A program made the translations under genes and the position numbers. This document shows positions 1-36,671 of a stretch of 36,671 nucleotides of DNA, one piece after another. The stretch lies in assembly GCA_020847425.1 (NCBI GenBank), contig JADLCC010000245.1, positions 1 through 36,671 on the forward strand, read 5' to 3'. This stretch comes from Saprospiraceae bacterium. Lineage in GTDB: Bacteria; Bacteroidota; Bacteroidia; Chitinophagales; Saprospiraceae. Numbering within the stretch: position 1 is the first letter of the stretch; the number at the start of each line of letters is the position of its first letter. The notes under the pieces were generated by a model. The model was given only the letters and a program-made list of their open reading frames with translations. It ran no database searches and was not told the DNA's origin.

Positions 1-45
1 ATCAACCCTCATCAACCCTTTGTTCCAAATGATGGTTAACCACTA

Positions 46-76
46 TTGCCCCGGCAAGTACGCCCCCGCACCTTTG
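46..76 (+). promoter_or_regulatory. candidate Bacteroidota promoter for the first gene
   Basis: A TTG at 46-48 is followed after 20 bases by CACCTTTG at 69-76. This matches the Bacteroidota -33/-7 pattern (TTG, about 19-21 bases, TAnnTTTG) except for C in place of the first T. It lies 38 bases before the chosen ATG. A similar CACCTTTG at 17193-17200 precedes the VOC fusion gene, but there the TTG spacing is wrong. Confidence 0.4.
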
Positions 77-114
77 CACCGTTCAATTTTTCGCCAACAA
101 AAATTACTACTGCG

Positions 115-1302
115 ATGCAAAAAATGTATACCCTGCTTGCTTTTATCGGCCTGCCACTGTTGGCGTTCAGCCAATCTCCCTTTACCATCACGGAAGACAA
201 TTTTCCGCTGTACGATTTTCAGTTTTTGGAAAGAACAATCAATCCGAGTGGTGTAAATCTTACGCCGGGCGCCAATGCGAACTGGGATTTTAGTGCGGTT
301 CATTCCACAGACACGGTTTTCAATCCGTATTTCCCGGAAACAGATCCATTTTATACGGACGCAGGCATTGATGTGTACCTGCTGGATTTCAAGAGTTTGA
401 ATGCCAATTTGGGATATGAAATCTACTATGAATATGATTTTGATGAAACCGGTGTGTATGAAAAAGGCACCTATGTTGACCCCCAAGCGTATTCATTGAG
501 CGCATTCACCGGCAACCCGGCCGATAGCCTGAAATTTCCATTCCAGAAAGCAGTCTACTCCAGCGCCAGAAAAATGTTCCAATTCCCGGCAACCTACCAG
601 TCGGCCTGGCAATCGGGGGGGCGCAGGGTAGTCAATTTTTCACTTTCCGTACAGGCAGCAGGCCTCAACAACACGCCTTGTCAACATGTGTACACCTTGT
701 TCCGTTCGGATACCATTATCGGATGGGGTAAAATGCGGGTGTATTCCGGCGGCACTCCGAGTATACCCTACGATGTACTGATCGAACGGGTGAGCCAGTA
801 TGCCATCGATAGTTTTTTTGTAAACGGAGCGCTGGCGCCGGCATTTTTAACGGCTGCATTCGGCATTACCCAGGGACAGCAATCGAGCGTGAACAAACGC
901 TACGTGGCCTACCGGGAAGGGTATTCCACGCCGCTGGCAATTTTTAACTATGGAGCGAACAATTACACGACACCGACGGTAGTAGGATTTGATATCGAAA
1001 ACCTGACGCCTACTACAGGCGTGGAAACCCCCGGAGGATATACTTTTTCTACCCTGATGTTCCCAAATCCCAGTAGTACGGGCGCACTGACGCTACAAAT
1101 ACTGGGCGATGTGCCGTCAGTCAGCACCTACGTTATCCATGACCAGCAGGGACGAACTGTACAAAGCGGGACGGCCGACCTGACAGCCGGTCTGTTGCAT
1201 ATTCAAATGAATAACCAATTGCCCAATGGCAATTATGTGCTGCAAGTGTTGAGTGACAAAAAACAAACACTGATTTCTGAAAAATTTGTACTCGCACGAT
1301 AA
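115..1302 (+). CDS. secreted T9SS type A sorting-domain protein
   Basis: A 395-residue exported protein of unknown function. I chose the ATG at 115, not an earlier in-frame ATG, because it opens directly into a signal peptide (MQKMYTLLAFIGLPLLAFSQ). The last 80 or so residues form a type A T9SS C-terminal sorting domain: the MFPNPSS motif, a strand-rich segment with DQQGRTVQSG, and an LPNGNYVLQV stretch ending in VLAR. Proteins with this tail cross the outer membrane through the type IX system and are released or anchored. The central 300 residues contain many aromatic and beta-prone stretches but no domain I recognise. A strong terminator follows at 1339, so this is probably a single-gene transcript with the promoter near 46-76. 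Confidence 0.85.
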   Translation: MQKMYTLLAFIGLPLLAFSQSPFTITEDNFPLYDFQFLERTINPSGVNLTPGANANWDFSAVHSTDTVFNPYFPETDPFYTDAGIDVYLLDFKSLNANLGYEIYYEYDFDETGVYEKGTYVDPQAYSLSAFTGNPADSLKFPFQKAVYSSARKMFQFPATYQSAWQSGGRRVVNFSLSVQAAGLNNTPCQHVYTLFRSDTIIGWGKMRVYSGGTPSIPYDVLIERVSQYAIDSFFVNGALAPAFLTAAFGITQGQQSSVNKRYVAYREGYSTPLAIFNYGANNYTTPTVVGFDIENLTPTTGVETPGGYTFSTLMFPNPSSTGALTLQILGDVPSVSTYVIHDQQGRTVQSGTADLTAGLLHIQMNNQLPNGNYVLQVLSDKKQTLISEKFVLAR

Positions 1303-1338
1303 GGCCATTCCAGAAAGCCGGAGTTCCCATGATCAACA

Positions 1339-1376
1339 ACTGTGTCAGGCATTTCGATGCCTGATGCAGTTTTTTA
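1339..1376 (+). terminator. Rho-independent terminator after the first T9SS gene
   Basis: Positions 1339-1352 and 1357-1370 pair around a TTCG loop. The inner 8-bp stem TCAGGCAT/ATGCCTGA is perfect, and ACTG/CAGT pairs outside it after two wobble pairs. A T-rich run (1370-1375) follows at once. It lies 37 bases after the stop codon. Confidence 0.85.
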
Positions 1377-1391
1377 TTACCTTGTCGCACC

Positions 1392-2018
1392 GTGGTTGTA
1401 TGCCGGCGGTTTCAATGGCAGGTATTGCAAACCATATTCGATTGTTTAATCGACAGTTATATCGCCGATAAAGTCGGCATTGCAGAACACTTTTTGAGTA
1501 ATGGACTGGCCGACAACCTGAAAGCAAATTTAAAAGCGCTGTATGCGGATCAACAGATGCTTTCGGCGGGTATCGGGAACAATACGTTGCTCCAGCAGGA
1601 TAAACTGATCAGAAGCGACAAGATTTACTGGCTCGATCCGCTGCACAATGACGTACACGAAAACGATTTTTTCGTGCTAATGGACCTCTTTGTCCGCTAC
1701 CTGAACAGCAGTTGTTATACCGGCATCACCGGCTACGAATTCCATTATGCGCTGTACGAAACAGGCAGTTTTTACAAAAAACACCTGGATCAGTTCCGGA
1801 ACAATAAAAGCCGGGCATTTTCCATGATCATGTATTTGAATACAGACTGGCAGGAACAGGATGGCGGCGAGTTGTGTATCCACCACGGCGATCACCTGCA
1901 GACCATTGCACCGCTTTATGGCAAATGTGTGTTTTTCAAAAGCGACGAACTGGAACACGAGGTGCTGCTCACGCACCAGCCCCGGCTGAGTGTTACGGGC
2001 TGGTTGAAAGTGGATTGA
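1392..2018 (+). CDS. 2OG-Fe(II) oxygenase (prolyl 4-hydroxylase-like)
   Basis: A cytoplasmic, 2-oxoglutarate- and Fe(II)-dependent dioxygenase of about 200 residues. The double-stranded beta-helix ligands are visible: HxD at H131/D133 (KKHLDQF), distal H189 (ELEHEVL), and R198 (PRLSVTGW), which would bind the 2-oxoglutarate carboxylate. The DGGELCIH stretch before the distal histidine is typical of the P4Hc-like branch. The substrate is unknown. The start is uncertain: the frame has only GTG at 1392 or TTG at 1425 before the conserved part, and no ATG. The GTG lies 16 bases after a terminator, so the gene needs its own promoter; TACCTTGT near 1378 is a weak candidate. The gene is separated from the sigma-factor operon by a repeat island. 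Confidence 0.8.
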   Translation: MVVCRRFQWQVLQTIFDCLIDSYIADKVGIAEHFLSNGLADNLKANLKALYADQQMLSAGIGNNTLLQQDKLIRSDKIYWLDPLHNDVHENDFFVLMDLFVRYLNSSCYTGITGYEFHYALYETGSFYKKHLDQFRNNKSRAFSMIMYLNTDWQEQDGGELCIHHGDHLQTIAPLYGKCVFFKSDELEHEVLLTHQPRLSVTGWLKVD

Positions 2019-2090
2019 AACCTGCCCTGGAAAGAAAAAGCGTTATATCATTTACAGGTGTGAAATTTGCGTGAATGGCTATCTTCGCCA

Positions 2091-2362
2091 CGCTTAACGC
2101 CAATGTGATTGACTTAGGGGTCTTGACCCTGAAAGGGTCAAAGGTGAATAGCCCCGTATGAAATGCGGGGATATTACGAAAAACGTTATTACAACCCTGA
2201 AAGGGTTGAATGTGAGGTTGTTACGTGCAGATTCCATTATATTCAACCCTTTCAGGGTTGCTAAAAATCGATCATTTTTCCCCGAATTGTATTCGGGGCT
2301 ATTCATATTCAACCACTTCGTGGTTCGGAAAATCGCTAAGTCAACGACATTGCGCTTAACGC
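2091..2362. repeat. nested palindromic (MITE/REP-like) element
   Basis: This island fills most of the 391-base gap between the oxygenase and the sigma gene. Imperfect inverted ends lie at 2091-2117 and 2336-2362 and share CTAAGTCAA...ACATTG...CGCTTAACG. Inside are six short palindromes: TTGACCCTGAAAGGGTCAA (2123-2141), CCCCGTATGAAATGCGGGG (2152-2170), CAACCCTGAAAGGGTTG (2192-2208), CAACCCTTTCAGGGTTG (2244-2260), CCCCGAATTGTATTCGGGG (2280-2298) and AACCACTTCGTGGTT (2311-2325). They alternate between A/T-capped CCCTGAAAGGG and CCCCG...CGGGG types. There is no transposase gene, so the element is non-autonomous. The short open frames across it look like chance. Confidence 0.8.
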
Positions 2363-2409
2363 CTGCGGGGATGGTCCGGCAGCAAACATCCAAAAAGTAA
2401 CATTGAATA

Positions 2410-2991
2410 ATGCATTTTTTCAGGGCAGGCAAAAGTAGTTTCGCTGATGAGGATTTTCTTTTGAATGAAATTCAAAAAGGAGACTCCAAAGCGATCCTGT
2501 TTTTGCAGGATAAAGCGTCCGGATTTACCAAAACTTTACTGGAACAATATAAACTACCGGAGCACTTGAAAAGCGAAGTGCTGAACGATGCTTGTATTAT
2601 CGTGATCAAAAAAGTCAGAGAGCCCGGATTTGCTCTTCTTTCAGCCAAACTGTCGACGTACTTCATCGAAATTGTAAAAAATGTGGTGCTGAACAAATCC
2701 CGTGGAAGACAGTTTGCCGGCAATGAATCCCTGGAAAACCAGCACCATTTATCCGACCATTCGGTAGAGGAGTATTACCTGCGAAAAGAAAATATTGAGT
2801 TGATTAACAGGCTTTTAAATGATATTGCTTTGCCTTGTTCCGCTATCATTCGCCTGAAATACCTGGATGGATACGCAGATGATGAAGTGGTGCAACAACA
2901 ACTGGTATCGTATTCCACCGTCGAGTCGCTGCGGGTAAAACGGAGCGACTGCATGAAAAAACTCAAGGATATGGCTAAAAAAATGTTGTAA
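2410..2991 (+). CDS. ECF-like RNA polymerase sigma factor
   Basis: A 193-residue sigma-70 family protein of the small two-domain (ECF) kind. Residues about 15-100 resemble region 2, ending in the amphipathic helix STYFIEIVKNVVLNKSRGR, which fits the -10 melting and recognition helix. Residues about 125-190 resemble region 4: IIRLKYLDGYADDEV, then a helix-turn-helix-like stretch ending in VKRSDCMKKLKDM. It would direct RNA polymerase to a dedicated promoter set in the cytoplasm. The stop TAA is followed directly by an ATG (TAAATG) that opens a 25-codon frame, then an anti-sigma-like gene and a TPR-CHAT protease gene, all in the same direction. The subfamily assignment is by eye. Confidence 0.8.
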   Translation: MHFFRAGKSSFADEDFLLNEIQKGDSKAILFLQDKASGFTKTLLEQYKLPEHLKSEVLNDACIIVIKKVREPGFALLSAKLSTYFIEIVKNVVLNKSRGRQFAGNESLENQHHLSDHSVEEYYLRKENIELINRLLNDIALPCSAIIRLKYLDGYADDEVVQQQLVSYSTVESLRVKRSDCMKKLKDMAKKML

Positions 2992-3069
2992 ATGAAGGTC
3001 GACGCCGGAAACATAAAAAACAAATTCCCATTAATGTTTTTCATTCTACTTACACTTACTGCTGCATAA
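2992..3069 (+). CDS. possible 25-residue hydrophobic micropeptide between sigma and anti-sigma genes
   Basis: A 26-codon open frame fills the gap between the sigma factor and the membrane anti-sigma. Its ATG directly follows the sigma stop (TAAATG), and its TAA ends two bases before the next ATG (TAACAATG). The product would start MKVDAGNIKNKF and end in a hydrophobic stretch PLMFFILLTLTAA, so it would look like a tiny membrane peptide or a leader. Tight coupling on both sides is the main argument for translation. It could also be a chance frame in a spacer. No homologue is known to me. Confidence 0.4.
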   Translation: MKVDAGNIKNKFPLMFFILLTLTAA

Positions 3070-3071
3070 CA

Positions 3072-3986
3072 ATGGAAAATTATCTGTTAGATATTGAAGC
3101 ATATCTGGATGGAAGCATGACGGATGTCGAACGCCGTGCATTTGAGGAGAAGTTACAAACCAACGCACAACTGAAGGAAGAACTAAAAGAATTCCAGGCT
3201 TTGCGGACGGATCTGGCCTATCATTTCGCTACAAAAGATGTAGAAGAGGCCCTGAAATGGCGTGGTGTGTACGAATCAAAAAAACGAGTTCGAACCTGGA
3301 TCTTCATCTGCTTACTGGTGGTAACACTGGTGAGCCTCTTTTTTGTATGGAACAACCTGCAGCAAACAAAAACATCCGAGGCGCCGGAAAATCAGTCCGG
3401 TGATATTCCTTCCAGCCAAGTTCCTGTAAAGTCGGAAAATGAAAACCTGAAAAAAGATACGGATAAAGATCTTGAAAAGGTGCAGCCCCCGCCGACTGCT
3501 CCGCAGAAAAGCCGACCTATTGCCGGTGATCTGAAACGAGCAGGCGAAACCACTGGCGATCTGTACCGTGATTTGCCCAAAGAGCCCGTTTCTGAAGCAT
3601 ATCGACAGTTTTTTGAAACAAGCATGCAGTCTTATGCCGTTGCCGTTCGCCCACAAGGCATCTGGACGCAGGCAGTGCAGGAACTTAATAACCACCGCCC
3701 GGCAAAGGCATTCCAGATACTGAAAAGCCTCCCTCCCGCCGATACTAAAAATGATACAACCTTGTATTTGCAGGCTGTTGCTGTCTTACAAATGCAACGT
3801 CCCGCTGCTGCTGAAGATTTGTTGTATCCATTGATTACAGAAAAAAAATGGCAAACAGAGGGGCATTACCTGCTGATTTGGGTTTATTTATTACAAGGCA
3901 ATACAGAATTGGCAAAGTCTTCGTTAAAATTGCTGCCCGATGCTTATCGTGACAAAAAAGCAATCGTTCTGTTTTTAGATAAATAA
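3072..3986 (+). CDS. single-pass anti-sigma-like protein with periplasmic TPR-like region
   Basis: A 304-residue membrane protein. Residues 1-60 resemble the cytoplasmic anti-sigma helices common in Bacteroidota (IEAYLDGSMTDVERRAFEE, then a Leu/Lys/Glu-rich helix), without a zinc-binding HxxxCxxC motif. One membrane helix lies at about 75-93 (TWIFICLLVVTLVSLFFVW), preceded by a basic stretch that keeps the N-terminus inside. Residues 98-165 are a Pro/Lys/Glu/Ser-rich, probably disordered linker. Residues about 195-292 form helix pairs that look like TPRs (AKAFQILKSLPPAD, LQAVAVLQMQRPAAAEDLL, HYLLIWVYLLQGNTELAKSSL). The place between a sigma gene and a TPR-CHAT protease gene supports a sigma-sequestering role. 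Binding to sigma is inferred, and the family is not certain. Confidence 0.7.
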   Translation: MENYLLDIEAYLDGSMTDVERRAFEEKLQTNAQLKEELKEFQALRTDLAYHFATKDVEEALKWRGVYESKKRVRTWIFICLLVVTLVSLFFVWNNLQQTKTSEAPENQSGDIPSSQVPVKSENENLKKDTDKDLEKVQPPPTAPQKSRPIAGDLKRAGETTGDLYRDLPKEPVSEAYRQFFETSMQSYAVAVRPQGIWTQAVQELNNHRPAKAFQILKSLPPADTKNDTTLYLQAVAVLQMQRPAAAEDLLYPLITEKKWQTEGHYLLIWVYLLQGNTELAKSSLKLLPDAYRDKKAIVLFLDK

Positions 3987-4011
3987 TTCTCACTAATTCT
4001 AGCATTCAAGT

Positions 4012-7000
4012 ATGCGTTATGCCATTTGTCTGTGGGCAGCCTGCCTGCTTGGTAACAACTTTGCCATAGGGCAAACGTTATCAGACCGCTATTCCAAAAC
4101 CTTCGACTCGCTAAATATTGCAGCCAACTTTTCTGCCGCTTTCCAGGTAGCAACAGATTGGGACATGGCGGCGAAAGAACTGCATGGAGACAATAGTTTA
4201 GAAAAAGCGGAGACACTGGGAAAGCTTGCGACGGCAAAACGAAATCTTGGCGCATTAGATGAAGCGGATTCTCTTTTACATCGGGCGATTGGTATTGTCG
4301 AATCATTGCCTGCGACGAATACGGCCGTCCATGCAGATTTGTTAGCCGGCCTTTCCCGGGTCAGGCAAAACATGGGCAAAAATGAAGAAGCGGTACCTTA
4401 TATCCGTCAGTCGCTTGCTATCCGCAAAGAAATTTTTGGAGAAACAGATCGGCGTACCGTTGCCTCTCAAAGCGCATTGGCGGCTGCTTTGCTCAGGGTG
4501 TCTGCCACGGAGGAGGCGGAACAGATTTTGAAAAGCACTATACTCATTTGCGAGCAAAAGCATGCTACGGAAACGTTTGAGTATGCCAATGTACTACAGA
4601 ACTATGCAAAACTGCTCAGTTCGCTCGGACGGTTTAACCGCGCCTGGTCCATTTTCCGCGAATGCCTCGTACTTCGGAAAAAAATGGCAGGAGATCAATC
4701 TTTTGAATATTGGAGTACGCTATTCAGTTATTGCTCTTCCCTGATCGCAGGTGGTAATTTTGATGACCTGACCCCATTACTGGAGCAAGAAAAAAATTTG
4801 AATGCAAAATTGTTCGGTGAAAAAAAGTCGACCAATTACCTTTCTTCTATTCAATTGCGCGGTGCGGCTTTAATGGCTATGCGGCTTTATGATGAAGCGA
4901 TTGTGAGTTTTGAAGAAGCCAAGCAACTGGTAGTTGAAATGTCGAAAAAGAATTCCCCTTTTTACTCCAATTTTTGCTATAATATAGGACTCGCTTATGA
5001 TGCCAAAAATCAATTTGCCCGTGCGGATAGTGCATACCTGGAGGCCCTTCAGATAGAGCGCGCCATATCGGGTACGCAATCGAGCAATTACCTGATTTAC
5101 CTGCTCGGACGTGCAAATATGCTGGCTCGTTGGGATAAAACCATGGAAAGTGCTGCCTTACTGGAGGAAGTAACGCCCTATTTCATGAACAACAGGGAGC
5201 ACATTTATTACTATTATTATTTGCAGGCCAAAGCAGATTTAGCGTTAGGGCAAAACGATATTAAAGGTGGTATAGCCATTTGCGATTCCGTTTTGCAAAC
5301 TGTTCCCGAAAAATTCGGCCCTTATTATGACCTGATGTCCACATTTTTCGAGAAAAAAATGGTAGCGCTGTTCGATCATGAATTCCCGGCCGAAGGTGTT
5401 CTGGTGCTGGATGATTTTATTCGGGTAATAGAATACCAGTTCTTTTCAAAATATGCCCTTTTGACGGACGAAGAGCGATTCAATGACTTTAAAGGTTATA
5501 CTTTCGGGATTCACCTGCTGGCCAATGCTGCCTTTTCGCACCCTGAAATTGCGACAGAAGGGCGCTTGTTGAATATGCAATTGTTCGCTAAAAACATGCT
5601 GGAATCGACGGCCCGAAAAATATTAACCTATATCCAGAATGAAGATAATCCCACATTAATGGATGATTATAACAATTGGGTTGATGTATACGAACAGTTG
5701 TCCGATGCTTACCAAAATGCCCCGAAAGAAGGCTCCGAGGAAAGCAATGCGCTCAAAAATCTTGAAAAGGAAAATGCAGCGCTCGAGAAAAAACTTTCTG
5801 CACATGGTATTCCTATGATCAGGAAGACCCCAAACGTGGAATGGACAGATATCAGGGATGCGCTGGTGGAAGGTGAATGTGCTATAGATGTTTTGCGTTT
5901 TCAACTTCGGGAGGATGGGTGGTTTCGTGATACTATACTTTACGCCTTTTCTATTATCAAACCCGGTGCCACGCATCCCGAACTTGTTTTCCTGGAAAAC
6001 GGCAATGAACTGGAATCTTTTGTAGCCGGACAATTCCAGCGTGAAATCACGCGAAAAAAAGACCTCTCTCCAATTCTTTATGAAAAATTATGGGCGCCGG
6101 TGGCGGCACATCTGGATGGCGTCTCCACGCTGTACTTCTCTCCGGATGGTATTTTTCATAAATTAAACCTGAATACGCTCCGAAAACCGGATGGGGCGTA
6201 CCTGTTGGATCAATTATCCATTATCCAGGTGACAAACCTTCGTTTTATCACAGAACGTAGCGCCGTTTCTTCCGGGCTTGAGCCTGGATTTGCCGCCCTT
6301 TTTGGTAACCCGGCCTTTACAAGTGAAATGAAAGGAACTGCTTCGTCGGACAATACTGCGTCCCCTTCCCTTACTTACCGCGACCTGACAACAGAAGCGG
6401 GCGGCGATCTGAAACTCATGCCCTTGCCAGGCAGTGAGCGCGAAGTGAAAAATATTGCGCAGAAACTGGCCGGGAAAAAGTGGGAAACCCAGGTTTTTGC
6501 CGGAGAAGCCGCCAGCGAGGATACCCTCAAGCGGTTAAAAAGCCCCAAAGTGCTGCACATCGCCACCCACGGTTATTTTTTAAATTCGGAGAAAAAGACA
6601 GATGCCACCGGATTTGCAAGCAACTGGGTCGGTAAAAATCCGGCGCTTCGATCCATGTTGTTTTTCGCAGGCGCCGAAGATGCCATTGCCGGGAAACAAA
6701 CCAGGCGCAACGATGGCATTCTTACTGCATTTGAAGCCGCAGTACTGCGCCTCGATGGCACTGAACTGGTGGTCCTTTCGGCCTGCAATACAGGGCTGGG
6801 GAAAATCCAGAACGGCGAAGGCGTGTACGGGCTGCAACGCGCTTTCCGCATCGCCGGCGCTAAATCATTGATCATGTCGCTCTGGGAAGTAGAAGATGCC
6901 GCAACCGCATTGCTGATGACTACTTTTTATGAGAACTGGACGACTGGGATGTCCAAAACCGAGGCATTCCGAAAAGCTCAAACGGCCCTGAAAGCGAAAT

Positions 7001-7047
7001 ATCCGCAGCCGTTTTATTGGGGCAGTTTTATCCTGGTAAACGGGTGA
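4012..7047 (+). CDS. exported TPR-CHAT (caspase-like) protease
   Basis: A 1011-residue protein with three parts. Residues 1-20 are a signal peptide (MRYAICLWAACLLGNNFAIG), so the protein is probably periplasmic. About 30-430 is a helical TPR array (repeats such as AETLGKLATAKRNLGALDEADSLL). About 640-1011 is a CHAT domain, the clan CD caspase/separase-like fold. The catalytic pair is intact: His853 in HIATHG and Cys925 in LSACNTG, followed by the usual GVYGLQRAF, GAKSLIMSLWEV and PFYWGSFILVNG blocks. TPR-CHAT proteins are activated when the TPR part senses a partner and then cut a target. The gene lies 25 bases after the membrane anti-sigma gene, so that protein is the obvious candidate substrate. 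Type III-E CRISPR TPR-CHAT acts on a sigma-linked target, but in the cytoplasm; here no CRISPR genes are present. Confidence 0.85.
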   Translation: MRYAICLWAACLLGNNFAIGQTLSDRYSKTFDSLNIAANFSAAFQVATDWDMAAKELHGDNSLEKAETLGKLATAKRNLGALDEADSLLHRAIGIVESLPATNTAVHADLLAGLSRVRQNMGKNEEAVPYIRQSLAIRKEIFGETDRRTVASQSALAAALLRVSATEEAEQILKSTILICEQKHATETFEYANVLQNYAKLLSSLGRFNRAWSIFRECLVLRKKMAGDQSFEYWSTLFSYCSSLIAGGNFDDLTPLLEQEKNLNAKLFGEKKSTNYLSSIQLRGAALMAMRLYDEAIVSFEEAKQLVVEMSKKNSPFYSNFCYNIGLAYDAKNQFARADSAYLEALQIERAISGTQSSNYLIYLLGRANMLARWDKTMESAALLEEVTPYFMNNREHIYYYYYLQAKADLALGQNDIKGGIAICDSVLQTVPEKFGPYYDLMSTFFEKKMVALFDHEFPAEGVLVLDDFIRVIEYQFFSKYALLTDEERFNDFKGYTFGIHLLANAAFSHPEIATEGRLLNMQLFAKNMLESTARKILTYIQNEDNPTLMDDYNNWVDVYEQLSDAYQNAPKEGSEESNALKNLEKENAALEKKLSAHGIPMIRKTPNVEWTDIRDALVEGECAIDVLRFQLREDGWFRDTILYAFSIIKPGATHPELVFLENGNELESFVAGQFQREITRKKDLSPILYEKLWAPVAAHLDGVSTLYFSPDGIFHKLNLNTLRKPDGAYLLDQLSIIQVTNLRFITERSAVSSGLEPGFAALFGNPAFTSEMKGTASSDNTASPSLTYRDLTTEAGGDLKLMPLPGSEREVKNIAQKLAGKKWETQVFAGEAASEDTLKRLKSPKVLHIATHGYFLNSEKKTDATGFASNWVGKNPALRSMLFFAGAEDAIAGKQTRRNDGILTAFEAAVLRLDGTELVVLSACNTGLGKIQNGEGVYGLQRAFRIAGAKSLIMSLWEVEDAATALLMTTFYENWTTGMSKTEAFRKAQTALKAKYPQPFYWGSFILVNG

Positions 7048-7067
7048 TTTGATTTTTTTTAGTATTC

Positions 7068-7133
7068 CACTTATGTTTTTGAATTGACCTACACTTATCT
7101 GAAAAGCAAGTTCATAATTCAAAAACCTAAGTG
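7068..7133 (+). promoter_or_regulatory. long hairpin in the leader of the lipoprotein gene
   Basis: CACTTATGTTTTTGAATT (7068-7085) pairs with AATTCAAAAACCTAAGTG (7116-7133), 17 of 18 positions matching, around a 30-base loop. The right arm ends four bases before the ATG at 7138. A second CACTTAT in the loop (7092-7098) could compete for the same partner. In mRNA this could hide the translation start or slow the polymerase between the regulatory genes and the structural genes. There is no long T-run after the stem, so it is not a standard terminator. Confidence 0.5.
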
Positions 7134-7137
7134 TTCC

Positions 7138-8316
7138 ATGAAACTATTCAAATGTATTTCACATGCCCTTTTGCTCACCACTTTGCTCCTGCAATGGTCC
7201 TGCAAACCTGACCCCAGTGAAGAACCTGTAGATGCGGCTATTGTCCTCGACAGCAAAGTTTACTCCGAAAGCCCCCAACATTGGACCAATCACCATGCGA
7301 ATGGCGTCGATTATATCATCAAAGGGCGCCTATTGTTCCAGATCAATGCTACGCTCACCATCGACCCGGGTACGGAAATCGTTTTTGAAAACGATGCCAG
7401 TCTGGAAATGAATACTTCTTCGCTTAAAGCAAGAGGAAGTTTGTCCGAACCGATTCTTTTCAGAGGCAGTAACAGTACCAAAGGTTTCTGGAAAGGGATC
7501 GTCCTGTACGGAAAAACAGATCATGAATTGATTTACTGCACCATACAGGATGCCGGCGGCGGTACTTCTACCACTGTTGGTGCAGTGGTGGTCGGCAACG
7601 CGCTCGGAGATGCCGGCTTGTCGCTGGAGCATTGCAGCATTTCAAATAGTTCCTCCAACGGTATTGTGGTCAGCGATGAAAGCACACTGAATGCCTTCAA
7701 CGACAACATCGTTACCAATTGTGATTATGCCGCTTACGTTACCGCAAATTCCCTGGGCCAATTGGCAGGCACCGCAAATACGCTGACCGGAAATATACAC
7801 GACCAAGTAAAAGTAAAAGGTGATCAGGTACGTAAGCCGGGATTATGGCCGTTTCTGCCGGTTGGTTTCCTGTTCAGCGGCGAAACACAGTTGGAGAATG
7901 AAGTGACCATCGAACCGGGCGCTGTACTGCTGTTCGACTCGGGCGCAGAACTGGTTTTGTACCAGAACAACTCGACCTCCTCCAAACTTTTTGCCAATGG
8001 AACACCTGCAAAACCTATTGTTTTTAAAGGCGCAAATACTACGCCGGGGTACTGGAAAGGCGTTCGTGTGGATGCCGGACTAGCCCGATTCACCTATTGC
8101 AATTTCAGCGATGCAGGCAAATCGGGAACCAGCCCTCATACGGGAAATCTGTATATCACCAAAGCCCTGGGCAACGTAGACGTAACCATTCAAAATTGTG
8201 TGGTGAGCAACAGTTCCAATCACGGTATTTGTGTGCGGACGAATACCCTTCCCAGCGTTACACTCAGCAACAACCTGTTTAATGCGATCGCAGGAGATGA
8301 TCAGCACAACTGGTAG
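7138..8316 (+). CDS. beta-helix lipoprotein
   Basis: A 392-residue lipoprotein. The ATG at 7138 gives a lipoprotein signal ending in LLQWSC (Cys22). The mature protein is built of right-handed parallel beta-helix-type repeats and contains an internal duplication. Both halves have the order TIxPGxxxxF, a P-I-x-F-x-G strand (EPILFRGSNSTKGFWKG and KPIVFKGANTTPGYWKG), a YCxxxDAG turn (IYCTIQDAGGG and FTYCNFSDAGKSG), and a terminal CSISNSSSNGI or CVVSNSSNHGI turn. Bacteroidota use such folds as surface-exposed binding or carbohydrate-active proteins; I see no catalytic motif. It lies 90 bases after the CHAT gene and 46 bases before the next gene, in one direction, so it is probably part of the same transcript. 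Confidence 0.75.
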   Translation: MKLFKCISHALLLTTLLLQWSCKPDPSEEPVDAAIVLDSKVYSESPQHWTNHHANGVDYIIKGRLLFQINATLTIDPGTEIVFENDASLEMNTSSLKARGSLSEPILFRGSNSTKGFWKGIVLYGKTDHELIYCTIQDAGGGTSTTVGAVVVGNALGDAGLSLEHCSISNSSSNGIVVSDESTLNAFNDNIVTNCDYAAYVTANSLGQLAGTANTLTGNIHDQVKVKGDQVRKPGLWPFLPVGFLFSGETQLENEVTIEPGAVLLFDSGAELVLYQNNSTSSKLFANGTPAKPIVFKGANTTPGYWKGVRVDAGLARFTYCNFSDAGKSGTSPHTGNLYITKALGNVDVTIQNCVVSNSSNHGICVRTNTLPSVTLSNNLFNAIAGDDQHNW

Positions 8317-8362
8317 TACAGCCTACTAAAACGCTATTTCAAAAACCTATAAACAATTGATT

Positions 8363-8881
8363 ATGAATGTGAAGAAAGCATTTTTCACGCTCTTGGCGCT
8401 GCTATGCCTGAACAGTGGATGGTCCCAGCAAATGGTGGACAATATCTGTATGCAGGTGATCGGCAGCAATGGGCTCAGCGCCGAAAAACTCGGCAAACAT
8501 TACGATGCTACCCTTGGCGAAGTAATGACGGCTACCTTGACTTCAACCGATGCAAGTACTACGGTTACACAAGGGTTCCACCAGCCCGAATGCGCTTTGG
8601 CAATGGTCGGAACAGGTGATGTTGCAGTGGAATGGCAGATAGAGGTTTACCCGAACCCTACACCTTCCTTGCTGTATCTTAAGTATGCGTACACCGACGC
8701 AAATGTTCTGCAAGCCCGTGTATGGAGTATCAACGGTATGCTGCTTTCCGATTGGCAAGATACGCCTTCCCAATCAGCACTTGATTGCAGTACATACCCC
8801 GCCGGACTCTATTTTCTGGAAATTCAAGACCCATCAACAGGTCATAAATCAACCATCAGATTTGTAAAAACAACCCATTAA
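8363..8881 (+). CDS. small T9SS type A sorting-domain protein
   Basis: A 172-residue exported protein. I prefer the ATG at 8363 over the TTG two codons earlier. A signal peptide ([19 protein letters not shown]) is followed by about 70 residues with no known domain. The C-terminal sorting domain contains the PNPTPS motif, a [11 protein letters not shown] segment and a [10 protein letters not shown] block. The gene lies 10 bases before the collagen-like fibre gene. Small T9SS proteins placed just before such fibre proteins may assist or anchor them, but that role is inferred. The 12-mer TTCAAAAACCTA in its leader (8338-8349) is identical to one in the leader of the previous gene (7118-7129). 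Confidence 0.75.
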
Positions 8882-8891
8882 TTCAACTGAT

Positions 8892-11800
8892 ATGAAAAAA
8901 TCATTCTTCTCCATAATAGTGCTGATACTGCTATTATGTACAACATCACTGTTCGCACAGGCTCCACAAGGCTTTAATTATCAATGTATTGTGCGTGATG
9001 CCGCCAATGCGCCTATTTCAAACCAGACTGTCACGCTGCTTTTTTCTCTGCGCGATGGAGATCCAACTGGCCCGGTGGCCTATGCGGAAAGCCATACCGT
9101 CAGTACGAATGATTTTGGCCTGATCAATATCATTGTAGGGCAAGGCACACCTAGCAGCGGTTCATTTAGCGCGGTCGACTGGGCAGATGGCGCCAAATAC
9201 CTTAAGGTGTTTGTCCTGAACGGTGCAGTGGCTACTGAATTGGGCACTTCCCAATTGATGAGTGTTCCTTATGCCTTGTTTTCTGGTAATGGCGGCGGAA
9301 GTGTCGGTCCACAAGGCCCGGTCGGTCCGGCTGGTGCCACGGGTGCCACAGGCCCACAAGGCCCAATTGGCTTGACTGGTCCGGCTGGCGCTACGGGTGC
9401 AACAGGTCCACAAGGTCCGATCGGCTTGACTGGTCCGGCTGGCGCTACGGGCGCCACAGGCCCACAAGGTCCAATTGGCTTGACAGGTCCGGCTGGCGCT
9501 ACGGGTGCAACAGGTCCAGTTGGCCTGACTGGTCCATCTGGCGCAATGGGTGCCACAGGTCCACAAGGTCCAATTGGGCTGACCGGTGCAACGGGCGCGA
9601 CAGGTCCGCAAGGTCCAGTTGGATTGACAGGTCCGGCTGGACCTCAGGGCCCGGCGGGTACTTCAGGATCCTACACTGCGGGTGCAGGTATTTCGATCAG
9701 TGGGTCGAGTGTTATTTCCAATAGCGGCGATACCGATGCGAGTGATGACGTTACGAACTCGAGTGTTGCCGCAGGCGATGTAAGTGGAACATTTTCAACA
9801 CTTTCTGTTGATAAAATAAAAGGTAGAGCGGTGTCCTCTTCCGCTCCTGCCGATCAACAGGTACTTAAATGGAATGCTGCAGCAAGCCGTTGGGAACCAG
9901 CCAATGATGTTGGCGGCGGCAGCGGCGACAACTGGGGAAGCCAGTCCGTACAGACCAATGCATCCCTTTTCGGAAATGGAACATCTGGCAGTCCGGTAGG
10001 GCTGGCGCAGCAAGGCGCCTCTTCCGGCCAGGTACTCAAATGGAACGGTAGCGCCTGGACGCCTGGAAACGATGAGACCGGCGGCGCCGGTGGACCAACG
10101 TATACCGCAGGGGCAGGTATCAGCATTGCCGGAAATATCATTTCCAATACAGGCGATACAGATAATTCGACTACCAACGAGATTCAAACGTTAGCCCTGG
10201 CAGGTAATCAACTGACTATTTCCGGTGCAGGCGGCAATACGGTAAGTCTGCCAACCGGCACTACGTACACTGCCGGAGCGGGTATCAATATTGCAGGCAG
10301 TGTGATTTCCAATGCAGGCGATACAGACGCATCCAATGACCTGACCAATACGTCTGTCGCCAATGGCGATGTTACCGGCGCTTTTAATAATTTACAAATT
10401 GCAGCCAATGCCGTGGGGACTAACGAACTGGCGAACAATGCTGTAACCGGTGCGAAAATCGCTCAGTCGGGCGCAACACCAGGCCAGGTACTGCAATGGA
10501 CTGGCGCTACCTGGGCTCCGGCTACCGCATCTGGCGGCGGCTTGACCCTGCCTTATGACCAGACTGTTAATATTGGAGCCGGTATGGGTGATGTTTTCAG
10601 AATCGAAAACACGGCTGCCGCAACAGCGATAGCCGGTATTTGCAACACAGGAATTGGTGTTTACGGCGGCTCTACCACTGATTATGGCGGATATTTTGAA
10701 TCAAATAGCGGTATCGGTGGCTTTTTCTCCTCTACGGGAGGTCCTGCGCTTGTTACAGATGCCGGGTTTGTTGGCATCGGGGTCACCAATCCACAGTCAA
10801 CCCTGACAGTAAGTAGTACAACCGGATTCAATGATATGGAAGTGAATTATTATGGTTCCGGAGGTGGCGGGATCATCGGTTTTGGTAGCGCCAACGGTAC
10901 GAAAATCGCACCGACAGCGAAGATCAATGCACAACCTCTCGCAGCGCTCAATTTTCAGGGACACAACGGTACGGGATTCAGCACTGGCGCTACTATTTAT
11001 GCCATGACGACTGAAAACTGGAACTCGAACAACCACGGCTCCCGCCTGAATTTTTTGACAACACCCAATGGTGGCGGTATCGGCCAGGACCGGATGACGA
11101 TCGACCACAACGGCAGCATCGGCGTGGCCACCGCACCGGAAGCAAACATTCTTTTTACCGTAGGTAGTAGTTCCACGAACAAACCAGGGGCCATTGCAGG
11201 GCGCCTGAACAGCACCGGAAATGCCATTGAAGCCATCAACTCCGGCGCCGGCACGGGTATTTATGCCGGTTCGCTGAGCGGTTCTGCCGCTTACCTGAGT
11301 TCAACATCAGGGCTTGCGCTCGAAACAGGTTCCGGCAGGGTAGGGATCGGCGCATCATCCGTGGCCAGCGATGTGAAATTTCAAATCAACCACGGTCCTG
11401 CGCCAGGCCTGCTTTCATTTGCCAAAATGCTTAAATTACACAATTCCAATCCTGCTTCCGGCGGCAATTCCGGCATCGAGTTTTCGCAGCAGTCCAACAA
11501 TAGCAAATGGCTGACATCGGCTACTTTCGACCCGACTACTCCTGCAAGTTCGACGTTCAATTTCGTTTATGCACATGGTAATGCAACCACCAGCAGCCCA
11601 TTCCCTCTGACGATCCAGGGCAATGGCGCAGTTGGGATAAACACCACTTCAATTGGTCCTTATCAATTGAAAATCAAGCACTTTGAATTTGGAATGAACC
11701 TCGAAAATGGTCTTGGCGATGACTGGGAAATCGTAACCGCTTCTTCCAGCGGCAACCTTAATCTCTTTTTTAACAATAATTTCAGGGGCAGTTTTAATGC

Positions 11801-12218
11801 TGCCAACGGACTGTACACGAGCAGCGACCGACGCTTAAAATCTGATATAAAGCCGTTTCGTTCCGCATTGGCCGGCATTATGCAACTGAATCCAACAGAG
11901 TATGTGCATATCGATAATATTAAAACGGGTAGACGTACGATCGGATTTATCGCACAGGAACTCAATGAGGTTTTTCCTGAAGTCGTTTCACACGAAGTGC
12001 TGGCGGAGCGCAACCAGGATGTTTATATGGTCAATTATGGCCTGATGAGCGTCATCACAGTTAAGGCGATGCAAGAGCAGCAGGTGCAGATACAATCGCT
12101 TCAAAAAGAGAATACGGCTGTACGCGCAGAGTTAGAGGCCATCCAAAAACAAAACACCGAACTCGAAGCGCGCTTGCAACGCATTGAAGCGGCACTGGGA
12201 AATTCCCCTAAACATTAA
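8892..12218 (+). CDS. collagen-like fibre protein with S74 self-processing chaperone domain
   Basis: A 1108-residue exported fibre protein. It begins with a signal peptide ([19 protein letters not shown]). A beta-rich N-terminal domain of about 110 residues starts [15 protein letters not shown] collagen-like block of about 40 Gly-X-Y triplets lies at about residues 138-256. Several Thr/Gly/Ser-rich stalk repeats follow ([17 protein letters not shown]). The end is a peptidase S74/endosialidase-type intramolecular chaperone from about residue 975: the [10 protein letters not shown] motif, [32 protein letters not shown], and a C-terminal coiled coil. In this family the chaperone drives trimer formation and then cuts itself off before the conserved Ser (here S978). 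The protein is probably a surface or appendage fibre. No T9SS tail is present, so the export route is unclear. Confidence 0.85.
9351..9512 (+). repeat. 54-bp tandem repeat coding for collagen triplets
   Basis: Three 54-base units (9351-9404, 9405-9458, 9459-9512) each code for the 18-residue unit [18 protein letters not shown], with only silent changes between copies. Degenerate partial copies lie on both sides, about 9300-9660. The array can change in length by slippage or recombination and so tune fibre length. Confidence 0.85.
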
Positions 12219-12227
12219 ACCAGAACA

Positions 12228-13502
12228 ATGCAAAGGCTACTTTTTGCATGGGCGATCATTTTTCCTGCACTCCTTTTGTCTTTTCAGGCAAAAGCGGGTG
12301 CAGGAAATGCCCCCTGCGACACTTCCTTTTTTTACGCGTCCGTTTGCCCGGGGCAAACCTTTTTTATCGCCGGAAATATATTCGATTTCCAAAATCCAGA
12401 TGGCGTTGTAGTGCTTCCCGAAGCCAGTTGGGATGGCTCAGATAGCGTGGTAGTGGTTCAACTCAGCCTTGCGCCTCCCGTCACCCACGTGATCGAGGGC
12501 AACTTCTGTCAGAATGAAGCCTTGTATATTAATGGTCAAATTTATGATGCCGGGCATCCATCAGGAACAGAACTGTTGCCGGGTGGCGCAGCAGGCGGAT
12601 GCGACAGCATGATTGTAGTCAACCTCTTTTTTTTATCTCCCGCCCTGAATCACCTGCAACAATCCATCTGTAGCAATGACACCGTCTGGGTGAACAACCA
12701 ACCGTACGATCAGTATTATTACCTCGGAATGGAAACCATAGCCGGTGGGGCCGCCAATGGATGCGACAGCGTGATTTTAGTGGACCTCAGCGTTTTGCCG
12801 GCGCCAACAGATACCTTTTCAATGCGTCTTTGTCCTGGGGAAAAGATAGTTATTATTGGAAGCGAATACAATGAAACGCGCCCGGCTGGCCTCGAAATTT
12901 TACCAGGCGCTGCAGCAAATGGTTGCGATTCATTGGTTTATGTGGAACTAACCTTTTTTGATCCGCCTTCGATACCTGCCTTTTTAGGCCAGGATCAGGC
13001 GGCTAATCTCGGCGATTCTATTTGTATTTCTATTCCTGAGGACATAAATGTTGCGCAAATCAGATGGGCAACAACACTTCCCTGCGCTGATTCGGATTGC
13101 AGATCAGTTTGTTTTCAGGCAGAAAAACGCCAGTCGCTGATTTGTACCATCACTGATGAAAATCAGTGTGTGTTTTCGGACACCGTTCGTATTGAAGTCA
13201 CCAAAAACCGGCCCGTTTACATCCCGAATGTTTTTTCCGTCGAAGCAGCGCCGCCTAATAACCGGTTCAATATTTTTCCTGGTATCAATGGAGCGTTTGC
13301 AAACTGGATGGTGTTGTACGACCGCTGGGGTAGTTTGGTATACAGTGTAAAAGATTTTACTCCTGGTGATGAAAACAAAGGATGGGATGGAAACATTAAT
13401 GGCACAGTGGCGCCGCCGGGCGTGTATGCGTATGCAGTGGAGATCTTGTACCCGGATGGGCTAACGGAAATTTTGAGTGGTACGGTTACTTTAGTTCGCT
13501 AA
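12228..13502 (+). CDS. CHU_C (gliding-motility type) T9SS adhesin-like protein
   Basis: A 424-residue exported protein starting nine bases after the fibre gene. A signal peptide (LLFAWAIIFPALLLSFQAKA) leads to four repeats of about 55 residues. The general form is C-(3-6 residues)-G-x-x-Y or F, a P-x-G-x-x-x-L turn, then GCDS-(3 residues)-V-x-L. The first copy lacks the cysteine of GCDS. A linker ends near residue 320. The last 100 residues are a type B sorting domain of the CHU_C/gliding-motility C-terminal family: YIPNVFS, NRFNIFPG, MVLYDRWGSLVY, GWDGNINGTVAPPGVYAY. This would route it to the surface through the T9SS. It is the last gene of the run, and its 3' end overlaps a minus-strand remnant by 17 bases. 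Confidence 0.8.
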   Translation: MQRLLFAWAIIFPALLLSFQAKAGAGNAPCDTSFFYASVCPGQTFFIAGNIFDFQNPDGVVVLPEASWDGSDSVVVVQLSLAPPVTHVIEGNFCQNEALYINGQIYDAGHPSGTELLPGGAAGGCDSMIVVNLFFLSPALNHLQQSICSNDTVWVNNQPYDQYYYLGMETIAGGAANGCDSVILVDLSVLPAPTDTFSMRLCPGEKIVIIGSEYNETRPAGLEILPGAAANGCDSLVYVELTFFDPPSIPAFLGQDQAANLGDSICISIPEDINVAQIRWATTLPCADSDCRSVCFQAEKRQSLICTITDENQCVFSDTVRIEVTKNRPVYIPNVFSVEAAPPNNRFNIFPGINGAFANWMVLYDRWGSLVYSVKDFTPGDENKGWDGNINGTVAPPGVYAYAVEILYPDGLTEILSGTVTLVR

Positions 13503-13680
13503 ATCTGTTCAACAAAATATTGGCAAATACAGCCTGATCGCTGCCGTCATAGGCATAGAATTCCCAGATTCTTTTATCCTTTGCCAAAGATTCCAGCACA
13601 GCAAAATGCATTTGTTCCAGGGGAATTAAATCGACTGTTTCGCCGATGAGCGTGGTGGCGTTGGGTATCCAGTTGTCCAT
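13486..13680 (-). pseudogene. 5' remnant of a GNAT acetyltransferase gene
   Basis: A 64-residue frame with a sequence typical of the first third of RimJ/RimL-type acetyltransferases: TLIGETVDLIPLEQMHFAVL followed by SLAKDKRIWEFYAYDGSD. The family is usually 170-200 residues. Here the frame stops after LLNRFSELK, before the acetyl-CoA binding motif, at the point where the convergent CHU_C gene ends. The missing part is not in the other frames nearby. A deletion or a rearrangement that brought in the surface operon is the likely cause. It could still be expressed as a short protein, but it cannot be an active acetyltransferase. Confidence 0.6.
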
Positions 13681-13723
13681 GTTGATATTTACTTTGTCCG
13701 GTGGCTTTTTTGTTTTTAGCCAA

Positions 13724-13731
13724 CAAATATA
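13724..13731 (-). promoter_or_regulatory. candidate -7 element for the truncated GNAT gene
   Basis: On the minus strand this reads TATATTTG, a perfect match to the Bacteroidota -7 consensus TAnnTTTG, 44 bases before the remnant's ATG. A good TTG at the -33 distance is not seen. If it is used, the remnant keeps its original promoter. Confidence 0.4.
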
Positions 13732-13837
13732 ATTTGAAAAATGATAGGTTTGCTGTGCATAAATAAAGGCCCGTCACCTGGCAATATTGCTATCAATAGG
13801 GTGGAGGTGGAGCCGGAATCTTTTTTTATGACACTGT

Positions 13838-16210
13838 ATGATGAGAAATCTGTTATTCGTACTGTTTCTTTCCATTCCAACCCTTGCAACAGCACAGGGT
13901 AAAAAAGGTCAGGCGCTGATCGATTCCCTGCAGCAGGCACTGCCCGCACTCAGAGATGACCATTCCAAAGTAAATACCCTCAACCTGTTGAGTTATGAAC
14001 TGAGGCGGTTTAACCCCGACACGGGTTTGTATTATGCGCAACAGGCCATTCAACTGGCGCAGCGAATCGGAGTTGCCAAAGGAGAAGCACAGGCCTACCG
14101 GAACGGAGGGATCAATTATTACCGGCTGTCCGACTATGAACACGCACTTGCATACCACAAAAAGGCGGCAGATGTTTTTGAACGCCTGGGCGATCAGGCC
14201 GGGCAGGCTGCCAACCTGAACAACATCGGGAATGTTTACCTGGCCTTGTCCGATTTTCCAAAAGCACTTGAAAATTACCAAAAAGCGCTGCCTATCAACG
14301 AAGCAATGGGCAATAAACAGGAGATCGCCAATAACCTGAACAATATCGGTAACATATATTTCAATACGTCCGACTATGCGCAGGCGCTGATTTACTACCA
14401 GAAAAACCTGCCGATTTATGAAAGTCTGGGCAATCAAAGCAGCCAGGCACTCACATTAGGCAATATCGGTGCGGTATTTGAACGGTTGTCCGACTACCCC
14501 AAAGCGCTCGGTTTTTATCAAAAAGCGCTGGCGATTTATGAAAACCTCGGTGATCAGGCTGGCCAGGCGGTCAATTTTTTTAACCTGGGGTCCGTTTACG
14601 GCAGCCTTTCAGATTATCAAAAGTGCCTGGAATTTCACCGGAAAGCATTGGCTGTTTGGGAGCGCCTGGGCGATAAATCCGAACAGGCCACCAATTTGAA
14701 CAGCATCGGCAGTTGTTATTTTTTTTTGGGCGACTACCTGAAGGCATTGGAAAACCATCAAAAATCGCTGTTGATATACCAGAGCCTGGACAACAAAGAA
14801 GGACAGGCCGCCAATCTGAGTAATATTGGAATTATTTACGAAAAACTATCCAATTTCCGGCAAGCGCTTGCTTACGCACAACAGGCGCTGGCGATTTATG
14901 AAAACATCGGCGATAAATCCGGCCAGGTCGCCAATCTGAACAACATCGGTAATGTGTATGCGAAAATGGGGGATTACACTTTGGCGACCGAATACCAGCA
15001 TAAAGTGCTGAACATGAGCAAGGATATCAAGGCGCTTGCACTGGAACAAAAAGCCTGGGAATCGCTGAGCAATATTTATGAAAAACAGGGCGATTTTATT
15101 CAATCCTATGCCGCCTACAAACAATTTATCGTGCTGCGCGACAGCATTCAGGGGGAGTCGACCAAAAAACAAATCACCAGAAGGGAACTGCAATATGAAT
15201 TTGACAAAATAGAAACGGAATATCAGTTTCAACAACAACTTACCGAAGCGCAATTGCAAAAACAGGTGCTCATCGCCAACCAGCGCAGCCAGGAATTGCT
15301 GCTCAGCAACAAGGAAAAGGACCTGCAACGCCTCGCCTATCTGAAAGAAAAAGCCGAAAAACAGGAAAAGGAAAAACAACTCAGCCTGTCTGAAAAAGAA
15401 AAAGAACTACAGGCCGCGCAATTGACGACCATGGCGCAGCAGGCTGCTTTGCAGGCCGCGAATATTGAAGCCAAAAATATGCAGCGCAATGTTTCCATTG
15501 CGGGCTCCGCGTTGCTCCTGCTTGCCCTGTTTTTTATCTATCGAAATTTCAGCAATCAAAAAAAGTCCAACCGACTGCTGACCGTAGAAAAACAAAAGTC
15601 GGACAACCTGTTGCTCAATATCCTGCCCGGAGAAGTGGCGGAAGAACTCAAAGAAAAAGGCGCCGCTACAGCCTGCCTGTATGATGAAGTAACTGTTTTG
15701 TTTACCGATTTTGTCAGTTTCACCCAGATCACGGAAAGGCTCAGTCCACACGAACTGGTGAGTGAGATCGACCGTTGTTTCCGGGTATTCGACGCTATTA
15801 TTGAACGACACGGCCTGGAAAAAATAAAAACCATCGGAGATGCCTACCTGGCTGTCTGTGGCTTACCTACGGAAGAGCCCGAGCACGCTTTAAAAGCGGT
15901 GCGCGCCGCCCGCGATATCCGCAACTGGGTGAATGATCCGGCCAATGCCTCCAAATTCAGCATACGCCTTGGGCTGCACTCCGGCCCGGTCGTGGCAGGC
16001 ATTGTAGGCGCTAAAAAATTTGCATATGATATCTGGGGCGACACGGTCAACACGGCCGCCCGGATGGAACAAAACAGCGAAGCAGGCAAAATCAACCTAT
16101 CCGGCGCCACTTTTGCACTCGTGAAAGATGATTTTGCCTGCACGTACCGCGGGAAAATTGAGGCCAAGAACAAGGGCGCGGTGGATATGTATTTTTTGGA
16201 TGGGGATTGA
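13838..16210 (+). CDS. membrane class III adenylate cyclase with periplasmic TPR sensor
   Basis: A 790-residue protein that should make cAMP in the cytoplasm. A signal peptide (LLFVLFLSIPTLATAQ) is followed by about nine 40-residue TPRs (NLNNIGNVYLALSDFPKALE type) up to about residue 440. Next come a Lys/Glu/Gln-rich coiled coil, one membrane helix at about 553-571 (SIAGSALLLLALFFIY), and a guanylate/adenylate cyclase domain at about 595-790. Metal-binding aspartates are D624 (LFTDFVSF) and D668 (KTIGDAYL). The adenine-selecting Lys (in EKIKTIGD) and D731 (YDIWGD) point to ATP, not GTP. The transition-state N738 and R742 (VNTAARM) are present. The topology suggests that the TPR part senses something outside the membrane. 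The gene stands alone. Confidence 0.88.
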   Translation: MMRNLLFVLFLSIPTLATAQGKKGQALIDSLQQALPALRDDHSKVNTLNLLSYELRRFNPDTGLYYAQQAIQLAQRIGVAKGEAQAYRNGGINYYRLSDYEHALAYHKKAADVFERLGDQAGQAANLNNIGNVYLALSDFPKALENYQKALPINEAMGNKQEIANNLNNIGNIYFNTSDYAQALIYYQKNLPIYESLGNQSSQALTLGNIGAVFERLSDYPKALGFYQKALAIYENLGDQAGQAVNFFNLGSVYGSLSDYQKCLEFHRKALAVWERLGDKSEQATNLNSIGSCYFFLGDYLKALENHQKSLLIYQSLDNKEGQAANLSNIGIIYEKLSNFRQALAYAQQALAIYENIGDKSGQVANLNNIGNVYAKMGDYTLATEYQHKVLNMSKDIKALALEQKAWESLSNIYEKQGDFIQSYAAYKQFIVLRDSIQGESTKKQITRRELQYEFDKIETEYQFQQQLTEAQLQKQVLIANQRSQELLLSNKEKDLQRLAYLKEKAEKQEKEKQLSLSEKEKELQAAQLTTMAQQAALQAANIEAKNMQRNVSIAGSALLLLALFFIYRNFSNQKKSNRLLTVEKQKSDNLLLNILPGEVAEELKEKGAATACLYDEVTVLFTDFVSFTQITERLSPHELVSEIDRCFRVFDAIIERHGLEKIKTIGDAYLAVCGLPTEEPEHALKAVRAARDIRNWVNDPANASKFSIRLGLHSGPVVAGIVGAKKFAYDIWGDTVNTAARMEQNSEAGKINLSGATFALVKDDFACTYRGKIEAKNKGAVDMYFLDGD

Positions 16211-16222
16211 GATAAATCCATT

Positions 16223-16259
16223 TTATCCGTGTCCCATCCGTTATATCCGTGTTCCATCC
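16223..16259. repeat. direct repeat of about 17 bp between convergent genes
   Basis: TTATCCGTGTCCCATCC (16223-16239) and ATATCCGTGTTCCATCC (16243-16259) are near-identical copies three bases apart. The reverse complement contains GGATGGAACACGGAT. A close relative, GGATGGAACACTGAT, starts the hairpin element near 23243. The repeat sits between the cyclase gene and the convergent lectin-like gene. Confidence 0.6.
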
Positions 16260-16282
16260 CCTCTACGACGGGTAAAAGCAAA

Positions 16283-16987
16283 TTATAAATAACTGAAACT
16301 AAACCCGATCCGCGTAAGATTTCCAGCCTTGTCTTGCATACAAAAATGGCCGTTCGAGTCAATTACCAAAGCCACACCTGTAATGTTCTTCTGACTTGCG
16401 CTGAGCGGCGAACCTTTGGCATTGTCATAAATGAAAGCCCTTCCGCCGATTATTTTGAGGCAATAGTCAACGGGACTATCCTGGTAAGTGTTGGAGGAAT
16501 CGGTGGCAAAATCTTGCTGTGTATTGAGTTGAGACTGGTTGTAGGCGCAAAAATTCCCGTCTGCCTGCATGATCCCCAGGTAATTACCGTCGATAGAGAC
16601 AATCGTCGAACCTTTTGACAACGTTCCGCCATCCGGCACACTATTCGGAATGTTCGACTTGAAATTAAACTGACCGCCTTCCGACCTGACAATGCCGCTA
16701 ACGGAAGTGGTAGAATTCTCATCTTCCCCAACCATTACCTGAATATTGAATTTTAAAGCGTCGCCTGGGTTGTATTTACTGTCGCCAAAGGGAATGACAA
16801 AGACCATATTTTGATCTGTAATCGTATTGTCAATGGTAACAGTGCTGGTAGAAAGATAGGTGTTGGCTTGGTCCGAAATAGTGATAACCACCTTCAAGGT
16901 ATCATTGAGCGGCGAATTGAATTGAAGGGTAAAACCCAGCCCCGGATCGGCTGCTTTAACATTGCTGACATTTACATTTGTTGGCAT
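16283..16987 (-). CDS. bulb-type (mannose-binding) lectin-like protein
   Basis: A 234-residue protein with no evident signal peptide, membrane helix or T9SS tail. The first 100 residues are beta-rich (FTLQFNSPLNDTLKVVITISDQAN) and of unknown family. The second half resembles the bulb-type lectin fold: STIVSIDGNYLGIMQADGNFCAY contains Q-x-D-x-N-(3 residues)-Y, the mannose-binding signature with a substituted Val. A second, weaker turn is VIDSNGHFCMQDKAGN. Such modules bind sugars or act as structural beta-prisms. The gene is alone on the minus strand, convergent with the cyclase gene. Without an export signal its site of action is open. The assignment rests on one clear motif. Confidence 0.5.
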   Translation of the reverse strand: MPTNVNVSNVKAADPGLGFTLQFNSPLNDTLKVVITISDQANTYLSTSTVTIDNTITDQNMVFVIPFGDSKYNPGDALKFNIQVMVGEDENSTTSVSGIVRSEGGQFNFKSNIPNSVPDGGTLSKGSTIVSIDGNYLGIMQADGNFCAYNQSQLNTQQDFATDSSNTYQDSPVDYCLKIIGGRAFIYDNAKGSPLSASQKNITGVALVIDSNGHFCMQDKAGNLTRIGFSFSYL

Positions 16988-17236
16988 AATTGATGATGTT
17001 TGAATTTGTTTTGAAATGGTCAGTCGTTATATTTGGGAAATTACGGACTAAAGTAAAGGTTAATTTGTATTCCCCAAGGGAAAATTATCTCATGAAAGTG
17101 TGCCTTAGAAGTTCGGCGCCGGGTAAGCATAAAATGTCGCAATCTACCTCTAAAATGTCGGCATCGCACCACATTTTGTTTTAAAATACCTGCACCTTTG
17201 CAACAAGTTTTTTTTACAGGTCCAAATAAAACAACC

Positions 17237-18538
17237 ATGGCAACAATGCAAAAAATCAAACCCTTCCTTTGGTTCGATCAACAGGCCGAAGAAGCGGTCG
17301 ATTTCTACACCACCGTTTTTAAAAACGCGAAAAAAGGAGAGGCGGTTCGCAATAACGGAGCAGTGCTGGTCCAGGATTTTTGGCTCGACGGGCAAAAATT
17401 CAGCGCCCTCAACGGCGGTCCGATGTTTCAGTTCAACCCCTCCGTTTCTTTTTATGTCGTTTGCGAAACGGAAGCGGAGGCGGATGCTACATGGCATCAA
17501 CTCGCCGACGGTGGCCAGGTGCTGATGCCGCTCGATCAATACCCATGGAGCCAAAAGTACGGCTGGGTACAGGATCGCTTTGGGCTGTCCTGGCAAATTT
17601 CCTGGGGCAAAATAGAAGAAGTCGGGCAAAAATGCACCCCTTTGCTGATGTTCTGCGGCGCGCAACAAGGCCGGGCGGAGGAAGCGCTTCAGTTCTATAC
17701 CGCTCTGTTCGCCGACGCTTCTGTCGATGGTATCATGTACTACGGTGCAGGAGAGCAGGGGCCCGAAGGCCAGGTGGTACACGCCCAATTCAAGTTGAAC
17801 GGCGAAACTTTCATGGTGATGGACAGTGGTGTGGAACAGCCTTTTACGTTCAACGAAGCGGTGTCGTTCGTGGTCAACTGCGACACGCAGGACGAGGTGG
17901 ACTTTTTTTGGGAAAAACTTATTGCCGACGGCGGTCAGGAAAGCCAGTGCGGCTGGTTGAAAGACAAGTTCGGCGTTTCGTGGCAGATCATCCCCGAGGC
18001 TTTGCCGCGCCTGCTCAGCGACCCTGACCCGGCAGTAGCGCAACGAGCCATGGCCGCAATGATGCAAATGAAGAAAATAGATATTGCCAAACTGAGCGAA
18101 GGTCCAGTGGCTGCCAAAAACTTTATTGCGGTGGAAACTACCGTGCTGGCCCCGATCGAAAAAGTATGGCAACTCTGGACCGGCGCCGAACACATCACCC
18201 AGTGGAACAATGCCTCCGACGACTGGCACACGCCCAAAGCCGTAAACGACCTCCGTACAGGTGGGAATTTCACGTTTACGATGGCAGCCAGGGACGGGAG
18301 TTTCAGTTTCGATTTTGGCGGCACGTACGATGAAGTTGTTGAAAATCAACGTATTGCTTATACCATTGAGGATGGCAGAACTGTGCAAGTGCTGTTCGAG
18401 GCCAGGGACGGGAGCACCCACATCGTAGAGACATTCGAAGCAGAAAATGTCAATTCACTGGAGTTGCAGCGGAGCGGCTGGCAGGCTATTTTGGATAATT
18501 TCAAGCGGTATTCGGAAAAACATATTTCTAACCAGTAA
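17237..18538 (+). CDS. VOC-VOC-SRPBCC (AHSA1-like) fusion protein
   Basis: A 433-residue cytoplasmic protein. I chose the ATG at 17237, which starts a PhnB-type VOC domain (IKPFLWFDQQAEEAVDFYTTVF). A second PhnB-like VOC domain begins at about residue 133 (CTPLLMFCGAQQGRAEEALQ). From about residue 293 an SRPBCC/AHSA1-like domain follows (ETTVLAPIEKVWQLWTGAEH, TQWNNASDDWHTPKAVNDLR, GGNFTFTMAARDGS). These three modules are usually separate proteins. PhnB-like VOC proteins often lack full metal sites and have no settled activity, and AHSA1-like domains bind hydrophobic ligands, so a ligand-binding or detoxification role is likely but unproven. The gene is followed by a large palindromic element that may end transcription. 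Confidence 0.8.
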   Translation: MATMQKIKPFLWFDQQAEEAVDFYTTVFKNAKKGEAVRNNGAVLVQDFWLDGQKFSALNGGPMFQFNPSVSFYVVCETEAEADATWHQLADGGQVLMPLDQYPWSQKYGWVQDRFGLSWQISWGKIEEVGQKCTPLLMFCGAQQGRAEEALQFYTALFADASVDGIMYYGAGEQGPEGQVVHAQFKLNGETFMVMDSGVEQPFTFNEAVSFVVNCDTQDEVDFFWEKLIADGGQESQCGWLKDKFGVSWQIIPEALPRLLSDPDPAVAQRAMAAMMQMKKIDIAKLSEGPVAAKNFIAVETTVLAPIEKVWQLWTGAEHITQWNNASDDWHTPKAVNDLRTGGNFTFTMAARDGSFSFDFGGTYDEVVENQRIAYTIEDGRTVQVLFEARDGSTHIVETFEAENVNSLELQRSGWQAILDNFKRYSEKHISNQ

Positions 18539-18549
18539 TAGTGGATAGA

Positions 18550-18730
18550 GAGTGTGTCAAAAGGCCCGGAGGGCCTATATCTTTGTAGTAGTAACGCCAA
18601 AGCAAATTTCATTCGGCCCATCGGGCCGGTATCTTTATTGAATAGATACCGGCCCGATGGGCCGGGTAACCAAATTTAATCTGTCAATGCTACAAAGATA
18701 TAGGCCCTCTGGGCCTTTTGACAAACACTC
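18550..18730. repeat. nested inverted-repeat element (MITE-like)
   Basis: The outer arms 18550-18588 and 18690-18730 pair over almost 39 bases (GAGTGT..GTCAAAAGGCCC..AGGGCCTATATCTTTGTAG), with one substitution and one two-base indel. An inner perfect 21-bp inverted repeat, CGGCCCATCGGGCCGGTATCT (18614-18634 and 18644-18664), has a 9-base loop. Within each arm there is a further GGCCC..GGGCC palindrome. No coding frame is present. It fills most of the 250-base gap after the VOC fusion gene and could also work as a terminator in both directions. Confidence 0.85.
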
Positions 18731-18752
18731 TGACTTCGGGTTCATGAGAACC

Positions 18753-18767
18753 AACCGCGAAGTGGTT
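18753..18767. repeat. short palindrome shared with the 2.3 kb repeat island
   Basis: AACCGCGAAGTGGTT is one base different from the reverse complement of AACCACTTCGTGGTT at 2311-2325. A short palindrome shared by two islands 16 kb apart points to a dispersed repeat family. Confidence 0.6.
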
Positions 18768-18789
18768 AAATTACAACTTGGGTTTGTTA

Positions 18790-19047
18790 TTACACTGCCG
18801 GCGCTAGTACGCGTTCCATTAAATCAGCAGTCATGCCTGGTAAACGAAGAAAACAACGGGTTAGTTCTGCCTGAAGCAGTTGCTGTTCTGCGGTAGGAAG
18901 ACCTTCGGCATCTTTCCAAAAACGCTGATTGATTCGCTCCCTTTCTTCTTCTGATTCGGCCATCAGGTAGAGCGTGAAAAACGTTCGGAAAGTTTTGTGG
19001 TCAGTCAGGCGACTGACGATATCCTGAATTTGGGCGTATTTTTTCAT
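18790..19047 (-). CDS. hypothetical 85-residue protein
   Basis: A small, charged, helical cytoplasmic protein (EEERERINQRFWKDAEGL, LLQAELTRCFLRL), with no family I recognise. Its ATG overlaps the stop of the preceding small gene (ATGA, 19044-19047), so the pair is translationally coupled. The two-gene size and overlap resemble a toxin-antitoxin or accessory pair, but no toxin motif is visible and I do not assign it. Confidence 0.6.
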   Translation of the reverse strand: MKKYAQIQDIVSRLTDHKTFRTFFTLYLMAESEEERERINQRFWKDAEGLPTAEQQLLQAELTRCFLRLPGMTADLMERVLAPAV

Positions 19048-19232
19048 TTTTCTTCGTCTTTTTTACCCAATAATACTGCTATTTCGTTTAAACGATCCAA
19101 AGCAGCATTGACATATTTTTCAAATTCCCGGTCACTTAAAGCAATGCGCTTACGGTTTTGAATGTGGAAATTTAACAACATTTTCAATATCCTTGTTTCT
19201 TCAAGGAGCTCGTTTTTTTCGTCTTGTGTCAT
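19044..19232 (-). CDS. hypothetical 62-residue helical protein
   Basis: I prefer the ATG at 19232, giving MTQDEKNELLEETRILKMLL at the N-terminus, over an upstream in-frame ATG at 19331. The extra 33 residues would be Pro/Thr-rich and coded by a hairpin region. The short product is a predicted helical bundle or coiled coil (EFEKYVNAALDRLNEIAVLL) with no signal peptide. It is coupled to the next gene through a 4-base overlap. The function is unknown. Confidence 0.55.
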   Translation of the reverse strand: MTQDEKNELLEETRILKMLLNFHIQNRKRIALSDREFEKYVNAALDRLNEIAVLLGKKDEEK

Positions 19233-19267
19233 GTAGCGTGGGTGGATTAGTGGTGGATTGAACGTTT

Positions 19268-19334
19268 GGCTTGCTGCCGTGTCGCCGTGCGTTGGCTTTG
19301 CGGGCTGGCTGTTCGGCGGCATGGACAGCAAGCC
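19268..19334. repeat. imperfect GC-rich inverted repeat upstream of the small gene pair
   Basis: GGCTTGCTG (19268-19276) and CAGCAAGCC (19326-19334) pair, and the pairing extends inward with bulges through CGCCG/CGGCG. The stem and loop are GC-rich, while the next gene on the left-hand transcript is AT-rich, so this looks like a boundary structure. It resembles an integron attC folded site in shape, but the GTTRRRY/RYYYAAC core boxes are not matched. Confidence 0.5.
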
Positions 19335-19392
19335 GTTGTTCGCTTCCGCCCCCTATTCTAATTTTTTAAAAACACATCTAATGCAAATGGCA

Positions 19393-19983
19393 TCATCCTG
19401 AACAATTGGTCGTTGTATTTCGACATCTTGCTCCTTTTTGAGTTCTTCCCGAACATTGAACCGAATTACAATTAGAACTACTCTTAGGCTTAGAGGTCGG
19501 TTTTGATTCATATATTGGTGTCGTCACTTTTGGAGTTGCATCACAATAACTTCTATTGACATAGGTTTTATTTCCGTGCTTATTTATGTAATAACACCCC
19601 CCTCTTTCTCCTAAAATATAAGTTTGGTTTTTGTCAAAAGGTATTTCATAAATAGTTGCTGAATCCTTGCTGTATTTGTATGATAATTTCTTGTACTTAG
19701 GTTTATACAGATAGTATCTAAATTTTTTTCTCAACTCTTTGTCAACCTTTTTTGGATTTCGGGTATAAACTTCTTTAAAATCTCCAACTTGATTGTGGAA
19801 GTATAATATTGTTCCCTTTGTTATTTCTTTATCAACTATCGAAGTTAAACTGTCCGCTGTGTAGAGGTAGGCTTCATCCGATTCAAGTGCTCCCCAAAAA
19901 GAATTTGACCAATCAATTTTATTCGTTGTTGAGCAACTTATTATCAGACTTGAAAGTAATAAAAGAGAAATAAAATTTTTCAT
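19393..19983 (-). CDS. AT-rich lipoprotein of unknown function
   Basis: A 196-residue lipoprotein with the signal MKNFISLLLLSSLIISC (Cys17). The mature part has a beta-rich body (EAYLYTADSLTSIVDKEI, GTILYFHNQVGDFKEVY), a Ser/Pro/Lys linker, and a C-terminal cysteine-containing tail: CNSVQCSGRTQKGARC, then two more Thr/Asn residues and a final Cys. The QCSGxTxxGxRC tail is a short motif seen in several Bacteroidota proteins and probably holds a metal or disulfides. Base composition is visibly more AT-rich than the housekeeping genes to the right, which fits a later arrival. I do not know the function. Confidence 0.65.
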   Translation of the reverse strand: MKNFISLLLLSSLIISCSTTNKIDWSNSFWGALESDEAYLYTADSLTSIVDKEITKGTILYFHNQVGDFKEVYTRNPKKVDKELRKKFRYYLYKPKYKKLSYKYSKDSATIYEIPFDKNQTYILGERGGCYYINKHGNKTYVNRSYCDATPKVTTPIYESKPTSKPKSSSNCNSVQCSGRTQKGARCRNTTTNCSG

Positions 19984-20028
19984 GGCTTTTGCTTTTATTT
20001 TTAATGGAAAGCGGTGTTCGCTGCTTAT

Positions 20029-20286
20029 TTATTTATTCAAAGTGTCAATTTGAGTTTCTAGTTTCAATTTCAATACATTTATCATGCTGTCTTTTTTTGC
20101 CAAATCATTTTCAAGTGTATCTGCCTTCGCTGTTTTATTTACTGCCCAAATTGATACAATTATTATCATCAAGGCATTAGCAGCAGCGGCTATAACTTTA
20201 AGTGTATTCCACGTCGCCACCGCTTGCATTGATTTATATCTCTGAATAAACCCTCCCTCTATTTTGTGCCCCAACCAAATGAGCAA
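20029..20286 (-). CDS. small membrane protein with C-terminal coiled coil
   Basis: Either 85 residues from ATG 20286 or 66 residues from ATG 20229 (MQAVATWNTLKVIAAAANAL). The second start gives a cleaner membrane helix at its N-terminus. After one helix (VIAAAANALMIIIVSIWAV) there is a charged coiled-coil tail (ENDLAKKDSMINVLKLKLET). It resembles single-pass accessory subunits, with no specific family. It is divergent from the 20344 gene, and the short shared spacer holds a good -7 element for that gene. Confidence 0.55.
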   Translation of the reverse strand: MLIWLGHKIEGGFIQRYKSMQAVATWNTLKVIAAAANALMIIIVSIWAVNKTAKADTLENDLAKKDSMINVLKLKLETQIDTLNK

Positions 20287-20299
20287 GTATTTTGTCCTT

Positions 20300-20307
20300 T
20301 ATCTTTG
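20300..20307 (+). promoter_or_regulatory. -7 element TATCTTTG for the 20344 gene
   Basis: TATCTTTG fits the Bacteroidota -7 consensus TAnnTTTG and is followed by GCAC, a common context. It lies 36 bases before the ATG at 20344. A TTG at the proper -33 distance is not found (the nearest is at 20264-20266, too far). Confidence 0.5.
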
Positions 20308-20343
20308 CACGGATCTTAGCAGTCATAAAGCATTAAAATTAAT

Positions 20344-20880
20344 ATGGAAAACGAATCAAAATTTACTCTTCCAAACTGGGAAAAAATCACCGACAAAACC
20401 GCTGCTTTGCTGTATTCAGAAGCCGAAAAACGACTTCAGGAAACGGTCAGCACCTTTAATATCCACACCGACAAGGCATTCAGAATACTATCACTATCAC
20501 TGCCAAGTATCACGCTGGTCGCCGGATTTATCGTATACTCAACCCCATTGCAGCAATCTGGTATCAATTGGCCTGCAATCACATTTATTAGTCTCAACAT
20601 CATGTCTGTCTTGGTAATAATCCGTTTAGTATTGGGTCATACCATACACGTCTGCGGCTCACTTCCAAGAGACAACTTTGATCAATCAAATTTTGAATCA
20701 GACACCCCCGATACGCAGTATATCGGATGGATAATCACCTTGGCCGAAAGAATCCAAGACAAAATTAATCACAATACCACGATAAATAATCGCAGGGCAG
20801 ACTATTTGAATTATGCAATGTTGCTTTCAGGAGTAGCCGCTCCGGCACTTTCATTTATCGTCTTTCTTTTTTCTCGGTAG
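20344..20880 (+). CDS. three-helix membrane protein of unknown family
   Basis: A 178-residue protein. Its N-terminus is a charged amphipathic helix (LLYSEAEKRLQETVSTFNI). Two membrane helices lie at about 47-66 and 76-98. A 55-residue polar loop follows with the motif PRDNF (about 108-112) and an Asp/Thr-rich stretch. A long helix (AERIQDKINHNTTINNRRAD) leads to a third membrane helix at about 156-176. The overall form (helix, hairpin of two TMs, loop, TM) resembles small bacterial membrane effectors of defence systems. The sequence lacks the ADRKANIL-type motif of the Pycsar TM family, so I do not assign it. The 3' end overlaps a minus-strand small gene by 26 bases. Confidence 0.55.
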   Translation: MENESKFTLPNWEKITDKTAALLYSEAEKRLQETVSTFNIHTDKAFRILSLSLPSITLVAGFIVYSTPLQQSGINWPAITFISLNIMSVLVIIRLVLGHTIHVCGSLPRDNFDQSNFESDTPDTQYIGWIITLAERIQDKINHNTTINNRRADYLNYAMLLSGVAAPALSFIVFLFSR

Positions 20881-21025
20881 ACTTATAATCCCTTCGCTCT
20901 CCATTATCAGTATTTGCAGGATTTGGCCTTTGCGGCTTCGTTTCAGTAGCAGTGGTTGTGGTAGTGGATGTTGTGTTTTGACCACTATTTGTCCCTTGTT
21001 GATTGTTGTTAGTTGATTCTTGCAT
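20855..21025 (-). CDS. 56-residue Asn/Gln/Thr-rich small protein
   Basis: A short frame read on the minus strand from ATG 21023-21025 to TAA 20855-20857. The product begins MQESTNNNQQGTNSGQNTTS, continues with a run of Thr, then KPQRPNPANTDNGERRDY, and ends EKKERR. It is low-complexity and polar, with a basic tail and no signal peptide. It overlaps the 3' end of the convergent 20344 membrane gene by 26 bases, an unusual arrangement for a spurious frame. A second short frame lies just upstream in the same direction. The function is unknown. Confidence 0.4.
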   Translation of the reverse strand: MQESTNNNQQGTNSGQNTTSTTTTTATETKPQRPNPANTDNGERRDYKSTEKKERR

Positions 21026-21058
21026 AAGATTTATGTTTTATCATTTTTTTGCAGCGAA

Positions 21059-21199
21059 CTATGCTTGTTCGTCAATTCCCCCAATAGGCGCTATTGCGTG
21101 AAAATCCGCTTTGTCAAGCCAATAATTTGGTTCTTCATTCGGCTGGCTATACGCAACTGACCGACTGATAAGCGATAGTTCTAATTGAGGGTCATCCAT
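21059..21199 (-). CDS. 46-residue hypothetical protein
   Basis: A short frame from ATG 21197-21199 to TAG 21059-21061. The product starts MDDPQLELSLISRSVAYSQP and continues NEEPNYWLDKADFHAIAPIG, with a balanced, protein-like composition. It is followed after 33 bases by the 56-residue small gene in the same direction. No domain is recognised. Confidence 0.4.
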   Translation of the reverse strand: MDDPQLELSLISRSVAYSQPNEEPNYWLDKADFHAIAPIGGIDEQA

Positions 21200-21262
21200 A
21201 TTTTTTTGTCCCTGCAATTTTATCGATTATTCCCAACTTTCCAAATTCCCCTCCAACCCTCC

Positions 21263-21721
21263 TCAATGATTATACTTCGATATTTTTTCAGAGGTCTTCA
21301 GGTAATCGGACAATGCAGCAGATCCGTACCACTTAAATAATTCCGGCTCCAGCAATTTTTCTTTGATGGCCGGATCGGTTTCCATCAACTGGTTGGCTTC
21401 TTCAAACGTAGTGACATTCAAAATAAAAATGCCGCGATAGGTTTTGTCATTTTTGCCCAGTGGGCCTGCTACAATCAGTTTGCCCATGTCGACTAACCTG
21501 CCCATATTTTGCATATGTCCGGCAAATAAACTGTCCTTCACGGCTTTGTCTTCCAGGTTGTTGCTACCTGTTTTCAGGATCGCCAGCACATACATTTTCA
21601 TCCCGTAATCATCGGCGCCGAAGGTTTTGGCGAGGGTAGAATCATAATTGGGGTTGATGGTTTGTGCGAAAGAAGACAGCCCCAGGTACAGAAATACCTG
21701 GAGTAATAGTAGTTGTTTCAT
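21263..21721 (-). CDS. exported YCII-related domain protein
   Basis: A 152-residue protein with a signal peptide (LLLLQVFLYLGLSSFAQT) followed by one YCII-related (YciI-like, ferredoxin-fold) domain. Visible blocks are MYVLAILKTG, AGHMQNMGRLVDMGKLIVAGPL and RGIFILNVTTFEEANQLM. Cytoplasmic YciI proteins may bind or modify small molecules, and exported forms are known from Bacteroidota. The gene starts 38 bases after the Gfo/Idh/MocA gene stops, in the same direction, so the two are probably one transcript. Confidence 0.8.
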   Translation of the reverse strand: MKQLLLLQVFLYLGLSSFAQTINPNYDSTLAKTFGADDYGMKMYVLAILKTGSNNLEDKAVKDSLFAGHMQNMGRLVDMGKLIVAGPLGKNDKTYRGIFILNVTTFEEANQLMETDPAIKEKLLEPELFKWYGSAALSDYLKTSEKISKYNH

Positions 21722-21759
21722 AGCATTAGTTGTTGTTAGTCAATGTGTTGTATGAATAT

Positions 21760-23118
21760 TTACATTTTGGGGAGTTCCCAGCCATTCTGGTAATGCGCTT
21801 TGATCAGCATATTTGCCTCAGGGTCATTTTTAAACAGGCCGGATGCCGCATCCCAGTACACTTTTCTTCCCGTTTTAAAGGCAACATTGCCCATGTGGGC
21901 GTTGATCGCTGCGATAGCGCCGGTTTCGATGCCACATTTTAATAAGCCGGCATCATTGGCTTGCATGGCTGCTGCAAAGTTTTTGTGGTGGTCGGCCAGG
22001 TAGTTGGCGTTGTTGCTTCTGGGTTGATCAGGAAGGTCTTCAATTTCATAAATCAGCACGCCTTCTTCGTTTCTTTTGGTCTCGGGAATCACTTCCCAGC
22101 CATTGCGGTTGACCACCATCGTGCCGTTGTTGCCGATAAAAGCGATGCCTTCTGTTTTGCCATAATTGCCGTTATCGATGCCTGTGGCGTGTTCCCAGAG
22201 CATATTGAATTTGTCGTATTCAAAAACAGCCTGCAGGGTGTCCGGCGTTTCGGAAGCGTCGTCCGGGTAGGCTAATTTTCCGCCGGAAGCAATCACGGAT
22301 TTAGGAGCGGTAACACCCATAAAAAACAGGGCAATGTCGATTTCATGCACTCCCCAGTCGGTCATTAGGCCTCCTGCGTAGTCCCAGAACCAGCGGAAAT
22401 TGAAATGGAAACGATTGGGGTTGAACGGGCGTTTCGGCGCAGGGCCGAGCCACATATCATAATCCACGCCTGCGGGCGGCGCGCTGTCGGGTTTAACAGG
22501 TACAGGCTCCATCCAGCCCTGGTACGACCAGCACTTCACCAGCCGGATATTGCCGAGTTTGCCTGTTTTCAGGAAATTATGCGCCTGCTGGTAATGGGCA
22601 CCGCTGCGCTGCCATTGCCCGATTTGCACCATTTTGCCGTATCGTTTGGCTGCTGCAAGCATCACGTTGCATTCTTCGATGGAATTGGCAAGCGGTTTTT
22701 CGCAATAGACATGATGTCCTGCAGAAAGTGCATCACAAAATATCAGGCAATGCCAGTGGTCGGGTGTGCCAATAATAACGGCATCCAACTCTTTCATTTC
22801 CAGTAACTTGCGGTAATCCTTGAAGAGTTTTGGCTTTTTGCCGCGCAGTTCCTCCACATTGACGGCCCGCTCGTCGAGTATGTTTTGATCCACATCGGCG
22901 AGTGCAATACATTCCGCTTCCGGGATATTGGTCAGCGCCGCTTTCATGTTCGACCAACCCATGCCTTTGCAGCCGATGAGTCCGTAATGAATTTTGTCGT
23001 TAGCGGAGATACGGCCCCTGTTTTTGGCCAGCGCTTCCAGTGGAAGCATGCCGGCGAGACCGGCGCCAACAAGGGCTGTGGAGGTTTGGCGAATGAATTT
23101 GCGGCGAGAGGAAAACAT
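21760..23118 (-). CDS. Tat-exported Gfo/Idh/MocA family oxidoreductase
   Basis: A 452-residue NAD(P)-dependent oxidoreductase, probably acting on a sugar or sugar-like substrate in the periplasm. The N-terminus has a twin-arginine motif (SRRKFIRQ, R5-R6), a hydrophobic helix, and an AKNR stretch before the mature protein. The nucleotide-binding motif is GLIGCKGMGW (about 47-55). Further signatures are PDHWHC (119-124) and YCEKPLANS (138-146), the EKP block whose Lys is catalytic in this superfamily, plus GGLMTDWGVHEIDIA in the C-terminal domain. Members with a Tat signal and this layout include many sugar-related enzymes of Bacteroidota. The exact substrate cannot be read. It is probably transcribed with the YCII gene. 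Confidence 0.85.
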   Translation of the reverse strand: MFSSRRKFIRQTSTALVGAGLAGMLPLEALAKNRGRISANDKIHYGLIGCKGMGWSNMKAALTNIPEAECIALADVDQNILDERAVNVEELRGKKPKLFKDYRKLLEMKELDAVIIGTPDHWHCLIFCDALSAGHHVYCEKPLANSIEECNVMLAAAKRYGKMVQIGQWQRSGAHYQQAHNFLKTGKLGNIRLVKCWSYQGWMEPVPVKPDSAPPAGVDYDMWLGPAPKRPFNPNRFHFNFRWFWDYAGGLMTDWGVHEIDIALFFMGVTAPKSVIASGGKLAYPDDASETPDTLQAVFEYDKFNMLWEHATGIDNGNYGKTEGIAFIGNNGTMVVNRNGWEVIPETKRNEEGVLIYEIEDLPDQPRSNNANYLADHHKNFAAAMQANDAGLLKCGIETGAIAAINAHMGNVAFKTGRKVYWDAASGLFKNDPEANMLIKAHYQNGWELPKM

Positions 23119-23245
23119 GAATTTATATTTTTAAAAATATACCTGAAACGAGATATTGTTTCCAAAGGTATTTCATGTTTTGTTTACTTGTACTCCTCCG
23201 GCGTGATTTGATTTTTATTACAAATGGAGCAGGGATTTGGGGGAT

Positions 23246-23289
23246 GGAACACTGATTTTTTTATTCTGTGGTAAAAAAATCAGTGTTCC
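23246..23289. terminator. strong 18-bp hairpin downstream of osmC
   Basis: GGAACACTGATTTTTTTA (23246-23263) and TAAAAAAATCAGTGTTCC (23272-23289) pair perfectly around an 8-base loop. It begins nine bases after the osmC stop codon. The stem itself contains the T/A-run, so it could end transcription on either strand. The left arm begins with sequence related to the direct repeat at 16223-16259, so it may also be a repeat-family member. Confidence 0.6.
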
Positions 23290-23297
23290 AACTAACC

Positions 23298-23741
23298 TCA
23301 CACCAGTTTGGCTTCCAGTTCGATCGGCACAGCCGACAGCGCCTTGCTTACCGGGCAGCCGCCCTTGGCAGCAAGTGCGAGTTCCTGAAATTTGGCGTCG
23401 TCGATACCGGGCACTTCCGCTTCCAGGTTCAGGGTGATTTTTTGGAAAGCCCAGCCGCCGCCGCTGTTGTCCATATCGATGGTCGCGGAGCAGCGCAGTT
23501 CGGCGGGTGGAAAACCGGCGCCGGACAGTTGGAAACTCAGGGCCATAATGAAGCAGCCTGCATGCGCGGCGGCAATGAGTTCTTCGGGGTTGGTACCTGC
23601 TTTGCCGTCTTCATTTTGAAAACGTTTTTTTGCGGAATAAGGGGTATCCTGGAGGACGCCGGAAGGACCGTTCAGGGCGCCTGTGCCTTCAGCGCCAGTA
23701 CCTTGCCAAACTGCGGATGCGGTGCGTTTAAATGTTGCCAT
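23298..23741 (-). CDS. osmC: OsmC family peroxidase
   Basis: A 147-residue cytoplasmic thiol-dependent peroxidase that reduces organic hydroperoxides. The catalytic Cys63 lies in AAHAGCFIMALS and the second Cys129 in KGGCPVSKAL, the spacing typical of OsmC. The N-terminus matches the family closely: ASAVWQGTG, GPSGVLQDTPYSAKKRF, and GTNPEELIAAAHAG. The gene lies 65 bases after the MFS gene stops, in the same direction, so co-transcription is possible. A hairpin follows at 23246-23289. Confidence 0.92.
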   Translation of the reverse strand: MATFKRTASAVWQGTGAEGTGALNGPSGVLQDTPYSAKKRFQNEDGKAGTNPEELIAAAHAGCFIMALSFQLSGAGFPPAELRCSATIDMDNSGGGWAFQKITLNLEAEVPGIDDAKFQELALAAKGGCPVSKALSAVPIELEAKLV

Positions 23742-23806
23742 TAGATTGAAAATGAGTGTTTTATATTCGTTGATAAAAATGATTTAAGTACTCAAAAGTG
23801 GAATAC

Positions 23807-25045
23807 TCAGATTTCTTCCACATAATCCAGGTCCCTGTCGAAGGTTTCTTTCATACCGTATAAAGCCAGGAAAGCAATGCCAAGGCATACGGCGCCGACA
23901 ATGTATCCGGCGGAAATAACACTACCGGTTACGGCTGCACTTTTCAGGTATTTGAAAGACTCATTGATAGGCACCTGCATTCCCCTTGCAAAGTTGGGGA
24001 CAGAGGTTGCAACCGTTGAACGCAGGTTAGTGCCAAATTGTTCGGCGCCGATGGTTACAAAAATAACCCAGAAGCCAACAGAAACGCCCAGAATAAAGTG
24101 ACTCAGGTAAAACATGCCCGGACTACTGAAGGGCAAACTGAGGTACGCCAGCACCGCAACGACATCGAGCGCGAGGAAAATAGCCATCACTTTCACCCGG
24201 CTCCGCAGGTACTGGCTCAGCAGTCCTGATGCCAGATCGCCCACAATCAGTCCGATGTAACAAATCGCGATGGCATTGCCTGCCAGGATACCTTCCAAAC
24301 CTTTTGCCCGGCCGAATTCGGGAGCAAAAAATACGAGCACCCCTACCACAAACCAGGTGGACGTCCCGATAAAAATGCAGCGCATAAAACGGGAAAATCT
24401 GTTCCAGTTGGTAAATAGTGCAAAAAAATTGCCCCTGCTGATATCACTTTGTTCCTGCACATTTTTAAAAATGCCCGACTCTGCTACGCTGACACGGACC
24501 AACAACAATAATATGCCCAGGCCGCCGCCAATAAAAAAACAACTGCGCCAGTCGAACATTTTATCGATGGCCCAGGCTAGTAGAGCACCCGAAAGCCCAA
24601 TTGTTGCTACCAGCATGGTGCCGAGTCCGCGTTTGTGTTTGGGCAATACTTCTGCGACAAGTGTAATACCTGCGCCCAGTTCGCCTGCCAATCCGATGCC
24701 GGCAATAAACCGGTAGAAGGCATAGTCGGCATATCCGGTCGCAAAACCATTCATGATATTTGCCAGGGAATACAAGGCAATGGAAAAATACAGTACCCTT
24801 ACGCGGCCTTTTTTGTCGCCCAGAACACCCCAAAGTATCCCTCCGACCAGCATGCCGAACATCTGCCAGTTTTGGAGCGAAAGCCCCTTGTCGGTAAGGT
24901 CCTGTCCGGTAAAACCCAGGGCTGTGAGGCTTTTTACCCGTACAAATCCAAAAAGCAGCAGGTCGTAAATATCTACAAAATAGCCCAGTGCAGCAACGAC
25001 CACTGCAGCATTGAGCAGGCGTACGGGTTGATTGTTTTCGTTCAT
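23807..25045 (-). CDS. MFS transporter, metabolite:H+ symporter type
   Basis: A 412-residue inner-membrane protein with about 12 membrane helices, of the major facilitator superfamily. The loop 2-3 motif A is GVLGDKKGRVRVLY. The fourth-to-fifth helix segment (GIGLAGELGAGITLVAEVLPKHKRGLGTML) is like that of sugar, aromatic acid and carboxylate symporters. The family usually brings organic acids or sugars in with protons, but the substrate is not visible here. It is upstream of osmC on the same strand. No regulatory gene is adjacent. Confidence 0.85.
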   Translation of the reverse strand: MNENNQPVRLLNAAVVVAALGYFVDIYDLLLFGFVRVKSLTALGFTGQDLTDKGLSLQNWQMFGMLVGGILWGVLGDKKGRVRVLYFSIALYSLANIMNGFATGYADYAFYRFIAGIGLAGELGAGITLVAEVLPKHKRGLGTMLVATIGLSGALLAWAIDKMFDWRSCFFIGGGLGILLLLVRVSVAESGIFKNVQEQSDISRGNFFALFTNWNRFSRFMRCIFIGTSTWFVVGVLVFFAPEFGRAKGLEGILAGNAIAICYIGLIVGDLASGLLSQYLRSRVKVMAIFLALDVVAVLAYLSLPFSSPGMFYLSHFILGVSVGFWVIFVTIGAEQFGTNLRSTVATSVPNFARGMQVPINESFKYLKSAAVTGSVISAGYIVGAVCLGIAFLALYGMKETFDRDLDYVEEI

Positions 25046-25098
25046 TTTAATTGGATCAGGTAGATGCGTAGAAGAGGGTTTGAAGGTTACTTATTTAA

Positions 25099-25316
25099 GC
25101 GAATCATAGGTTAAAACAGATCAAAATCGCCAAAATATGGTGATAAACGCCCCAACCCGGGTGTCATCCTGAGCGTAGCGAAGGAGCTGCCCGATCAAAA
25201 GTGCAAATATTGCTTTTCACGCCCGATCAGATCCTTCGCTACGCTCAGGATGATACCCAGGTTGGGGCAAATTCGATTAATTCTTAGCGATTTTGATCTG
25301 TTTTTCCATGATTCGC
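25099..25316. repeat. 218-bp nested inverted-repeat element
   Basis: This element fills nearly half of the 482-base gap between the MFS gene and the M16 protease gene. The outer arms (25099-25130 and 25287-25316) share GCGAATCAT...AAAACAGATCAAAATCGC. The inner arms (25149-25188 and 25229-25268) share GCCCCAACC..GGGT..CATCCTGAGCGTAGCGAAGGA..CT with a few mismatches. The CATCCTGAGCGTAGCGAAGGA core is a repeat module common in bacterial genomes. No open frame or target duplication is seen. The rest of the gap holds a terminator and a tandem repeat near the M16 gene. Confidence 0.85.
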
Positions 25317-25395
25317 AATAGTATGATAGTCACTATCAGGTGCCAAAAAACAACATTAGCAAGGCGCAAAGATTTTAAAAACTGTGGTGTTATTT

Positions 25396-25435
25396 CAAAA
25401 AAAATGTCGGAACAACCAGCAGGGCCGCTCCGACA
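25396..25435 (-). terminator. Rho-independent terminator of the M16 protease gene
   Basis: On the minus strand, TGTCGGA (25435-25429) pairs with TCCGACA (25411-25405) around a GC-rich 17-base loop, and a T-run follows at 25404-25396. It lies about 90 bases downstream of the M16 stop codon. Confidence 0.75.
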
Positions 25436-25491
25436 AATATTTTAAGGTATAACAGGCCAGGCAATGGAGTACTAAAGCCCAAAAGCGAAGC

Positions 25492-25522
25492 CTCTCACTT
25501 CTCACCTCTCGCTTCTCACTTC
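25492..25522 (-). repeat. heptanucleotide tandem repeat just after the M16 stop codon
   Basis: The minus strand reads GAAGTGA, GAAGCGA, GAGGTGA, GAAGTGA, GAGG: four units of seven bases and a partial one. It starts five bases after the stop codon (25528-25530). Three of the four units hold TGA, so stops fall in different frames. Confidence 0.7.
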
Positions 25523-25527
25523 TAATC

Positions 25528-28299
25528 TCAGGGTTTCACTTTTTTGCTCACCACCTTTCCATTCGCATCGATCTGGATTACTTCCATACCCAGTGTTTGC
25601 AGGCCGGGTACCGTTTTTTCAGCATCTGCAGACATGAACCAGCCGAGGTTGTTGGGTTGAACGATAGTTTTCGCCACATTCTGTACATCTTTCAAACCCA
25701 GTTTTTGTACCCGTTCGGAGTACGTTTTCCAGTAGTCGTCTTTCAGGCCGTATTTTACAATATTGCGCACGCTGCCGTTAACGGCGGCATTGGTTTCCCA
25801 CATGCCCGACATACCGAGTACGGTATTCTGTTTTGTTTTGTCAAATTCGGCCTGTGTCATTTGTTTTTCACCCACAAAAGCATTGACCTCTTTGATTATT
25901 TCCTGCACGCTTTCTTTGGTTTTATCCGTTTGAACGGATGTATACACCATATAAGGGCGCTGTCCGCGGGTGTTTTGAATAAATGACCCGGCTCCGTAAG
26001 ACCAGTGTTTGTCTTCGCGGATATTCATATTGATCCGGCTGGTAAAATCGCCGCCCAAAACGTTGTTCATTTGTTCGATAGCCGCTTCATCCATTTGCCC
26101 GTAAGGCTTAGTCAGGTAACCGGAAACAATCATGGTCTGTTCACTTTCCGGGCGGTCGATGAGGAAAATTTTATTAGATGTTCCCGTTGATTTTACTTCC
26201 GGAATGACCTTTTTAGGAACGTCTCCTTTTTGCCAGGTACCAAAACGTTTTTCCAGTTTTTCGATCAATTCGGGCATGGTAATATTGCCGCTCACCACAA
26301 TGGTAGCATTGTTTGGGCGCAGCCAGCGCTGGTGAAATTCGCGTACATCATTGACGGTCAAAGTTTTAACAATGTCTTCTTCACCGCTTCCACTCATGGG
26401 TATGCCATAAGGGTGGTCTTTGCCGTACAAGAGTTCAGGCATTACCCGCATGACCATACTTTGCGGTTCCTTTTTTTCATTGGCGATTTGGTTCACCTGC
26501 AGGTCCTGCAGGCGTTTGAAATCAGCATCCGGGAAAGAAGGATTGAGCACAATATCAGCCATCATGTCGAGGCTCGGATCCAGGCTTTGTTTCAGCGTAT
26601 TCAGCGTGACGTATGAATAATCCAGGTCGCTGTTAGCGTACAGATTTGCGCCGAGAATTTGCAGTTTTTCGCTGATTTGAAGGCTGGTGAGCGATTTGGT
26701 GCCTTCACTCAACATTTTCATGGAAAGCGATGCCAGGCCGGATTTTCCGCCGAATTTGTCGGAGCAGTAACCCGCATCGAACATCATGCTACTCACGATG
26801 GTTGGGCTTTCCGCGCGTTGCGCCAGCACTACTTTCATGCCGTTTTTGAGGGTAGCGCGCTGAAGATCAGGGAATTGCGCGCTCACTTTTTTGTCGACGT
26901 CAGGTGCTTTCGAGCGATCTGCTTCCGTACCTGTTACGGTATATTCTGGGAAAGGGTTGCACACCAGGGTAAAACGGCCGTCGCTGAGGTATTTTTTCGC
27001 GACGTCATGGATATTCTTGGCGGTGGTTTCATTGTACCAGCGCAGCATTTTTTTGTAATAATCGGGGCTGCCGCCGAACACCTCATTTTCGGCCAGCAGG
27101 TCGCTTTTGCCGCCGAATCCGCCGATACGTTCCAGGCCTTTGAGCCTGTTGGCAAAATAACTTGCTTTGACCCGTTTAACTTCTTCTTCGGAAGGACCTT
27201 TGGCTAAAAATTCTTCCAGAATTTCCTGCACAGCGGCTTCTACTTCTGCAACTGTTTTACCGGGTTTTACATCAGCCTGAATGTAAAAGTTTCCTGCAAT
27301 TTCCATATGGTCGACATAGGCGTAAGCAGAAGGGGAGATCTGTTTTTCATAAACCAGTTTTTTGTACAGCCGGCTGTTTTTTCCGGATGCAAGCACGTCG
27401 CTCAGCAAGTCGAGCCACACACTTTCCTGCGAACCCCATTGTGTGGTATTCCAAACCATAGAGATCTGTGATTGCGGTACCCGATCCTGGTATTCAGCAC
27501 GGGTATCGCCAAAACGTTTGGGAACGTTGAGTCTGGGGCGGGCAATGGTTGGGCCGGCAGGAATATTTCCAAAATATTTGAGCACCTTTTCATATGCTGC
27601 TTCCGGTGTGATGTCGCCGGCGATGACCAAAGCGGCATTGGCTGCGCCATAATAGGCTTTAAACCATTCCTGCACATCCGTAAGAGAAGCGGCGTTCAGA
27701 TCGGCCATTTCACCGATTACAGTGTGCCCGTAAGGGTGGTATGGCGGGTACATTTCTTTTTGAACGATATCATACCCCAGGGCGTAAGGCTGGTTTTCGC
27801 CCTGGCGTTTTTCATTTTGCACCACGCCGCGTTGTTCGTCGAGTTTGGCCTGGTCGATCGCGCCGAGCAAATGCCCCATGCGGTCGCTTTCGAGCCACAG
27901 CACCTGATCGAGGGCGCCTACGGGGACATTTTGGAAATAATTGGTGCGGTCATTACTGGTCGTGCCGTTCAGATCAGTCGCGCCGATGGCTTCGAGTGCC
28001 TGGAAATAATCCGTATTATAGTTTTCAGAACCGTTGAACATGAGGTGTTCGAACAGGTGGGCGAAACCGGATTTTCCGGGTTTTTCATTTTTGGAACCCA
28101 CATGGTACCAGATATTTACCGCTACAATAGGCGCCTTGTGGTCTTCATGCACAATCAATCGCAGCCCGTTCGGAAGTGTAAATTTCGTAAAAGGTACGTC
28201 GATAGCATTCGGGTCATAAGTAGGATACTCCTGAGCGGTCAGCGGAGTAAAAGAACCTAAAAATGAAAGTAAAAGGGTGAAAAAAAGTACTCGTTTCAT
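25528..28299 (-). CDS. M16 family zinc metalloprotease, two-domain type
   Basis: A 923-residue secreted or periplasmic peptidase. A signal peptide (LFFTLLLSFLGSFTPLTAQ) is followed by an N-terminal catalytic M16 domain with the inverted zinc motif H81-L-F-E84-H85 (FAHLFEHLMFNG). The distal zinc ligand is Glu163 in GVVQNEKRQ. A second domain, from about residue 470 (ATLKNGMKVVLAQRAESP), lacks the zinc motif (SGLASLSMKMLSEG in its place) and is the inactive half that closes on the substrate. This whole-length fusion is typical of Bacteroidota M16 proteases, which degrade peptides, probably ones brought into the periplasm. A terminator and a tandem repeat follow. It is transcribed alone. Confidence 0.9.
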   Translation of the reverse strand: MKRVLFFTLLLSFLGSFTPLTAQEYPTYDPNAIDVPFTKFTLPNGLRLIVHEDHKAPIVAVNIWYHVGSKNEKPGKSGFAHLFEHLMFNGSENYNTDYFQALEAIGATDLNGTTSNDRTNYFQNVPVGALDQVLWLESDRMGHLLGAIDQAKLDEQRGVVQNEKRQGENQPYALGYDIVQKEMYPPYHPYGHTVIGEMADLNAASLTDVQEWFKAYYGAANAALVIAGDITPEAAYEKVLKYFGNIPAGPTIARPRLNVPKRFGDTRAEYQDRVPQSQISMVWNTTQWGSQESVWLDLLSDVLASGKNSRLYKKLVYEKQISPSAYAYVDHMEIAGNFYIQADVKPGKTVAEVEAAVQEILEEFLAKGPSEEEVKRVKASYFANRLKGLERIGGFGGKSDLLAENEVFGGSPDYYKKMLRWYNETTAKNIHDVAKKYLSDGRFTLVCNPFPEYTVTGTEADRSKAPDVDKKVSAQFPDLQRATLKNGMKVVLAQRAESPTIVSSMMFDAGYCSDKFGGKSGLASLSMKMLSEGTKSLTSLQISEKLQILGANLYANSDLDYSYVTLNTLKQSLDPSLDMMADIVLNPSFPDADFKRLQDLQVNQIANEKKEPQSMVMRVMPELLYGKDHPYGIPMSGSGEEDIVKTLTVNDVREFHQRWLRPNNATIVVSGNITMPELIEKLEKRFGTWQKGDVPKKVIPEVKSTGTSNKIFLIDRPESEQTMIVSGYLTKPYGQMDEAAIEQMNNVLGGDFTSRINMNIREDKHWSYGAGSFIQNTRGQRPYMVYTSVQTDKTKESVQEIIKEVNAFVGEKQMTQAEFDKTKQNTVLGMSGMWETNAAVNGSVRNIVKYGLKDDYWKTYSERVQKLGLKDVQNVAKTIVQPNNLGWFMSADAEKTVPGLQTLGMEVIQIDANGKVVSKKVKP

Positions 28300-28368
28300 A
28301 CTTGTTCCGGTGTGTTAGGTTATCAATTGTTGTCTGTACAATACTGGCGTTAAAAAACGCTCGGTAAG

Positions 28369-28426
28369 GTCCGTTATTTTTGAACGGACAAACAAAAGAG
28401 TTGGATGAAAGAATGCCAAATGGCAT
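28369..28426. other. two short hairpins in the gap before the M16 gene
   Basis: GTCCGTT/AACGGAC (28369-28375 and 28383-28389) pair around a 7-base loop, and ATGCCAAATGGCAT (28413-28426) is a short palindrome. Together with GCGTTTTTTAACGC nearby on the minus strand they fill the spacer between the VOC gene stop and the M16 start. They may act as weak terminators of the VOC transcript. Confidence 0.35.
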
Positions 28427-28463
28427 CCGAACAGCAAAACCGGAAAGTATTTTAAGTAAAAAT

Positions 28464-28838
28464 CTAGGCGGGAGGTTGCTCCCAGAGTTCAATTTTATTG
28501 CCATCCGGATCGATTACCCAGGCAAATTTCCCGAACTCCTCTACGATGGGATCACCGACCAGTTCTACATCTTCCTGGCGCAATGCAGCCACCAGTGCAT
28601 CCAGATCGTGTACCCTGAAATTGATCATAAATGATCCGTTGGAAGGTTGAAAATACGGACTGTCCGATTTGAAAAAACTCAAAACGGAGTAGGCCTCCGG
28701 GTTGGGTTCATCCCGGAAACTAAACTGCGCGCCCCAACTCTCCAGTGAAATGCCCAGGTGTTTGGCATACCAGGCGCGACTGCGTTCTACGTCGTTGCAT
28801 TTTAAAAAAATACCGCCGATACCGATGACTCGTTTCAT
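28464..28838 (-). CDS. VOC family (glyoxalase-like) protein
   Basis: A 124-residue cytoplasmic protein with one pair of beta-alpha-beta modules of the VOC superfamily. Visible blocks are VERSRAWYAKHLGISLESWG in the first module and FRVHDLDALVAALRQEDVELVGDP, WVIDPDGNKIELWEQP in the second. The C-terminal Glu metal ligand (KIELWE) is present, while the usual N-terminal His is replaced (GIGGIFLKC), so activity as a simple glyoxalase I is doubtful. Close homologues have unknown substrates. It sits between two terminators or hairpins, so it is probably a separate unit. Confidence 0.8.
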   Translation of the reverse strand: MKRVIGIGGIFLKCNDVERSRAWYAKHLGISLESWGAQFSFRDEPNPEAYSVLSFFKSDSPYFQPSNGSFMINFRVHDLDALVAALRQEDVELVGDPIVEEFGKFAWVIDPDGNKIELWEQPPA

Positions 28839-28857
28839 GTTAATTTGCTTGAATAGT

Positions 28858-28901
28858 AAAAAAATAGCCGTCTGCAGGGCTGTTTTCCCGACAGACGGCT
28901 T
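28858..28901 (-). terminator. Rho-independent terminator of the 28921 gene
   Basis: On the minus strand AGCCGTCTG (28900-28892) pairs with CAGACGGCT (28874-28866) around a 17-base loop that contains a second small GGG/CCC pairing. A run of T follows at 28864-28858. It lies 20 bases after the stop codon. Confidence 0.85.
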
Positions 28902-28920
28902 ATCTCAAATGAGGACAAAA

Positions 28921-29397
28921 TCAATTATTGATTTGATCCAACGTCGAACTTGCGAGGGAAACAACAACCAGGATCATGACAATGTACAACACAATACCCA
29001 CAATGATCAAAATACCATTCAAACGGAAATGGTTGCGCAGGTTGCGCCATGCCAATTCAAACGCATTTTGGTCGGTGAAATTGAGTGCCCTGCTGATACC
29101 ATTTGAAAATTTCAGATGAAAAAAAGCAAGGAAAAACATGGAAGCGACGCCCAGTAGATAGAGGAGCACAAATAACCAGGAAAATGACCCTATCATGGAA
29201 GCAACAGGCTCAGGTATGGCGCCCATGGAGCTCATCATCCGAAGCATCGGTATGATAGCCATTGCGCCCAGCAGGTAAAGCCCGGCGCCTATAAAACCGA
29301 GTACAGCAAAAAACATGGCCCATTTGGAAGTAGTCCGCCAATAGTTTTCCATGGCGGCGGTTGGGTGCAGATCATTGTTGCTATTAAAAGTATCCAT
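28921..29397 (-). CDS. DUF5362-like membrane protein
   Basis: A 158-residue inner-membrane protein with three or four helices (WAMFFAVLGFIGAGLYLLGAM, FSWLFVLLYLLGVASMFFLAF, LNGILIIVGIVLYIVMILVVVS) and a conserved WRTTSKWAMF start. The middle loop FHLKFSNGISRALNFTDQNAFE before the last helix is a mark of this family, which is common in Bacteroidota and has no known function. A related gene lies directly upstream on the same strand (99-base gap), so this is a tandem pair. A strong terminator follows. Confidence 0.75.
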   Translation of the reverse strand: MDTFNSNNDLHPTAAMENYWRTTSKWAMFFAVLGFIGAGLYLLGAMAIIPMLRMMSSMGAIPEPVASMIGSFSWLFVLLYLLGVASMFFLAFFHLKFSNGISRALNFTDQNAFELAWRNLRNHFRLNGILIIVGIVLYIVMILVVVSLASSTLDQINN

Positions 29398-29496
29398 TAT
29401 TATAACACATTGATTTTGAGAGAAAAAGGTTGGTTTCAGATGTTTAAATCTGAGGCGTTAGCACTGCCGTTTTGTTGTACGATGCAGGCCTTTTGT

Positions 29497-29958
29497 TTAC
29501 AGGTTTCGATTCATATTAGCCATCATGGAAATGCCGAAGATGAGAAACAAGACATAGAACACCATTAATGCTATAATCAGAATGCCCATGTATCGGTAAA
29601 AACGTTTCAGGTAATCGAAACCGTCTTCAAGAGCATTGTTATCGCCCTGGTTTAGCGCCTGTTTGGTCAGGGATGAAAATTTGTAATAATACCAGGCCGG
29701 GAAAAACAATAACAGTGCATACAAAAAGAAAAACAGCACCATGACAATAGCGCTGCCATCCGTACTGTTGCCCGCGAGGCCTCCTGCGAGCATACCGATC
29801 AGCACAAAACCGATCAGAATAAACATTAATACGGCCAGGAACAATGCCCAGTTGGCCGTTTCACGCCAGTACCCACGAATTTCATCTGTAATTTTGAGGC
29901 CCTGTTCGGATGCTTCCGAGCTCAGGCCTGCATCGAGGGGTTGGTTCAGGTCTTCCAT
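29497..29958 (-). CDS. DUF5362-like membrane protein (paralogue)
   Basis: A 153-residue membrane protein similar in layout to the downstream one: the YWRETANWALFLAVLMFILIG start, a middle YYKFSSLTKQALNQGDNNALEDGFDYLKRFYRYM block, and helices LVLIGMLAGGLAG and ILIIALMVFYVLFLIFGISM. The two genes probably arose by duplication and may form hetero-oligomers, although this cannot be seen from sequence. No function is known. The start is divergent from the GNAT gene at 30100. Confidence 0.75.
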   Translation of the reverse strand: MEDLNQPLDAGLSSEASEQGLKITDEIRGYWRETANWALFLAVLMFILIGFVLIGMLAGGLAGNSTDGSAIVMVLFFFLYALLLFFPAWYYYKFSSLTKQALNQGDNNALEDGFDYLKRFYRYMGILIIALMVFYVLFLIFGISMMANMNRNL

Positions 29959-30076
29959 ATTTGAGTGGTTTTCGTTAAAAATTTTGATGTGGTAAAGCGA
30001 AGGTAAGCCTCAGGTTGAAATAAGCAATTTTTTTCAGGCGAATTTTGTCTTAGCCACAATCCCGCTGTCGAAACTG

Positions 30077-30084
30077 TACTTTTG
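30077..30084 (+). promoter_or_regulatory. -7 element TACTTTTG for the GNAT gene
   Basis: TACTTTTG matches the TAnnTTTG consensus exactly and lies 15 bases before the ATG at 30100. The nearest upstream TTG (30045-30047) is too far for a good -33. Confidence 0.5.
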
Positions 30085-30099
30085 TTCTTTTTTTGAAGT

Positions 30100-30552
30100 A
30101 TGATGCAGATACAAATCCACCAGATTGACTTTGGTACACCTGAATATGACGAGGCTGTCCGGCTGCGTTACGAAGTGTTGCGCCGCCCGCTTGGGCTGGA
30201 ATACACACCGGAGCAATTGGCCGAGGAATTCGATCAAATACACCTGGCAGCCTATACGCCGGGCGGTAAGTTGCTGGCTTACCTGAATTTAACCCCGATA
30301 GATACCGATATCGTTAAAATGCGGCAGGTTGCAGTAGATCCGCAATTTCAGAAAGCAGGCATCGGATCTGTTTTGGTAGCAGAATCGGAACGATTTGCGC
30401 AGCGGCTACAGTTTAAAAAGATGGTGTTACATGCCCGTGAGGCTGCCGTTCCCTTTTATGAAAGACTGGGGTATACGGTTGTGGGCGATGCTTTTGAGGA
30501 AGTGGGGATTGTGCATTTGAAGATGGAGAAGAAAGTGGGGCGTGAATCGTGA
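30100..30552 (+). CDS. GNAT family N-acetyltransferase
   Basis: A 150-residue cytoplasmic acetyl-CoA-dependent acetyltransferase. The central strand-helix with the acetyl-CoA pyrophosphate loop is present: MRQVAVDPQFQKAGIGSVLV (Q/R-x-x-G-x-G/A). The N-terminal part (YDEAVRLRYEVLRRPLGLEY) is the type seen in ElaA/PhnO-like small GNATs, and the C-terminal stretch (VLHAREAAVPFYERLGYTVVGDAFEE) is typical of this branch. The substrate is not clear. The last codons (GRES) and the stop codon lie inside the heptanucleotide repeat array that starts at 30541. Confidence 0.85.
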   Translation: MMQIQIHQIDFGTPEYDEAVRLRYEVLRRPLGLEYTPEQLAEEFDQIHLAAYTPGGKLLAYLNLTPIDTDIVKMRQVAVDPQFQKAGIGSVLVAESERFAQRLQFKKMVLHAREAAVPFYERLGYTVVGDAFEEVGIVHLKMEKKVGRES

Positions 30553-30668
30553 ATCGTGAGTCGTGAGTCGTGAATCGTGAATGGCATTTCGTTGAATAAA
30601 AAAGAATTCACTCTTCTTCACCTAAATGCCATGCACGATTCACGATTCACGACTCAAGATTCACGATT
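30541..30668. repeat. inverted heptanucleotide tandem array between convergent genes
   Basis: Left arm 30541-30589: six units of seven bases (CGTGAAT, CGTGAAT, CGTGAGT, CGTGAGT, CGTGAAT, CGTGAAT) followed by GGCATTT. Right arm 30624-30668 is its inverted partner (AAATGCC, then units of CACGATT type). The arms can form a hairpin of more than 40 bp around a 34-base AT-rich loop. Every full seven-base unit contains TGA on the strand reading into it, and both flanking genes end in the array. Confidence 0.85.
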
Positions 30669-31696
30669 GCCGCCAACTTATTCCCCACCGTTCCGTCGAG
30701 GAAAATCCGGATCAAATGTTTCAGTCGCGAGGTTTCGGTCAAAAATCCATCGTGCCCGTAATCGGAAAGTACCTCCCGGTAAATAGCTCCGGGGATTTTT
30801 TCTGCGATAAAATGTTGTTCAGCAGTGGGAAAAAGCGTGTCCGAACTGATCCCGATAACAAGCGTTGTGGCGTGGATTTCAGATAAAGCGGCGGCAATAC
30901 TTTCCCTGTTCCGACCTACATGGTGTGTATCCATGGCCTGAGAAAGTGTGTAATAGGAAAACGCATTGAGCGAGCGGCTTCTTTTTTCGCTTTGCTTCTG
31001 CTGGTAAACGGCTGCTTTAAAATTGCCAGTTAAGGTTTCCTGGTCCGTTTGAAATTGATGGTAAGCCTGGTAATTCCGATCGGCCAGCAGCGCGATGGAT
31101 AATGCGGCGCGTAAGCCTGCCTCTCCTGCCTGCAGGTGGTTTTTGCGCCAGGTAATATCAGCCTCGATAGCCATTCTTTGCGATTCGTGGAATGCGATGC
31201 CCCAGGCCGACTGGCGGGCGTTCGTTGCGATCAACACCAGGTTTTGTATGGTGTCCGGTTCCTGAATAGCCCATTCCAGGGCTTGTTGCCCACCCATGGC
31301 AGCGCCGATAAGTAAGTGGATTTTGTTGATTTTCAGGTGTATACGCAGCAAATCGTGGGCCTTTGCCATATCGCGAATGCTGATTTGCGGAAATTCATGA
31401 AAATAGGCTGCTCCGCCCTGATTGGGATTTTCGGAAAGCGGCCCCGTGCTGCCGAAGCAGGACCCAACAACATTGGCACAAACAATATAATACTGCTCCG
31501 GATTAAAATAATCCTGAGGGCCAAAAAGGCCTGCCCACCACTCGAATACATCGGAATGAGCTTGTAATGGATGGCAAACCCAAACCACAGGGTTGGCAGG
31601 GTTGCCATAAGTATGGTAAGCCAGGGTCGGGTGGGGGAGTCGCCCGCCCAGTTCGAGCGGCAGTGCTCCGGATACCTGGAAATACTGCGTATGCAT
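30647..31696 (-). CDS. MetX-like alpha/beta-hydrolase with missing nucleophile
   Basis: A 349-residue alpha/beta-hydrolase-fold protein of the homoserine O-acetyltransferase (MetX) family. Family blocks are GSCFGSTGP, ALEWAIQEPDTI, RQSAWGIAFHESQRMAIEAD, SSDTLFPTAEQ (Asp286) and DYGHDGFL (His315). At the nucleophile the family has GGSMGG, but here it reads GAAMGG, with Ala133 for the catalytic Ser. The oxyanion region also differs (CHPLQAH for the usual CHALTA). Without Ser it should not carry out the normal acyl transfer. The gene starts two bases after the stop of a giant coiled-coil gene, so the two are coupled. The last codons (IVNLES, stop) lie in the heptanucleotide array. Confidence 0.75.
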   Translation of the reverse strand: MHTQYFQVSGALPLELGGRLPHPTLAYHTYGNPANPVVWVCHPLQAHSDVFEWWAGLFGPQDYFNPEQYYIVCANVVGSCFGSTGPLSENPNQGGAAYFHEFPQISIRDMAKAHDLLRIHLKINKIHLLIGAAMGGQQALEWAIQEPDTIQNLVLIATNARQSAWGIAFHESQRMAIEADITWRKNHLQAGEAGLRAALSIALLADRNYQAYHQFQTDQETLTGNFKAAVYQQKQSEKRSRSLNAFSYYTLSQAMDTHHVGRNRESIAAALSEIHATTLVIGISSDTLFPTAEQHFIAEKIPGAIYREVLSDYGHDGFLTETSRLKHLIRIFLDGTVGNKLAAIVNLES

Positions 31697-31698
31697 AT

Positions 31699-34600
31699 TC
31701 AGTCCTTCTTTTTCAGTTTGTCCGCTTCCTCTTTCAGTTGTTTGAGTTGCGCTTCCACTTTTTGCACTTCCGATTGTAGTTGGGTCAGTTTCTGGTTTTC
31801 GGCCGCTACCATTTGTGCGGTTTCCGATTTTACCCGGTTGATTTCTTCAGCGCTTTGCATTTTCATTTCGGCAATCGATTTGGCTTCGTTTTCACGGGCC
31901 AGCGCGATAGCGGCAGCAGATTCCTGTCGTGCTTTCTGCACGGCTTCAGCGGCTTCTTTCTGAGAAGCGCCGATCTCATCTGTTGTTTTTTTGCGCGCTT
32001 CAGCGGCTTCGTTGGCGTACTGTGCGCGTTTGTCCGACGCCTCTTTGCGTGCGGTAGCGACCTCTTTTGCGGCATTCTCGCGGGCAGTGGTCACTTCCTG
32101 TTTGGAGCGTTCCTGGGCGTCGATGACTTCTTTGGCGAGAGCGGCTTTTTTGTCGTCCGATTCTTTTTTGGCTAATGTAACGGCTTCAATAGCCTGTTGT
32201 TTGGCTGTGGCGACTTCTTTGGCTGCATTTTCGCGGGCGCCGGCAACGAGGTTGGCCGATTCTTCGCGGGCTTTACCGATGGCTTCGGCGCTGAGTTGTT
32301 TTTCGCGTGCAGCGTTTTCGCGTGCAGTTTTTACTTCATTGGCGCCCTGTTGATTGGCTGTTGCGATTTCGGCTGCCGCTTTCTGTCGCGCTTCCGCTAC
32401 ATCGTTGGCGAGGCGCTGGCGTTCGCGCGAGCTGTTTTCGCGGGCGAAGCGGATACTATCGGCCTCGGCGGTTTTGATCGCCAGCAAGGCCTGCGAACTT
32501 TGGCGTTTGGCTTCTGCTACGTTGTTGGCGCTTTCCTGTTGGGCCCTAACAGCGGCTTCGCGGGCAGCAGCCACCTCGTTGGCAGCCTTTTCTTTGGCGG
32601 TGGCAATTTCAGCGGCAGCCCTTTCCCGGGAGGCTGCTACCTCCGTTGCCGAGACCGTCGTGGTTTCCTGTTGTTTCTTTTTGGCATCGGCTATTGCTGC
32701 TGCGGCCTCCGCCTGTATCTGCTTGATCCGTTCCTCGGAAGTTTGTTTGGATGCGACAACTTCAACTGCATACGTCTTTTGCGCCTGATCAGCCCGCAGG
32801 TTGGCTTCCTGCACTTTTGAACGGGCTTCTTCCTGCGCTTTGGCTACTTCCTGCTGGCTGCGCTCGCGGGCTTTCGCTACTTCGGCAGCACTCTGGGCTT
32901 TGATTTTATCCTCCTGTTCTTTTGCGGCTGCGATGGATTTGACCAGTTCCTGTTGGATACGTGTAATCTCTTCTTCCGCTTTTTTGCGGGAAGATGCTAC
33001 TTCCGAAGCAATGCTGTCGCGTTGTAATTTGGAACGGTTTTGAGACTCCGCAATGGCTTTATTCGCTTCATCCTGAACCTGTTGTACTGTCTGAGCCGCT
33101 TTTTGTTTGCTTTCCACCACTTGTTGGACGATGGCTGCCTTTTCAGAATCTGCCAGTTTTTGCTGATTGGCAACCTCGTTGCGAATCCGGGTAATTTCTT
33201 CAGATGCGCGTTTTTTAGATTCGGCGACTTCCGTTGCGGAATTTTCTTTTTGGCGTGCTACGTTTTCTTTGATTTCAGAAATCTCATTGGCGCTGTTTTG
33301 CTGCAACAAGGCTTTTTCTTCCGCTATTTTGCGGCGGCTTTCTGCCAGATCGGTGGCCAGTTTTTGTTTTTCGAGTACCGAATTTTCGCGGGTTTGTGCG
33401 ATTTCATTGGCTGATTCTTCCCTGATTTTCAGGATTTGTTCGGCGGCGGTTTTTTTCGTCGTAACCACATCTTCTGTGGTCCTGTTTTGTTCTGTTTTTG
33501 CTTTTTCCCGAGCATCAGCCACCATCCGGGTGTTTTCCTCGCGGATGCGTTTGAGTTCGTCGTCGGCGTTGCTGCGCGCAGAAGCAATTTCATCGCCGTA
33601 TTGCAGTTTGGCATGCTCCAGTTTTTCTTTGGCAGCGGCGACTTCTTTGGCGGCATTTTCGCGGGTGCGCTGCACTTCTTCGGCAGCGGTAACCCGGGCG
33701 CGCTGTATTTCTTCACCTGCCTGGCGGCGGGCTTCTTCAACGTTCAGGTTGATTTTAGTGACGGCGGAATCGGCCTTGTTGCGGCTGATCGTGATATAGT
33801 CTTTGGCTTCTTCCTTGGCTTTTTCTATTTCAGCAAGGCTCGATTTACGCGCTTCCAGCACTTCATTGGAATATTCCAGTTTTTTCTGGTTGGCGGCTTC
33901 GCGGGCAGCGGCTACTTCCTGCTGCAATTGTGCTTTGATACCGTCCGCGCGATCTTTTTCTGCTTTGATTTCCGCTCGGAGTCGTTCTTTGGTTTTTTCC
34001 AGTTCAGTGCGAAGCGCTACGACTTCGTTATCCGTATTGGCGGCGGCAGGTTTTCCAGTGCTTGTACCTGCTGTGCTGGTTTTGCCGCCTGCTGCCGGTT
34101 TTGTACCTGCTGCCGGTTTGGTATTGCCTGCGGCAACGACAGGTTCGGGTTTAGCCACTGCGGCGCCGGGGGTATCCACGACGGCTTCCCGTTCGAGCAC
34201 GGAATTAAAACAGGTGATGAGGTTTTTGAGTTCGCTCTGTCGCTCGGCGTTGATGGTGAACTTATATTTCTGCCGATCGACAAAATTGATAAAATTGATG
34301 CCAGTGAGATTGGAATTTGCCAGCCACTGCATGGCATCGAGGTCGAGCCGGAGGTTATTGCGGTGTGTCGGAACGGCCCCGGTCATGAGTTCATCCATCC
34401 CGATGAATTTGTAAGCCTGTTCCTTGCCGCTGGCGTCGATAAACGCAACCTGGTCGTCCTGGTTGAATTCGATGCCGCCAACGGAAGTCATCCGGGCAAA
34501 TATCCCTTTTTCATTGGTAAAAAACTCGATGGAGTAGTTGTACCCACCCCGAACGACAACAGTCAGCGAAGAACTACTGGCAATCTGGACGCCACTAATT

Positions 34601-34710
34601 TTTTTATTTTCTTTAATCACACTCGCACAATCCTGTGCGAGGAGTGACAGCGCCGAAAAACAAACAAGACACGGTATTAAGAGGTACGATCGAAAGTTTA
34701 CAGGCTGCAT
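31699..34710 (-). CDS. giant hendecad-repeat coiled-coil protein
   Basis: A 1003-residue exported protein. A signal peptide (YLLIPCLVCFSALSLLAQ) is followed by a globular beta-rich domain (about 26-170; VVVRGGYNYSIEFFTNEKG), a Pro/Gly/Ala/Thr linker (KPAAGTKPAAGG), and a coiled coil of about 770 residues to the C-terminus. The coil is Ala/Glu/Lys/Arg-rich with mostly 11-residue units such as RENAAKEVATA and QERSKQEVTTA, with some 18-residue (11+7) units. At 1.5 angstroms per residue this could be a rod of over 100 nm. The wide compositional bias causes long open frames on the opposite strand that are not genes. It is followed two bases later by the MetX-like gene. Confidence 0.8.
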   Translation of the reverse strand: MQPVNFRSYLLIPCLVCFSALSLLAQDCASVIKENKKISGVQIASSSSLTVVVRGGYNYSIEFFTNEKGIFARMTSVGGIEFNQDDQVAFIDASGKEQAYKFIGMDELMTGAVPTHRNNLRLDLDAMQWLANSNLTGINFINFVDRQKYKFTINAERQSELKNLITCFNSVLEREAVVDTPGAAVAKPEPVVAAGNTKPAAGTKPAAGGKTSTAGTSTGKPAAANTDNEVVALRTELEKTKERLRAEIKAEKDRADGIKAQLQQEVAAAREAANQKKLEYSNEVLEARKSSLAEIEKAKEEAKDYITISRNKADSAVTKINLNVEEARRQAGEEIQRARVTAAEEVQRTRENAAKEVAAAKEKLEHAKLQYGDEIASARSNADDELKRIREENTRMVADAREKAKTEQNRTTEDVVTTKKTAAEQILKIREESANEIAQTRENSVLEKQKLATDLAESRRKIAEEKALLQQNSANEISEIKENVARQKENSATEVAESKKRASEEITRIRNEVANQQKLADSEKAAIVQQVVESKQKAAQTVQQVQDEANKAIAESQNRSKLQRDSIASEVASSRKKAEEEITRIQQELVKSIAAAKEQEDKIKAQSAAEVAKARERSQQEVAKAQEEARSKVQEANLRADQAQKTYAVEVVASKQTSEERIKQIQAEAAAAIADAKKKQQETTTVSATEVAASRERAAAEIATAKEKAANEVAAAREAAVRAQQESANNVAEAKRQSSQALLAIKTAEADSIRFARENSSRERQRLANDVAEARQKAAAEIATANQQGANEVKTARENAAREKQLSAEAIGKAREESANLVAGARENAAKEVATAKQQAIEAVTLAKKESDDKKAALAKEVIDAQERSKQEVTTARENAAKEVATARKEASDKRAQYANEAAEARKKTTDEIGASQKEAAEAVQKARQESAAAIALARENEAKSIAEMKMQSAEEINRVKSETAQMVAAENQKLTQLQSEVQKVEAQLKQLKEEADKLKKKD

Positions 34711-34867
34711 AGTATGGCGAATATGTTGATGATTTGACGCGGCAATTTATGTGTTTCCCGGCAGCAAACGAAAGATGCAGCGAACAACTGTCCCGTTGCC
34801 CGAATTTTAAGAAATGATTAGCATTTAAAACAATAGATTTTTTGGAATAGCAAGAGTCTGTCCGAAA

Positions 34868-35797
34868 CTAGAAATGCAGTTGCAGGGAGTCGCGCATAGG
34901 GCTGAATTTGTTGCTGTTTTGCGTCCAGTACGCTTCCATCCGGGTAGTTTTCAAGCGGCCTTTGCTCGTTAATTTTCCACCGTCTGTTTCCTCCCATCCC
35001 AAAATACGATGCGGCGCCGCTGTTTCAAAACGGATATCCAAGGTGCGAGGTATACCCGTATATTTTAAATGCAACACACTCTCTTTTTCTCCTTTTTCTA
35101 ACTGAATATCAGCACTTTGTACCTGATAAGGTTTGTGGCGTATCCGGCTGTACAGGATAGAGGGCATAATGTTTACGGCGCCTGTTGGGATGCCTTCAGG
35201 GTTTATTCGAATGCGTACCGCGAGGTCGTCTTCCTGCATCGAAAGTGCCATGCGTTTATCTTCGTCGCCCTCCGATTCAAAATAGGAAAAGGAGCGCAAC
35301 TGGTAACCGCCTGCTTCCAGATTGCTCTGTGCAAATACCTGGCCGCACCAATCCTGTACGGTACAGGTCGTTTTTATGGTCGGCGTGCCATCCACGGGCG
35401 TGAAAACCGATTGCATGATGGAATAATCGTAAATCCCGGTTTGAAAACGCCGGATGCTGTTGAGTTTGAGCACCGGCAGGCGGTCCGTGCCGGCATTGGC
35501 AGGGTCGTCCAGTTTGACGTGTTTTTGTTTGGAAAAGTCTTCCGTGACAAAAACATTCACCTGTTCGGCCTCGCGGATTTCCCCATAACGATCCTGCGTT
35601 ACGTCGTAGGTACAGAGTTCGGCTTTGCCCTGGTACCAGTAGGCGTTGAATTCGGGTGAAGCCGGCATCGCTTTGTAAAGTTTTGATACCTGGGCTGCCG
35701 GCGTGGCTTGCACGGTTTGTTTTTCCGATTGCGGGCCGCAACTGATACATGTGATGACCAGGGTGAAGAGCGCAATCGAACGAAGTCTATTGTTCAT
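34868..35797 (-). CDS. conserved lipoprotein of unknown function
   Basis: A 309-residue lipoprotein with the signal ALFTLVITCISC (Cys20). The mature part has a beta-rich layout with conserved-looking blocks AYWYQGKAELCTYDVTQDRY, VFVTEDFSKQKHVKLDDPAN and VLKLNSIRRFQTGIYDYSIM. This kind of protein is found in many Bacteroidota and is often labelled in databases as Maf-like, which the sequence does not support. No catalytic motif is seen. The start overlaps the 3' end of the upstream glycosyltransferase gene by 11 bases, so the two are one transcript. Confidence 0.7.
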   Translation of the reverse strand: MNNRLRSIALFTLVITCISCGPQSEKQTVQATPAAQVSKLYKAMPASPEFNAYWYQGKAELCTYDVTQDRYGEIREAEQVNVFVTEDFSKQKHVKLDDPANAGTDRLPVLKLNSIRRFQTGIYDYSIMQSVFTPVDGTPTIKTTCTVQDWCGQVFAQSNLEAGGYQLRSFSYFESEGDEDKRMALSMQEDDLAVRIRINPEGIPTGAVNIMPSILYSRIRHKPYQVQSADIQLEKGEKESVLHLKYTGIPRTLDIRFETAAPHRILGWEETDGGKLTSKGRLKTTRMEAYWTQNSNKFSPMRDSLQLHF

Positions 35798-36671
35798 ATT
35801 TTTTTGTTTTTGTTTTACAATAAATCTCTCCCCAAACCACCCCTCGTTGTTGTTTCCAGATCAGTTCCCATTTTTGTTGAAGTTCCAGTCGGTCTTCTTT
35901 GGATACGTCATTGAACACATTCGATATAAAAACATACCGGTTTTGAGCCGTATCTATGGCTGAAAAGGAATCCTGACTGCCATCGAGTGCTATGTTTTCG
36001 CCGGTGTTGAGGTTGGGGAAAGCGGAGCCTACCGAGGACAAAGATATGTGCTGTTGCTGCAAAAATTGAATGGCCTGAGTACGAACAGGATGATAAGGCA
36101 AATGTGCCAGCGTACTATCCCAGTCCATCGAAATACCATGCGGGTAAGTCTGGAAATTACCCAAAGCAAACGAAACGGACAAAGCGGTGAAAATCCATTT
36201 TTTAGCCACAGATCTCAGCGTATCCATTTTTACAATCCATTGAAATACAAACAGATGGAAAGCAATGAAAACCGGAAGCAGGTACCTGTGGGCCGAAAGG
36301 TTGTTGTACCGGATGACCGAAATACTCAGCAGCACGAACAGACAAAGCAAAAGTAAAAACAGTTGCCAATTGAAAGGCCTTTTTTGGGGACTTCCCCCTA
36401 CCCCTAAAGGGGAGAACATTATAGGAAATGAAACATGGATTTCTACTTTATCCAAAATGTACTCCCCTTTAGGGGTAGGGGGAAGCCCCCAGTGGGTACC
36501 CGGCATTCTTTTTTTGCCGTACCAGAGCAATCCCGCTACGGCGATCCACTCAGCCAAACGGCCAAAATCCAGCCAACGCCAGGCCAGAATGACCACGTTG
36601 CGCAACATCTCTGCCGGCGCTGCCTGCCGAAAGGCCGGCGCCCAGGGAGAACTGGCGTGGTACCCGATCCA
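35787..36671 (-). CDS. partial membrane glycosyltransferase (GT39/ArnT-like)
   Basis: The 3' part (294 residues in the window, no stop up to the window edge) of a polytopic inner-membrane protein. Segments WIAVAGLLWYG, LFLLLLCLFVLLSISVI and HRYLLPVFIAFHLFVFQWIV are membrane helices. The phrase RYNNLSAHRYLLPVF resembles the C-terminal region of dolichyl-phosphate mannose-type or ArnT-like GT39 enzymes, which move sugars from lipid carriers. An ATG at 36608 is internal, as the frame continues upstream without a stop. The segment GLPPTPKGEY...SPLGVGGSP comes from a palindromic insertion (36386-36490). The N-terminal catalytic part lies beyond the window. Confidence 0.6.
   Translation of the reverse strand, partial: WIGYHASSPWAPAFRQAAPAEMLRNVVILAWRWLDFGRLAEWIAVAGLLWYGKKRMPGTHWGLPPTPKGEYILDKVEIHVSFPIMFSPLGVGGSPQKRPFNWQLFLLLLCLFVLLSISVIRYNNLSAHRYLLPVFIAFHLFVFQWIVKMDTLRSVAKKWIFTALSVSFALGNFQTYPHGISMDWDSTLAHLPYHPVRTQAIQFLQQQHISLSSVGSAFPNLNTGENIALDGSQDSFSAIDTAQNRYVFISNVFNDVSKEDRLELQQKWELIWKQQRGVVWGEIYCKTKTKKYEQ
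36386..36490. repeat. 105-bp palindromic element inserted in frame in a gene
   Basis: GGGGACTTCCCCCTACCCCT...GAACATT (36386-36420) and its inverted partner (36456-36490, reverse complement GGGGCTTCCCCCTACCCCT...GTACATT) match over 34 positions with one substitution and one base gap. A 35-base spacer separates them. The whole element is about 105 bases, 35 codons, inside the open frame of the glycosyltransferase gene. It keeps the frame and codes for a proline/glycine-rich loop. Confidence 0.85.

Follow-up and report, generated by a model that had tools for sequence, protein, structure and literature searches.

A divergent sigma factor, a membrane anti-sigma-like protein and an exported TPR–CHAT protein as a candidate protease-gated circuit in a Saprospiraceae bacterium

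The TPR–CHAT protease Csx29 of type III-E CRISPR cuts the sigma inhibitor Csx30 (PMC10028731, in the part available). Could a CHAT protease be tied to a sigma factor outside CRISPR, and on the other side of the membrane? Three genes in a window of 36,671 nucleotides (the whole stretch of Saprospiraceae DNA analysed here) raise this question. An earlier note had read them as sigma, anti-sigma and CHAT genes pointing in one direction, and open reading frames at 2410–2991, 3072–3986 and 4012–7047, all on the + strand, bear this out. The features are as follows.

2410–2991, +: divergent ECF-like sigma, as judged by sequence, 193 aa (TIGR02937, E = 1.2e-7; paralogues in the same genome)
3072–3986, +: single-pass membrane anti-sigma-like protein, 304 aa (profile matches, hydropathy, AF2 model)
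3096–3257, +: anti-sigma-like cytoplasmic region, residues 9–62 (weak matches to the anti-sigma models NF052375, E = 2e-4, and PRK13920, E = 7e-4, both below cut-off)
3294–3350, +: anti-sigma transmembrane helix, residues 75–93 (the one hydrophobic helix by hydropathy)
3351–3656, +: predicted periplasmic linker of low complexity, about residues 94–195, proposed cut region (R-G, R-S and R-N absent)
3786–3953, +: C-terminal TPR region of the anti-sigma, residues 239–294 (TPR_19, PF14559, 25.5 bits, barely above the gathering score of 25)
4012–7047, +: exported TPR–CHAT protein, 1011 aa, with no C-terminal transmembrane helix
4012–4071, +: signal peptide of the CHAT protein, about residues 1–20 (sequence and hydropathy)
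6076–7038, +: CHAT domain, residues 689–1009 (PF12770, E = 8.5e-66; invariant dyad)
6568–6570, +: His853 of the CHAT protein (sequence, alignments)
6784–6786, +: Cys925 of the CHAT protein (sequence, alignments)
7084–13502, +: possible outputs or operon partners, namely a beta-helix lipoprotein, a T9SS cargo, a collagen-like S74 fibre and a CHU_C protein

The first product scores 31.6 bits against TIGR02937, below the curated cut-off of 42.9, and we therefore call it divergent; six of nine other sigma-like proteins near CHAT genes in the same genome pass that cut-off, and three of the sigma paralogues (C25, C120 and C71) adjoin CHAT genes. A single-sequence AF2 model of the anti-sigma, of low confidence (pLDDT 56.7) and used for topology only, has N-terminal helices, a helix at residues 74–101, an unstructured stretch at 102–174 and C-terminal helices. 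The anti-sigmas of some related modules end in a beta-type part instead of TPRs.

The third product begins with a signal-peptide-like sequence, MRYAICLWAACLLGNNFAIGQ (judged by eye and by hydropathy), as had been claimed, and carries TPRs along with a domain that belongs with CHAT on two counts: PF12770 above its cut-off, and His and Cys both present. The dyad is intact, again as claimed, with His853 in ATHG and Cys925 in LSAC, both invariant across alignments of 14 and 36 proteins. It is retained in 55 of 56 sigma-linked CHATs; because it is kept equally in unlinked ones (27/28 in the host's order plus family f12, and 108/109 outside), it is not informative about the sigma/anti-sigma pair specifically. 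When a structure model of the protein (pLDDT 83.9) was compared with the PDB by Foldseek, the top entries were separase, DdvA and Csx29-type chains, including 8eey_B (1.1e-10), which we take to be the Csx29 chain, and 8d9h_E (7.3e-10), with TM-scores of 0.30–0.45 for these two and low whole-chain TM-scores overall (0.2–0.45). The sequence profile matches Csx29-type PDB chains weakly (E = 0.016 and up).

A search of 26 window proteins against PADLOC-DB returned no Cas effector, in line with the claim that CRISPR parts are absent; a 2OG-oxygenase (1392–2018) did hit a model that carries the label CRISPR-associated (E = 2.6e-21). The same search gave Pycsar-like matches for a TPR-cyclase at 13838–16207. 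That cyclase, the separase/Csx29 fold of the CHAT model and the Csx29 precedent (PMC10028731, in the part available) would fit a circuit for defence or cell death on the model of type III-E CRISPR, with the CHAT protein triggering the sigma when phage strike or the envelope is attacked. We consider this very improbable: the search for Cas effectors among 26 window proteins was negative, and about ten sigma-linked CHAT open reading frames in one genome, together with secreted neighbours, suggest control of the envelope or surface instead.

If the three genes form one signalling module, the association should recur, and it does. A sigma lies within 3 kb of the CHAT gene in 45 of 65 fully flanked CHATs sampled from the host's taxonomic order, in four of seven such loci of class family f12, and in 23 of 38 in a second, hand-picked set; the earlier note had staked its reading on this conservation in relatives. 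The chance expectation is about 0.08 per gene, and mere chance neighbourhood is ruled out by the 45/65 and 23/38 counts. Among comparison CHATs (family f15, other classes and a named set formed from the best 80 of 564 CHAT matches), only 3 of 74 are sigma-linked; Fisher's test gives 3e-17 for this contrast on the assumption of independent loci, which these are not. The named set, with 3 of 54 fully flanked CHATs beside a sigma, is not a clean outgroup, as it holds Saprospiraceae (L180, L186, L198 and L201), one Chitinophagaceae (L174) and one Acidobacteriaceae. Within the host's order, 20 of the 65 have no sigma within 3 kb, and L089-like CHATs are linked in only 6 of 13 cases.

Of 20 genomes, the window's own included, its own contributed every CHAT place, nine others all or most of theirs (2/3 in G002, 5/6 in G005 and 14/16 in G013), and G001, G003, G004, G006 and G010 none. 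The phylum set (40 loci), the second set (40) and the L089-like set (20) were hand-picked among the matches listed, with their neighbours still unseen. L066 and L067, which overlap L062 and L058, were left out of the linkage and orientation counts, as were L031, L046, L053, L076 and L077, which have no CHAT open reading frame above the profile cut-off.

The gene order itself is fluid. Among 93 linked cases, the sigma gene lies 5′ on the same strand in 18, 3′ in 8, divergent in 32 and convergent in 35. CHAT and pair recur together in relatives, but the exact three-gene order is kept only in that minority of 18. Because orientation varies, a pure operon effect is also rejected; a four-sequence upstream alignment yielded nothing usable on a promoter shared by the sigma and CHAT genes. 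CHAT and sigma distances correlate over 46 modules (12 of 58 being left out as short pieces) with r = 0.59, a value reached by none of 2,000 within-genome shuffles (mean 0.10); the correlation is weak among paralogues only (r = 0.23, reached by 122 of 2,000 shuffles).

Linkage could also arise if the CHAT protein were an output, that is, if the sigma controlled an exported CHAT enzyme that processes or guards surface proteins while the anti-sigma answered to another signal. Loci L138 and L058 speak for this and against a gating protease: their CHATs are 43% identical to that of the window and have no adjacent pair, and the same four secreted-protein genes as at 7084–13502 follow them. The CHAT of L059, slightly farther away at 41% identity, has the pair. 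Secreted T9SS/PKD-type proteins, at 40 loci, rank third among the neighbour clusters, and exported CHATs often lack the pair; the 3/54 linkage among the best 80 of 564 matches means that the exported CHAT must have additional work. However, the pair stays with the CHAT gene in divergent and convergent layouts (67/93), and anti-sigma topology shifts with CHAT topology, which would be unexpected for a mere target gene. We therefore regard the output explanation as distinctly unlikely.

In that shift in topology, nature has run an experiment of use in separating cooperation from chance adjacency. By hydropathy, each of 73 exported CHATs stands beside an anti-sigma with a membrane helix and each of 11 non-exported CHATs beside one without a clear transmembrane segment, and none is plainly mixed. 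A single family (f54) supplies nine of the 11 non-exported modules, however, and few independent changes therefore underlie the match. Loci L025, L026, L039, L044, L047, L084 and L185 (cut, decayed or wrong open reading frame) are not in this tabulation. Together with the signal-peptide-like start, the match agrees with the placement of the protease across the membrane, alongside the periplasmic part of the anti-sigma.

Two proteins in one compartment might cooperate without cleavage: their TPR arrays could bind, and the CHAT protein, as a scaffold or an allosteric sensor, could either loosen the anti-sigma or hold it in place. Both proteins do have TPRs, and binding would explain linkage and compartment match as well as cutting would. 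Yet the dyad retained in 55 of 56 linked CHATs is unnecessary for pure scaffolding, a beta-type end replaces the TPRs in some anti-sigmas, and in L279 and L281, where the pair is CHAT-free, an unrelated, exported papain-type protease comes next, in the CHAT's place. These points make a purely non-catalytic partnership unlikely.

Of 71 linked membrane anti-sigmas, 45 carry R-[GSN] within 70 residues past the transmembrane helix, against 27 ± 3.8 in shuffles; the motif, absent from the window linker, was first spotted by eye as R-G and given its statistics post hoc. On recount it is present in 48 of 74 linked anti-sigmas once the membrane anti-sigmas L072, L093 and L234 are included; both counts are without L039, L043, L084 and L185 (cut, decayed or wrong open reading frame). 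Among 12 unlinked anti-sigmas, three have the motif as well (L124, L116 and L282), and in L282, a CHAT-free pair, the R-N lies inside the first TPR. The window linker shares with that of L059 the residues YRDLPKEPV, then YR and FFE.

Because the gene set recurs in many relatives, the CHAT enzyme probably acts on the anti-sigma, most likely by cutting it. Taken together, we favour, at a probability of roughly 55%, a single signalling module in which a compartment-matched CHAT protease gates the sigma by cutting its anti-sigma. The short cytoplasmic part of the anti-sigma would keep the sigma at the inner membrane, and its linker and TPR end would be exposed to the periplasm. The exported TPR–CHAT protein may use its own TPR array to sense a signal and, once active, serve as the site-1 protease, cutting the linker ahead of the TPR end. 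Release of the sigma would then fall to ordinary intramembrane and cytosolic proteases, and the freed sigma could turn on the module and the nearby secreted-protein genes. If this is true, caspase-like site-1 proteolysis operates across a bacterial inner membrane, and the sigma/anti-sigma tie supplies a testable substrate and readout for the exported CHAT proteins of Bacteroidota.

How far does this circuit depart from known ones? DegS, the protease of the RseA/DegS–RseP system, is a PDZ serine protease, whereas the enzyme of the present modules is a cysteine protease of caspase-like type that has TPRs and a signal peptide and, in many cases, a C-terminal transmembrane helix. In membrane anti-sigmas of the RseA type, an envelope-stress protease makes the first cut, and RseP and ClpXP follow (PMC10028731, in the part available). 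The CASP system of type III-E (Csx29–Csx30–CASP-sigma) resembles the window in having a TPR–CHAT protease of similar fold, an inhibitor and an ECF sigma. From what is accessible of its description, however, its protease is cytosolic and RNA-triggered through Cas7-11, whereas the window CHAT is exported; its inhibitor is Csx30, whereas the window anti-sigma has no sequence match to any Csx30 chain in the PDB. CHAT proteins also occur near ECF54 sigmas, but in the available part of that review (PMC8999054) the group is described without an anti-sigma, and the proposal is that proteolysis controls the sigma.

Closest in sequence is DdvA of Myxococcus xanthus (PDB 8rot and 8rw5), the best PDB sequence match of the CHAT profile (E = 2.3e-4); the match covers residues 885–968 of 991 with ACEGG, and ATHG falls in a second, non-significant stretch. 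Its chain, named CHAT domain-containing protein in the PDB, unites a transmembrane anti-sigma with a CHAT-like domain, and its inactivation makes DdvS active (PMC4374960, in the part available); our literature search found no paper on the structure. What DdvS/DdvA has in common with the window is a transmembrane anti-sigma with ties to both an ECF sigma and a CHAT-like domain; the tie in the window is gene linkage only. DdvA is one chain, whereas the window has two proteins, and in such split modules the anti-sigma keeps its own TPR or beta-type end. On the best reading of the sequences, the window circuit would be the anti-sigma DdvA split in two. The suggestion that such a circuit was undescribed therefore stands only in part, as the DdvA fusion and the ECF54–CHAT association (PMC8999054, in the part available) were already known. 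More tentatively, at somewhat short of even odds, we propose a large CRISPR-free family of protease-gated sigma circuits in which TPR–CHAT and anti-sigma always share a side of the membrane, outer or cytosolic, and a papain-type enzyme can replace the protease. The split form, the DdvA fusion and the Csx29 form captured by CRISPR would then be variants of one older CHAT–sigma switch; Csx29 and DdvA would join a wider class, and CRISPR would have captured a switch that already existed.

The module of adjoining genes for an ECF-like sigma factor, an anti-sigma-like protein and a TPR–CHAT protein is real and recurrent. The earlier note described it in the window as a sigma factor, a single-pass anti-sigma and a signal-peptide TPR–CHAT protein, and that description is correct: the open reading frames (ORFs), the domains and His853/Cys925 are all present.

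Genes of the module and its surroundings
1392–2018, upstream of the sigma gene: 2OG-oxygenase-like protein matching a PADLOC model labelled CRISPR-associated (2.6e-21)
2410–2991, same strand as the next two genes: divergent ECF-like sigma factor
3072–3986, same strand: anti-sigma-like protein, 304 amino acids, one hydrophobic helix (residues 75–93), TPR end
4012–7047, same strand: TPR–CHAT protein, 1,011 amino acids, signal-peptide-like start, His853/Cys925
7084–13502, downstream of CHAT: beta-helix lipoprotein, T9SS cargo protein, collagen-like S74 fibre and CHU_C protein
13838–16207: TPR protein with a class III nucleotide cyclase domain, matched by PADLOC Pycsar cyclase models (best 1e-17)

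The CRISPR-associated label on the first gene probably reflects a general 2OG domain. By eye, an upstream alignment has an inverted repeat of about 15–20 bases (AACCCTGAAAGGGTT and its reverse complement) at about 2200–2370, 5' of the sigma gene.

Sixteen CHAT matches occur in the assembly to which the window belongs (5.9 Mb in 628 contigs), some at contig ends and some on overlapping contigs. Many adjoin, in the fetched neighbourhoods, a sigma-like and then an anti-sigma-like gene, in same-strand, convergent and divergent layouts. Counted in six frames, sigma genes within 3 kb accompany 10 of 15 CHAT ORFs. The other five are all close to a contig end, and full flanks are available for only 4 of the 15. 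TIGR02937 is matched by all nine scanned sigma-like neighbours, and six exceed the cut-off of that model. In the window and at eight of the own-genome sites the anti-sigma ORF encodes a transmembrane (TM) helix (at locus L028 no anti-sigma ORF was picked), and the C-terminal end is of TPR type or, as judged by eye, beta type.

To relatives we extended the sample with CHAT loci from nine further genomes, 40 from across the phylum and 80 from named records (the best 80 of 564 matches). Single-linkage clustering of neighbours at the own, genus, order, f12 and f15 loci ranked anti-sigma first (57 loci), then sigma (55) and a secreted protein (40). By the six-frame count, a sigma gene lies within 3 kb of fully flanked CHAT ORFs in 4/4 cases in the own genome, 27/38 in the genus, 9/12 in other genera of the family (probably Saprospiraceae, to judge from named hits such as L186 and L198), 3/9 in order families f2/f5 and 2/2 in family f9; beyond the order the counts are 4/7 in class family f12, 0/6 in class family f15, 0/14 in other classes and 3/54 in named loci (from the best 80 of 564). 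The order total of 45/65 compares with 3/74 for f15, other classes and named loci combined (Fisher 3e-17, overstated because the loci are related). Given 47 TIGR02937 matches in one sampled genome (G009), each CHAT would have a sigma gene nearby by chance with a probability of about 0.08. Another set, of 40 loci chosen for similarity to a different CHAT, gave 23/38, and a module-sigma profile run on four genomes returned 27 hits of at least 85 bits, 18 of them within 3 kb of a CHAT, although six of those 18 belong to the search profile itself. One module in G009 (L044, G009:C3) has seemingly decayed, with four in-frame stops in the CHAT and an ORF between sigma and anti-sigma; in genome G007 (L049, G007:C2) the module seems open.

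On a tree of 171 CHATs, in which named loci are a random part of the named set, the linked or unlinked state changes 32 times, against a shuffled mean of 56.9 and minimum of 46 (500 shuffles). For 46 of 58 modules, distances among CHATs were set against those among sigmas and proved to be correlated (r = 0.59 versus 0.10 ± 0.075 in within-genome shuffles); for paralogue pairs only, r is 0.23, a value reached in 122 of 2,000 shuffles.

The two partners match in compartment. L089 combines a CHAT lacking a signal peptide with an anti-sigma lacking a TM helix, L087 is similar but its CHAT start is ambiguous, and the L089 CHAT as query (20 loci fetched) yielded nine more such modules (L258, L263, L266, L267, L269, L274, L275, L276 and L277); sigma lies beside 6/13 fully flanked CHATs of this set. 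Across 84 modules (sigma cut-off 1e-3), N-terminal hydrophobicity is at most 1.80 in non-exported and at least 1.87 in exported CHATs, a dividing line chosen after the values were seen. All 73 exported CHATs adjoin an anti-sigma with a TM helix, and 10 of 11 non-exported ones stand, by rule, beside an anti-sigma without one. The L258 anti-sigma, counted among the latter, has a late stretch scoring 1.44 within its C-terminal domain, and that of L267, the eleventh, a borderline stretch (1.61) containing arginine. Such matching would be expected if CHAT touches the anti-sigma directly, at parts other than its cytoplasmic head. Independent changes of compartment are few because nine of the 11 non-exported modules come from family f54 and two from genome G013. 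We put the probability that sigma/anti-sigma and CHAT work together at roughly 90%.

Many CHATs (L020, L024, L092 and others) carry a C-terminal membrane helix besides the signal peptide, an anchor that would place the protease at the inner membrane. It tracks clade, not the sigma pair: 25/56 linked CHATs have it, as do 16/28 unlinked ones in the order and f12 and 2/109 unlinked ones elsewhere.

Where CHAT might cut is suggested by the linker between the TM helix and C-terminal domain, which in many linked anti-sigmas has an aromatic–proline stretch followed by arginine and a small residue. Of 71 linked anti-sigmas, 45 carry R[GSN] no more than 70 residues from the TM helix (300 shuffles gave a mean of 27.0 and a maximum of 37). 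Among dipeptides, RG shows the strongest enrichment (27 versus 8.0). With three further rows, R[GSN] is found in 48/74 linked versus 3/12 unlinked anti-sigmas (L124, L116 and L282, the first two having a CHAT 3.8 and 5.0 kb away), and RG alone in 29/74 versus 1/12. All nine soluble beta-type anti-sigmas of the L089-like set have R[GS], by eye directly before the C-terminal domain; L089 itself has R-A at that place and L087 lacks R[GS]. The window's own linker contains no R[GSN]; YRDLPKEPV and some other residues are common to this linker and L059. We regard the motif as a candidate cut site, recognized post hoc.

Other observations count against anti-sigma cleavage and may point to different substrates. 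The CHATs of L138 (only 2.1 kb of upstream contig) and L058 share 97% identity, and both are 43% identical to the window's; they have no sigma pair and keep the window's four downstream secreted-protein genes; the L059 CHAT, 41% identical to the window's, has the pair. Few exported CHATs of the named set (best 80 of 564) adjoin a sigma pair, and the His/Cys dyad is retained equally in CHATs without one. CHAT may therefore act also, or mainly, on surface proteins, with the sigma pair a local addition. Separately, at L042, L051, L056, L074 and L099 CHAT follows a large secreted protein, and the first count detected no sigma within 3 kb (the six-frame count did place one near L056); this protein has PKD and DUF7619/DUF7849 domains in L042 and L099 and no Pfam match in L074. 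Judged from sequence, we lean slightly towards cleavage of the anti-sigma by CHAT.

Six CHAT-free or CHAT-distant sigma/anti-sigma pairs were fetched, on short stretches. In two, an exported Peptidase_C1 protein directly follows a CHAT-free sigma/TPR-anti-sigma pair (L279, 1498–2301, E = 1.3e-10; L281, 1–1092, E = 3.5e-9); an unrelated protease can thus occupy the place of CHAT. The L282 pair precedes an exported TPR protein, incomplete at the stretch end, and no protease was seen after the remaining three. A further C1 protein lies near the CHAT of L070 (16644–17999).

The CHAT model (36 sequences, pLDDT 83.9) has human separase (5e-13), the anti-sigma DdvA (8rw5, 3e-11) and 8eey_B, from an entry that contains the type III-E protease Csx29 (1.1e-10), among its first ten PDB matches, each with a low whole-chain TM-score. 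As a sequence profile against the PDB, the CHAT part matches DdvA best (8rot_B, E = 2.3e-4), with type III-E CHAT proteins at 0.016 and up. Within the open-licence literature, a scope that leaves out most subscription papers, we came upon no account of this module; relevant reports there were the Csx29 paper (PMC10028731), a remark on sigma group ECF54 (PMC8999054) and a CarD paper mentioning DdvA (PMC4374960). The PDB title of DdvA is transmembrane anti-sigma factor and its chain name CHAT domain-containing protein. DdvA is thus a natural fusion of anti-sigma and CHAT, whereas the window encodes two separate proteins; the fusion lowers the novelty of the module and supports a working link between CHAT and anti-sigma.
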